From assembly GCF_964355755.1 (NCBI RefSeq), contig NC_092672.1, positions 32,794,501-32,858,500 on the forward strand: 64,000 nt of DNA. The letters are read 5' to 3'. The stretch comes from Antedon mediterranea (Eukaryota; Echinodermata; Crinoidea; Comatulida; Antedonidae). Below are positions 1 to 64,000 of the stretch, piece after piece. A program made the translations under genes and the position numbers. Below the pieces are notes generated by a model. The model saw only the letters and a program-made list of their open reading frames with translations, made no database searches and was not told the origin of the DNA. Position 1 is the first letter of the stretch; each line of letters begins with the position of its first letter.

Positions 1-253
1 AAAGATTGATTTAAGATGTCCTCTATCGTATACGGTTCTACAAAATTGTATTCACTCCACGCAGAGAGTATATCTTTATGGAACCTTTCAAATTGTTTTA
101 ATATTTTTGAAGATTTAGAAAAGTTGGTTTCGAAAACAATATTTCCTCCAACCTTTTTAATCTTACTTTTTAAAAACACTTTCCACTTGGATTGATTTCC
201 ATCAAGATATCTTTTCACCCAACATGATTTGAGAGATGTACAGTAACTCTTAA
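1..253 (-). pseudogene. 3' continuation of a Tx1/L1-like LINE ORF2, cut off by the window edge
   Basis: The minus strand from 253 down to 1 is open for 84 codons. It reads like the region just after reverse transcriptase in L1/Tx1 ORF2 proteins, with a block SLKSCWVKRYLDGNQSKW near its start and ILSAWSEYNF further on. It is the missing continuation of the ORF at 7447-10057. If bases 254-7446 (the inserted element plus one TTAA copy) are removed, the frame runs through the single remaining TTAA as His-Ile-Lys-Ser-Tyr without a stop. The rest of the LINE lies left of the window. The frame restoration is seen in the sequence; the clade assignment is family knowledge. Confidence 0.8.
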
Positions 254-268
254 AATGGATATGAAAGG
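254..268 (+). repeat. Left terminal inverted repeat of the TTAA element
   Basis: AATGGATATGAAAGG follows TTAA at 250-253. Its inverted partner is at 7426-7440. The right end has two extra bases between the repeat and its TTAA. Confidence 0.75.
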
Positions 269-401
269 GTTCCTAGCAATATCATTTTATTGGCTCAACG
301 TGTAGATCAATCAGTTTTAAGCTTGCCATAGTCATACTTAATGTTTTGGAGGACGACAACGCCCTCAAAACGCCCCTGAGAAACCTGTGAAAAACTTTTT
401 G

Positions 402-409
402 TGACGTCA
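402..409. promoter_or_regulatory. Consensus CRE palindrome TGACGTCA
   Basis: A perfect TGACGTCA lies near the left end of the TTAA element. A GCGCATGCG core (NRF1-like) lies near 672-680, and two opposed CCAAT boxes plus AAGATGGCG lie near its right end at about 7140-7270. These are motif matches only; no transcript can be tied to them. Confidence 0.25.
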
Positions 410-982
410 CTAAAAGTTATTTTTGTATTACAGAGATAGGAATTTAGCAGTAAATCATTGATTGATGCAAAAGCATGGTAGTAATTACTTATCGCTTTGA
501 TATTTTTATTCTTGGATAAGTATGTTAGCCTAATCGAATAAAATTAATTCATATTATCACCCATGTTTTTTTTTAAACGGATTTTAATTTCGTTTTTCAA
601 GGCCACCTTTTACGAAATTCATAGCCAAATCAGGGCCAAATGCCTATCTTGCTGGGTACACGGAGTTATTTTGCGCATGCGTGAGAATCACAGAGTCGAT
701 CACACCTTGGCCTCTCTCTCGACCCTCCTCTCGCGAGCGATGTTTATTTCGCTATTTATTATACACGTATTATTGAAACATTCATTTTATTATTATTTCG
801 TTGTAATTAACTGAAATTGATGGAAATTCGTCCACATCGTCTTGTTAACACTAACATCGTTTTGAAGAAACGGTTGGACGAGTAAATGGTGTTTGACAAT
901 GCCATGGCCTGGAGCTAGCTAGCCTACCTAGGTCTTTTTAGTAGTGATGACTGCTGGATACGGTGTTTAGTCGCCCGGCCAG

Positions 983-1355
983 CGTGTTTTTTTTTTCCAG
1001 GACGAACGTGGGCAGAAGTCATGAATAATTCATTACCTTACTTATTTTCTATTATAAAGAATTGAAAGATAGCTGATCTACTTCCTAAATATACTAAACC
1101 TAACCCTCTAAATAATCTCTCTCAACTATTAAAAAAAACATGTTCATGAAAGACCTCGAACCGAGGGCTTCAGCGTAATAGGTTAAAGCCTTTACCACTA
1201 GACCAAACATTTCGGTTGGCAAACGTTGTTTACACTAATTATTTAATCTCTCTGCATTCTTATATAGCGCCCTCTATAATGTTCCCTATTATGTCATAAT
1301 TAATCATGAATTATTCATGATTCTGCCCACGTTCGTCCTGGAAAAAAAAATTACG
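983..1355. mobile_element. 373 bp TIR element (MITE) carrying a tRNA-like core
   Basis: The ends are inverted copies running CGT, a T run, then CCAGGACGAACGTGGGCAGA, and they continue into ATGAATAATTCAT. The 11 bp sequence CGCCCGGCCAG is repeated directly outside (972-982 and 1356-1366) and looks like a target duplication. That length fits Mutator-like elements, which is inference. The interior holds a tRNA-like sequence on the minus strand at 1150-1210. Confidence 0.7.
1150..1210 (-). ncRNA. tRNA-like pol III promoter sequence (A and B box)
   Basis: On the minus strand an A-box-like TGGTCTAGTGGTAAAGGC (1188-1205) is followed, at tRNA-like spacing, by a B-box-like GGTTCGAGGTC (1152-1162). 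The stems are not well kept, so this is a tRNA-derived sequence rather than a working tRNA gene. It sits inside the TIR element at 983-1355. Confidence 0.5.
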
Positions 1356-2703
1356 CGCCCGGCCAGAGGTGAGAGAGCGTATGCTCCTTGATGTATCGTT
1401 GAGGGTGTTAATGGCAGGCACAATTGTGTTACCGTATTATGTATATACACATTATTTATAAGTACGTTTATTAATATTGTTGTGTGCTGTAGTGTCCTGA
1501 CTCTAACGCATTATTAAAATATTTTTTTGTTAGTACATGCCGCCCTAGCTAGGCTAGGCAACACTGAATACTAAATATTAGGATTCCCAATAAAATGAAT
1601 AAAGGTGGATTTTCTCTAATGTAGTAATAACGCTTATAACAGGCCAGGCCTAGTTAGGGGTATTTGAGCTTGTATCATATACAGTAAATAAACAATTCAT
1701 TTGTATTTATACCTACCAACGGGTCTATAATTGGAGTGCAACTATGATAATTGATGGACGGGATAAGCAAATGTATTTATTGATAGGAATGGAAGCACAA
1801 ATTATAATATTAAGGTAACAGATACTGAGCATTGCTATTTTAAACTGATCAAACCTACATAATACATTATACTAAATTATTATTTTGTTTTGAGGGCAGA
1901 TAAACATGTGCTTATTCATTTTCATTTTTTCAGGTGAATAGAAAGAAAGATGCCCAGCGTACTTTATAATAGATGCTACTTGGATCATGCTTGCACGATA
2001 CATTTATGCAGTATACCAAGACACCAAGTATAGAATGAGCGCAGACAATTAAAATTACAGAACTAAATATTTATGAAGAATACTAGTAAAATATGCATAA
2101 TAGTCATACTGTAACTATGGTAATGTACTACCAGACAGTACACTAGTAGCAGTGCATCATATAGTGTTTGTTTTTAACCATCTAAATGGGTCTGGGTATA
2201 TAAACAAATAAACCACTACTGTACTTCTTTTTTTATTTATTTAGCCAAATACTATGTACAATGGACATTTATGAAAGAATCCATCTCTTGAATATGATGG
2301 AGCTGGCTGGTGTAGATAGAATTAAAATGTATCACTCAGGTCTCAAATGTAATTTATGTCCCGTTTGAAAAATCCTGCTTGTAGACAGGTTCCATTTCTC
2401 AAAAAACGGCCTAGAAAACGAATCAAGAAGCATTTTTGGGTAGAAGCTGGGATCCACTTGATTTAGGATATTTCGACCTCACTGATTACGAATATGGCGG
2501 ATCCCAAGCGAAATTCGGCCATCTAAGCCCTTAATTTGCATAATTAAAAATGGCGGCCATTTTTTATAATTACCCTATATCTCGAGAACCACTAGTCACA
2601 GATAATTAATTTTGGTTTCAAAATGTTTTAAATATATGTTTTTATATTCACTTTAATGACACATTTTCTCAAAAAATGGATGCAAGTCTTATTTCTGACA
2701 TTT

Positions 2704-2716
2704 TGACCTTTGACCT
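2704..2716. promoter_or_regulatory. Perfect DR1 nuclear-receptor-type motif in fold-back arm
   Basis: TGACCTTTGACCT is the reverse complement of AGGTCAAAGGTCA, a direct repeat of the AGGTCA half-site with one spacer base. The same 13 bases recur at 5983-5995, 32797-32809, 34353-34365, 36360-36372 and 38564-38576, once in every arm of the three fold-back elements. Whether any receptor binds is unknown. Confidence 0.4.
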
Positions 2717-3105
2717 TGATTTATCGTATCTCAGTAACCAATAATCGGAGAGACACGAAATAGGGCTCAAATTGTTCAGAAACTATACATTCATATTTAT
2801 TATAATGAAATGTTTTTACAAAAAATGGCCGATTCTACAACTATTGACCTTTGAACTATTAGTCAAATATAAAAATATAATAATAATATAACTTTGAAAA
2901 TTGTGGTCTTATGAATTTTGTTTTTGTTTTAAATTGTTTAAAACATGTGTGTTTCTATCCAGTCTAATGGCACATTTTGTACAAGAATAGCCGATAGTAT
3001 GGTTATTGACCTTTAAACTACAGCATAGGCCTACTGTATACTAAATATAATTGCATATCTATGAAATTATTTATACACAATAATAATTAGTAAAATTATA
3101 AAATT

Positions 3106-3660
3106 CACTGCCATCAAATATGATGTATTATGATTTATATAGATTTAAAAAAATTTGAACACGCAAGTTACATTTGTTGAAATTTGAAATTACCTGCCAT
3201 CAATATGATGGAGTATGATTATAGATTTTTTTTAATGTGAACATGTCAGCTACATTTGGAAATTACCTGCCATCAATATGATGGATTATGATTATAGATT
3301 TAAAAAAGAATTTGAACACGTAAGCTACATTTGAAAATTACCTGCACCATCAATATGATAGATTATGATTATAGATTTAAAAAAAGAATTGTAGCACGTC
3401 AGCTACATTTGGAAATTTGGAAATTACCTGCTATCAATATGATGGATTATGATTGTATAGATTTAAAAGAAAATGTGGACACGTAAGCTACATTTGAAAA
3501 TTACCTGCCATCAATATGATGGATTATGATTATAGATTTAAAAAAGAATTTGAACACGTCAGCTACATTTGGAAATTACCTGCCATCAATATGATGGATT
3601 ATGATTGTATAGGTTTGAAAGAAAATGTGAACACGTAAGCTACATTTGGAATGAACATGT
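3106..3660. repeat. Tandem array of about 75 bp units, left arm of copy 1
   Basis: Roughly seven units are each built on TACCTGCCATCAATATGATGG, then an A/T-rich stretch, then AACACGTAAGCTACATTTG or GTCAGCTACATTTG. Each unit contains the small palindrome CCATCAATATGATGG. The array is repeated in inverted orientation at 5130-5690 and again in copy 2 at 33430-33960. Confidence 0.75.
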
Positions 3661-3668
3661 TAAGGGCA

Positions 3669-4690
3669 TCAGTTTTGATCATTCATGCAAAGGTTTCCGT
3701 CATCTTTAGCGTTGTTACAGCGGCATAAAGCTGTACATGGTAGTTTTGACTTCTTGCACCTACATCTATTGGTTATGCATCGTGTTTTGCGTCCACAATA
3801 AATCATCTCTAACGAAAGAGTAGGAATAGCTTCATTTTTCAGAAGCACTGGTTGAAGTTTACCATTAGATAGCTCCCAACCAAAATCTGTTGGTGATGGC
3901 AAATGCTGGATATTGGCGATACAGCTTTTTTCCATACGAGTGCTTGGAAGTGTGCTCTTTTTATATGTTGGTGCACTGCATAGCTTGTTGGAGGTAATGC
4001 CCCTGGTTTGTTTTTTTTTAAACATGGCATGCCAAACTTCATTGGTACTTTTAACTTGACCAACACCGTAAACGTAACAAATGAATCTTTCCGATTTCAT
4101 AATAACTTGGTCACTGATAGGTTTCTCCCAGGTCTTTAATTAGTTCATAATTTTTGTTTAATACTTCCCATGCCGATGCCTTTGAGTGACCACTTAGATA
4201 TGAGCAGGGAAGAGTTAAATTACTGTATGTATGTATTAATGTAATTTAACTCTTCCCTGGATATGAGGTAGTATCGCATCCACTAATAGTGTGGAATGGA
4301 ATCAGTGCTTTTGCAGAACCATCCGGCAAGGCTTGAAAAATGTCTTTTATAGATACTTTCTTTTTTTGGATGTCCCTGTCATCATCCATTTGGATACCAT
4401 GCTTTGGTAGTGAGACACTAGAATCACTAGTACGTCTGTATCCCTAGAAGCAACTACAACTGTGTCGTATCGGACATTGGCAGCATGACAAGTCGCGTGT
4501 CCGCTTCTTCATGATCTGCTACCAGAGACAACGTATTCGTGTAGACTTTTGATGATTTAACAACTGATTCTTCCATAAATCCACCAGCTGTGACAATTTC
4601 TTTGTCTATAGGAGCTTGGCAAATCAACTCCTCTGATAGAAATCGTGCCAGATCTGCTTTATTTTCTTGTAATGCCAAAAAGTTCGACCA
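3669..4690 (-). pseudogene. Core of an Academ-like transposase, disrupted
   Basis: Read on the minus strand from 4690 down, the order is: ENKADLARFLSEEL; HEEADTR; then after a frameshift near 4490 VVVASRDTDVLVIL; then HTISGCDTTSY (interrupted by the 55 bp insert at 4205-4259); then a 143-codon open stretch ending in an eight-cysteine motif (C-x5-C-x4-C-x-C-x6-C-x3-C-x-C-x9-C) and a stop at 3669. The acidic series EEAD / DTD / GCD is laid out like the metal-binding residues of FEN1/XPG-type PIN nucleases. An XPG-like nuclease and a Cys8 finger are features I recall for Academ elements. The gene is inactive: one frameshift, one insertion and no N-terminal half. Confidence 0.6.
4205..4259. mobile_element. 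55 bp hAT-like micro-MITE with perfect 8 bp target duplication
   Basis: CAGGGAAGAGTTAAATTAC (4205-4223) and its exact reverse complement (4241-4259) enclose a 17 bp loop. GATATGAG flanks it on both sides (4197-4204 and 4260-4267). CAGGG...CCCTG termini and an 8 bp duplication are hallmarks of hAT transposons. Removing the 55 bp and one GATATGAG rejoins the host transposase frame between the codons of GCDTTSY and LSGHSKA, which confirms a clean insertion. Confidence 0.85.
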
Positions 4691-4749
4691 GCAATTTGGC
4701 TGGCTGTGTTTTGGTTCATCTTTGTCTGGTGGTGTCCTTTATCGACAGT

Positions 4750-5121
4750 TTTAAGTTAGGCATGCCATGTTTTAAAAAAAAACAAAACCAGAGGCATACC
4801 TCCAACAAGCTATGCAGTGCACCAGCATATAAAAAGAGCACACTTCCAATCACTCGTATGGAAAAAAGCTGTATCGTCAATCCAGCATTTGCCATTACCA
4901 ACATATTTTGGTTGGGAGCTATCTAATGGTAAACTTCAACCAGTGCTTCTGAAAAATGAAGCTATTCCTACTTCGTTAGAGATGATTTATTGTGGATGCA
5001 AGACACGATGCATAACCATATAGATGTAGGTGCAAGAAGTCAAAACTACCATATACAGCTTTATGCTGCTGTAGCAAAGGCTAAAGATGACGGAAACCTT
5101 TGCATGAATGATCAAAACTGA
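4750..5121 (+). pseudogene. Inverted duplicate of the transposase C-terminus
   Basis: From about 4752 the plus strand repeats, with substitutions and small indels, the coding sequence found on the minus strand from 4044 down to 3669. It includes CAATCACTCGTATGGAAAAA-type coding, a NGKLQPVLLKNEAIP block and part of the cysteine motif. Frameshifts break it. It belongs to the right arm of the fold-back element and explains the several short overlapping ORFs seen here. Confidence 0.65.
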
Positions 5122-5129
5122 TGCCCTTA

Positions 5130-5690
5130 ACATGTTCATTCCAAATGTAGCTTACGTGTTCACATTTTCTTTCAAACCTATACAATCATAATCCATCATA
5201 TTGATGGCAGGTAATTTCCAAATTTCCAAATGTAGCTGACGTGTTCAAATTGTTTTTTAAATCTATAATCATAATCCATCATATTGATGGCAGGTAATTT
5301 TCAAATGTAGCTTACGTGTTCACATCTTTAAAAATCTATAATCATAATCCATCATATTGATGGCAGGTAATTTTCAAATGTAGCTTACGTGTTCACATTT
5401 TCTTTCAAACCTATACAATCATAATCCATCATATTGATAGCAGGTAATTTCCAAATTTCCAAATGTAGCTGACGTGTTCAAATTCTTTTTTAAATCTATA
5501 ATCATAATCCATCATATTGATGGCAGGTAATTTCCAAATGTTGCTGACATGTTCACATCTTTAAAAATCTATAATCATACTCCATCATATTGATAGCAGG
5601 TAATTTCCAAATGTAACTTGCATGTTCATTTTTTTTTAAATCTACATAAATCATAATACATCATATTTGATGGCAGTGAATTTTATAATT
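5130..5690. repeat. Tandem array of about 75 bp units, right arm of copy 1
   Basis: This is the inverted counterpart of the array at 3106-3660, with units centred on CCATCATATTGATGGCAGG and separated by AGCTGACGTGTTC or AGCTTACGTGTTC. Units differ by point changes and short deletions. Confidence 0.75.
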
Positions 5691-7425
5691 TTACTAAATT
5701 ATTATTGTGTATAAATAATTTCATAGTTATGCAATTATATTATATTTATTATACAGTAGGTCTATGCTGTAGTTCAAAGGTCAATAACCATATGTCATAA
5801 GACCAACATTTTCAGAGTTATATTATTATATTTGACTAATAGTTCAAAGGTCAATAGTTGTAGAATCGGCCATTTTTTTGTAAAAACATTTCATTATAAT
5901 AAATATGAATGTATAGTTTCTGAACAATTTGAGCCCTATTTCGTGTCTCTCCGATTATTGGTTACTGAGATACGATAAATCAAGGTCAAAGGTCAAAATG
6001 TCATAAATAAGATTTGCATCCATTTTTTGAGAAAATGTGTCATTAAAGTGAATATAAAAACATATATTTAAAACATTTTGACACCAAAATAAATTATCTG
6101 TGACTAGTGGTTCTCGAGATATAAGGTAATTATAAAAAATGGCCGCCATTTTTAATTATGCAAATTAAGGGCTTAGATGGCCGAATTTCGCTTGGGATCC
6201 GCAATATTCGTAATCAGCGAGGTCGAAATATCCTAAATCAAGTGGATCCCAGCTTCTACCCAAAAATGCTTCTTGCACCATATTTCAGAGGAAATAGAAC
6301 TTGTCTATTGTTCCAAACTCATTATGATACATTTGTTCAATAAAATTACTTCCACACACTATTTCTGCCATATAATTTGTTGATGTTTACAATTTTATTA
6401 CTAGTACTATTACAGTTCTTCAAAGCCATCTCATGTACTGTTGATTCCATAAATCTGCAAAGATAAGACCAATAAATGGATGGAAATGTACTATTATTTT
6501 TATTCAATCCTACCTAGGCCCTATAGTATTATATTTTATGACTTGGTAACAAACAGAAAGAGGTTATTATTTAATTACAGTTACTAACTAAACTATAATA
6601 ATCCTCTCTGCCTCACCTCTGCTCTACTTTAATTATTAGTATTATTATAATATACTGTATTACTATATTATTATTAGTCAATAACAAGTCAGAGCCAAAA
6701 ACAAGTTCAACACAAGCTTACCTTTTTTATTTACGTCGCCTTTTACATACGTCTACGCCCGCGCCTTGTCCACTTCCTGGAGGTTCATCGGTGGACCGGC
6801 GACTACTACTCTCTTGTACTGTAGGCCATGGAGTAACTCCATGTGTAGGCCTGGCCTGGCCTAGCCTAGTAGTATATTACTAGCGAATTTAGAAGAAACT
6901 ATAGTCTACTAGACCTAGCCTAATTTGTAGTCTGCGTGAGTGGTTTAGTGTGAGATGTACAAATACACACTTTCTTCTTTTCACGTACAATCTTTGCAGA
7001 CATAACTTTTTATTGATTTGTGAAATATCGATATTTTCTACGACTGCAGCAACAGGGAGCTTGCAACACGTGAGTCTCGTGTAGGATGGGTTTGTTTATT
7101 TTGTTTACACCACACAGTCCGCGAACGAGACAAGGCGGTGATTGGACTGTATTAAAATTCATTAACCAATCACAAAACGACTGCTGCCGTGGCTACAACC
7201 CCGGGTGTTTCAAACTCTAAATTTGACGATCTCGTACGTGCGTATAGAACGTTCATAAAAATTAAGATGGCGTGGCAGTTAGTCGGCCATTTTGCGGACG
7301 TTTTATACCAAAATTTAATTTGTTTATTTCTCAAGTTCTACTAGGTATTTGAATCTAATTTTTTGTGTGCTGTTTATTAACATTAAAAGGATTCATACAA
7401 AGTCATTTTTGTGAAATTTTAAAAT

Positions 7426-7440
7426 CCTTTCATATCCATT
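7426..7440 (-). repeat. Right terminal inverted repeat of the TTAA element
   Basis: This is the reverse complement of the left terminal repeat at 254-268, with no mismatch over 15 bases. It is followed by TT and then the second TTAA at 7443-7446. Confidence 0.75.
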
Positions 7441-7446
7441 TTTTAA

Positions 7447-10057
7447 TATGGGGAATTTTTAACCCCCCTTCGTCAAAATTGTTAAGCATGACTTTTCTTT
7501 TGACTTTATCGGGTTTTCCGTTCCATATAAATTTAAAAATTTTACTTTGAATATCTTGAAGGAAACAATCGGGTGGGTCTGGTAAATTTGAGAAAACATA
7601 CGTGAATATCGGGAGAAACAGTGACTTAATAATAGTTGCTTTTCCAAACAAAGTAGGCCTAAGTGAGCGTTGTTTCCACATATTTAATACTTGTTCAGCA
7701 TTTTTAGCCTTATTTGGAAAATTGAGTCTGAAAATATCATTAAAATTACAAGAAATATTAACACCCAAGTATTTTACTGGGCCTTTGGTCCATGAAATAC
7801 TTTTCTCAGATGGCGTTTTATAGTCGCAGTTTCTTAACGATCCTATTCTCATAATGTTACTTTTTTCATAATTAATTCTGAGTCCAGAATATATAGAAAA
7901 TTCATCCAGTATATCTATAATCGGTTTAATTGAGTTTTGGTCTTTGAGAAAAAACACAGTGTCATCTGCAAATTGGCTAATTCTTATGTCTACATTATTG
8001 TACTCTATACCTTTAAATGTGTCTGATTGACGTACCATGTTACCTAGTGTTTCTGCACAAATTATAAAAAGATATGGGGATAAGGGACATCCTTGACGCA
8101 GGCCTCGTTTTAAATTGAAGAATTTTGATGTTACCCCGTTATTTATAACGCAACTAACAATGTCTTTATATAATATTTTTATCCAATTTATCATATTTTT
8201 ACCAAAGCCAAATCTCTTAAGAGACATATCAAGGAAGTCCCATTTCACCTTATCGAAAGCCTTTTCGAAATCTACAAAAAATAGTAAGTTTGGCTTGTTG
8301 TGCATTTCTGCATATTCTATTACATCATAGACTAATCTTATGTTTTCTCCAATATATCTGCCTTTAAGAAAGCCCGTTTGATCAGGATTAATTACTGATG
8401 GCAGCACACATTTTAAACGAGTCGCAATGGCTTTTGCTAAAATTTTATAATCCACATTTAAAAGCGAGATGGGACGCCAGTTTTTCAATAATAGCGGAGA
8501 TTTATCTTTTTTCGGTATAAGTGATATCACCCCTCGTTTCTGGGAGATACTTAAAAACCCGGATTGGAAAGAATAATGGTAAGCGTTAATTAGCGTATCT
8601 TTTATATCATTCCAAAATAGTTTATAAAACTCGGCAGGAAAACCATCTGTCCCAGGGGTTTTATTGTTATCCATCGCCTTTAATGCTTCTAAACATTCTG
8701 TATCTCTAAGGGGCTGGTCACATATAGATTCATCATCTTTATTGATTTTATCTATGTGTATCTTGTCAAAAATATCAGCAGGGTTGACATTGTTATTTTC
8801 GCCTTCAAAACTATATAATGATTCATAGAATCGTTTTTCTTCATTTATTATATCGTCGGGGTTAGTTATGTCTCCATTATCTGTTGTAATTTTAGTTATA
8901 TGCTTTTTATTATAATTCCTCCTCTCTAAATTAAGAAAATATTTCGTGCTTTTTTCTCCTTCTTCTATCCAACGGGCTTTGGATCGAATCAGTGAGCCAC
9001 GTGTTCTAATTTCATAGATTGATTCTAGTTCGTTTCTTTTAATTTGGATCATTTCGGTTATTTTTTCATTACTGTTTACGCAATATTGCTCTTCTAAGGT
9101 TTTGATTTCATTGTTTAATCGATCCACGTCTTTTTTAATTGTTTTATTTAGTCTACCAGAATACGACATTGATGTTCTCCTTGTATTACATTTTATCATT
9201 TCCCATACAGTATGTGGGTTATTTTCTAAACATTCTTCTTTTGTGTTTTTTATGGTTTCTTTAATTTCTTTAACGTATTGTGGGTCACTTAAAAGGCTTG
9301 TATTCAGTTTCCAGAAACCTGACCCTCGTTTACTTGTTATTCCATGTATTGATAACGTAATCAATGAATGGTCACTTTTAAAACCCGGTGATATTAAAGT
9401 TTTTTCAACTTGAGACCAAAGTTCATAGGATATAAGAAAATAATCTAACCTACAGAACACTTTTGGAGATTGATTGGAGTGCCATGTAAATTGGGTTTTA
9501 GTTGGATTTTTCTGTCTCCAGATGTCAATTAAATTATAATTGTCTTTTATACTATTTATTTGTTCTACAGATCTCGGGTGAATTTGACCTCTTCCATTTT
9601 TCTTATCCAGATCAGGTTCAAGAATTGTATTAAAATCTCCGCCTATTATTAGAGAGTACTGTGCGAACTCCTCAATTTTATTATTAAATTGTTCAAAAAA
9701 GAAACTGTTGTCATCATTTGGTCCATATAAATTTGCAATTGTAATATGTTTATCCTCTATTTGTATATTCATAATAATAAATTTCCCATTTTGATCATTG
9801 TATATGTTTCCTATTTTGTAGCTGACATTTAATTTTAAGAGAATACAGACTCCAGCCGAATTATTCTTTCCATTGCTAAATTTAATCTCAGAACCCCAGT
9901 CATTACGCCACGCAGTTTCCAGCTCATGTGTGCAGTGGGTTTCTTGTAGGAGATATATGGAGAAGGGTTGATCCCTTAGCCAATTAAATACGGTGCTGCG
10001 TTTAAAAGGGTTTCTAAGCCCCCGTACATTTAAACTACATATATCTATGCTACCCAT
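7447..10057 (-). pseudogene. Tx1/L1-like LINE ORF2: endonuclease and reverse transcriptase, split by the TTAA element
   Basis: This non-LTR retrotransposon ORF is intact up to the insertion. The N-terminal part (residues 1 to about 235) is an apurinic-type endonuclease with SLNVRGLRN, LLQETH, GGDFN and SDHSL motifs. The reverse transcriptase follows with PGTDGFPAEFYK, RPISLLNVDYK, FFVDFEKAFDKV, GLRQGCPLSPYLF and the catalytic FADD box. After GGLKIPHIK the reading enters the inserted element and stops within a few codons at 7430. The true continuation is at 253-1. No ORF1 is visible upstream of 10057, so this copy is probably 5' truncated. With no other stop or frameshift in about 950 codons, the copy looks young when it was hit. 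Confidence 0.9.
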
Positions 10058-11193
10058 ATTTATTTTTTTGTGGTTTTATTACTGTCTGCGTTATTATTAT
10101 ACATTTAGTTATATCAGAGAGATAATAACAATTGAGATCATAAACGTCGTTATAGATACTAGATACTAGATGCTAATTAAATACTTGCTCGTGACGTGTA
10201 TGATGAGCATGCACCTGTAGCATTAAATTATGCGTTAATCCCTGACATTTTACCACACTCGACAAGATCAATCGTTATCAGTCAAATGTTCAATGTGTAT
10301 GTTTATAATTATTATGAAATTAGAATTTGTATAGGGGAACGAAATTAGTCGAGTTTGTTGCATGCTTTCGAAAAAATAACTAAGATTTTCAAGCGCGTGC
10401 TTGAAGCTAAAATAACGAGAGCGAAGATTTCACGCGCAGGGGCTAGGCCTTCGCATGTGCGCGCCGTTGTCGTAGTGTCACTATGACGACAATTAAGTAA
10501 CGTAACTAAGATCTTATTCTGAGAGACTAGCCAAGCTAGTAGTAGTGGTCTTAAAATGAGTGTGTAATTACGGGATACTGTACAAATGAAAGAGGTTAGT
10601 AGTTTTATTATTTTTAATATGAATATAACCAGGTGTCTTTTGACATTTCTTGTCCACATAAAAATAGCCTGGATCGTCCATTTATCGTTTACTAGGCTGG
10701 AAAACGATTATTTTTATTTAATAATCATATACGAGTCCTAGCTATAGCCTGGAATGTTAAATGTTCTTGGTTTTTTGCTAGACGTTTCATGTTCTTCATA
10801 TTCTTAGTTTGATTGGTGATTTGAATGTCTAGGCCTAGAGTGAGGCATACGGATCAAAAGTGTAATAGGCTTAGTTAGGCCTTTCTATGCCTAGTTATTA
10901 GTTATTATAGGCCTAAATCGTTGTTTTGACCCATGGAAGAATCCTGTCAATAATACATAACGTCCTAATTACATATGTTGCCAAGTAGTAGGCCTTACTT
11001 AGGCCTATGTGGGGGAATTTTTGGTGATGATCCAAACAAACTTATTTTGATTCTCGCGGGATTTCAGCAATTATTTTACACTAAGATCACAGGTCTGATT
11101 GCAGATGAGGGCCATAAATTCCACAATTGTATTTTTTTCTAGTTCGTGATAACCTAACATCTCGATGCCTAATCAAGATTTCACAAAATATTC
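10058..11193. other. Intergenic stretch between LINE and the 238-residue gene
   Basis: No convincing coding or RNA gene is visible. A short minus-strand ORF at 10345-10659 lacks recognisable features. The region should contain the promoter of the gene at 11194, but I could not place a TATA box or start site. Confidence 0.4.
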
Positions 11194-11910
11194 ATGCTAC
11201 CAAAAAGAAACTTAGACTGGAACGAATATCTCTTTCAAGAACCAGTAGATCCTAGACCAATTGAGAAGAAGGTGTCGTTCCGTCTAGAACCAATTACAAC
11301 GAACACCAGCGGGGGTCCATCTGCGTCCACAGTATCCACTCGTCCAGGCGATACTCCATCGGGAAAGCTACGATTTGGACCAATAGAACGATCAAGAATT
11401 AAAGAATTACGTAACTATAACGCATCAACAATGTTGAAAAACTTCCAACTGCCTTTAGTTTTCAGAAAGCAATTTTATCAGAACTATCCGTCAGGATTTC
11501 TCCCGCCTATTCAAAAAGTGGTTCCAGATTGCCAGCGTGCGTCTAGGTGGCGCGCGCCATTTTCAAAATCATCAAAAGTTGTCAGTATCCCGCCAGTTGA
11601 GAGAAGGGCTACTGGATTCAAAAGTTTAAAATGCCGATTAGAAGCAAAGGGTGTGCACGTGAGCGCGCCCAAATTAGAAAATATAGAAAAATCAGACTAT
11701 AGAAAATCGGACAAGAAGGCAGACGATAAGAAAGCAGAAGATAAGGCAGAAGATAAGAAAGCAGAAGATAAAAAAGTAGACGAGAAGGCAGACAATAAAA
11801 AGGCAGAAGATAGGAAACTAGACGGCAAGAAGGCAGACGATAAGAAAGCAGACGATAAGAAGGCAGACGATAAGGCAGGAGATAAGAAAGCAGACGATAC
11901 GAAGGCATGA
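11194..11910 (+). CDS. Unrecognised 238-residue basic protein with KADDKK-type repeat tail
   Basis: The open reading frame starts at an ATG in the context TTCATGCTACC. I do not recognise the family. Residues 1 to about 165 look like a genuine non-repetitive protein, rich in Pro, Arg and aromatic residues (for example FQLPLVFRKQFYQNYPSGFLPP near residues 83-103). There is no signal peptide and no membrane segment. Residues about 168-238 are almost only Lys, Asp, Ala and Glu in KADDKKAEDKK-like units, predicted highly charged and either helical or disordered. A poly(A) signal follows at 11969. The gene converges on CSTF1. It could be a cytoskeletal or ciliary protein, but nothing in the sequence proves that. 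Confidence 0.65.
   Translation: MLPKRNLDWNEYLFQEPVDPRPIEKKVSFRLEPITTNTSGGPSASTVSTRPGDTPSGKLRFGPIERSRIKELRNYNASTMLKNFQLPLVFRKQFYQNYPSGFLPPIQKVVPDCQRASRWRAPFSKSSKVVSIPPVERRATGFKSLKCRLEAKGVHVSAPKLENIEKSDYRKSDKKADDKKAEDKAEDKKAEDKKVDEKADNKKAEDRKLDGKKADDKKADDKKADDKAGDKKADDTKA
11698..11906 (+). repeat. Coding minisatellite of 12-15 bp units
   Basis: Repeats of GACGATAAGAAAGCA and variants in multiples of three encode the KADDKK tail of the 238-residue protein. The pure Lys/Asp/Ala/Glu content also keeps the reverse frames open, producing spurious Ser/Leu-rich ORFs on the minus strand. Confidence 0.85.
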
Positions 11911-11968
11911 GACAAAGGAAAGTCACCATTGTAAAAACGGATAAATGTTCTTCAGATCATAATCATTA

Positions 11969-11974
11969 AATAAA
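11969..11974 (+). terminator. Poly(A) signal of the 238-residue gene
   Basis: AATAAA lies 59 bases after the stop codon at 11910. Confidence 0.55.
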
Positions 11975-12005
11975 TTGCCAGCAGATATTAATATACAAAG
12001 ACAAT

Positions 12006-12016
12006 TTTATTTTATT
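12006..12016 (-). terminator. Probable poly(A) signals of CSTF1
   Basis: Two overlapping AATAAA hexamers on the minus strand lie about 630 bases after the CSTF1 stop at 12648. They are about 35 bases from the opposing gene's signal, so the two 3' ends probably overlap. Confidence 0.45.
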
Positions 12017-12410
12017 TCTTTGTTGTGTTCACATACAAAAACAACACAATACTACGATCTTTGTTTCACTTTTTGAAACAACTAAGCTTTGCTGTCAAAA
12101 TAAATCATTAAAATAAGAATTACTCAGAATTCTGTGTTACTTTTTTCATTTAAAATGTTTAGATTAAGTTAATATTACTATTGTTACGAGTGACATTTTT
12201 CAGCTTGTGGCGCCCCATACCTGTAGAGCTAAAATATCCATTTTGTTTATCATGGAGGAATTTCCATGTTTGATATTTACACAATTCTATTAATTATATA
12301 GACCCTTGTCTGCACATTTCCAAAACGACACTTTACTTTACTGTAATGCAATTTCCTTAAGCCACATTCACACTTGAAATGAAACAATAGCTTTACTCTA
12401 CTAAACCCTT

Positions 12411-12536
12411 AAGCTCTGTCTACACTATCAAACTAGTTTGACATAAAAAGTGTGATGTGCCTAAATACGGTAATGATATGACATCATCGTGTCCATGGCC
12501 ACACCCCATTTTTTGTCACATAAAGTTTGATAGGCA
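12411..12536. mobile_element. AGCTCTGTCTACACTATC-type MITE, 3'-UTR copy
   Basis: The copy begins TTAAGCTCTGTCTACACTAT, contains the GTGATGTGCC and ATGACATCAT blocks of the family, and ends near GTCACATAAAGTTTGATAG. The outermost right end is missing. It lies in the CSTF1 3' UTR. Confidence 0.6.
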
Positions 12537-12647
12537 TTATTTTTTTATGAGTTTCATTAAATTACTTTTCTCTTATGAACATACAATAACTCTTAGCATT
12601 ACTATACACTTCAAAATTGAGTGAACCTAGCCTCTGGAATGTGTTTT

Positions 12648-15600
12648 CTAGTCAGAGCTTTTTACGCAGTACCAGAACCGTGCACGGTGATCATCACTGC
12701 ACGTTAGTAAGCCAGGACTGGTGGGTGAATGCACCATCATACGTACCAAGTTGTTGTGTCCTGCAAGACAATTTGTAAACAAAAATCAACACTTTTATTT
12801 GTAAAGCTCTGTCTAGACAAGCATTATGTTACAAAACAATGTGATGTGCCCATATGGACATGATGTCATATCACTACCATATTTGGGCATATCACAACCA
12901 TATTTGGGCATCACTCTTTTTTTGTTTTTTTGATAGTGTAGACAGCTTAAGATTTATAACAGATTTATTGGTATTAGTGTATTAAATGGATTGTTAAAAG
13001 GGAATGTTGACTTAGGTCACTCCATTAATCCATAATTAAATTCATATACCAACTTGGAATAAAAATGAAATTGAGGGAAGCATTGCATGCTAAATCATTA
13101 ATCATATTGTTTAAAAATATATCCAAACATAGAGGCCTCATTAGCATCTGAGTTTTGTGTACAAATATCCAGTTTAAAATGTTCATTCTAAATGATGTGG
13201 GATTGATGAGGTATTTTTTAATTAATGCTTTAGTATAGTACTCCCAACTTTTAATTAATGTAACTCGCTTTGCTCGCGTACCATCTAGGTCATGCCCACA
13301 GATGGTTCTCAGGTGGTTAAAATCAGTACCGAAAGTACGAACCAACTTTATATACCATCGAGCAAACATTCTAAAAGCAACGCACGATTTACCAAATTTT
13401 GCCCTTACGTAAATTTATATATAGATACCAGTATGTTAGCTTACCTAACGAGAGTAGCCTATTACGCTCTGCATTTCTCGAGTCCCAACAACATAAACTG
13501 TTTGTTCTTTCATCGGGGAAGAAAACTACAAAGAAAAGAAAGTCAAATTTGAAATTGGCTTACATAACCTACATTGCAGACTGTTTGAGTTGAATCCGAG
13601 TAGACAAGTCGTCTCAAGATTTTTTAATGAGGGTGATCCATCCAGAAATTGCTGATCATTAGGGACCCTCAGAGGTTCACAAGACAAACATATACACAAG
13701 ATGCCCTACATAAACAAAGTCTTTGGAAGTGGAGTTGTAATTTTGTCCTTAGAAAAAATCCTGACATGTGACGGGATTTGAACCCAGGACCCTTGGAGTG
13801 TTAACCAAGCATCAGAACCACCAAGCAACAACTCCACTCTAGCGTCAGTCGTAGTTTTTAGGTCATTGGGAGAACTTTAAACATGTTAAATTTTCTCAGG
13901 ACGAGGCGGTTCGCCAGGCCTTGTTGTATGATGCTGTATGGGTTAGCCTTTAGTCGACTACGTACCATAATCCTCCGTGTGATTGAACACGGCAGTTGTT
14001 CTGTGATTCTGTTTCTCGACTCCAGCACCAGTGTACGTAATTAATGCTCTTCCTGTGGCTATCTCCCATAGTTTTACAAGCGAATCTTTACCACTAGATA
14101 AAATATACTGCAAAAAATAAAGTAATAATACTGTATGACCAAATATAGTGCAAGATAATACTTGAGCATGGGATTGTACTCATTCCATAGGTAGCATGTT
14201 TTTATATTGTACATGGCAAAAGACATTGAAAAATATTACAGCACGTACTCAAAAGTATGCGGGGTGAACAAGGTCAAAGCCTACGGCAACTAACGTTGGA
14301 ACAAGCAGGTTTGATTTCACGCAGGCGGGGCAAACACAATTGTTGGAAGAGCATTTCCTTACGTTGCGTCAGTTGAGTTGCTAGTGGGACCCAAGCTTAA
14401 AATAGCAAAGTTATTACCTTGGAGTTTCTTGAAAACCTAACAGAGCAAACTTTTTCTCCTCCGTGAGCCTTATTGTAGGTGGACACACATCTGTTGCTGA
14501 CACCATCCCAGATTTTGATAGCGCCATCTTTACTTGCACTAACATATAAGTTAGCTGATGGACAGTATTGTACCTGAAGAAGAATTACAATATAGTGTAC
14601 AGCATCTACACAAAAGATGTTTCCTATTTCCTTTACAATTTCTACATATACTGTTGATATGTAACAATGCCAACAATATGGTTAAGCTCTGTCTACACTA
14701 TCAAACTTTATGTGACAATACAAATTTTATGTGCTCATATATGGACATGATGATGTCATATCACTACCATATTTGGACATATCACTAACCTATTTGGGCA
14801 CACCACATTTTCTTTGTCAAACTAGTTTGATAGTATAGACAGGGCTATAGATTTTGCTGCTGTCCTTTAAGCTTGGTTCCAACTAGGACACAACGCAAGG
14901 ACCTAAGCTCAAGTAGCCTGACCAATCACAAGCGAAGGATTATTCAAACAAAGTGTCACTTGCGTTGTACAGATGCATTGTTATTTTAAAGAAACAAAAT
15001 AAATGTATAAAAAAACAGGTCAAAAAATACTTTTTATCACTATATGCTGATTAACAACACCTTTGTTTTATTTAAGTTCTATATACTTGTTCTTATGTAA
15101 AAGGGTCCTACAAAAAAACGAAGCTACAGCTTTTTTATGCAGGATCCCTGTTTTCAGTTGTACTGTAATTATGATGTACTGTAATTGATGACTAAATAAA
15201 TGTGGAAAAAATTAAATGAAATTGTGTCCTAGTGGGAAACAATCTTCAGTAGCCTGATATGACACTCCTCTAACTTACTGCTGTTATGGATCCTGTGTGT
15301 TGGTCAACAGGGTTACATGACACAAAACACTGCAGTGTGTTAGCATCATACAGCCGTACTACAAAATAAATATTAATATACGGTTTAACAATTTATTTAA
15401 TATGTGCAATATTAAACATTAGTAATATTATTTGACCTGGTGTTATTTATATTAATTTATAGCATCTTTTAAAGTATAGATTGGTGGTTATCATGGCTTA
15501 CGATTCCTGGGTTAAAATTCTTTTTAAATCTTAAATTTTTTCTTACGACAAAAAAATGTAGAGCATCTTACAATGCATGTATACCTGTTTAATGAATGTA

Positions 15601-18600
15601 TTTAGCACTGAGCATTACTTGGGGAACTAAACATGCCCTATTTATGGCTAGGTTTATTATCCCTATATAGTAATAATACATGATACATACACCCTTGGTT
15701 ACAAGCCAGTGTGTTTTTTTAAAAAAAGGGGACAATTCGTCATGAGCTAGAGGCTAGTTTACCTACATTAGGCATATTTACCATACTTTCATTGGGGTGA
15801 TCTCTAGTGTGAAAATGGCACTTCAGAAAAAGGGGGGTTCGTTTGAACACTCGAAAAAAACAGACAACTGTTCATTTGAGGTGAATGATCAATTCCTTAC
15901 ATGTCGGGTGCTTTGTTCCTACAACTAGAAAATCTCCAGAAGGGTGGAAAGAAAGACATTTTATCTTCTCAGCTTCCTTAATTGTCTTGTAAGCCTTTTT
16001 CACTGATGATTTTGAATAATCATAAAGTTTAATAGTGTAGTCTTTGCTGCCAGACGCTAGAATTGGTACGCTGGGGTGAAAGTCTAGTGCTGTTACAGAC
16101 TAAGAAAGCAAAAAACAGTAATTAATTAATTAATTAATTAGTTAATTAATTAATTAATTAATTAATTAATTGGCATACAAGTAACGTAGTTTTCTAGTGG
16201 ATGAAACCAGAAAATCTTCCGTAACTTTTATGTAAAATATACTTTTATATACTAGTATAAGAATAAAAATGAGCAAATGTTTACTGCTTTCCTTGGGCAT
16301 CACATATTAATTTATTTCACCATAATATATTCAAAATGATACCTCGATAATGTACTGTATCAAGTCTTCATGGAAAAATACTTTAAAATGGAGGTTCTGT
16401 GTGCACATCGGAAGTTTTTTTGTGATGAGTGGGTTTTACCTGATTTTATATGGTTCAAATTCAGCCCCTGTTGATGGGCCTGTTTCTGCTGCATAAAAAT
16501 AAACCGGTTAAAATCGGTGTGAATAAATTAACTTCATTTTCTTGGGAGCAGAAACAGGACAAATTTGTGATAACCAGTTAAAAGGCAGCGCAAAATAACC
16601 ATTTAACCGGTTATCGCTGGGCAATTTTCAGCTACAACACGAAATAACGGTTATTTGATTGACAGCTGCTGACCCCGAGTCAACTACATGGCAATAACGT
16701 TTGAATTAACCGCCAGGACCAATTGCATTTTGGGAAATTCTAACGATTTTTGTCAATGACCACCCATTGATTTAACCTGTTATTTTGGAGCACAAATTGA
16801 GCAGAAACGAGATCTTGTTACATTTAATCCATTTTAAAATAAATGGTTAATTTGCTTTTTGCAGCAGAAACAAACCAAGTGAGTTTATGAGAGCCTGCTG
16901 TTCAAGTAGTAGAGCTTTGTTTGCAAAAAAGATTATCACACCAAGAATAAACAAATGACATACTTCTAAATGATCATATAATGTCCTAATAACTGGATGG
17001 CTTTCCATATTACTCTGTTGGTTGTCATTGGCAGTTGAACTTAAAGGTGCAGAACTTTTTGCAAGCATTCTCTCTACATCAAGTATCTGTAAAAAAAAAA
17101 AGTGTTCAACCCTAATTCCATCCATAAGTCCACTATTATCTATGTATACACAAATGAATCTCCTGGTCATTCCAGTCAAGGAAAGAAACATCTACTCTTC
17201 TTTTTTTTACCTCCGCCAAGGAGGTATATGTAATCGATCGCATGTGTTTGTCTGTTTGTTTGTTAGCAGGATTACTCAAAAAGTAATTACAAGGTCTTTA
17301 CCAAAATGAATGTACAGATAGATATGTGGTCAAGGACCATTCCATTAAATTTTGGGACCATTTCAGACCACGGTCCCAATTCTGGACCACTTTTTAGTAT
17401 ACTTTTCAGACCTGTTAGTGTTAAAAGATAGGACAAAATTGTTCAAAAGCCGGCGAGCAGTCTTAAAGTAACAAGTAAACTGTAATTGCATTTTCTCGAA
17501 AACTACTTGTCCAAAAAACTTCATTTTTGTACTGATTTGTAATTTTAAAACATAATTTTATTTAATGTGCACGTTTTTTTATGCGAGTAATTTAAAAAAA
17601 CCTATTTCTTTTCAGATTCAATCGTTTGATTTTCGTGTTTCTGTTCTATTGTTAGTCAACTGAAGCTATTGTTGTTGAAAGGCTTGTTACATAACCATTG
17701 CACCAAACTCGCATACACATGCTTGTAATGAAATTAGCCTAAATCACAAACAGTATTAAGACACACACAAATATATATATATATATATTTCTTATGTAGG
17801 AGAATTTTACAGTAGGCGGAGGTATGCACTCTCGGAGTGTCTTTCTAGTTTTTAAATGCATTTACAGTTTTATTAGAAAATCATCATCTGAAACATTTGA
17901 AATTGATTGATCAGAAGGAGTTTTTTTTGGAGAAGTATTTAGACTTGGGAATGGATATACTGCTGATATGTCTTGTTAATAATAATTTCTCTACTTCAGT
18001 GGTGCATTTTCAACCTACTTTTATAGAGGCATCTTCTGAGCCAGTAGCTATCAACTGACCTGAAATTAGAAAGTCAAACAAAAGCAAATTAAAATTCTCA
18101 AATGATTATTTTTTTACATAAATACACAGATTCTTGAATACTTGATGGGTCCGGCGCCGGCAAATCTAACCGAACGTCAATGTTTCTTTTCACGCATGCA
18201 TATTGATTGGCACATTGATTCGTGAATACAAGACATTGATGTTCAATCCGCCGAACTGAAATCGTGCTGGAACAGGTGTGAAAGACAGTTTTAGGTCTGT
18301 TGTCTTACCATCAGCACTCCAAGCCGCAGCTCGGCATGGACCTTTGTGTGCTGTCACATAGCATGTCTCGTACATGGCTGCTTCTGGGGCCGTTGTCCTG
18401 ACGTCTGTGTCAAATTCCAAGTCGATACAGGAACCTGGTTCAACAGTGTCCGAGATATTCTTTGGTCTGTGAACTGTAAAAAAAAAATGTTTATGTGCAG
18501 ATGAAAATAAACATAGCTCAAAACTGTATGTAATGTAATTCTATCAATCATGAATGTGTGTAGTTCAAAAAGGGGTGTAGAATCACCCACCCGTCCGTCA

Positions 18601-19082
18601 GGAATATTATAATAATACTATTCTTACTTACAATCGAGGTCGGATCGTAGACCCAACTGAACAACATGTTGCAGTTTGTTGGAAGGAGGGCAGTCAGGCA
18701 CTGCAGAAATAGCTTTGCTTATCAGACCAGCTGCATCGTGAAAACCATCATACAAAAGCTGACTATAGAAGGGAAGAACAACAATATAATACAGTAGGAT
18801 TGAAAGAAAGAAACAAAAACTATGCTGAATTGGTCTAGCCTAGGCCTAGCCCTTTACAGCAGTAATGACGTCCACATGGATGGCTCCCGGCCAGACTAGG
18901 CCTAGCCAGACTGCATTGCCTTTGAATTGTGGCGGGAGCTGAGTTAAACCAGAATGAAGGGTTGGCCTAAACTCAATTGACTCAATCATCGGCCTAGAGA
19001 TATCAAATACCTTTAAAACATACCTTATCATCAACCGATACATAAGCTCTCGTTCCCTTACAGAGAGAGTGCTTTCAGACAT
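12648..19082 (-). CDS. CSTF1: Cleavage stimulation factor subunit 1 (CstF-50), complete, 11 exons
   Basis: WD40 subunit of the CstF complex, which binds GU-rich RNA downstream of poly(A) sites in the nucleus. Coding exons on the minus strand: 19024-19082, 18632-18762, 18309-18473, 18019-18059, 16964-17086, 15901-16099, 15279-15358, 14418-14573, 13966-14107, 13445-13525 and 12648-12760. Every junction has GT..AG ends and the phases agree, giving 1290 bases and 429 residues; the human protein has about 431. The N-terminal dimerisation segment includes LMISQLLYDG. The linker carries IDLEFDTDV and [16 protein letters not shown]40 repeats follow, with [59 protein letters not shown] and a final [11 protein letters not shown] before the stop. 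CstF-50 normally binds CstF-77. The gene is tail-to-tail with the 238-residue gene and head-to-head, about 1.5 kb away, with patched-like copy A. Confidence 0.95.
12803..12951. mobile_element. AGCTCTGTCTACACTATC-type MITE in CSTF1 intron 10
   Basis: It starts AAAGCTCTGTCTAGACAAGC and ends TTGATAGTGTAGACAGCTTAA. The interior has GTGATGTGCCCATATGGACATG and a short internal duplication of the CATATTTGGGCAT block. Confidence 0.65.
13745..13902. mobile_element. 158 bp inverted-repeat element around a tRNA-like core
   Basis: Imperfect inverted repeats of about 22 bases (GTCCTTAGAAAAA...ACATG at 13745-13768 and its partner at 13882-13902) enclose a minus-strand tRNA-like sequence at 13766-13840. 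That core has a near-perfect B box GGGTTCAAATCCCG (13772-13785) and an A-box-like GTTGCTTGGTGGTTC (13815-13829). It lies in CSTF1 intron 9 and is tRNA-derived rather than a functional tRNA gene. Confidence 0.5.
14683..14849. mobile_element. AGCTCTGTCTACACTATC-type MITE in CSTF1 intron 7
   Basis: This is the most complete copy in the window. Ends AAGCTCTGTCTACACTATC and GATAGTATAGACAGGGCT form inverted repeats, with ATGGACATGATGATGTCAT in the centre. Confidence 0.7.
14869..15244. mobile_element. About 375 bp TIR element in CSTF1 intron 7
   Basis: CCAACTAGGACACAA (14879-14893) is matched in inverted orientation by TTGTGTCCTAGTGGG (15222-15236). A related end with CTAGTGGGACCCAAGCTT lies at about 14380-14398. 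No coding capacity is visible. Confidence 0.45.
16119..16172. repeat. (TTAA)n microsatellite
   Basis: Near-perfect TAAT/TTAA repeats with one interruption lie in CSTF1 intron 5, just upstream of exon 6 in gene orientation. Confidence 0.9.
17206..17826. mobile_element. CCTCCGCC-bounded dispersed repeat in CSTF1 intron 4
   Basis: It starts ACCTCCGCCAAGGAGGT, then GTTTGTTTGTTAGCAGGATTAC, and ends AGGCGGAGGTATGCACTCTC. The short inverted ends and the 'TTAGCAGGATTACTCAAAAAG' type of block recall a repeat I know as widespread in marine animals. An (AT)n tract lies at about 17769-17789. No ORF is evident. Confidence 0.5.
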
Positions 19083-20598
19083 AATTAAACTTAGTTATTT
19101 TAACCTAAAAATGAAGGAACTTCTTCTATAGAAACTCTGCCGCACATGCACCGGTACGAAATCCGCAAACGAAAACAGTGTCTATGGAACGTCCACATAT
19201 GACACGCCGATTTCGCAAATTTTCGAAAGAAAATAGACGGATAAATATTATTATTGTCCATAATTATTAATAATTATACTATTTTCTTTACGAATGGTGT
19301 ATGGTGAGCTTACTGATGATTTAAAATCGTCGTATCCAATCTACGACATTGGCATGAGATACAGACTTGCCAATACCATCTATGACAGGAATTGTCCAAA
19401 TTATAGTTATTTTATTTCAATGTAAAAGTTTTATTTCAATGTAAAAGTCATACTAATAAATCTTAGTACAGTAACTGTACATGTATTCAATTTCGATTAT
19501 TTCTTATATTTATTCCAGCAGCATAATATCAACAACACAATAGCATACAATAAAAAAAATGCTGCACATAAACACCTTCGCTGTCGAGCGATTTTTTTTT
19601 TTTTCAATGCCTGTAAATCCATACCTGTTCAGTCATGTTGGGAACATTGTAGGCTAATGATGCAAAAATTTTAAGTAATGCGTTTTTAAAAAATGGAGTT
19701 GATCCCTTAACTTCCCCAAATCTTAGAATACCTGTTCAGTCACTGTATTCATCGTATTGTTATATATCTATCTACGTACTTGGCCCTGACACTCATCGAC
19801 TATTACCGTATCCGATAACCGGAAAAATGTATGTTGGCGTTCATGGTATGATAAAAGATGTACTCTTCTTTATTCCGCTTAGTAATGTCCTGTGGTTAGT
19901 ATAAACAAACCTACATCCTATAAAATTGTGGTTTCAATTGAAGTTTTTCATTATAATTATTATTTTAAAAATATTCAGCCAAGAAGAAGGTGAGTTTTTG
20001 TTTTACTTTAGGCCTTAACCACCCCTTAAAATGTGCTCCTTATAAATAATATAACAATGAATATATAATAATAATGAATTTACCAGGAATAGAGAGCTAT
20101 TCAGAGAATCGAGTAAACAGGTAATACTTTAAAATGTTCTATTCTTATTACCATTGAAACTTCGAAAATATATTATTTAAAGTATTGCTCGCATACATTT
20201 CTTAAAAACTGTTTATAACTTGTTATACAATTAATTGTATTATACATGAGAGTAGACTAAAGTTCCGTATTTGTTATGAATGATAATAAGAGCCATTTAT
20301 AGCCTAACCCTCGCAATTATATAATATGCGATAGGATTTCCTTAACATCTCTAACCGCCCCTGCCCCCTAATAATTTCCAACGAGGTTATTGTACTATTA
20401 ATGTTGACATATAAATAGTATTTATAGGCCTAATATATAATAATAAGTTTAATTATTTTCGTTATTTTAATTTCATTTTTAATTTTATTGTAAATAATTC
20501 ATGATAATTGTAGTTTGTGATGGTTCGCTGTTGGTATTAAAAAAAGAAAGAAAACACGATTAACATATTTTCCTTGTTTTATAGTGGAAACCAAAATT
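19083..20598. promoter_or_regulatory. Divergent intergenic region between CSTF1 and patched-like copy A
   Basis: The two start codons face away from each other across about 1.5 kb, so both promoters should lie here. No clear TATA box was found. An acceptor-like TTTTATAG at 20577-20584 just before the copy A start codon suggests a non-coding first exon upstream. A block at about 19180-19250 resembles sequence at about 24434-24500. Confidence 0.35.
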
Positions 20599-23500
20599 AT
20601 GAAGCGCCCTCGATTAGATTTTATTGAAGAAGGTCTTACCAAACTATATGCCAAATATGGACGTATCATTGCCCGGTACCCGTGGCCATTTCTGATCATC
20701 CCTGTACTAGTAGCAATCGGGCTAGGATACGGAATGAGTAAATTAACTACTGTGTCTAGTGTGGAATATCTGTACACACCAGTTAATGGTCAGGCTAAGG
20801 TTGACCGTGAAATACTTGAATCTCTTTTTACGTCAGACGATGTCGACGCTGCGTCTGTCACTCGCCTAACGCGCACCATTTTGTATTCTTTTGCTTTAAT
20901 TTCAGCAAAAGAGGAAAATGGTAATACACTCTCAACTGAAATATTTTCAGAAATTCTTACGTTACACGAAGAAATAACGAATATAACCATCACAAGTAAC
21001 GGGATTGAGTATGGTTGGGAGGATCTATGCCTGGCTGTTGATGGTGAATGTCTCCCTCTGTTAGTTATCAAGGCATTTGAAGATGATGTGGATAATCTCG
21101 ATAACTTAACAATAACTTATCCACTGCACGTAGATGGATCTGGAATGGAGTTCTTTCTTGGGACTGACGTTGGTGGCGTTACTTACCAATCTGATTCTGA
21201 TACTCAACTCGAGCGTGCGTTCTTAGTAAAGTTGAATTATTATCTATCCATTGACAGAAGTGTCAGAGGAGCAACTAATGTTTGGAGTGCCGCTTTTATT
21301 GATTTTCTACAGAACTACCAATCAGATTTGCTTGATATACGCGTGTACACGACGCGCTCGTTGGATACAGAACTTGCAAAGGTCATTGATCAGATTGTTC
21401 CAGTACTTACAATTGGCGCAAGTCTTCTAATTTCTTTTGCCGTCTTGTCGAGTAACAAACGTGACTGGGTTCAGAATAAACCACTACTTTGCCTGACTGG
21501 TGTACTATCGGCTGTTTTTGCTATAGCGTCATCATTTGGCTTGTTAAGTTACTGCGGATCAGAATTTACCGAAGTTGTGGCATGTTTACCAGTTCTTATT
21601 CTAAGTAAGTAAATAAATATAAAGTTCGTTGCGCATAGTTAAAAATTCTTTAGTATTCCTTTGATCAGTTTTTTCATATTAGACGAGTATATTGAAGGTT
21701 ATTCTTTAATTTTTGTATATATGATAATTAAAATACGTTTATGTTTCTATTTATACAAACAATTTAAGGTTCAAATGATTCCAGAACGGGAGAAAGGAAA
21801 ATGTTCCGATCGTTATAATGACACAGTTTTGTAATCTTACTAAATGATAATTAATGTTGTTTTCTAGGTATTGGAGTAGATGATATGTTTATTATGTTAG
21901 CTGCTTGGAGAAACACAAACATTCACAGCTCAGTTGAAGACCGGATGTCCAGAGCTTTTAGCGAAGCTGCCTTGTCAATAACCATCACCAGCATTACAGA
22001 TGGGCTAGCGTTCGCTGTCGGTGTCTTTTCTATCTTTCCATCTGTCCGAATATTTTGCACGTACGCCGCTGTCGCTGTCGCCGCTGATTTCTTGTATCAA
22101 ATAACCTTTTTCGCTGCAGCTATGGTGCTGTTCGGATACCGCGAATCGGCCAATCGTCACTGCCTGACATTTCAGAAAGTTAAGCCGGATGATGAAGCGC
22201 CAAATCGTTGCTACAGGGTGATGTGTGCTGGGGGACTGGCTCACGAGTCGTCAGGTAAAAACGCTCCAAGTCTAGAACAGTTTTCCCCAAGCTCACTGAT
22301 GCGATTTTTTAGGGCCTGGTTTGGACCCGTCGTTCTTCACAACATATCTAAAATCGTTATATTACTTTCCTATGTTGCATATCTGGCTGGTGGGATTTGG
22401 GGAGTCTTGAACTTAAAAGAGGGTCTTGCTCCCACTAGTTTAGCTGCCGACGACTCCTATGTGAACGATTTCTACGAATATGAATATCAATATCTCCGCG
22501 AGTACGGTCCCAGTGTAATGGTAGCAATTACCGAACCCCTCGATTATTCTGATACTACGGTTCAGGCAAACATTGAAACACTTACGTCAGACTATGAATC
22601 TCTTGATGTTATCCATTCGTCAGAATTTACCGAATCGTGGCTTCGGTACTACTTGTTGTATCTGCAGACTGCCAGCATCACTTACAGCAATAATGAAGAG
22701 TTCATCACGATATTACGTCAGCAGTTTCTGCAGGTCGCTGCGTACGCACGTTACTCACAAGATATTGTGTTCGCTGCTGATGAGAATTCTACAGAAATCA
22801 TTGCGTCACGGTTTATCTTACTCTCTAAAGATATCTCAAGCACAGAAAGAGAAAGGGAATTATTGGAGCAAACACGTGACGTTTCAGAAGCCTCGCCATA
22901 TGCGACATTTCCATACAACACCCTGTTTGTTTTCTTTGACCAGTACAGTGCCATTTTGCCAGCAACACTTCAAAATCTTTTTATTGCTTTAGCGGCAATG
23001 TTTATAGTGTCAATCCTTCTAATTCCAAGTCTTACTTGTTGCATCTGGGTTGTAGCGGCCATTGCATCCATTGAAGTTGGGGTTGTTGGATACATGACAT
23101 TTTGGGGTGTACGTCTTGATTCTATATCTATGATCGTCATCATCTTATGCATTGGGTTCAGTGTTGATTTCTCTGCACATATCACTTACTCCTACACGGT
23201 AGCTCCTGGAAGCACTAAGGAAGACCGGATGAACAATGCTTTGTTTCTACTAGGCATGCCCATGCTGCAAGGTGCCGTTTCAACAATTCTCGGGGTTCTT
23301 GTCCTAGCTTTCTCGGACTATTATATATTCCGTACATTGTTTAAAACTCTGTTTTTGGTGATTGTTTTGGGGTTGTATCACGGGTTATTTGTTATGCCAG
23401 TATTATTACCAATGTTTGGACCAAGGTCTTTCAAACTTCGAAAGTTTACTAAAAAATCAGTGAGAGGTATGAGTTTTAATTCCGAACGTGCTATACGGGC

Positions 23501-23645
23501 ATTGCGAAAAAGAGATGATACTATACGAAGAAGTAATGCATACGAAAATGATAGCCCAAGAGCCACAACCCACGATTCCAGGTCATATCCAGACCGGGTT
23601 AAGGATGTTCCTGATGTTTTAACGGCAACAGAACATTGTGTTTGA
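20599..23645 (+). CDS. Patched domain-containing protein (PTCHD3-like), copy A
   Basis: RND-superfamily membrane protein related to Patched and PTCHD3. Two coding exons, 20599-21604 and 21868-23645 (intron GT..AG, 263 bp), give 927 residues, a usual length for the family. The first ATG is used; the GTG 15 bases earlier is unlikely in an animal. TM1 is about residues 29-46 (PWPFLIIPVLVAIGLGYG). A large extracellular loop follows to about residue 260, then the first five-helix bundle (sterol-sensing-domain-like) spanning the splice site. It carries the GVDDMF motif at about 339-343, and the second half has the equivalent GFSVDFSAH at about 765-773. A second loop lies between. The cytosolic tail is rich in Arg, Lys and Ser. 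The transported substrate, if any, cannot be read from the sequence. A poly(A) signal is at 23736. Confidence 0.9.
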
Positions 23646-23735
23646 ATAATACAGTATTAGCAGAATAGGAGAAGAAGTGACATATACGTGTTGATAGCAA
23701 TTTTAATTTTGACTTCCTGTTGCTCTCCTAACGGA

Positions 23736-23741
23736 AATAAA
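23736..23741 (+). terminator. Poly(A) signal of patched-like copy A
   Basis: AATAAA lies 91 bases after the stop. The same GGAAATAAA context is retained after the broken copy at about 25096. Confidence 0.55.
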
Positions 23742-24059
23742 CACGAGGATTTTGTTGATTCTCTAGTGTCAAAAAATATATCTTTTTTTCTAGCTAACAT
23801 TTTTACTTAAAAAATATATAGGGGCCTATATATTTTAATGTATTGTATATTCCACTATGTCTTTTATTTAATGCAAAAAATGAATGTTTATGAGTTGGAT
23901 GGTGGAGAATATTTCATGCAATCTCGACTACTCTACAAAATGCAAAACATTCATTATTTGTTTAGGACAATAATACGATCGTTTGATAGTAGGCCTACTG
24001 GTAAATGTATTCTGCTTTTAATGTCCATGCTTTAATGACTTTCTTTTTGTTTGTGTATA

Positions 24060-24430
24060 TATATATTACTTGGAGGAGGAAAACATATTTAAAACAAATG
24101 CTAGGTGGCAGCACAAAATTATGCTTGGCACAATTTTAGAAAAATGTCACAAAACATGGTGTAAGAGGGCGGTATTTTAATATGTTGTTAGTATCGCAAA
24201 AGCGAAAAGTAAAAAGAAAAAAAACACCGGTATAGGCCTATCGGGTTTTTGGCCAAATTATGCTAGATTTTGTTAAAATTATGCTAATTTTTTTCTCAAA
24301 AAAATGCTAGATCATGGGAATCAACCTTCAAAATTGGTATATCAGAATTATGTCAGATTATGCTAGATGCTATATAGGTCAAAATTATGCTAGACGGCAT
24401 AATTATGCTAGATTTGGCCACTATGAAAAA
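24060..24430. repeat. Degenerate 'ATTATGCTAG' repeat cluster
   Basis: Several loosely spaced ATTATGCTAGAT-like units in AT-rich DNA lie between copy A and the broken copy. There is no coding potential. Confidence 0.4.
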
Positions 24431-24512
24431 CATATGTATGGAACGCTCACATATGACATCTTCTTTCCGAAAAATGCGACCGATTAAAAATGAATAATTA
24501 TTTGTACATAAA

Positions 24513-25340
24513 TATCACTTACTCCTACACGGTAGCTCCTGGAAACACTAAAGCAGACCGGATGACCAATGCTTTGTTTCTACTAGGCCTGCCCATGCTG
24601 CAAGCCCGGCTGTAAGGTGCCGTTTCAACAATACTCGGGGTTCTTGTCCTAGCTTTCTCGGACTATTATATATTCCGTACATTGTTTTAAAACTCTGTTT
24701 TTGGTGATTGTTTTTGGATTGTATCATGGGTTATTCGTTATGCCAGTAAGTATTAACAATGTTTGGACCAGAGTCTTCTAAACTTCGAAAAGATACTAGA
24801 AAATCGGTGAGAGGTATGAGTTTTAATTCCGAAAGTACTAGACGGGCATTGCGAAAACGAGATCATACCATACGAAGAAGCAATGCAAATGCCAATAATA
24901 ACCCAATAGAGCCAGAAACCGTGATCCCAGGTCAAATCCCAGACCCGGTTAAGGATGTTTATGCGGCTAAAATGTCAGTTAGTACTATAGATGTAAAATG
25001 GCAACAAGACATTGTGTTAGAATAATATAACAGAATAGGAGAAGAAGTGAGTTATACGTATTGGAAGCCATTTTAATTTTTTTTTTTTTTTTGCTCTCTT
25101 AACGGAAATAAAAAGAAAATGTATTATTATTCTGCTATTATTTTGTCAAAAAATATGTTTTCTATCTAACATTTTTATTTAAAAAAAAATATTTTACTGT
25201 ACCGGGCCTATTTTATATTCAACTATGTCTTTTTATGAGTTGAATGGTGGAGAATATTTCATTCAATATTCTCCACAATACTAAAAATGCAAAACATTCA
25301 CTATTTGTTTATGACAATAATAAGATCGTTTGATAGTAGT
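24513..25340 (+). pseudogene. Truncated copy of the patched-like exon 2 3' end and 3' UTR
   Basis: The sequence matches copy A from about 23183 (ACTTACTCCTACACGGTAGC) into its 3' UTR (ATGGTGGAGAATATTTCAT, then GATCGTTTGATAGTAG). It has a 10 bp insertion with a stop near 24605-24616, an extra T near 24686 and a frameshift near 24747. The tail from 24759 is open and is of the copy A type (RGMSFNSE, RALRKRD) but diverged at its end. The start of the gene is absent, so it cannot make a full protein. Confidence 0.85.
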
Positions 25341-25870
25341 ACACGTCTACCAAACACCATGTGATCCACAATCGTCCAACCAAATGACAAGAATCTATTT
25401 AGGTGTGTTTTATACAATGTTCATACACTTTTTAAACTTGCTACCTATACTAAAAATATTTATATAAATATAATTTTACAATCCTTTTTTTATGCTTTTA
25501 ATGTCTAAATTCATTGAATAATAATATAATATAAGTTTAACTTCCATTGTTTGTGTATATTGCTTGTAATATTTTTTTCTTATGTTACTTGCATATTGTT
25601 TAATTATTTTGACCAAATAAATGAACGAATGACCTCTGAATATTTTTGGAAGCAAAGATATTTTTTGAGATTTAAATTTTATAAAATATTAATTTTTACT
25701 TGTTGTTAATTGTGGTTTGTGTAATGTATTATTAAATTATTTTTAACAACTTGCTTGTGTGTGTCTGTTTGTATTTAGCATAAATAATGCTATGATTTTG
25801 TAAATGCATATTCAGTTAAGGGGAAAATCAGCACGGTGGTGATGTTACAAAAGTTGTCAAAACAATATAG

Positions 25871-26188
25871 ATTAATAATAATAATGATATCCTGGATTTA
25901 TATAGCGCCGAATGTCGTGAAATCTCTAACCGCTAAACATTATTACCCGTCATTTTTTGTGTGGATCAAACACGTATGGAAACATAATCCCATAATGCAG
26001 CTAGGAATCAGCGCAAAGTTGTGTCTTGATCTAACCGGGTACCCATTTATACACCTGAGTAGAGAAGAGGCAAACCTATAGGCAAAGTATTTTGCCTAAG
26101 GATACAAGCAATGCGCCAGCGTTGGATTCCAACCTCGATCTCACGATCAATAGTCCGATGTCCAACACACTGCGGCACACGCCCTCAC
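25871..26188 (-). mobile_element. tRNA-headed SINE
   Basis: Read on the minus strand, a tRNA-like head (A-box-like GTGCCGCAGTGTGTTGGA at 26161-26178, B-box-like GGTTGGAATCC at 26124-26134) is followed by a body with GGGTACCCGGTTAGATC. The tail GGCGCTATATAAATCC runs into (ATT)n at about 25871-25885. The GCGCTATATAAAT tail with a short ATT repeat is typical of SINEs mobilised by CR1/L2-type LINEs, which is family knowledge. Confidence 0.65.
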
Positions 26189-26189
26189 T

Positions 26190-27160
26190 TGATTATCTTC
26201 TAGAAAGTAGGAAACCTTTTGTCATTTCCCCCTGACTGTAATACCTGAGGATGTACATTATGCGGAAAATATTTTAAATGTTTCTTCCCATGTCAAAACG
26301 ATTTCTCCGTAAAACCTTTTTCCCCACTATGCGAGTATTATCGCGCGAATCGAACATTTCTAAATTCAATTAAATGAACTAACTGATTTTTTTTATTTAA
26401 AAAAAAACACATAAACATACCATTGACAAAAGGTGAAAAGATTTAGTTAAAAGAAACTATCAAAGCTTAACAAAGCTTGCATAAGAAATAGTATAATTAC
26501 GAAATAACTCCTAAAGCATATTAAAATAAACATATACAACATATAAGTTGTAGCTTAGGCCTAAATAGTTTAATAGTAGACGAACATTCGCCCATGTAAA
26601 ACTGAACATAAAGTAATGAGCAAATAAACTGATATATTCAACTTTATAATGGGTAACCCTTCCAGCTGAGCACTATTTTTTTTTTTGCATTCGCAACGTA
26701 CTTTATTCAAAATATTAAATAATAGGCCTATATACCAAAAGAAACAGGTGCTTGACAGTTTGGTAACCATTTAAATGTAAAGTACATAATAATTATGCCA
26801 GACAACATTAAAAAACAAAACAAAAGACAACATGATGGGACACTCCTCTGTGGGAAAAGGGAAAAATTCCCATCTACTTTTAATAGTGACGCACATAAGC
26901 GCGATCACCAATCAAAGTGACCACCACATCAATAATATCAGTTTATATTCAGAGGCTTTAATTCCAATTAAATGCCTGCTAGAAAAATATATTGAAATTA
27001 CAGTACATTGAGCATTTTACAGTATTATACTATAAACATAAACAATATATATATATATAATATAATAATAAAATTATACAATTTAATTTTATAATGAACC
27101 TACTATTCCAAATATATAAATTATATTTAGGTATGTGTATAACATTCTTTATACTATTAT
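26190..27160. other. Intergenic stretch between the SINE and copy B
   Basis: AT-rich sequence with no supported gene. The short minus-strand ORF at 26570-26770 has no recognisable features. Confidence 0.35.
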
Positions 27161-27164
27161 TTAT

Positions 27165-27189
27165 CTAACCCTAACTCTAACCCTAACCC
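27165..27189. repeat. Interstitial telomere-like tract
   Basis: About four CTAACC(C/T) units, the complement of TTAGGG with one variant unit, lie 12 bases from the near-palindrome at 27201. Confidence 0.7.
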
Positions 27190-27200
27190 AATTATTTGTT

Positions 27201-27367
27201 GATATAAACTTTGCGGTACACCACGTGTATGAGTTCTGAAAATAACTGTTGAGTTTCTCGACGTTTCGACTAATATGAGAACGATCAAAGAATATTGATC
27301 GAAACGTCGAGAAACTCAACAGTTCTTTTCAGAACTAATACACGTGGTGTACCGCAAACTTTATATG
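27201..27367. mobile_element. 167 bp near-perfect palindrome
   Basis: Arms of about 68 bases (left starts ATAAACTTTGCGGTACACCA, inner part GAGTTTCTCGACGTTTCGA) are inverted copies with only a few mismatches, around a short centre near 27271-27296. It is probably a fold-back MITE; no target duplication is obvious. Confidence 0.65.
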
Positions 27368-27811
27368 AACATTAGATTTCGCCATGCAAACCTTCAAACA
27401 ATATTTAAACCAATTATTATTTTATTTTGTGATTTGATAAATTTTGACACTTTGTCAAGAAACGTTAGGCTCTGTCTCACGATCAAACAAAAAATGTGAT
27501 GTGGCAAATACCAAAATATTTATACTTAAGAACATAATTATCATTATTAGATATCACCTTTTAGGTAGATTCAATTCCTTATTGAATCTCACCGTACGTT
27601 ACAATATTGTCATAGAAAACAAGTAGCACAGAACGAAAACAAACTAAAAATGTTTACAAAAAAAACCAAAAAACGCCACGTGATATGTAATTAACCAATC
27701 AAATTGCAAGAATACAAACAGGTGTATAGGCAGGCTAAAGTGCGTGTTTGTGTGAAATTGTGTACAGTATAGGCCTACATATGACATACTTTGCAAAAGA
27801 TACAACTTCAT

Positions 27812-30800
27812 TCACTTGTCGAGTTTGACATCTGACAGTTGGACACCTTCAATATTATTATCTACTTGCTGATTTTGATCTGCGCTATTAAAGTATTTCT
27901 TCATAGACAAATCTCTTTTACCAAGAGCAGATACCACACCGTGTGAATGGAAGGTCTTACCTCGTGTGACCTTAGTACGTGTGGATTTTGAAGAAGTCGG
28001 TCCAAACATTGTTAATAGCACAGGCATAACGAATAACCCGTGATACAACCCAAATACAATCACCAAAAAAAGAGTTTTAAACAATGTACGGAATATATAA
28101 TAGTCCGAGAAAGCTAAGACAAGAACCCCGAGAATTGTTGAAACGGCACCTTGCAGCATGGGCATGCCTAGTAGAAACAAAGCATTGTTCATCCGGTCTT
28201 CCTTAGTGCTTCCAGGAGCTACCGTGTAGGAATAAGCGATATGTGCAGAGAAATCAACACTGAACCCGATGCATAGGATGATGACGATCATAGATATAGA
28301 ATCAAGACGTACACCCCAAAATGTCATGTATCCAACAACCCCAACTTCAATGGATGCAATGGCCGCTACTACCCAGATGCAACAAGTAAGACTTGGAATT
28401 AGAAGGATTGACACTATAAACATTGCCGCTAAAGCAATGACAAGATTATAAAGAGTTGCTGGTAAAATGGCACTGTACTGGTCAAAGAAAACAAAAAGGG
28501 TGTTGTATGGAAATGTCGCATAAGGCGAGGCTTCTGAAACGTCACGTGTTTGCTCCAATAATTCCCTTTCTCTTTCTGTGCTTGAGATATCTTTAGAGAG
28601 TAAGATAAACCGTGACGCAATGATTTCTGTGGAATTCTCATCTTCGAACACAATATCTTGTGAGTAATGTGCGTACGCAGCGACCTGCAGAAACTGCTGA
28701 CGTAATATCGTGATGAACTCAACATTATTACTGTAAGTGATGCTGGCAGTCTGTAGATAAAACAAGTAGTACCGAAGCCATGATTCGGTAAATTCTGACG
28801 AATGGATAACATCAAGAGATTCATAGTCTGAAGTAAGTTTTTCGATGTTCGCCTGAACCGTAGTATCAGAATAATCGAGGGGTTCGGTAATTGCCACCAT
28901 TACACTGGGACCGTACTCGCGGAGATATTGATATTCATATTCGTAGAAATCGTTTACATAAGAGTCGTCGGCAGCTAAATTATTGGGAGCAAGACCCTCT
29001 TTTAAGTTCAAGACTCCCCAGATCCCACAAGCCAGATATGTAACATACGAAAGTAATACAACGATTTTAGATATGTTGTGAAGAACCAGAGGTCCAAACC
29101 AGGTCTTAAAAAATCGCATGAGCGAGCTTGGAGAAAACTGTATAAGACTTGGAGCATGTTTACCTGACGACTCGTGAGCCGGTCCTCCAGCACACATCAC
29201 CCTGTAGCAAGGATTTGGCGCTTCATCATCCGGCTTAACTTTCTGAAATGTCAGGCAGTGACGATTAGCCGATTCGCGGTATCCGAACAGTACCATAGCT
29301 GCAGCGAAAAAGGTGATTTGAAACATGAAATCAGCAATGACGGCAGTAGCGGCATACGTGCAAAATATTTGAACAGATGGAAAGATAGAAAAGACACCGA
29401 CAGCGAACGCTAGCCCATCTGTAATGCTGGTGATGGTTATTGACAAGGCAGCCTCGCTAAAAGCTCTGGACATCCGGTCTTCAACGGAGCTGCAAATGTT
29501 TGTGTTTCTCCAAGCAGCTAACATAATAAACATATCATCTACTCCAATACCTAGAAAAAAACATTAATAACTATTAATAGGATAGAGTTGTAGCTTTCAT
29601 CGTCGTCGTTGTACGGACGCATTGCGTCACGAAACAAGTCGAGTCTACAACCGGAGTTTGGAAGACTATTTTCGGATTATTTTTATTGGGACATCCAGCG
29701 TTGTTAAACATTATTGGTATTTGTTATGATAGAGTTGTACATATCTAATCCAATCCTAGGTTTTGGCACTAACAAAGATGGAGCCCTCATTTACACTACA
29801 GTCTACTTACTTAGAATAAGAACTGGTAAACATGCCACAACTTCGGTAAATTCTGATCCACAGTAACTTAACAATCCAAATGATGATGCTATTGCAAAAA
29901 CAGCTGATAGTACACCAGTAAGGCACAGCAGTGGTTTATTCTGAACCCAGTCACGTTTGTTACTCGACAAGACGGCATAGAAAATTAGAAGACTTGTACC
30001 AATTGTAAGTACGGGAACAATCTGATCAATGACCTTTGCAAGTTCTGTATCCAACGAGCGCGTCGTGTACACGCGTATATCAAGCAAATCTGATTGGTAG
30101 TTCTGTAGAAAATCAATAAAAGCGGCACTCCAAACATTAGTTGCTCCTCTGACACTTCTGTCAATGGATAGATAATAATTCAACTTTACTAAGAACGCAC
30201 GCTCGAGTTGAGTATCAGAATCAGATTGGTAAGTAACGCCACCAACGTCAGTCCCAAGAAAGTACTCAATTCCAGATCCATCTACGTGCAGTGGATAAGT
30301 TATTGTTAAGTTATCGAGATTATCCACATCATCTTCAAATGCCTTGATAACTAACAGAGGGAGACATTCACCATCAACAGCCAGGCATAGATCCTCCCAA
30401 CCATACTCAATCCCGTTACTTGTGATGGTTATATTCGTTATTTCTTCGTGTAAGTTAAGAATTTCTGAAAATATTTCAGTTGAGAGTGCGTTTCCATTTT
30501 CCTCTTTTGCGGAAATTAAAGCAAAAGAATACAAAATGGTGCGCGTTAGGCGAGTGACAGACGCAGCGTTGACATCGTCTGACGTAAAAAGAGATTCAAG
30601 TATTTCACGGTCAACCTTAGCCTGACCATCAACTGGTGTGTACAGATATTCCACACTAGACACAGTAGTTAAGTTACTAATTCCGTATCCTAGCCCGATT
30701 GCTACTAGTACAGGGATGATCAGAAATGGCCACGGGTACCGGGCAATGATACGTCCATATTTGGCGTACAGTTTGATTAAATTCTGTTCAATAAAATCCA

Positions 30801-30816
30801 AGCGAGGGCGCTTCAT
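27812..30816 (-). CDS. Patched domain-containing protein (PTCHD3-like), copy B
   Basis: Inverted paralogue of copy A. Exons 29811-30816 and 27812-29550 join in the same phase at the same codon (intron 260 bp) to give 914 residues. Exon 1 is 1006 bases in both copies. The GVDDMF and GFSVDFSAH motifs, loops and membrane segments match copy A nearly residue for residue, and many silent sites are shared. Copy B lacks one residue in the second loop (EDENST against AADENST). After the FGP at the end of the last helix the tail differs completely (RTKVTRGKTF...DVKLDK instead of the copy A Arg-rich tail). A CAG acceptor-like site upstream of the ATG suggests a non-coding first exon. Same inferred role as copy A: a 12-helix RND-type membrane protein of unknown substrate. 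Confidence 0.9.
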
Positions 30817-31194
30817 GTTGGTGGATATGCAGTAGGTCTACAAATCTGTAAATAAACATACCACCGGTTAGTTAGTACAAGTCATTTAATTGACACAAAC
30901 AAGAACTACAAACAACTGTGACGTCATGGGAATTGAACTCGATCATTATTCAGATTGATCACCATGTTTACAACATGAATACATTGAGAAGGCCCTAATA
31001 ATTAGCTCCCTCAAACCGTTTGTTATGATTTTATAAATTACTATTAAACACAATTTATTGGTAGACGTCTGTTGGTCCTTTCCCTTCATCTATAATAAAA
31101 ATGTAATACATACTTTATGGTCTAATCTCGCGCCCTTTCTCTGGTGGTCCTCCGTTTATGTGTGGTGGTAAAGACTTTAGTCCGTGAGTTGACA
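30817..31194. promoter_or_regulatory. Upstream region of patched-like copy B
   Basis: It should contain the 5' UTR and promoter of copy B. No clear core promoter was recognised. Confidence 0.3.
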
Positions 31195-31320
31195 GGCCTA
31201 AAGTATAAATGCTGAATATGGGAAGACGGTCTTCAAAACATACTCAGTTGATCAGCTCTGCTTACTTTCACTTCTCATCAACAGTTTAGTTTGGAACCTA
31301 TACCGATTACTTCAAGGTTA
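31195..31320 (+). promoter_or_regulatory. Candidate TATA promoter with first exon
   Basis: AGTATAAATG at about 31201-31210 is followed about 30 bases on by ACATACTCAGTTGATCAGC, which resembles an initiator, and then by a donor-like TTCAAG|GTTAGTAAG at about 31313-31325. No downstream exon could be identified, so this may be a relic or a chance match. Confidence 0.25.
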
Positions 31321-31639
31321 GTAAGCTCCTTTTGAATGATCAAAAAAATGTGATGAAGCAGCCAAAAATAAAAAACTCAGCGAGTTTAAATTAAATCTCA
31401 GACGATGACTCAACCATATCTGATAGTGCTCAGTTAATCCGGAGCTTTCCATTGTTATCCACGAAGAACAGGACATACCAAGCGTATTATTGTTAATAAT
31501 GAATAACACAAAAAGTGACACAGAGGTCAAGAACATCACAACAACAGGCAAAATTAAGAAAGAAAAGGACTTGCAACAAAAGAAAGATACATGCGCATAT
31601 GATAATCGATGTAACTCAACACAAACAACGGGTCCTCCT

Positions 31640-32243
31640 AAATGCCAAGACCTAACAAGACCTACCAAGAACTACCAAGACCTACCAAGACCTGTCAATT
31701 TAAAGTGTTAATTTAACGAAATATGATATATATATATATATATACAGTAGACTTCTAATAGCATTTCCAACAACAAAACCTCGATTTTGACACCAAAAAT
31801 GTTACGAAAATGTTAAATATCGACTTCGCGAAACGAACTGAGTTGATGCATCATTGCGTCACAAATGTCCGTATTGCGTCAACTAGTATGGCTCACTGAC
31901 ACTCGACGCAGCTCTCGTGTCGTAGGCCTACTGTGTTGTATGCCTACATTTAACATTTTTGGTGTCTATAACGCGCTGAAATTTAGGTTTTATTGTTGGA
32001 AATGCTATTAGAAGTCTATATATATCCTATTTCGTTAAATTAACACTTTAAATTGACAAGTCCTGGTAGGTCTTGGTAATTCTTGGTAGGTCATACTAGT
32101 TGACGCAATACGGACATTTGTGACGCAATGTATGCATCAACTCAGTTCGTTTCGCGAACGCAAAGCTTGTCGATTATTAACATTTTTGGTGTCTATATCG
32201 CGCTAAAATTGAGGTTTTGTTGTTGGAAATTCTATTAGAAGAA

Positions 32244-32277
<34 letters not shown>

Positions 32278-32345
32278 TATTTCGTTAAATTAACACTTTA
32301 AATTGACAGGTCTAATTGGTAGTTCTTGGTAGGTCTTTGATATTT
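31640..32345. repeat. Three-part inverted repeat around ACCTACCAAGA and TTGACGCAAT blocks
   Basis: A module with ACCTACCAAGACCT, TTAAAGTGTTAATTTAACGA, an AT run, TTTCCAACAACAAAACCTC and a TTGCGTCA block occurs forward at about 31655-31885. It occurs inverted at about 31960-32100 and inverted again at about 32150-32345. (AT)n tracts sit at about 31724-31744 and 32249-32275. It looks like fold-back MITEs inserted in or recombined with each other. Confidence 0.55.
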
Positions 32346-33219
32346 AGGAGGACCCCAAACAACATCAACTGCTTATCATCATGTCTCAAGAAAACGTCCG
32401 AGGGTATTGTACTTTTTTTACACAGCAGATACGGTGATTCTATTGTAGTGAAATGATAAACATTATTACACTACAAATCTATATTAGACAAGTTCTATTT
32501 CCTCTGAAATATGATGTAAGAAGCATTTTTGGGTAGAAGCTGGGATCCACTTGATTAAGGATATTTCGACCTCGCTGATTATGAATATGGCGGATCCCAA
32601 GCGAAATTCGGCCATCTAAGCCCTTAATTTGCATAATTAAAAATGGCGGCCATTTTTTATAATTACCCTATATCTCGAGAACCACTAGTCACAGATAATT
32701 AATTTTGGTGTCAAAATGTTTTAAATATATGTTTTTATATTCACTTTAATGACACATTTTCTCAAAAAATGGATGCAAGTCTTATTTCTGATATTTTGAC
32801 CTTTGACCTTGATTTATCGTATCTCAGTAACCAATAATCGGAGAGACACGAAATAGGGCTCAAATTGTTCAGAAACTATACATTCTTATTTATTATAATG
32901 AAATGTTTTTACAAAAAATGGCCGATTCTACAACTATTGACCTTTGAACTATTAGTCAAATATAATAATATAATAATAATATAACTTTGAAAATTGTGGT
33001 CTTATGAATTTTTTTTTCTTTTTACATTGTTTAAAACATGTGTGTTTCTATACAGTCTAATGGCACATTTTGTACAAGAATGGCCGATAGTATGGTTATT
33101 GACCTTTTAACTACAGCATAGGCCTACTGTATACTGAATATAATATAATTGCATAACTATGAAATTATTTATACTCAATAATAATTAGTAAAATTATAAA
33201 ATTCACTGCCATCAAATAT

Positions 33220-33426
33220 GTGATATCTAATGGTAAACTTCAACCGGTGCTTCTGAAAAATGAAGCTATTCCTACTGCTTCGTTAGAGATGATTTATTGT
33301 GGATGCAAGACACGATACATAACCAATAAATGTAGGTGCAAGAAGTCAAAACTACCATGTACAGCTTTATGCTGCTGTAACAACGCTAAAGATGACGGAA
33401 ACCTTTGCATGAATGATCTTAACTGA
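33220..33426 (+). pseudogene. C-terminal fragment of the Academ-like transposase
   Basis: An open stretch begins SNGKLQPVLLKNEAIP and runs through the eight-cysteine motif (all eight Cys present, with one extra from Arg-to-Cys) to a stop. It matches the C-terminus at 3669-3870. Nothing upstream is kept in this copy. Confidence 0.7.
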
Positions 33427-33429
33427 TGC

Positions 33430-33960
33430 CCTTAACATGTTCATTCCAAATGTAGCTTACGTACGTGTTCACATTTTCTTTTAAATCTATACAATCATAA
33501 TCCATCATATTGATGGCAAGTAATTTTCAAATGTAGCTTACGTGTTCAAATTCTTTTTTAAATCTATAATCATAATCCATCATATTGATGGCAGGTACTA
33601 TACAATCATAATCCATCATATTGGTGGCAGGTAATTTCCAAATTTCCAAATGTAGCTGACGTGTTCAAATTCTTTTTTAAATCTATAATCATAATCCATC
33701 ATATTGATGGCAGGTAATTTTCTAATGTAGCTTACGTGTTCAAATTCTTATTTAAATCTATAATCATAATCCATCATATTGATGGCAGGTAATTTCCAAA
33801 TGTAGCTGACATGTTCACATTTTAGAAAATCTATAAGCACACTCCATCATATTGATGGCAGGTAATTTCAAATTTCAAATTTCAAAAAATGTAACTTGCG
33901 TATTCAAATTCCTTTTTAAATCTATATAAATCATAACACATCATATTTGATGGCAGTGAA
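33430..33960. repeat. Tandem array of about 75 bp units, copy 2
   Basis: Same unit as at 5130-5690, with CCATCATATTGATGGCAGG cores. About six units, one truncated. Confidence 0.75.
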
Positions 33961-34690
33961 TTTTATAATTTTACTAATTATTATTGTGTATAAATAATTT
34001 CATAGTTATGCAATTATATTATATTTAGTATACAGTAGGCCTATGCTGTAGTTAAAAGGTCAATAACCATACTATCGGCCATTCTTGTACAAAATATTCC
34101 ATTAGACTGGATAGAAACACACATGTTTTAAACAATTTAAAAAGAAAAAAAAATTCATAAGACCACAATTTTCAAAGTTATATTATTATTATATTATTAT
34201 ATTTGACTAATAGTTCAAAGGTCAATAGTTGTAGAATCGGCCATTTTTTGTAAAAACATTTCATTATAATAAATATGAATGTATAGTTTCTGAACAATTT
34301 GAGCCCTATTTCGTGTCTCTCCGATTATTGGTTACTGAGATACGATAAATCAAGGTCAAAGGTCAAAATGTCAGAAATACGACTTGCATCAATTTTTTGA
34401 GAAAAAGTGTCATTAAAGTGAATATAAAAACATATATTTAAAACATTTTGACACCAAAATTAATTATCTGTGACTAGTGGTTCTCGAGATATAGGGTAAT
34501 TATAAAAAATGGCCGCCATTTTTAATTATGCAAATTAAGGGCTTAGATGGCCGAATTTCGCTTGGGATCCGCCATATTCGTAATCAGCGAGGTCGAAATA
34601 TCATAAATCAAGTGGATCCCAGCTTCTACCCAAAAATGCTTCTTGATTCGTTTTCTAGGCCGTTTTTTGAGAAATGGAACCTGTCTATAT

Positions 34691-36055
34691 AGAGTAACCA
34701 TGAAAGCGACTTTGGTATTGACACAGAGGGACAGGTGTAAGGTCCTATTGTTTTTAATACAATAATTGGCTGAATCACGATTTAAAAGAATATGTGTGTT
34801 TTAATCATTTACAGTACCCAAATGACTGCAATTTAATTGTTAAGTTCAAAGTATGAAGCCTGCAAAGTAATATTTTCATTAAAGTGGAGTGTTCGGACTG
34901 TTTTCTTAATTATCAGTAACATTAAATCCATCAGTGTGTCCATGGCAAAAGTTGGAATGGACTATGGTGACCAATTAATACAGAAACAGGAAGTTCCCAA
35001 GTCCTGTGGGGCTATTTTTGTGTCCAGTTGTGACAATTTTATCCTAAATTTCGTCAGTCTATCTTGAGATCTGATCGACTGAACAACGTTCATTAAAGCC
35101 TCAGCAAAAGGGTTTTTGGTTTTGTTTTGTTTTTCTTTTTGGTTTGTTATTCAAATAAAATCATATGAACCCAACTTTGCCGTTTCTTTTTGTGACATCC
35201 GACTATGCCCTGTATAATATCCCGTATTACTACACTATGACGTAAATTACGTAACTACTAGGTAATCATCAAGTATATAATATATTAATGATCGTCTTTA
35301 AATGTTCCCCACCGCAGTCTAGGCATATTAAAAACAAAATTATTGAGTTATTGCACATCAATCGATCTACCGGAATATTTTAACAAACGAAAAGTCAGTA
35401 TTTCAATTCCAATTGACGGAGCTTAAGCCATGGTATTGTCAGCTTGAATTATATCAAACTTTAGTCGCTCTTATGAATGAGGATTTATTGTAGAGGTCAG
35501 AGATTATTTTCCGTACTAGAGTTTTGCAATTCGTTTCACCTAGTGCTGCACTCGTAAACGTAGGCCTACTAGTTACGTAAAGCAATAAGGTAAATTCGAA
35601 GTAAACAAGAAATATTTCTTACAAAAAACGCCGCTCGCTTGTTGACGTAACAGTTTTAAAGATATGTAGGCCTAGTCCCCATTAAACATTTCTTTTAAGA
35701 CAGCAAATTTTATAATATCAGCCTAGATTGACAGTCAAGTGGAAGTCATTGTAAATACCTGCCTATACCAAAATAAAGTATGGTTTATTATGGTGAATTA
35801 TATATAGATACCTGCCTAGGTTGACAGAAAGAACAAAGTCTTTATTTATTGAACAAGATTTTACAGATTACTGTCTACATGCATCTGTATTATCAGCAAA
35901 TGTTTTCATAAACTCTCTTCTCCCAGATGTGCTTTGGGGCTTGTAATTTTAGCATGACCTGTCCTAGTTTACAAATTCCCAAAAACGTCAGTCTCTAGTA
36001 CTATAACTGCTGCTTGCTTTCAGATTCTAAATGAGTCATCCTCTTGGGACGTACC
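34691..36055. other. Intergenic stretch without recognised features
   Basis: AT-rich DNA. The 76-codon ORF at 34837-35067 has no similarity I recognise and no supporting signals. Confidence 0.4.
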
Positions 36056-36984
36056 TAGTAGAGCAGTTAATGACATGAGCTGTGCATTTTATTACCAAAG
36101 CATGAAACTTGGCACAAAGTTTCTATAATGTATATAGATTCAAAATATCGGGGGGTGCCAAGTGTCCAACGTCCGGTATGGCGGCCATCTTGATTTCAAA
36201 ATGGCCACCATAAAAACAAAAAATGTTCATATCTTGGCAACTATACACATTAGAGACTTAATTAATTCTGGTCTCAAATTGTTCACAAACTATATATTTC
36301 TATTTGCTCTAATAAAAAGTTTCGTCCAAAAATGACCGGAAATGACGTTTCTTTCAGTTTGACCTTTGACCTCGTATATCTCTGTAACTACTGGTCATTT
36401 TCAATCGATTTTGGTGTCATTTTGTTCAGAATAAATACATTTATATTTGTAGTAATGAAAAATTTTCACATAAAATGACCGGAAATACAATTTATGACCT
36501 TTGACATTTAATTATTGATTTTTAATTATGTGAATATACTGTATGTGGTTTTTGGTAGTCTTAAATTCACCTAAGTTTGAACTTTGACCTGATAGGCGTA
36601 ATTATATTAAATGATTAATGGACTTAAATTGTATATAGTACATAAAATTGGTAAACATTGTGCTTGGTGGTACCATTAGTTCAATGATGTTGGCACCTTC
36701 TTATTCGCTAAAAGTTTTAATAGTTTGACAGAGGAAATAACATGTTATGGAATACCGTAAAACCTCGAAAAGGTGATAGTATGAGCTTCTTTTCGAGATG
36801 ACTGTATTTGAATGTCAAATGAATAGTGTGATGATCGTGTTTATATCAATATATTATTAATGACCTTACAAAGAACCCTTTATATTTCAACAATCAAGCC
36901 TCAGTTATTCTACAATTTATTGTTTTCCAAGTGGTAGGCCTATTTTGATTGCATCTTCTTTTTGTAGGCCTATGCTTCCTCGGT

Positions 36985-37590
36985 AATATGGTCCTACCCC
37001 TCCTTCTTTGTCTGTAGATGGTTTTATACCCCATTCTTTGTCTGTGGATGGTCTTATACCCCCCTTCCTTGTCTGTGGATAGTCTTATACCCGCTTCTTT
37101 GTCTGTGGATGGTCTTATACCCGCTTCTTTGTCTGTGGATGGTCTTATATACCCCCCTTCTTTGTCTGTCGATGGTATTATACCCGCTTCTTTGTCTGTG
37201 GATGGTCTTACACCGCTTTCTTTGTATGTAGATGGTCTTACACCCCTTCTTTGTCTGTGGATGGTCTTACACCCCCTTCTTTGTCTGTGGATGGTCCTAC
37301 ACCCCCTTCTTTGTCTGTAGATGGCCTTACACCCCCTTTTTTGTGTGTGGATGGTCTTATACCCCCTTCTTTGTCTGTGGATGGTCTTATACACCCCCTT
37401 CTTTGTCTGTGGATGGTCTTACACCCCTTCTTTGTCTGTGGATAGTCTTATACCCCTTCTTTGTCTGTGGATAGTCTTATACCCCTTCTTTGTCTGTGGA
37501 TGGTCTTATACCCTCTTCTTTGTCTGTGGATGGTCTTATACCCCCTTCTTTGTCTGTGGATGGTCTTACATCCCCTTCTTTGTCTGGACC
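36985..37590. repeat. Minisatellite, about 20 units of 29-31 bp
   Basis: Units of the type CTTCTTTGTCTGTGGATGGT then CTTATACCCCC repeat with few changes in the core of the fold-back element. Unit length varies through the C run, so several frames on both strands stay open and give spurious Ser/Val/Trp-rich or Arg-rich ORFs. Confidence 0.9.
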
Positions 37591-37739
37591 AACTACTTTG
37601 ATTGATTAAATCAGACATTGTTTCTTGTATGATTAGGAGACCAAGACCTTCAAAGTGAAAGTCCACAAGTGGATGCCGAAAAAGGTCTTGTACAGAACAG
37701 TATATTGTAGGTCCATGTCACTAATTTGAGAATTACTTG

Positions 37740-38200
37740 AATAATTATATTGAGATGTCTTTTACGAATTGATTTGGTTCGGATTTTGCTAACAAATCAA
37801 TGAGTAGAGAAAATCGAGGAAAAGGATTCAGATGGTTTACAGCAAAGGCCCATTACCATAAAAATGGAGTACATTTTTATAGATGCAACGAAAATGAACA
37901 AGAATTATCTGAGTTTCTGACTAATGAAAGTAGGTCTACTGCACAAATGCAGGATAAGTTTGTAGTAAGTACTTTGAAAGACGGTATTCTCTTAACTCAT
38001 GAAAATGAAAACTTTCCGAACTTGTCTCATATGCAACATCAAAGAGGCCAACGAAAGAATGCTACTTTACATCCAAAATATTTCCAAATGGCATCTAACA
38101 ATTCAATTCAACTTTTATTTCAGACAATTGTCCATATGGTATAATACATTGCAAAAAAAAAAGATGATGGAGAGAGGACCAAAACTTTTATCTAACGATT
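37740..38200 (+). pseudogene. Fragment of an Academ-like transposase, frameshifted
   Basis: The open stretch from 37801 contains SRENRGKGFRW, then CNENEQELSEFLTNES and FVVSTLKDGILLTHENENF. This order resembles the region preceding HEEADTR in the family. A frameshift near 38030 moves the next block, CNIKEANERMLLY (a decayed CxHEEADTRMLLH), into another frame. The rest of the protein is deleted. It is inactive. Confidence 0.55.
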
Positions 38201-39409
38201 GACACATCACAGTTTAGCAAACAAGTCGGCATAGATGAGCTCAGTGATTGCTGTTTCTCAGTGATCTGTCATACTTTACGCCTATCCTATCACATCAAAA
38301 GTCAAAAATTCAGAATAATAATTCCTGGTCATTTTTGCAGTGTCATTTATTTCGTAAAAAAAAATTTGGTGCATTTATACCAATGTAAACCACATACAGT
38401 ATGTTCACATATTATATATGTCAAAGGTTATAAATTGTATCTCCAGTCATTTTATGTGAAAATGTTTCATTACTACAAACATAAATGTCTCTATTCTGAA
38501 CAAAATGACACCAAAATCGATTGAAAATGATCAGTAGTTAACTTACTGAGATATACAGATAAGAGGTCAAAGGTCAAACTGGGAGAAACGTCATTTCCGT
38601 CATTTTTTGACGAAACTTTTCATTAGAGCAAATAGAAATATGTGGTTTGTGAACAATTTAACACCAGAATCAAGTCTCTACTGTTTATAGTTGCCAAGAT
38701 ATGAACACTTTTTGTTTTTATGGTGGCCATTTTGAAATCAAGATGGCCGCCATACCGGACGTTGGACACTTGGCACCCCTCGATATTTTTAATCTATATA
38801 CATCAAAGAAACTTTGTGGCAAGTTTCATGCTTTGGTAATAAAGTGCACAACTTGGCAATTTTATGGCACTAACTGCTCTACTATACCTGGCTAAAGCGT
38901 GATTATAGCGTGTTCACTGGAAAAAACTTTTTGGAAAGACTCGCCTATTTTGGATGAGTTTAGCGCCCTCAAGTTGACGTATTTTTGAAAAATTCTACGT
39001 ATTTTCGACCTCCTGATGTTCTTCACCAACCCACTTTGATTCTGATCTGAAGAACAGTTTAATTGTTATAATAATAATAATTTATTTGGAGATTACACTT
39101 TTACAACAGTGGCACTCGACCAAATGGAAGAGAAATATACAAAAAAAAAACATGATATAGAAAATAACAATTACAATAAAAAGTCGACGTAGGTCAACAT
39201 GTCAAAACAATTCAACTACAGTAACTACAATACCATTGAACTGACACCTAAAAATACAAAATTACAAGAAATAAACATATAGAATAGGTAGGAACTGTAC
39301 AATATAAAATGAATTGGGCAACAACAATGTAGACCTAACACTATAATGAGATAGATATCAATCATTTAGTGAGATAGATATCAATCATTTAGTTTGATTG
39401 ATATGAACA

Positions 39410-42400
39410 TTACTCGCCTAGAACAATACATCTGTGTGCCCAAGCTCTTTTAACATAGTGCTTACAGTAACAATCAAAGATATTTGATATGGAATCGACG
39501 TCATACATATAATGATAGTAGTTATCAGTTCCACCTAATACAAGATTTAATTTGGTGTTCAGGTCACCAGAGATAAAATTTTCCCATACATCTAAATGAT
39601 TGATATCGATTAACATATATTCTAATTTGGTATATTCTTCAATCCTTATGCCATTGAGTTGGTTACATGTGAATAGAAAATGTTGAATGTCTTCTAAACC
39701 ATTCTTACACATTTTACAGATACCATCATATTCAGGAAGCCACTTACAACTCCTGTGACCTAAAGGAAGGGTGTTAGAACGTAGTTTGAATTTGAGGCTA
39801 GATCCTAGAAAGTCTGTACAATCCAATAAATATTTTTCAAGGCACGGATTAGACTTAATAAGAGAGTATGTCTGAAGTGACGATTTTCTTAGCATTTCAC
39901 TTTTCCAAAATGCAATGTTTGTGTCATGCATCAACTCTTTAAATCTCTTAACCCAATGACTATCAGGGTCATTGCCAAGGTAAGAAGTTTCGAAAATTGA
40001 GTCAATGTCCATATTAATAGACGCACACGTCTTAGCAAAACTGGGAATCAGTTTATAGCGTGGTTCTACATTTGTAGTTGAACTTAGACACGTATTAAGC
40101 ATAAAGTTAGGCCAACGGTGTTTATCCATGTTCATTACATAATTAATAAATTTGGCTCTAGATATATCTTGAATAACTTTAATTGGAACCCACCCTAAAT
40201 CCCCATACAAGGCCTCTTTAGGTGTATTTCTACTAGCTTTTAAGATGTACCGCGCCATTTGTAATTGAAGTGACTCAATTTTATCAATATCTTTCCTGCT
40301 TTGGCTAACCCACACTGAACAAGCATAATTTATTGTAGGAAGAGCAATTGTTTTCCATAGAATGTCACCATAGAAAATTCTACTAAAATTATCAAATCGG
40401 TCTATAATTGACTTAATATAAGCAATGACTCTATTGCCTTTATTGATGATTTGGTCGATGTGAAAATGATCTGAAATATTTCTTGATATGTAAGTACCAA
40501 GATATTTATAGGTTTCAACCTCAGAAATGTATTGATCGCCCAATTTCCACATTTTATTGTTTATGCGCTGTCCAACAATAAGGACCTTCGACTTTTCATG
40601 ATTAAAATTTAATTTCCTTGACTTTGCAAATTTAGATGCTAGATTGAGCATCTCACTCAGATCATTTTCATTGTTTGCCATAAGTACAACGTCGTCTGCC
40701 CAAAAAAGGCTACCCATGCATACATTATAAATACGAACACCTAGATCATGTTTTTTGAGTAATTTGGTAAACTCGTGCATAAGAATACAAAACAAAGTCG
40801 GTGATAAAACACATCCCTGTTTAACTCCTCCATCAATATTAAAGAATTTATTGTCTATTTTACCAAATCTTACTTTACCTTGCACATCGTGATATAAACT
40901 TTCGATTAATTTCCATATCCTACCTCTAATCCCAATATTCCATGCTGCCATTAGCATTCCTTCCCTCCAAACCGTATCGAATGCTTTTTTAAAATCTAAA
41001 AAAGCCATGAAGGTTTTTTTCCCTTCAAGCAGACGACAGGAAGCTATGCTTTTGAGGGTAAATATGTGATCCTCACATCGTCGCGAAGGTCTAAACCCTC
41101 CCTGTACTTCTGACAACACATTTTTATCTTCCAGAAAGTCAGAAATATTGTTTGAAATGATTCGGTTAAATATTTTCGAGATACATGGAGTAAGGGAAAT
41201 TCCCCTGTAGTTATTAAGATCCCTGCGGGCCCCCTTTTTATGAACGGGTACAATAATACTTTTATTCCAGTCATTTGGAACTTTTTCTAAAGCAATTATT
41301 CTATTAAATAAAGAAAGGATTGACATATTCAAACATTGACCACCATTTTTTAAAATTTCATTAGTGATCGTGTCAATTCCATGTGATTTATTGTTCTTTG
41401 ACCTTAAAATTGCGGTTTCAACAATATCTAAATTCAATTCAACATCTGAGAGAAATTCATCATTGTCGTTGTGGGCATTTTTTGTGGTTCTAATGTTATT
41501 AATAAAGGTATTAATTTGTTTAGTTCGTTCATCAATTTCGGCCAAATTAGTTTTACCTAATGTTTGCCAGTAATCAAGGGCTATTTGGTTCATTTCCTTT
41601 TCGTCGGAGACTATTTCACTAGAATCTGGTCTTTTGATACAACTAACAGGCTGGTTACGATTACTGCCTTTTAACAGTTTCCAAAAATCGCTACAGTTAC
41701 GTCCACCTTTGTTTGCCAATTCAATAGACTTATTCACACGCATTTCAGTTATTTTAGTTTTAATCAGTTTTTTAGCATAAGACCGTTTCTCTTGGTAAGA
41801 TTTCCATAAATCATCACCATTCTTATTGGGGTCGAGACCCTTAGCCCATCTACGATGGACGCGATGCTTCCCTTCTATCTTTAATAGCCGCATCGACATT
41901 TTCATCAAACCAAGAGTTGCATTTAATGTTAACATTATTTTTCTTAATTCCTATACCCTTTGTCGCGGCCAATATAAGGTTATTTTTCCATGAATCCCAA
42001 AGACAATTAACATCATTAAAGGAATCTGCATCCCATTCGCTAAACAATATCTGAATGTGTTGCTTAAACAAAGAAAAATCTTGATTCCTTTGGATATTCC
42101 AACATATTATGCTATTTTGATAATTAATATTTTTATGATAGATATTATTAATATATAATTTAAGGAGAAGGACATTGTGGTCACTCCCAAGACCCATCAC
42201 CCTGTCGTCATCAATAATAAATTCATTTACACAATTGAGTACACTATTAGAGCATAACATGTAATCAATTGTACTTTGCAAGTTATTCCTGAACCATGTA
42301 AATTTCCCCGTACAATGATCACTACAATTTAAAATAGCTAAGTTTGTCACGAAAATTCAATAGCCGTACACCATTAGAGTTTAAAACAGGATCACCATTG

Positions 42401-42885
42401 GATATTTCCCCACCGATTCTGGCATTCATATCCGACATCACAATAATTTTGGGATCAGTATTATCATCTTCAATACGTAAAATTTCAGCGAGAAGCTGGT
42501 TGTATAATTCGTCAGTCAGATTACTGTCAGAACCTTCAACAGGGAAATATGCAACAGCAACGAATAACGTTTCGTTTTGGTTACCATTATAGCATAATTT
42601 TAACCAAAACCTTTCGTAAACATCAGACATTGAATTAAAAACATCATCATCAAGAACAGTTATACAATCAGAGATGAATGCACCAATACCACCACCTCCT
42701 TTAATTTTCATACTTTTACCAATCCAACGAAATCCGTTGACATAATCAATATTTACATTTCCCTTTAGAAATGTTTCTGCCATGCCAAAAACATGTATAT
42801 TACAATCGTGTAAAAACTTTGAAATTTCATGCAATTTAGGACGCAGTCTATTAACATTATTAAACGCAATATTTATGCTTACATT
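39410..42885 (-). pseudogene. LINE ORF2: endonuclease and reverse transcriptase, frameshifted
   Basis: The endonuclease begins INIAFNNVNRLRPKLHEI at about 42880 and carries MAETFL, SDMNARIGG and, after a frameshift near 42340, GLGSDHNVLL. A second frameshift near 41875 leads into an 841-codon stretch with the reverse transcriptase. That has KNNKSHGIDTITNEILKNGG, NYRGISLTPCISKI, VQGGFRPSRRCEDH, FLDFKKAFDTVW, GGVKQGCVLSPTLF and the catalytic WADDVVLM. The C-terminus has a CKMCKNGLEDIQHFLFTC zinc motif. An in-frame leader at 43164-42886, ending in TAA, overlaps the end of ORF1 by 40 bases and may be the original ORF2 start. Confidence 0.85.
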
Positions 42886-43124
42886 TTAATCGCATGATAC
42901 TTTGCACCTTGGCCTATTGCCATGTCCGCGTCTGTGACGTTTAAATTTAGTGTTTGCAACAGAATTGTGTTGAGTTGGTAAATCAGTAGTAATAGTTTCA
43001 TATTCGTTATCTAAACTTGTAGACCTAGCAGTATAATTAATATCTTTGACAAAATTAAGATCTTTTGAAAATTTAGGGCTTAAATACAGTAGTTGGTTAA
43101 GCTTACATTGTTGTTGGCTGAATC

Positions 43125-44810
43125 CTATCTTTGACGCAAGTCTTGGTAGGTGTTTCGCCTCCATCCGTGTTGGCTATGCGAATTGTCAAATGTCATCTGA
43201 CTCAGATTTCGTTGGCTACTAAGCGAATTATCTAATGTCATTTGGCACAAAAAAGGTCGCGAACCATTGAAGGCTTTATGTCCGAATTCATGACAATCAT
43301 TACATCTCACTGGATTATGATGGTGGCAGTCATTAGTTTCGTGGTTTTGTAGGCCGCATTTTTGGCATCTAGAGTGCCGAGTGATAAGCGGAGGTTGATA
43401 CTGCCATCTTCTAGAGGTGCTTCCTAGTGAATGTTGTTTAATTGGCGATGGAGCGTGTGGTGCTGGATGTCTATTGTGGTTGCTACTGTTCTTCCTCTGT
43501 CTACGTTCGTTCCGTTTGACAATTGTGTGCACGGCGTTGATATTCCTTAAAAGTTGTCGTGTGCCGAGTTTATTAAGATGAAGTCCTCCAGAGTTCAGCA
43601 GAGAGGTCTCTGCAATGCCATTATTCATGAAGTTCTTATCGTGATCAACCAGAGCACACCCTTTGAGAACGGCTATATCACGTATGAAAGAGTTCATTCT
43701 CGCAATTCGTTCTTGGTGGCAAATGTTATCACTCCTTGGACATACACTTGACAAAACGATTTTGGTATCAGGAGAACGTTTATGGATGCTTTCTATTAAA
43801 TCACATAGATCCTTCTCTGCTGCTTGCTGTTTAAGGTCTGTGGTGCAACTGTTAGTTCCAACATGAGTTATGATGGTCTTGTATTCACGTACGTCAAGGT
43901 TGACAATGGTTTCATAGACTTTATGTATTTCTGCACCCCGTAAACATTGTATTTTGGTGCGTGAGAGGCCATTCTCATTCAGGTCCCGTATCATTGAATC
44001 GCCAATAACTGTCAAATAAGTGTCAAATTTAGTTTGATGAGAGTTACTGCTAGTTGAATAGGTAGTATCGCTATGTTGTGCGGTTGGTGCAGGCGTAGAT
44101 GTGATCTTAGCAACGCTGTTTTTTACTAAATCATCGATAAGTGATTTCTGCGCTACGATCATCGATTTCAATTCCTTATTTTCTTCCGACAGATTTAAGA
44201 TAGTTTCTTTAAGTTGGAGAACCATACTTGGTATTTCTTTGCATGAGTTACATTGCCAAAAACTAGGTCTCGCAGATGACTTCAATTCAACGCAGATACG
44301 GTGAAATTGAGTAGAGCATAGAGTACAGGCTATGGCTTTACCCTTTTCCTGGTGTAGAAATTTACACTCTTTAATGCAGGTTATCTTAGCTGCTGTAACG
44401 TTAGATTTATTCCGAGTGATTGATTTTTGGCTTTGACTGGATAATGTAGACTTGGGCGTCGTTGATTTTGATTATTTAGGTGACGATTTTGGCGTAGACG
44501 GTTTAGGTAGATTCGTAGGGATAGACCTACCCTCGTGTCTTATTCTTTGCACCGAATCAAGAATACTTTGCGAAATTGATATAGATTGAGCCTCCTCTAG
44601 ATCACTAATACGAGATTGCTTGAACTTGTTTAATTTGTTATGGACAGCTAAAGCATGATTCGTAATTTCTGTTTTATCGAAATAAGACGGGTCAGGCAAG
44701 ATAGTAGATATTAATTCACAGATCTGGCTGACATCAATTATGTTTGTAGAACAGAGAGCCGTAACTGTTTCAGCGCCCTCTAAATATCCCTTGACGAATT
44801 TCTTTGACAA
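43125..44810 (-). pseudogene. LINE ORF1: PHD finger, coiled coil, SGNH-type esterase and zinc knuckle, one stop
   Basis: The frame is continuous from the ATG at 44810 to the stop at 43125 except for one in-frame TAA at 44472-44474. After the stop comes a PHD-type finger spanning about 44400-44225, with the pairs CTLC, HRIC and CNSC. A coiled coil follows (LKETILNLSEENKELKSMI), then an SGNH-hydrolase-like domain with VIGDSMIRDL, THVGTNS and GLHLN. The C-terminus has a zinc knuckle CQKCGLQNHETNDC and a second, incomplete one. This domain set is known from CR1-type ORF1 proteins, thought to handle the RNA template. The single stop could be recent. Confidence 0.8.
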
Positions 44811-44969
44811 GTTTTGTAGTCTGGATGGTGGCGCTTTAAGACAATCCTAGATCGCATAAGTAGAGAGAAGTAAGAACGAACTAAACGAACGCTGCAGAAA
44901 TTATCTCTTTTGCAACAAAAACAGATTTACAAAAACACAGATCAGTACAATTTATCAAATTATTGCAAT

Positions 44970-47900
44970 ATGGATGCTGTTGTCGCCACACTTACAAGAA
45001 TACCATTGAAGGTAAGAATGTTCCTGTATCTTGTTTAAAAGCATTTACCAAATGCATCACCAAGCAACTGGAGGCCTGTAATTGTGAACCCACTACCGGG
45101 GTAACCATGTCTTAAAAGCGAATGAACAGACCATATTTATGCATGATGCATTATTGACAATACTGGCCCACTAACTACGAAATTGCACATACAAAACTGT
45201 GTTTATAATAGCTAGTTAGACAAATTGCGTCCATTAAATTCAGGGCCGTAGCCAGGATCTGTCAAGGGGGGGTTCGGACACTAAATATTTGGGTCAACCC
45301 CCCCCCCCCCCTCAATATCATGTTACATGCAGGGACCAAACCAGGGGTGGCACCAGGATCTTCCCGACGCGGGTGCTACATTCCCCGACGAGGGGGCTAT
45401 GCGAGCGAAGCGAGCATCACTAGGCTGGGGGCCAGGGGCCGCCAAGGGCCCCCGGTGGGGGTCGAGGGGGGGGGGGGGTGAAGCCCCCGGAAGCAACGCG
45501 TTCTAGCGTCATTTGAGGTCATTTTAATCAGATTTAGGGTAGCCATTTTTTTCCATTTTTTATAATGCATAAGGCCTAAATAAAATACTGCGTGCAAAAA
45601 AACGATGCGCGATGACTGTTTCAATCCATATTTTTCAATTTAAAAACATAAAAGTTGAAAGAAAATTTAGAAAAATAGAGTTGGAGGTCCCGGAAATTGG
45701 ACTTATTATACTTCAAAACATGAAACAAAATAAAAAAGTCCCTATCATGGTTGTGACTGAGCTAAGAAATGTTTGAAAAATAGAGATGTTAGGTCCCGGA
45801 AAATGCACTTCTTGTACTTCGAAATATGACCAGCTTTATTGTTGGGGCTGAGCTAAGAAAATGTTTAAAACTAGAGGCTGCATGTCTTCAAAAAATTGCA
45901 TTTTATACTTTGGAAACATCAGGCCTAGAGGCTTAAAAAACGCAAGCGTAGACCTTTTTCAGTCGGGGAAATAAGTTTATTCCTCCCAAGTGTATGAGTG
46001 CGTACCATCTGGACCTCCGAGTGGTGAGAAATTCATGACATACAGGACATTGTAATAACTTAGCTAAAATAAGATGTTGGCTAAGCGAAAATGGCATGTT
46101 ATGGATGAAAAATTTATTTTAGGTGCCCCACGGTACTGTATATTATATTCCCCGACAAAAGTACCCGTGTTCCCTTTTAGAAATTTACAGACACGTATCA
46201 CTAGTTGACGCTCATACAGAGAAGAAGGTTCACGAACAAGTTTACGAATTTTTCAATTTACAAACAACTTTTTGTACTGTGGGGCACGTATTTGGAGGAT
46301 TTTTGGAGATGAGGGTGAGGTATTTGGCATGTCGGGGATGGGGGTTCGCAGTTGGTTAAGGGGGGTTCGCTGTAAAGGGGGGGTTCGCCCGAACCATAAA
46401 AACCCCCCCTGGCTACGGGCCTGAAATTAAATCCTGATTCTCAACTTGACGTATCCTTCGTCCTCAAGCCTGGTGGTACCTAACTAAGAAAAGAAAGTAT
46501 TTAAGGTAAAAACTTTCCAATATTTTAATACTAAAATGTTATTGCAGTATTTAATAGTATAATATTTTTTTTAGTAATTTTGATTGAACAATAGCAGAAG
46601 TGTGTAATGTCATTACATGTAACAGTTCATTAACCAAAATACTACTTCATGTACTTGGTTGTTCCATCTAATGAATTCACCCCCTTGGGGTTGTAATTGT
46701 GAGGCACACATATTATAGTTCATTTCATTATTACCCTACCTAATAACTAATTGTATTAGGTGAATAGAATTGAAGCTTGTAAAATCAGAACCAGTTAATT
46801 TGAGGATCTATTGACAATAATATAAAATAATAATAAAATAATAATAATAATTTATTATTATAGGATCAATTGCATGTTACAGGTTTACAGGCGTTTTCGA
46901 CTTTTCACCTGTTAATCTCTCTGAAAACACACAGAACCGGAAAATAAGATAGAGGGTGGTATACTGTATTATGACTAATGCTTACCTGGTTTGCCGCAAA
47001 ATTGTGAAACTATTTTAATGAGTATTTGTTTGGTTTTGAAGACCAACATTTGTCAAATTTGTTTTTTAATCTATTTATGGACTGAGCATTGACAAACAAT
47101 TCCATTCATTAATTGGTATTAATTAAAAAAAAATGTCCTTGCTCTGGTTTATAGATTTTGAATTTGTGTCCCCTAGTAGATTTATTGAGTTTAAACAAGC
47201 TGTTGTTTGCATAGTGTTATAGCATTGAAGGTAAAAAAAACTCAATTTCTCTGAGGTTCTTTTAAAATAATGTTAGCCACTTCACGATAGTGTTTGCTTT
47301 TAATTTTAAATTTAAAGCGCTGGCTACACTATCATACTTTATGTGACAAAAAATGTGATGTGCCCATATATGTACAGGATTATGTCATATAACTACCAAA
47401 TTTGGGCACAGCACACTTTTCAATAGTGTGGACAGAGCTTAAAACATTAATACTGTACAATAATTTGGATAATTATTGGAGACATTTTAAAGCAATTCAT
47501 TAGTGTAAATAGTCAGTCATAGTAAACAACATTGCAATCACTGTATCAATTAAGAATTATCTTTGATAATTACATAGATAAAAATTGGAATTGACAATTA
47601 ACCAATGAAAACCCCTTGTATACTTGGCCTCCATTATCTGCATTTACCACAATATCAATTAGTGTTGCTATCATCGTTTGCATTTAAAATTAAAACATAA
47701 AGTAATGAGAATATTGAATACGTCAGTGATAAAGCATGTTTGATTACATTTCCAGTTTAATGAACTTTGACCTTCAATTAAATGGTGCATTTCAATTATT
47801 TAGTTATTTACATCAGCTTCTTACATATTGAATTATGATGACTCATCCATGAAAAACGGAAACTCTCCCAAAACCAGAGTTTTCTTTTTCTTGATGCCCA

Positions 47901-50900
47901 AATGGCTTAAAATTATTTAAAGACATTCTAAATCAGCTTTAAGTTTAAGCCTTGTCTACACTATCAAATGTTATCTGACTTAAAAATGTGATGCATCCAT
48001 ATATGGACATCATGATGTCATATCACTACCATATTTAGGAATATCACTCTACCATATTTTTGTGAAACTAGCTTGATAGTGTAGCTTTATATGATAGCTA
48101 TTATGAACATTTACCAGGTCTTTTTTAATTGCGAATGTAGCGTACGATAGTCCAAATTACATGCATGTCAAAAGCAGGTCTGATCTAAAAAAAAAGTCAT
48201 TTTTTATTGCCAATTGTGACGTCATTCAGCGTTCTACTTTAGTGGTTTAATTTGCATATTGGACACGTTTCATTGCACTCCTTTTGATTAACGGCAAAAA
48301 TGGATTGATTCTTGTTTCTTGCAACCAAGTTGGTAATCATGATAGTGCTGTAGAACTGCGCGTTATAATAATCATTGTATAGTGCTTATACTGTTGTATA
48401 TCCACAGTTGCGTTTTAGTTGATTTATGGTAACTGTGCATTTATAATTTACATTTATATAGTTTAAGAATCACTTTAACAAGTACTAATATAATGATGAA
48501 GTCATAGCTGGGACGTAGTCAATAATTTATATCGTTATGACATCATATTAAACAAAATGAGTTGATAATTAGCTTACTTACCCGGATAAACCAACCACTG
48601 CACATTTATATACGTATAAAGCAGAGACATAGTTTAATAATCAGTTCAAGTACTACCCTGTAATATAATGTTGAAGTTATTATAGCAAGATAAATCAATA
48701 ATTCATATCATTAGGACATTGTGCATTTTAAAATTATCTAGTGCAGCTTATACCTGGATAAACCAATTGATACCATTGCACATTTATAATACATATAATA
48801 TAAAGCACAAACATACTTTAGCAAGCTCTGTAATGTTGAAGAAATAGCTGGCATATAATCAATATTTCATATCATTAGGACATCAGTGCATATTATAATT
48901 ATTTAGTGCAGCTAACTTACCCGGATAAACCAACTTTTGTCGTGGCGCATTTATATACATATAAAGGAGAGCAACCACTACTGTACTATAATATTATCAT
49001 AGCAGGGATGTAATCAATAATATACATATAATTCATATCATTAGGACATAGTGCATTTTAGAATTATTCAGTGCAGCTAACTTTAATACTCGGATAAACC
49101 AACTTTTGCCATTGTGCATTATATACATATAAAGCAGAGCAAGCACTAAGTACTATAGTATAATATAATCATGACAGGGATGTAATCAATATTAATAATA
49201 TACATATAATTCATATCATAATAGGACATCGGTGCATTTTAGAATTATTTAGTGCATAACTTAGGCATACTTACCCGGATAAACCAACTTTTGCCATTGT
49301 GCATATATAAAGTAGAAACATACTTTTAGCAATTAGCTCTGTTAATATAATGTTGAAGTCACAGCAGGGATGCAGTGAATAATTCATATCATTAAGACAT
49401 TTACTACAGTACTGTATATAATACAGTATCTATTTTAGTGCATTTAATAGTGCATGTTTACTAATACCTGGATAAAGCAAAATCATAAAAAATACTAATC
49501 TTTTAAAGAGAGGAGTCTAGAAATCACACCCCTTTAATTAAATTTGGTACATCCCTGATAAAACATTAATCAACTATTTTCCAGTTTGTTGGATGTTATT
49601 TTACTCGCTATAAAAGATCACAATATCCAGTAATAATTTGATAGTATTAAAGAAACATAAATTTATTTTCTTAGTAGATGATTGATTGTTTTATGTATTG
49701 TATTGTTTTAAACAATAAATCAAGCTTAAATATATTACTAGTGGTACTAAAATGACAATGAAAATAGACATAACAATAAAACAAACCAATAATTGATTAA
49801 AAAAGCAGTAAAAATAGAAATAAACAAGATACTTGGGGTACAGCAAAAGAAGCTGTAATGACGTCATAAGACGGGATGTGACGTCATACAATAACCTCGC
49901 TACCAAATAGTTTAAATACGGCTATACGGTACCATCTTCGAGACGTCATATGGCTGCATGCGGTTTGAAATTTTAAAATCCGACTCTATAGCTTTGAGGA
50001 AATGTCCCTGTAGTACAGTATATTCATGCCAAATCCCAGCTCAATACTACAACGAATAAGGGAGGAGTAGTAGTTTATAAATCGCACTTTTTACTTAATA
50101 GTGTCGGATGGAAGAAGAGGAGAAGATGAGAGAGTCCTAGACTCGGGTACCCCAAGTAAAAACTGAAGAAATAATAAATGTACTGAAATAAGTTCCTCGG
50201 TACTAGTCAAAAACTTTGCCTGGCAACTTAATGTTTACGTTAAGACATTGATAAATGAACGCAATGGTTTACTGCACTAGCATGAAGTTTTCTTTCGCTA
50301 AAAATGGCTGAAAAAAGTTTTTAGCTAATTGTTATTTTTTAGCCAAATTAAAATTCTTAAAAACTGCTATTTATGCGATATTTAAGAATTATTTCAGATG
50401 ACCAAAATGAGCTTAATATTCTTTTGTCCATAAACATTTAAAACATTAAATTAAATTGCCTCCAAGTTAAAATGTAGGCCCTAATCAGCCGGCACCTCAC
50501 TCGCGATTTTGTCTCTCATTGTGGGAAAATACTCCACCGATTGAATCGTTAGGGAGTCACCAGACATGTCATTATATTAGGTTAAACTACCTAACTACTA
50601 AAAAAAGTCTATCTGGATTTTTATGGCAGAATTTATCCAAATTTTGCAATTTACCATTTTAAGGGAAATTCATGTTTGTCATGATACAGTATATGTTGCA
50701 CATATTTGATTCATGTACAATTAACCAAATATTATATTTAAATTTTATGCCTGTACCTGAGCTTTAAACATTGGAAACATAATATGTTGCATTTCGTGTA
50801 TGCATCAAATTTAATTGATATACTGCAATGCTGCAGTAGCATATTTATTTTGACCTGGTTTTGTACAAATTGTAATGTTTTTGAAAAAAGCTATGCACAG

Positions 50901-53900
50901 GTGTGCTTGAAAATGTTTTAATATTATAATGAAGTAGAGAAATGGGCCTAATTACCATGTGTACAATTTCTCAAGTTTTAATCTAAAAGTTTTAATTGCC
51001 TTTTTTATGACGAAAAACTTAATATTGATATTTTTTTTTCTATTTCCATAGGGAGTGGTAATAGTACATTTTATCTTAACAATTTGGTAAGTAAATTTAT
51101 GTTACTTTCAATTATACAGATTTTTCCACGTGCATTAAAAAACAATTTTTTATTCAAGCAAAGAGGAGCTCTGAAAAATAGTAATATTGCATTCACTAAG
51201 ACATTTCCACCTCCCATAGGATCACCAAAAGATCTTTGTAATTTTGTTTTTAAAAAAAAGGTTTCTTTTTTGGCATTATTAATGTATTAGTGCATCAAAC
51301 AACTATTACCGGTATGATTATTTTTTACAAAATCATATAAAACAATACAAATATTTCACAAATAAAAGATGATCAAAATTAGTTTGTTTTCAGTGTACAC
51401 AAATAATATTATATAATTATTTTACGAACATTGAAACTGGCAATCATAATACCTCACACACTTAAGCTAATGGCATGTCCTAAAACAAACCATAAACGAG
51501 GATATTTTGCAAATTAAACTACAAACCATTAAACGCATCATAAGGTTAAAGTTGAAAGGTCAAATTGCCTATTTTGGGTTTGTAATCAATGGAAATATCT
51601 CAACAATGTTGACAATACTGTCAGTCTCGCAGAACGCAAACCTTTTTTATGATCTTCTTATTTTCTTGTAGATGCGTGAAATTGTGTAAGCATGTTTTGC
51701 GAAAGGAGAGGAATCAAAATAGTGTTATAAACAATGTATAATAAGTACGATGCCATTTTAACATTGATAAAATATATTGGAACTTTTGTTAATAAAGAAA
51801 AACCAAGTCACATAAAATCTTCTCCAAATACCGAACACCGTTAGACTAGCTCATATTGTGCTGTTTGCAAGTTAGAAAATGTCACATGCACAATCAACTC
51901 ACCCAAAAGCATGTTGGGCTAGCCTATATCGGGAAATTCTGCTGATACAATGATATGCAATCAACTTTCCCTATAGTACTTACTATAATTGACTAGTAAA
52001 TTTGGGTGTTTTTTGGGTTTTTTTTTTTAATCGCCTAATTATATTAAACTCATAACAAAACAAATATATTACATCCCAATATACTGTACCATATTTGGTA
52101 TTATTTAACAATTCTACTGTCTAGTAGTAATTTTTCGAAAACAAGAAATATAGTTATCAGGTATATATTCCCACCACTAACTTTTACTAGAGCCAGTATA
52201 TCCTATAGGATTTGTATTAAGTCAGAATACATAATTCTAAACACGGGAGAATATTGTTAAATCTGATATCTTCTACTTGATTACATTGGGACTTTCAGTA
52301 GAATTCTTTTTCAACGATTATAATTTGCCTTATTCGGCTGGGAACGTCTATACTCAACAGAAAATGACAGAAACTGTTTAGAATTAACTGCATTTTTAAT
52401 TGAATGGTAATTTATAGTTTTGCGAACATTGAATTAAAAAATATAATTATTATCCTCCTGAAAAAATTATTTAATCAATCAATCCGTTTTTGGTTGAATT
52501 TAACTGGTTATTCTGTCTTTTTTTTTATAATTGAAAACATTATTTTTACATTAAGATTAACTTTATTATTATTTATATTATTTTCTAATATTAATCTTCA
52601 TTTTTTCATGTTTTAGGGGAAACTATCTTTAAATTAACAGAGATTGGAATGTACCAATTATTGAAAAATTATAAAATAAATGTAATTGTTTGTAATATTA
52701 TATACCGTAAAACCTTGACATACTGTACAATATATTCATTAGTTCTTCTTAAATATATTTGAAAAGTTAACAACGCAATCAGGAGAAAAAAATCTATTTA
52801 TATTTGACAGTTTAAAAGTATTTTATTCAGCATTAAGGTGTTGAGTGCGTTCTTAGACATTGTGGCTCGTTTTCTACTTACCTAGAATTTTTATTTTAGG
52901 AATAGATATTTTGAGGTTTGTAAATGTAAATGATATTCTGGATCATCCTCACAGCAATTTATTCATTTTTCATCTCAAGTGATCCCAACTTTTCCATTGA
53001 AAAGCATTGTAAAGGCCAATTTACACAGACGACGGTAACAACAAGCGCAAAACCGCATAGCTTGTGTCCTGAGTGTGGAAACCGCTCGTCCGCTCAGAGT
53101 TCTGTGTAAATGATCATAAGGAATAACATAGATTCTATATTTTTATTATCGTTACCACTCATCGGTGTAAATTGGCCTTAAGAGTGATGGCATTTTGGTG
53201 CTAGCCAAGTGTTTTCTACAGTATTAATTAGGCAAGTTGATTGTAATGTAATATAATCATTGTTAGAGATTTTTGCTTTCCTACTGTAATAGCCTTGTGT
53301 CCAAATTTAGTGTACTTGGGATTATAATTGGATTGCGTTTACAATAGAATGCACTAAAGTTTTTGAATATATAAGGGTGGGATTATACTTGGATTACGTT
53401 TACAATTAAATGTACTAAAGTTTTCAAATATATATGGGTGGGATTATACTTGAATTGCGTTTACAATAGAATGCACTAAAGTTTTCAAATATATAGGGGT
53501 GGGATTATACTTGGATTACGTTTACAATGAAATGTACTAAAGTTTTCAAATATATAGGGATTATATTCGAGCGTGGTTTTTACTTGGTCATAGAGAGCTG
53601 TGCATTAAATAAAATGTAAAGCTAACAATTTGCCTGAATCTGCCACAAACCACTTTAAGAATCCAGTCATAGCTTGCTTTGCGTTATTAACTTAAACAAA
53701 TCAATAAGTGTTTCAAAATGAGAGCGACGACGCATTATACTTAACAACGTTTATAGGCGTGTTTATAACTGTGTTTTTTTCATGCGATTGTTGATACAAC
53801 TAATGCATTACAAAGATAAACACCGATTGTGAAATTCTTTTGAAGAATATTGCACCGTGAGGTTTCGTATTTGGTTTAATTTTGTTCCAAGGCTCAGTTT

Positions 53901-56900
53901 CTATGCTCGTGATGAACTAATTAACTGTTCGCTGCACTCTTCAACATTTCTCTGTGATTTCAAATGCTAATTATTTGATTAAACTAATTTATTATTCGCC
54001 ATAGGCTCGTTAAAGCTATAAGTATTATAAATAATATATATCGTAGTATTGAGAGGTAAAGTATGGGAATTTAGCTTGGGGCTTTACCTTGATAAATAAG
54101 GTTAAAATCCTATTTCATGCCTGTTAAGTTGTTTTAATATATTTTACTGCAAAATCTTTAGTGAATAAATGTCTATAAATATTATTTATACTGTGATATA
54201 AAGTGACCCAGTTCATTTAAAATGAATTTTACTGCAAGGCAAAAACACAAATGAAAAAAAATAAACCTTTAATATGTAGATAAACTGTATACAATATTAT
54301 ATACAGTTTACTATACAATTTTATGTTTGTATTTTAATTTCATATATTTAGGTACTGGAAAAAACATGACAACAAAATTAATTAAACATTAATCATCATC
54401 TACACAAAGAAAAAAACAAACAATTTTTATTACATTTATAAAAAGATACAAATAAAATATATATTTAACAAAAACCTGTCTTTTGACGGGCAAAATTGTC
54501 TTCTTTTTTTCTCTTTTTCAGGCAAATTATTTTTTTTTCGATTAGATTTTTAATCAAAATGAATATTTTGCTATGGCATATTTATAAAAACGCAGTGGCT
54601 GTATCTACGCCTATTCGTAGTTCCAAGCTAGATTTTATATCTACGCCTAACCCGATCTGGCCGAAGTTAAAAACAAAAAAATATCCCTCTAGGAAAATGG
54701 TGAGGAAATATGATGGTCAATAAAGAAGATGGTGAGTAAAAAAAAAATTTAAAAAAGAAACGAAATACAAACAGTGAGTTTCGAATCGTACGCTACAGCA
54801 TTACATTGCAAGACCCAAGCACTACCCATTCAGCCATCTAACAGGCTTACATGCACCGATATCACATCACATTAGTATTTTATCAAAAGTCATACTTTAG
54901 GGTGCGCTATATAGGCGTTGGAATCTTGCTTGGATCTACGACTAGGCGTAGAATCAGTTCGTTAAAAAAATTGTTTTTTTCAAGGAGACAATACATCTTT
55001 AAATATACGGAATTACTTTGCATGAATTATTAATATTAATTTACACTTTTTATATTATTATGACACAAAATTAGTATATGAAAAGCTAATAAATATTGTT
55101 ATTAGTTAAAATTCTTAGGCATTTGTAATAATTATATATAACAATAGTATTCCAATAAAAGCCATGGTATGATATTGTCGCATTGTATCGAGAAGAATAG
55201 AGAAAGCAAGATTTGAATGAATGACCCGACGACGGTTGCGTTAAGAATAGCCCAATCAATAACGTGAACGGATGTAATAGAAAAGTGTGATTCCGAGGCA
55301 AGATTATTGACTGTTGGCTCGCTTCATTTAAAATACGAGGGTGATTAATATTCGCTACAACATAAAAATTAGATGTCTGAATAGAAACAAGCTTGTATTT
55401 CATGTGTGAAAATTACTAACAAATGAAAATAAATTTTATTTTAACTTGCTAATATTGCAAAATTTTTATTGGAACAAAATAAAACAGGGGTATGTTAACC
55501 ATGGCATTTGTAGGCATGCAGCATACTGTATATCAAAACCACTAAGTGCTTTTAGATAAACATCCGGTCTAGTATTTTTGCTTAAGTTAAAATAGTTAAG
55601 AAGTGCTTAAGTGATAAACAAAGGCTTATCTATCATACAAGTTTTTTGTATCTTATTGAACAGACTTTGTCTTTTAAGTAAGAATTAAAAGATCATAAAA
55701 GTATTTGCCTATGTTGTTTGGAAACTGATATTTAAGCAAAATCTTAAAACAAGTTGGAAGCATGGTTTTTTATAAATTTGACCTTTCTTGAAGGAAAATG
55801 TTACATTGTGGCAAAAAGTGGCACAGGGAGTTTGCGTACTTTAAATATTATTATCTTTACAGGGGCGCACCAGGGGCTTGCGGTAGTGGTGGAAACTCCT
55901 ATATTTTACAGTTCAAAAATGTTTTTTTTTACTTTGTTAAAAAAACAATCAGCTCACTGTTAGGAGATGATACTACTAAATAGTTTGGAAAAAAAAGTAT
56001 GTTAAAAATTAACGTTGACACACAATATACATGATATAAATAAAATAAAAAAAACTAATATAAAAACTACTTCATTTCACAAATAAAACTTGAAATAAAT
56101 CCACAGATTGAAAATAATAAGAATTCTCCGGCATTATGATATCTTGTGATTGTTTTTTGTTATTACGGATAACCCTAGGCATTGGGTTCATTTAGCAAAT
56201 GAAAGAAATCTTTCTCGCATACACAACGTGATATGTATTAAATCATTGATCTTCTTATGAAAATGTACATTCTCGTCGTAGAGAATGGCATGTGGCCTTG
56301 GTATTTTAATGAGAATAATGATACTGAACTGAAAGAATACACAGTTTACACATCGAAATGTCAATGTTTATTGTAGTGTTCTGGATTGTTGTACTGTAAC
56401 AATACGATTTATGAGACTATACACTCAAATGTCAAATGTGAAAAGTGGCGTATCCAGGATTTTGTAATAGGACGGCCCTAGGCTAAACAAAATGTAAAAT
56501 GCTGAACTTAAACCTGATGTTCTTTCTTTCTTTATTTATTTACCCATAAATATAAATTATAAACATTGTAACATACAAATAATGATAATTATATCAAGGA
56601 AAGGGCTAAAAAATAGTTTAAACTAATTTCAGGCCATAAACAGGGAGGTGAAAAAAAATAATTTTTTTTTTCACCTCCCTGCCCTATAAACATTGAAATA
56701 TTTGCATTGAAAAAATTATTACCCCCCTGTCTATGATTAATTCATGATACAGTACAAAAAAAATGATAAATAGGTGGGATGGCTCCCTCATGAGGCTGCA
56801 CTTTGCGAGCAATACCATTAGTCCGATAGGGGTGCTCAATAGAATTTTCTTCTTTTCTTTGTGTTGGAGAGAGAGGGCTATTGTCAGTTAATTGGCAGTC

Positions 56901-59900
56901 ATAGACTACCAACACCATTGCTAGTTTGTGTAATTCAACTTCTGTATGTTTATTTCGTGCCAAGCGTACCTGGATAAACCGATATAGGCCTTTTCCACTT
57001 TGAGGAGTATGTGTTCTCCAGGTAAGCAGTAATCAAGACAACCACTTTTGTGCAGTTATTAATTTATGATTTAATAACTGTATGTCTGTATAACTGTATG
57101 ACAATTCATAAAGAAAAGAATTACTATAAATAGATTAATATTGTTCTGTTTGTCTGTAGGCCCTTTAAGGAAAGAACTTATAATACACATATACAGTATT
57201 ATATATAATATTCCTATTATTATCTTTAATGATCGAAATAAATTATATTCTATGTTTTTAGAAAAAATTATTAACACATCATTAATTTTATTGATGAAAA
57301 AAAAAAACTACATCAACATAAATCAGGTCGTCAAGGTTACCTAATCAACATACAGCTTTGACGGCCACTCTGTCAGCACACTAATTCTCATTGCAATTTT
57401 ACTGCAAAAGCAACGACACATTTCTGCCTAACAAAACCCAGTAGATTTATCAGAGTAGAAAATGTGAATAACGTGAGTCGAAAATAACTTGCAGATTACT
57501 CAACGCTTTCAAAGATTTCTGAGTAATTGCTCTCACTGGACCTCACTTAGTATTCACGCTTGATTAAGCAATGTCATAATTAAAACTAGGATTTAGATGG
57601 ACTTTGACATGAACATAGGCCTGGATATTTTATGCAAGAAACTGAGGCAGTGATTTTAATGCAAAATACAATTATCTGTATATTCGTTATATTTCATTAT
57701 CATGAGTGGTTATATATAATGTCAATATCCCTGCCCTAATCTCAAGTGAAATATTTAAAAAAAAATAATTAAGAATTTCACTTAAGTGGTATAATTTAAA
57801 ATGGAAAATCTTTTAAGTTAAGCCTAAGTGTGATTGGCAAATTATACAGTTATTGATATTTTAATAAATATATGAGAAAAAATTCATTCACACAGAAGGA
57901 AAATATTTGATTCACACATAACTTAACACCAAACTTCTAGTAAAATATGATTTGCTTAAGGTTATTATAATTTATCTGATTTACACAAACTTGATAATCT
58001 TTTTTTTTTGCAAAGAAAATTTGATAATTACAATCCTCAGGCATACATGTGCAAAATGTTTTAGTATGTCTACTACAAACCTTAATGGTTTTGTTATTGG
58101 TTTTTATCTTTGCAGGGCATCACAATGTGATTGGCTATCACCAGCTTATCAATATATGAATCTTTTCCTATTAATTGTTGCATTGTGGGCCATAGGCACA
58201 CCGTCTTCCATTGATAGTATTCAAATGGTAAGTTGGCTCTGTTCTATGATCCTACACCTACCAAGTATTGTGCAATAGTGAGTGACACTCTATTTGAGGT
58301 TCTCCCATGATCCCAGACACTCGAGTCTTGTTGTGAGTGAAACTCACACATTTCAGATTCCCATCTGTTCGATGATGATGATGATGATGATGATCAATGA
58401 TTCCAGACTTACCAAGTCTCGCACATTGTGAGTGAGACATTTGAGGTTCCCATCACGCACACAGTTTAACCAAACATACCCGTTCAAACTAACTCAACGA
58501 CACTGGCACTATTGACCGGTCTTTACACAAACCACACAATTTACATGCCACCTATACCCTAGCCCTACTATCGCATCAGACCAACTTGGCTTCTATATGA
58601 GTCGAAAGATAGGTCCATGGTTTTGGTTTCGTTTGACAGGAGCCTTTGAAAATTCCTGTAGCCTGCACAAAGATTGTTCTTTTTGCGGCCACAGCACCTT
58701 TATTCTTCTGGTTACAGCACTGATCATGATCAGTTTTTTTTGGTGCCATAAGTTGACCCTAATAATTCTTTTTCAGCAGCAGTTTTCAATTTCTTTTCTT
58801 TTCTATATTCTTTACAGCTTCTGGTTCTACATGTTGTGAGCATCATTATGGAGGTTATATTAATCAGTGTTTATTTCCCAAAATATGAGGACTCTGGTAA
58901 GTATGGTAGGTCGGCCTACATGCATGCACGCTAGGAGAAAGGCAGACTAAGCTGCGGGCGTAACAGACAGTGTCTTATTAATGGATGGTGGATAGGCCTA
59001 GATGGATAAGATCTAGCAAAACATTCATTAAATTTAATACAAATTTGTAAAATTGCTTTATCAATTTCTTTATTGTATTGTAATTTCCAACATTTATGTG
59101 AAAAGTGGGAGAGGAGGAGGGAGGGAGGCTACTGTTCTAAAAAGTTGGTACAGCCTGGAGGGGGTGGGATAGTGTTTTGATGCTCCTTGTTATCTGTACT
59201 TATTTAGATAAGATCCATCAAAACACACATCATAGAAGAACTGTACTAATTACACAGGCAATTATTCAAATGCCAGTGACCAGCGTACAGTACTATAATT
59301 ATGTATGGACGATTTCCTTCTATCTATTACTAAACATCTTGAAATTTATGCAAGGAAAATTATATCCAAATGCCGAGCAGTAATTGTCTCCATTTGGAAT
59401 ATGTTAAGCGGAAAAATAACATTCTGCAATTTATAGCCATGTTTGTATTTAAATTGCATTTTTTTCTTTTTCTTACTTCAGATGAATAATTAAATTCAAT
59501 GATGAAAATGGTAAATTTATTATGTACATCAAGTTTTAAAAATTGTAATAAATTATAAAACTATAAATAAAAAAAACTATTATGCCAAAATGTGATAATA
59601 AGTGATTGATTATACCGTATATATTGAGAACCATATTAAACATTAAAATCAAAGAAAAGACAATTCCCATGTACATTATTGAATTATGCTAATCAGTAAC
59701 CAGTCATGCATGCATAATTAGATGTAATGCGCAGTGCATCTTGACAGTAGAAAAGGTCGAAGAACGATAAATTGGTTTCACAACGAGGTAAAAAATAAAT
59801 CCCTGTGAAATCAATATAGTACTGTATGTATAGTCTTTGTAACTATAGATCCGTCAGATTATCTTTTAAGCCTTGTTTATTTGATACGGTACTTATATGA

Positions 59901-62197
59901 TGAATAAGAAATATAAAGCTGCTCTTTAAAATATGCGGTTTATTGATGATCAAATGGAAATTATTTTTGTTGTACAATACCTTGGGATTGTGTTGAATTA
60001 AGGTTTATATGTTTATTTTATGTTATAAAGCACTTTACTTTTATTTAGTCTATTTCGTGCCAAGCTTACACCCGAGCTTACATTGATAAACTGACAAATG
60101 CCACATTCTCCTTGAAGAGCGAAATATACTAAAAAATAGAAAATTCATTGAATGCCCCTCTCCATAAATGGTATAGTCCACAAATCATGACTCCAAGTGG
60201 GATCCACCTCACAAGCCACCACCATCATTTCTTTATTTTATAAAGTTATTTATTTTATTTCGAATCGAATTTGAACCACACCATGAAAGTCCTAGTGTAG
60301 TCTGGGTTCCAGACGGAGTTTTGTCTTAATATCAGTAAAAAGATAAATATTTTGGCACATATGGCGTTTCATACGTATACTACTTGATTTTGGATACTCC
60401 GTCTGGGGAAACACGCACAAGTCACGTGGTTTGACACCAAGAATTCTTGGTGCATACGATTATCCGGTTGACTAGTTTCAGCTGCATGCGATTGGCTACT
60501 CACTCGTACACTGTTTTAATATTCATATTTCAGAAGTTCAAAGACTCAACAACTAAGATGGTGCGCATGCGCTATGTTACGTTTAGACAACGTGTACTTG
60601 GTACATTGATGAAAGTTTCTGAAGGCTAGAAATGATTTTATATGCCTAGTAGTTTGGTAAACATTTGATGGGATATTTTCCAAGAACATGAAAACTCGTC
60701 TTGATAAGATAGGCTGCTTCTCCGCAAATCAAACATTGAATGGATCATTTATTACGCGGAGATAATTTGATTTAATTCCCACCCAGACCCTGTCCTGTTC
60801 TGTGTAGTGTGTGGTGTAGCTTTGTTGTGTGCCGGTGGCATGTATGTAGGCCTACTTTATTGGCGTTTTATTTGGCAGGTCATACGTGCGAGTTGAGTAG
60901 GACCTACGAAAGAGGCCTAGGCCAATGACTAAACAATTAATAAAAAAACAACTTGGCAACACGATTTTATCAACAGTCTCGTCTCGTACATTCAGCACTG
61001 TACGTACTCGATCTTTTTCATTTTGAAACAAGATGATCATTGGTTGATTCGAAATCCATATTTACATACCGCCCGCCCCATATAGCCGAATACGGTATGA
61101 TCACCTACGTCATTCTTATCGGACGTTTGCGGTCTACAAATCGATTTCTATACGCGTTTCACAAGTCTGTATTTTGAGACAAAAATCGCGGTCGCAATAA
61201 AAACAAATAAATAAAAAAGAAAATACAGACTTGGGGCAAGTCTAGTCCTAGTGGTCTAATTGTGATGTATTTTAAATTTATACCTAAAGAAAATTACAAA
61301 AAAAACCACTCCGCCCCTATATTTTTGCCGATTTAGGGGTGATGTTTTTTTTTTGGCTTAATACAAAATTAATGTTTATTATTACTAATAACTTTCAAAT
61401 TGTTTTGTCTTTCAGGTTCTACAGAATTTAAATTCAGTGCTGCGTATCCTTTTAAAAATTATTTTAGGAAAAATATCTGTATGATAATATTCCACTAAGA
61501 ATACCTGTAGTTTGAAATTGTCACAGACTCAGGTATCCACAAAAATCATTGGTTTGATTAGTTACTTCAAATTGTGCACTTTTGGACAACTTTATGTATT
61601 TGGATTATTTATTTGTTCAGCAAAAAATCCATTTATTTCTTATTTCAAATTGCACCATACAAAGTTATATTATTGAATCAAATTCACTAACAGTACCGTC
61701 TGGTAGAGGTAATTGCCAAATATAAGATTGACTGTTTGATCCAAAGTTTTGCTATGTACTGTGTTCTCAAATAAGCTAGGCACGAAATAGAAAAGTCAAG
61801 TTCGGGTCATGTTCAAGTCAAGTTCGAGTAATGGTTCTCATTCTGTTTCATCATAGTACCAGGCCAACACAAAATAATGTAATGGTTCTCATTCTGTTTC
61901 ATCATCGTACCAGGCCAACACAAAATAATGTTATGAATGAATTATAAAGTTATATTTTTTCCTTACATTAAAAAAAATAGTATGGCAATAATTAATCTCA
62001 TTCTAAGACCAGTATCAGCCGTAATTATCGCCACTCACTACAGAGCTCGTGGAGGAGAGACCAACATTGGCTTTTCAAACCCCACGTACAAGGGCTACGA
62101 GAACTTTGACAACCCACCAACAATCGGTATTCCACCGCAACAAGGCAACACACCAGCTGGGCCGTCAATGGGTAACCAACAGTACGGTGCCCCTTAA
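44970..62197 (+). CDS. AGTRAP: Type-1 angiotensin II receptor-associated protein-like, six exons
   Basis: Small multi-pass membrane protein; in mammals it binds the AT1 receptor tail and promotes its internalisation. Exons: 44970-45011, 51052-51086, 58116-58227, 58818-58896, 61416-61443 and 61981-62197. All introns are GT..AG and the phases agree, giving 513 bases and 170 residues (human about 159). Hydrophobic segments are about residues 12-28, 39-53, 64-82 and 100-118. Diagnostic similarity to ATRAP: ALWAIGTPSSIDSIQM, then ILISVYFPKYEDSG, then AMAIINLILRPVSA with HYRARGGE. The tail contains NPTY, an NPxY-type sorting motif. Weak points are the exon 5 donor (GTATCC), its 28-base size, and the A-rich acceptor of exon 6. 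Introns 1 and 2 are 6-7 kb and full of repeats. Because angiotensin signalling is not expected here, the ancestral role is unclear. Confidence 0.88.
45241..46423. mobile_element. 1.2 kb TIR element with CAGGGCCGTAGCCAGG ends
   Basis: Left end CAGGGCCGTAGCCAGG and right end CCTGGCTACGGGCCTG are inverted with one mismatch. Further in, GGGGGTTCG blocks are also inverted. The CAGGG ends suggest hAT, but only a 5 bp AATTT-type repeat (AAATT) is seen outside, not 8 bp. The interior has a G-rich segment at about 45410-45490 and no convincing ORF. It lies in AGTRAP intron 1. Confidence 0.6.
46813..46862. repeat. (AAT)n microsatellite
   Basis: AATAATAATA-type tract ending TTTATTATTATA in AGTRAP intron 1. 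Confidence 0.8.
47317..47442. mobile_element. AGCTCTGTCTACACTATC-type MITE in AGTRAP intron 1
   Basis: The left end reads GCGCTGGCTACACTATCATA and the right end CAATAGTGTGGACAGAGCTT. The GTGATGTGCCCATATATG block is kept. Confidence 0.65.
47949..48090. mobile_element. AGCTCTGTCTACACTATC-type MITE in AGTRAP intron 1, second copy
   Basis: It starts AGCCTTGTCTACACTATCAA, has ATGGACATCATGATGTCAT in the middle and ends CTAGCTTGATAGTGTAGC. Confidence 0.65.
48420..49480. repeat. Tandem repeat with 166-192 bp period
   Basis: The anchor GGATAAACCAAC (or a one- to two-base variant) falls near 48583, 48753, 48919, 49089, 49274 and 49466. Between anchors the order is conserved: GTGCATTTATA, CATATAAAGCAGAG, a TGTAATCAATAAT block, TTCATATCATTAGGACAT and TTATTTAGTGCAGCTAACTT. 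Units have diverged by indels. It lies in AGTRAP intron 1. Confidence 0.8.
53010..53181. mobile_element. 172 bp MITE with AAGGCCAATTTACAC ends
   Basis: AAAGGCCAATTTACACAGAC at the left is inverted as GGTGTAAATTGGCCTTA at the right, each continuing into GGTAAC / GTTACC. It lies in AGTRAP intron 2. A related fragment (GTGTAAATTGGCGTCATTG) lies at about 63525-63545. Confidence 0.6.
53318..53570. repeat. Minisatellite, four units of about 61 bp
   Basis: GGGATTATACTTGGATTGCG starts units near 53318, 53379, 53440 and 53501, with a partial fifth near 53556. Each unit continues GTTTACAATAGAATGCACTA and then a TATATA-rich end. Confidence 0.85.
54604..54952. mobile_element. 349 bp TIR element carrying a tRNA-like core
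   Basis: TCTACGCCTATTCGTAG followed by TCCAAGC at the left is inverted, with two substitutions, at the right end (54928-54952). Inside on the minus strand lies a tRNA-like sequence at 54770-54848 with A-box-like TGGCTGAATGGGTAGTGC (54819-54836) and B-box-like GATTCGAAACTC (54776-54787). It lies in AGTRAP intron 2. Confidence 0.6.
56641..56681. repeat. 41 bp hairpin with CAGGG...CCCTG ends
   Basis: CAGGGAGGTGAAAAAAAA pairs with its inverted partner to the end at 56681. Flanks GGCCATAAA and CCCTATAAA agree at 7 of 9 bases, which could be a decayed hAT target duplication. It may be a second micro-MITE like the one at 4205. Confidence 0.4.
58372..58396. repeat. (ATG)n microsatellite
   Basis: Eight consecutive GAT/ATG triplets in AGTRAP intron 3. 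On the minus strand they encode a His run in a spurious ORF. Confidence 0.9.
61829..61930. repeat. 51 bp direct duplication upstream of AGTRAP exon 6
   Basis: TAATGGTTCTCATTCTG through ACACAAAATAATG occurs twice in a row (61829-61879 and 61880-61930) with one base difference. It ends about 50 bases before the exon 6 acceptor. Confidence 0.9.
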
Positions 62198-64000
62198 TTG
62201 AAGAATGGACAGTGGGTTATAGTTATTTTAATTTAACTAACCACGGAGTTGTTTATAAGGGTTATGTCAGACATGTTTAGACCTACAGAAAGCATATATG
62301 TATTTCAGCGTAGATATCCCATTTTGCAACAAATAACGTGCAAGCCCTATATTCCTATTTAGACATGCGCATGTTGAATGAATAACGTAGGAACTTTAGA
62401 ACCATTCAATCATGGATGCAACGAGAATGCTCTTTTTCCATGAGACAGAGCTGATAATAGGGAGTTTTTGGATTTGCGACGACCAATGACCAAAATATTT
62501 TATGTTAATTCATTGTGCACATACAGCAAAAAAATTGGGATGTGTTTCCTCGCTCCCCAACCTCTACATAGCTGGTTTCTAGGTCCAGATGACATAGATT
62601 GACCTGACCTAGTGTGTTCCCAGGTCGTCGCAAAGCGAAAGCTCCTATGTGAATCCATGGTGTGGTAGTTTGTCTATGACAGTATAAGAGTTCTTATATA
62701 CAACTCTATGGTTAGTACCTGGTGTAAGAGACCAATGTGCAATAGTGTTAGATGAAGCAAATTCCTCTAATAATTATTAGAAAAGAAAGGCAATAATTTT
62801 TTGTAGTGCAGTATAATATGTATGGTTACAATGTAATCAAATTGTGAATCTAAAAATTCCTAATATTTATTGTTAGTTTTTATCAGAAATCAGAGAGGTA
62901 ATGATGGGTTTTGGGTTCTAAAAAAATACATTTTTGTTCCGATTCATCAGGTCATTAGCACAAGCAATGGCAACTGTGTTGCCTCTGGAAATAATAATCT
63001 ACCTCTTGAAGAAGAGGGTGCTGTCTCAATTATACCTTATTTTTTATTTTATTTTTTTTTCTCTTTTGTGTATTTTTTATTTTTTTAAGTTTATTTCTGT
63101 TAAAATACATGTTAAGATATTTTATTGTAATGATTAAATGGTATTCTTAACCAATTAAACGCGAAAAATAACGAATATAAAAGTGTATTATAAAAATCCT
63201 GGGTGATTAGTTTTCGTCTTTCTATCTGAATAAACGCCATGTAACGCATTCCCAGGCGTCTTTTGTTGCAGTAAACCTTCTCTTAACGTTCGCTCTTACA
63301 AGTTAAATTTACCCTGGTCTAACTTGGGAAGAGAATTAATGGTTTTTATTTGTGTGTTTCAGAAATCTAGAAAAATAAATTTGTATACATTCCTTAAAAA
63401 AGAAACCGTTAAAAAAAAAAAAATTTTTTTTTTGCCCAACTCATGAGCGGAAAGATGCTCAGGGTAGATACAGACTCTATGTGGGACAAGCTACACGGTT
63501 TCCCGCTTTTCATTACCGCACGTCTGTGTAAATTGGCGTCATTGTGTCCTAGTGGGAATGTGGAAATCAAAAGCTTGAGGGCCTAGTTTTTTAATAAATG
63601 CTTTGGCAAAAAAAATAATAAATTCAGGCCACTTTTTTTTATTATAGAGTAAGAATTAAAGAAAAGCAATAATAATTAATGACCAGAAAAAAGCAATATT
63701 ATATATTTAAACAAATATTTTAAAATGACAAAAATCAGCCCAGTGCATCAAATGGTTAAAGAAATTGAGAATTTGCAAACATATTATTTATGATAGTGAA
63801 ATGTGAAAAAAAAAAATAAGCAAGGCATAGGTAAAATACAATGCTATTAAAAGTTAGTATATAGTAATAATATAGTAATTTTAAAATATACAACATTTCA
63901 TGAACATATACAAATTTACAACATTTAATTTTTAACCCAATACATATAAAATGTATACTTTAACATTTATTTTACAGTGTTTGTTTATTTATAATTTATA
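62198..64000 (+). other. AGTRAP 3' UTR and downstream sequence
   Basis: The sequence after the stop is AT-rich with no second gene recognised. A poly(A) signal at 63229 would give a 3' UTR of about 1 kb. The short plus-strand ORFs at 62870-63137 are Phe/Tyr-rich and consistent with chance. Confidence 0.45.
63229..63234 (+). terminator. Candidate AGTRAP poly(A) signal
   Basis: AATAAA in the context CTGAATAAACGCC, about 1.03 kb after the stop codon. This is the best-placed canonical hexamer on the plus strand that I noticed. Confidence 0.4.

Follow-up and report, generated by a model that had tools for sequence, protein, structure and literature searches.

Structure of the hairpin element

The window, that is the whole 64,000-nucleotide stretch of Antedon mediterranea DNA analysed here, holds a complete non-autonomous hairpin (fold-back) transposon of Academ-like type. 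The element reads TAGACAGG...CTTGTCTA between two TTG copies of its TSD, opening with TAGACAGGTTCC at 2382 and closing with AGAACTTGTCTA at 6307. A preliminary description, made from the sequence alone, had placed its ends at these two positions, and they hold to the base with TTG on both sides. The features are listed below. Parental coordinates, marked A, are those of L046, an intact 7158-bp element of the same genome.

2379-2381, no strand: left TSD copy TTG, base-exact in the boundary check
2382-6307, plus strand: complete non-autonomous hairpin (fold-back) Academ-like transposon, 3926 bp
2382-2423, plus strand: 5' terminal 42 bp, matching the 5' (not the 3') end of the autonomous element
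2424-2880, plus strand: left TIR, with 5'-type diagnostic sites to about element position 375 and mostly 3'-type sites inward
3100-3651, minus strand: left tandem array copy, inverted, units of about 75-85 bp (A6044-6490 reversed)
3669-4039, minus strand: left inverted C-terminal coding copy holding the eight cysteines, parent codons about 1425-1547, 94% identical to the parent
4040-4752, minus strand: single-copy centre, relic of the XPG/FEN1-like core (A4952-5655, codons about 1190-1425)
4205-4259, no strand: 55-bp palindromic insertion, CAGGGAAGAG...CTCTTCCCTG, with the 8-bp duplication GATATGAG on either side
4752-4753, no strand: founding junction, inverted A4952 joined to forward A5656
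4753-5121, plus strand: right forward C-terminal coding copy, parent codons about 1425-1547, 94% identical to the parent
5139-5684, plus strand: right tandem array copy
5818-6275, plus strand: right TIR
6276-6307, plus strand: 3' terminus of autonomous type, ending ...GGAAATAGAACTTGTCTA
6308-6310, no strand: right TSD copy TTG
32485-34687, minus strand: second hairpin copy, internally deleted, 2203 bp, TSD TAT, in opposite orientation and 26 kb from the first

The two arms match closely. Segments 2424-2825 and 5874-6275 are 98% complementary, and more paired blocks follow inward as far as 3912-4022 and 4771-4881. Gapped self-alignment gives an outer block of 458 columns at 98% and an inner block of 1,072 columns at 90.6%. 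In the minimum-energy RNA fold of the whole element the two end bases pair with each other, and the other arm supplies partners for 84% of the left 1,600 bases. The inverted doubling of the 3' half (C-terminal coding part plus array) into arms of about 1.6 kb, as the preliminary description had it, is thus visible in self-alignment and fold and again in the mapping on the parent; the centre, put at about 700 bp, measures 713 bp. Long inverted arms with internal tandem repeats, flanking a shorter centre, give the element a Foldback-type architecture. Its coding relic carries HEEADTR, DTDV and GCDTT on the minus strand and aligns to the 1547-codon frame of L046, with frameshifts in the centre and with the first two catalytic Asp regions missing.

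The 55-bp palindrome with its 8-bp duplication resembles a very small MITE of hAT type lying within the hairpin. Elsewhere in the window, a LINE reverse transcriptase fragment is suggested by eye on the minus strand at about 7490-8000 (FADD-like motif), and a 15/42-bp tandem repeat, AAGAAAGCAGACGAT, at 11713-11907 probably codes for a Lys/Ala/Asp-rich repeat.

Intact parents and mobile copies

We searched the genome to which the window belongs (354 Mb in 18 contigs) for related copies. Two full-length parental elements were found, L046 (7158 bp) and L047 (7110 bp), which are 98.6% identical over their full length and 99% over aligned blocks. L046, flanked by the TSD AGA, contains an uninterrupted ORF of 1547 codons at element bases 1383-6026; L047, flanked by TAC, has a broken ORF. 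The TIRs are about 0.5 kb long in both (94% in L046), and in L046 the tandem array, with units of 75 bp, separates the stop codon from the 3' TIR. Neither 7.1-kb element has long inverted arms or a fold-back in self-alignment or mapping. Intact coding copies are rare: the N-terminal half of the ORF has 3 long matches in the genome, versus 88 occurrences of the 5' terminus (35-mer with up to 3 mismatches; reversed control 0). A core-coding match lies within 6 kb of 62 of these 88 termini.

The hairpin is abundant. With a 201-bp probe spanning the centre junction, 40 loci or more were found; scoring was confined to the best candidates, which makes this a minimum. We excised 25 complete hairpins in silico, the window copy included, and all have matching TSDs, of 3 bp in 24 and of 4 bp in one. 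With the two 7.1-kb elements added, the TSD is 3 bp in 26 of 27 complete elements and 4 bp in the remaining one, and the 250-bp left flanks of all 27 are mutually unmatched. The hairpin form has moved repeatedly as a unit, into independent sites flanked by TSDs. Identities of 99.8-100% within several hairpin groups point to recent transposition. Some hairpin subfamilies have carried along private right-arm insertions, of about 0.9 kb (L011 and L028) and about 0.5 kb (L005-L007), both unmapped.

There is practically no chance that the window copy is a one-off rearrangement or an assembly artefact, given junction loci spread over many contigs, distinct subfamilies, private indels and independent TSDs; the genome-wide copy survey rules out the one-off rearrangement. 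The preliminary description had set such an accident against a form with long arms in intact relatives as well. In fact, the intact relatives lack long arms, yet the copy belongs to an amplified family that shares one junction.

A single founding event

Mapped on the parent, the window copy reads as the 5' terminus, then the TIR, then inverted parental sequence that takes in the array and C-terminal coding sequence and stops at A4952, followed by A5656 forward to the 3' end. Its left coding copy, A5656-6026, occupies element positions 1288-1658. Codons from about 1425 to 1547, with the eight cysteines, are therefore present in both arms. The centre holds the only copy of codons from about 1190 to 1425, with HEEADTR, DTDV and GCDTT, and nothing remains of codons 1-1190, so that no hairpin copy is able to encode the protein.

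The true parental 5' and 3' termini are retained in every mapped hairpin. In the left arm, diagnostic sites are of 5' type at positions 7-375 and mostly of 3' type from about 402 inward, which places the change within the TIR. The 5'-type bases at TIR positions 145-375 are common to both arms, which points to later arm-to-arm conversion (or to a change in the parent lineage) and blurs the exact switch point. The duplication of the 3' half proposed earlier thus stands in refined form: the left end keeps the true 5' terminus and turns 3'-type only inside the TIR. A left end that is a plain copy of the 3' end is ruled out by the 42-bp terminus with its 5'-type diagnostic bases.

The junction of A4952 with A5656 shows no microhomology. 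It is common to 19 of 20 mapped hairpins, lies within 3 bp of this position in L048 and is deleted in L030. One junction shared across the hairpins indicates a single founding event followed by amplification. Among the mapped hairpins, the 55-bp palindrome is lacking from L048 and from copies in which that stretch is deleted; the others carry it. L048 also differs by about 5% from all other hairpins, which together with the missing insertion makes it the earliest branch sampled.

Very probably, these results are explained by taking the window element as a mobile, non-autonomous hairpin form of a DNA transposon of AcademX type, for which we propose a founding by aberrant gap repair and mobilisation in trans. 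Repair of the gap left by excision would have gone astray as follows. The repair strand would copy the 5' TIR, move by TIR homology onto the inverted 3' TIR and continue inward for about 2.2 kb, across the array and the C-terminal coding sequence; its end would there be joined directly, with no microhomology, to a strand that had copied the true 3' end. The same final structure could also come from exchange between the TIRs of sister copies. Once formed, the hairpins would be mobilised in trans by protein from the few intact copies, as the shared termini and TSDs suggest. Their spread is probably owed to the retention of both ends, together with a subterminal array at both ends and not at one. 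By analogy with Galileo and with tandem-TIR MULEs, a second array may increase transposase binding and help transposition.

A hairpin could also arise by nesting, when one copy inserts in inverted orientation into another and deletions and recombination follow. The family is multi-copy, and this 64-kb window alone has a pair of oppositely oriented copies at a distance of 26 kb. We nonetheless consider this route unlikely: the left arm changes from 5' to 3' type seamlessly within the TIR, with no internal 3' terminus and no duplicated target bases, the centre junction directly joins two internal coding points, and even the early branch L048 is without an internal terminus. The family makes it testable how DNA transposons come by long inverted arms, as TIR-mediated template switching should leave a 5'-to-3' switch such as the one seen here.

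A possible brake on the parent

In Mu killer of maize, a MuDR derivative, part of the transposase gene is duplicated in inverted orientation together with TIRs, and a hairpin RNA is predicted from it (PMC3440606). The crinoid hairpin might act as a mobile counterpart: read-through would yield dsRNA of the 3' coding part, array and TIR, and small RNAs made from it would silence autonomous copies. Several observations are in keeping with such an activity. In the predicted fold, 84% of the first 1,600 bases are paired with the other arm. Sampled hairpins contain exact matches to parental 21-mers, for 71% of the duplicated coding part and 57% of the single-copy centre. Piwi/Argonaute exons are present at about 5 loci of the genome, and very few autonomous copies are intact. 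Autonomous copies are commonly rare for DNA transposons, however, which takes weight from this last point. The recent multiplication of the hairpins also argues against complete silencing, as the parent must have kept some activity while it went on. For Mu killer itself, sense read-through alone was accompanied by a failure of silencing (PMC3440606).

On balance we regard a silencing role as improbable. The family may possibly be a self-spreading repressor, or may have been kept for taming the parent. It is quite doubtful that Academ has here a self-spreading, transposition-competent counterpart of Mu killer, one that would use the parent's enzyme and feed dsRNA into the silencing of that parent. 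The family does make it testable whether hairpins spread by means of extra terminal arrays or serve as an RNA-based brake on the parent.

Classification of the parent

Kapitonov and Jurka reportedly described the Academ superfamily, with a nuclease-encoding AcademX lineage. We class the parent as AcademX, the nuclease type, with a putative XPG/FEN1 fold. The earlier assignment of the relic to an Academ-like transposase with a FEN1/XPG-type core and a Cys8 finger is supported by ordered acidic motifs, weak collinear EXO1/FEN1 matches, eight cysteines and TSDs of 3-4 bp.

Acidic residues follow one another in FEN1/XPG order: D1144, D1187, E1284/E1285/D1287, D1308/D1310 and D1367 in L046 numbering. 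They are invariant in four families (L046, L055, L056 and L057, the last with a protein 29% identical to that of L046) and nearly so in nine domains of this genome. A profile of the nine domains searched against the PDB gave six weak matches, five of them to EXO1 (best E = 0.013), in two collinear segments, at VFD...SKKEVERSRR and at the GCD site; a profile of four domains gave four, all to EXO1 and all weak (E = 0.1 or worse). EXO1 is a nuclease of the FEN1/XPG family. When hhalign compared it with a profile of archaeal FEN1 (49 sequences, collected by means of a FEN1 query and confirmed by tblastn), the domain scored 23.8, barely above the maximum of 23.7 in 200 column shuffles, in a register that sets DTDV on QDYDS and GCDTTS on GTDYNP. 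The C-terminus of L046 has the eight-cysteine pattern CxCx3Cx4CxCx6Cx3CxC. Across the four families, a Pfam scan returned CXC/TCR at the C-terminus (best E 0.009) and DUF6589 in the central part (best E 9.6e-7), and the helicase domain that marks AcademH was absent from it.

The intact 1547-codon protein gave zero phmmer matches in the PDB, and Pfam on the nuclease domain gave scattered weak matches, none naming an XPG family. Pfam XPG_I run against the genome found host nuclease exons and no transposase. Viral contigs yielded no relatives, with either a single-protein or an alignment query, and one distant Academ protein matched HDAC6 alone in the PDB, at E 1.5.

A parent from another superfamily that merely resembles Academ is very unlikely. 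Such a reading draws on the weakness of the nuclease-fold matches (the EXO1 E value, and a FEN1 score just over the shuffles), which come from sequence comparison. Against it stand the FEN1-order acidic residues, shared by nine domains from several families of this genome, and the Cys8/CXC-like C-terminus. The TSD length argues the same way, as it is given as 3 or 4 bp for AcademX in PMC10045372, where Kojima 2020 is cited.

More Academ-like families are present in the genome: L055, L056, L057, L111 and L112 have uninterrupted frames of about 1,250-1,555 codons and are 26-40% identical to one another. Some of them occur in two near-identical copies, and potentially active Academ elements seem to be plentiful in this genome.

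Comparison with known systems

The family shares with Academ/AcademX its TSDs of 3-4 bp, the ordered XPG/FEN1-type acidic motifs, the eight-cysteine C-terminus, a protein of more than 1,200 aa and the TIRs. What sets it apart is the presence of hairpin derivatives, with arms of about 1.6 kb that hold C-terminal coding sequence and a duplicated tandem array.

Galileo of Drosophila, a member of the P superfamily and so of another superfamily than Academ, comes close in form. As described in PMC3573991, it has long TIRs with internal tandem repeats, and its non-autonomous copies have spread; non-TIR sequence has been recruited in inverted orientation, lengthening the TIR, and the authors discuss recombination after breaks. 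Recruitment of internal sequence into longer arms, tandem repeats inside them and non-autonomous spread are thus common to both. In the same source the recruited sequence is the TIR-adjacent F1/F2 (PMC3573991), whereas the inverted piece here reaches about 1 kb into coding sequence and goes back to a single founding event.

Mu killer offers the closest parallel in content, an inverted duplication of part of a transposase gene together with TIRs, which mapping on the parent reveals here as well. It is a single dominant locus read through from a flanking gene (PMC3440606), whereas the crinoid hairpin is mobile and multi-copy, and its silencing role is conjectural. Foldback/Tetris elements of Drosophila likewise have long inverted arms of tandem repeats and are apparently non-autonomous (PMC4079207); by contrast, the arms here hold transposase coding sequence, and an autonomous parent was found in the same genome. 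Tomato MULEs with multiple TIRs reach higher copy number than single-TIR forms, for which greater transposase binding has been argued (PMC3310237). Duplicated terminal sequence and high copy number are shared with our family, although in these MULEs the duplication is tandem and not inverted and internal, and the superfamily is another (PMC3310237).

The preliminary description had called a coding fold-back unfamiliar for this superfamily. In the papers searched, we found no coding fold-back or long-arm form described for Academ; elsewhere, Galileo and Mu killer are precedents. Non-autonomous fold-backs with sequence recruited into their arms are therefore already known as a kind, and the Academ case is new as far as found. 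It would be the first Academ family with a coding fold-back to be described, and a single genome preserves its parent, its junction and its daughter subfamilies.
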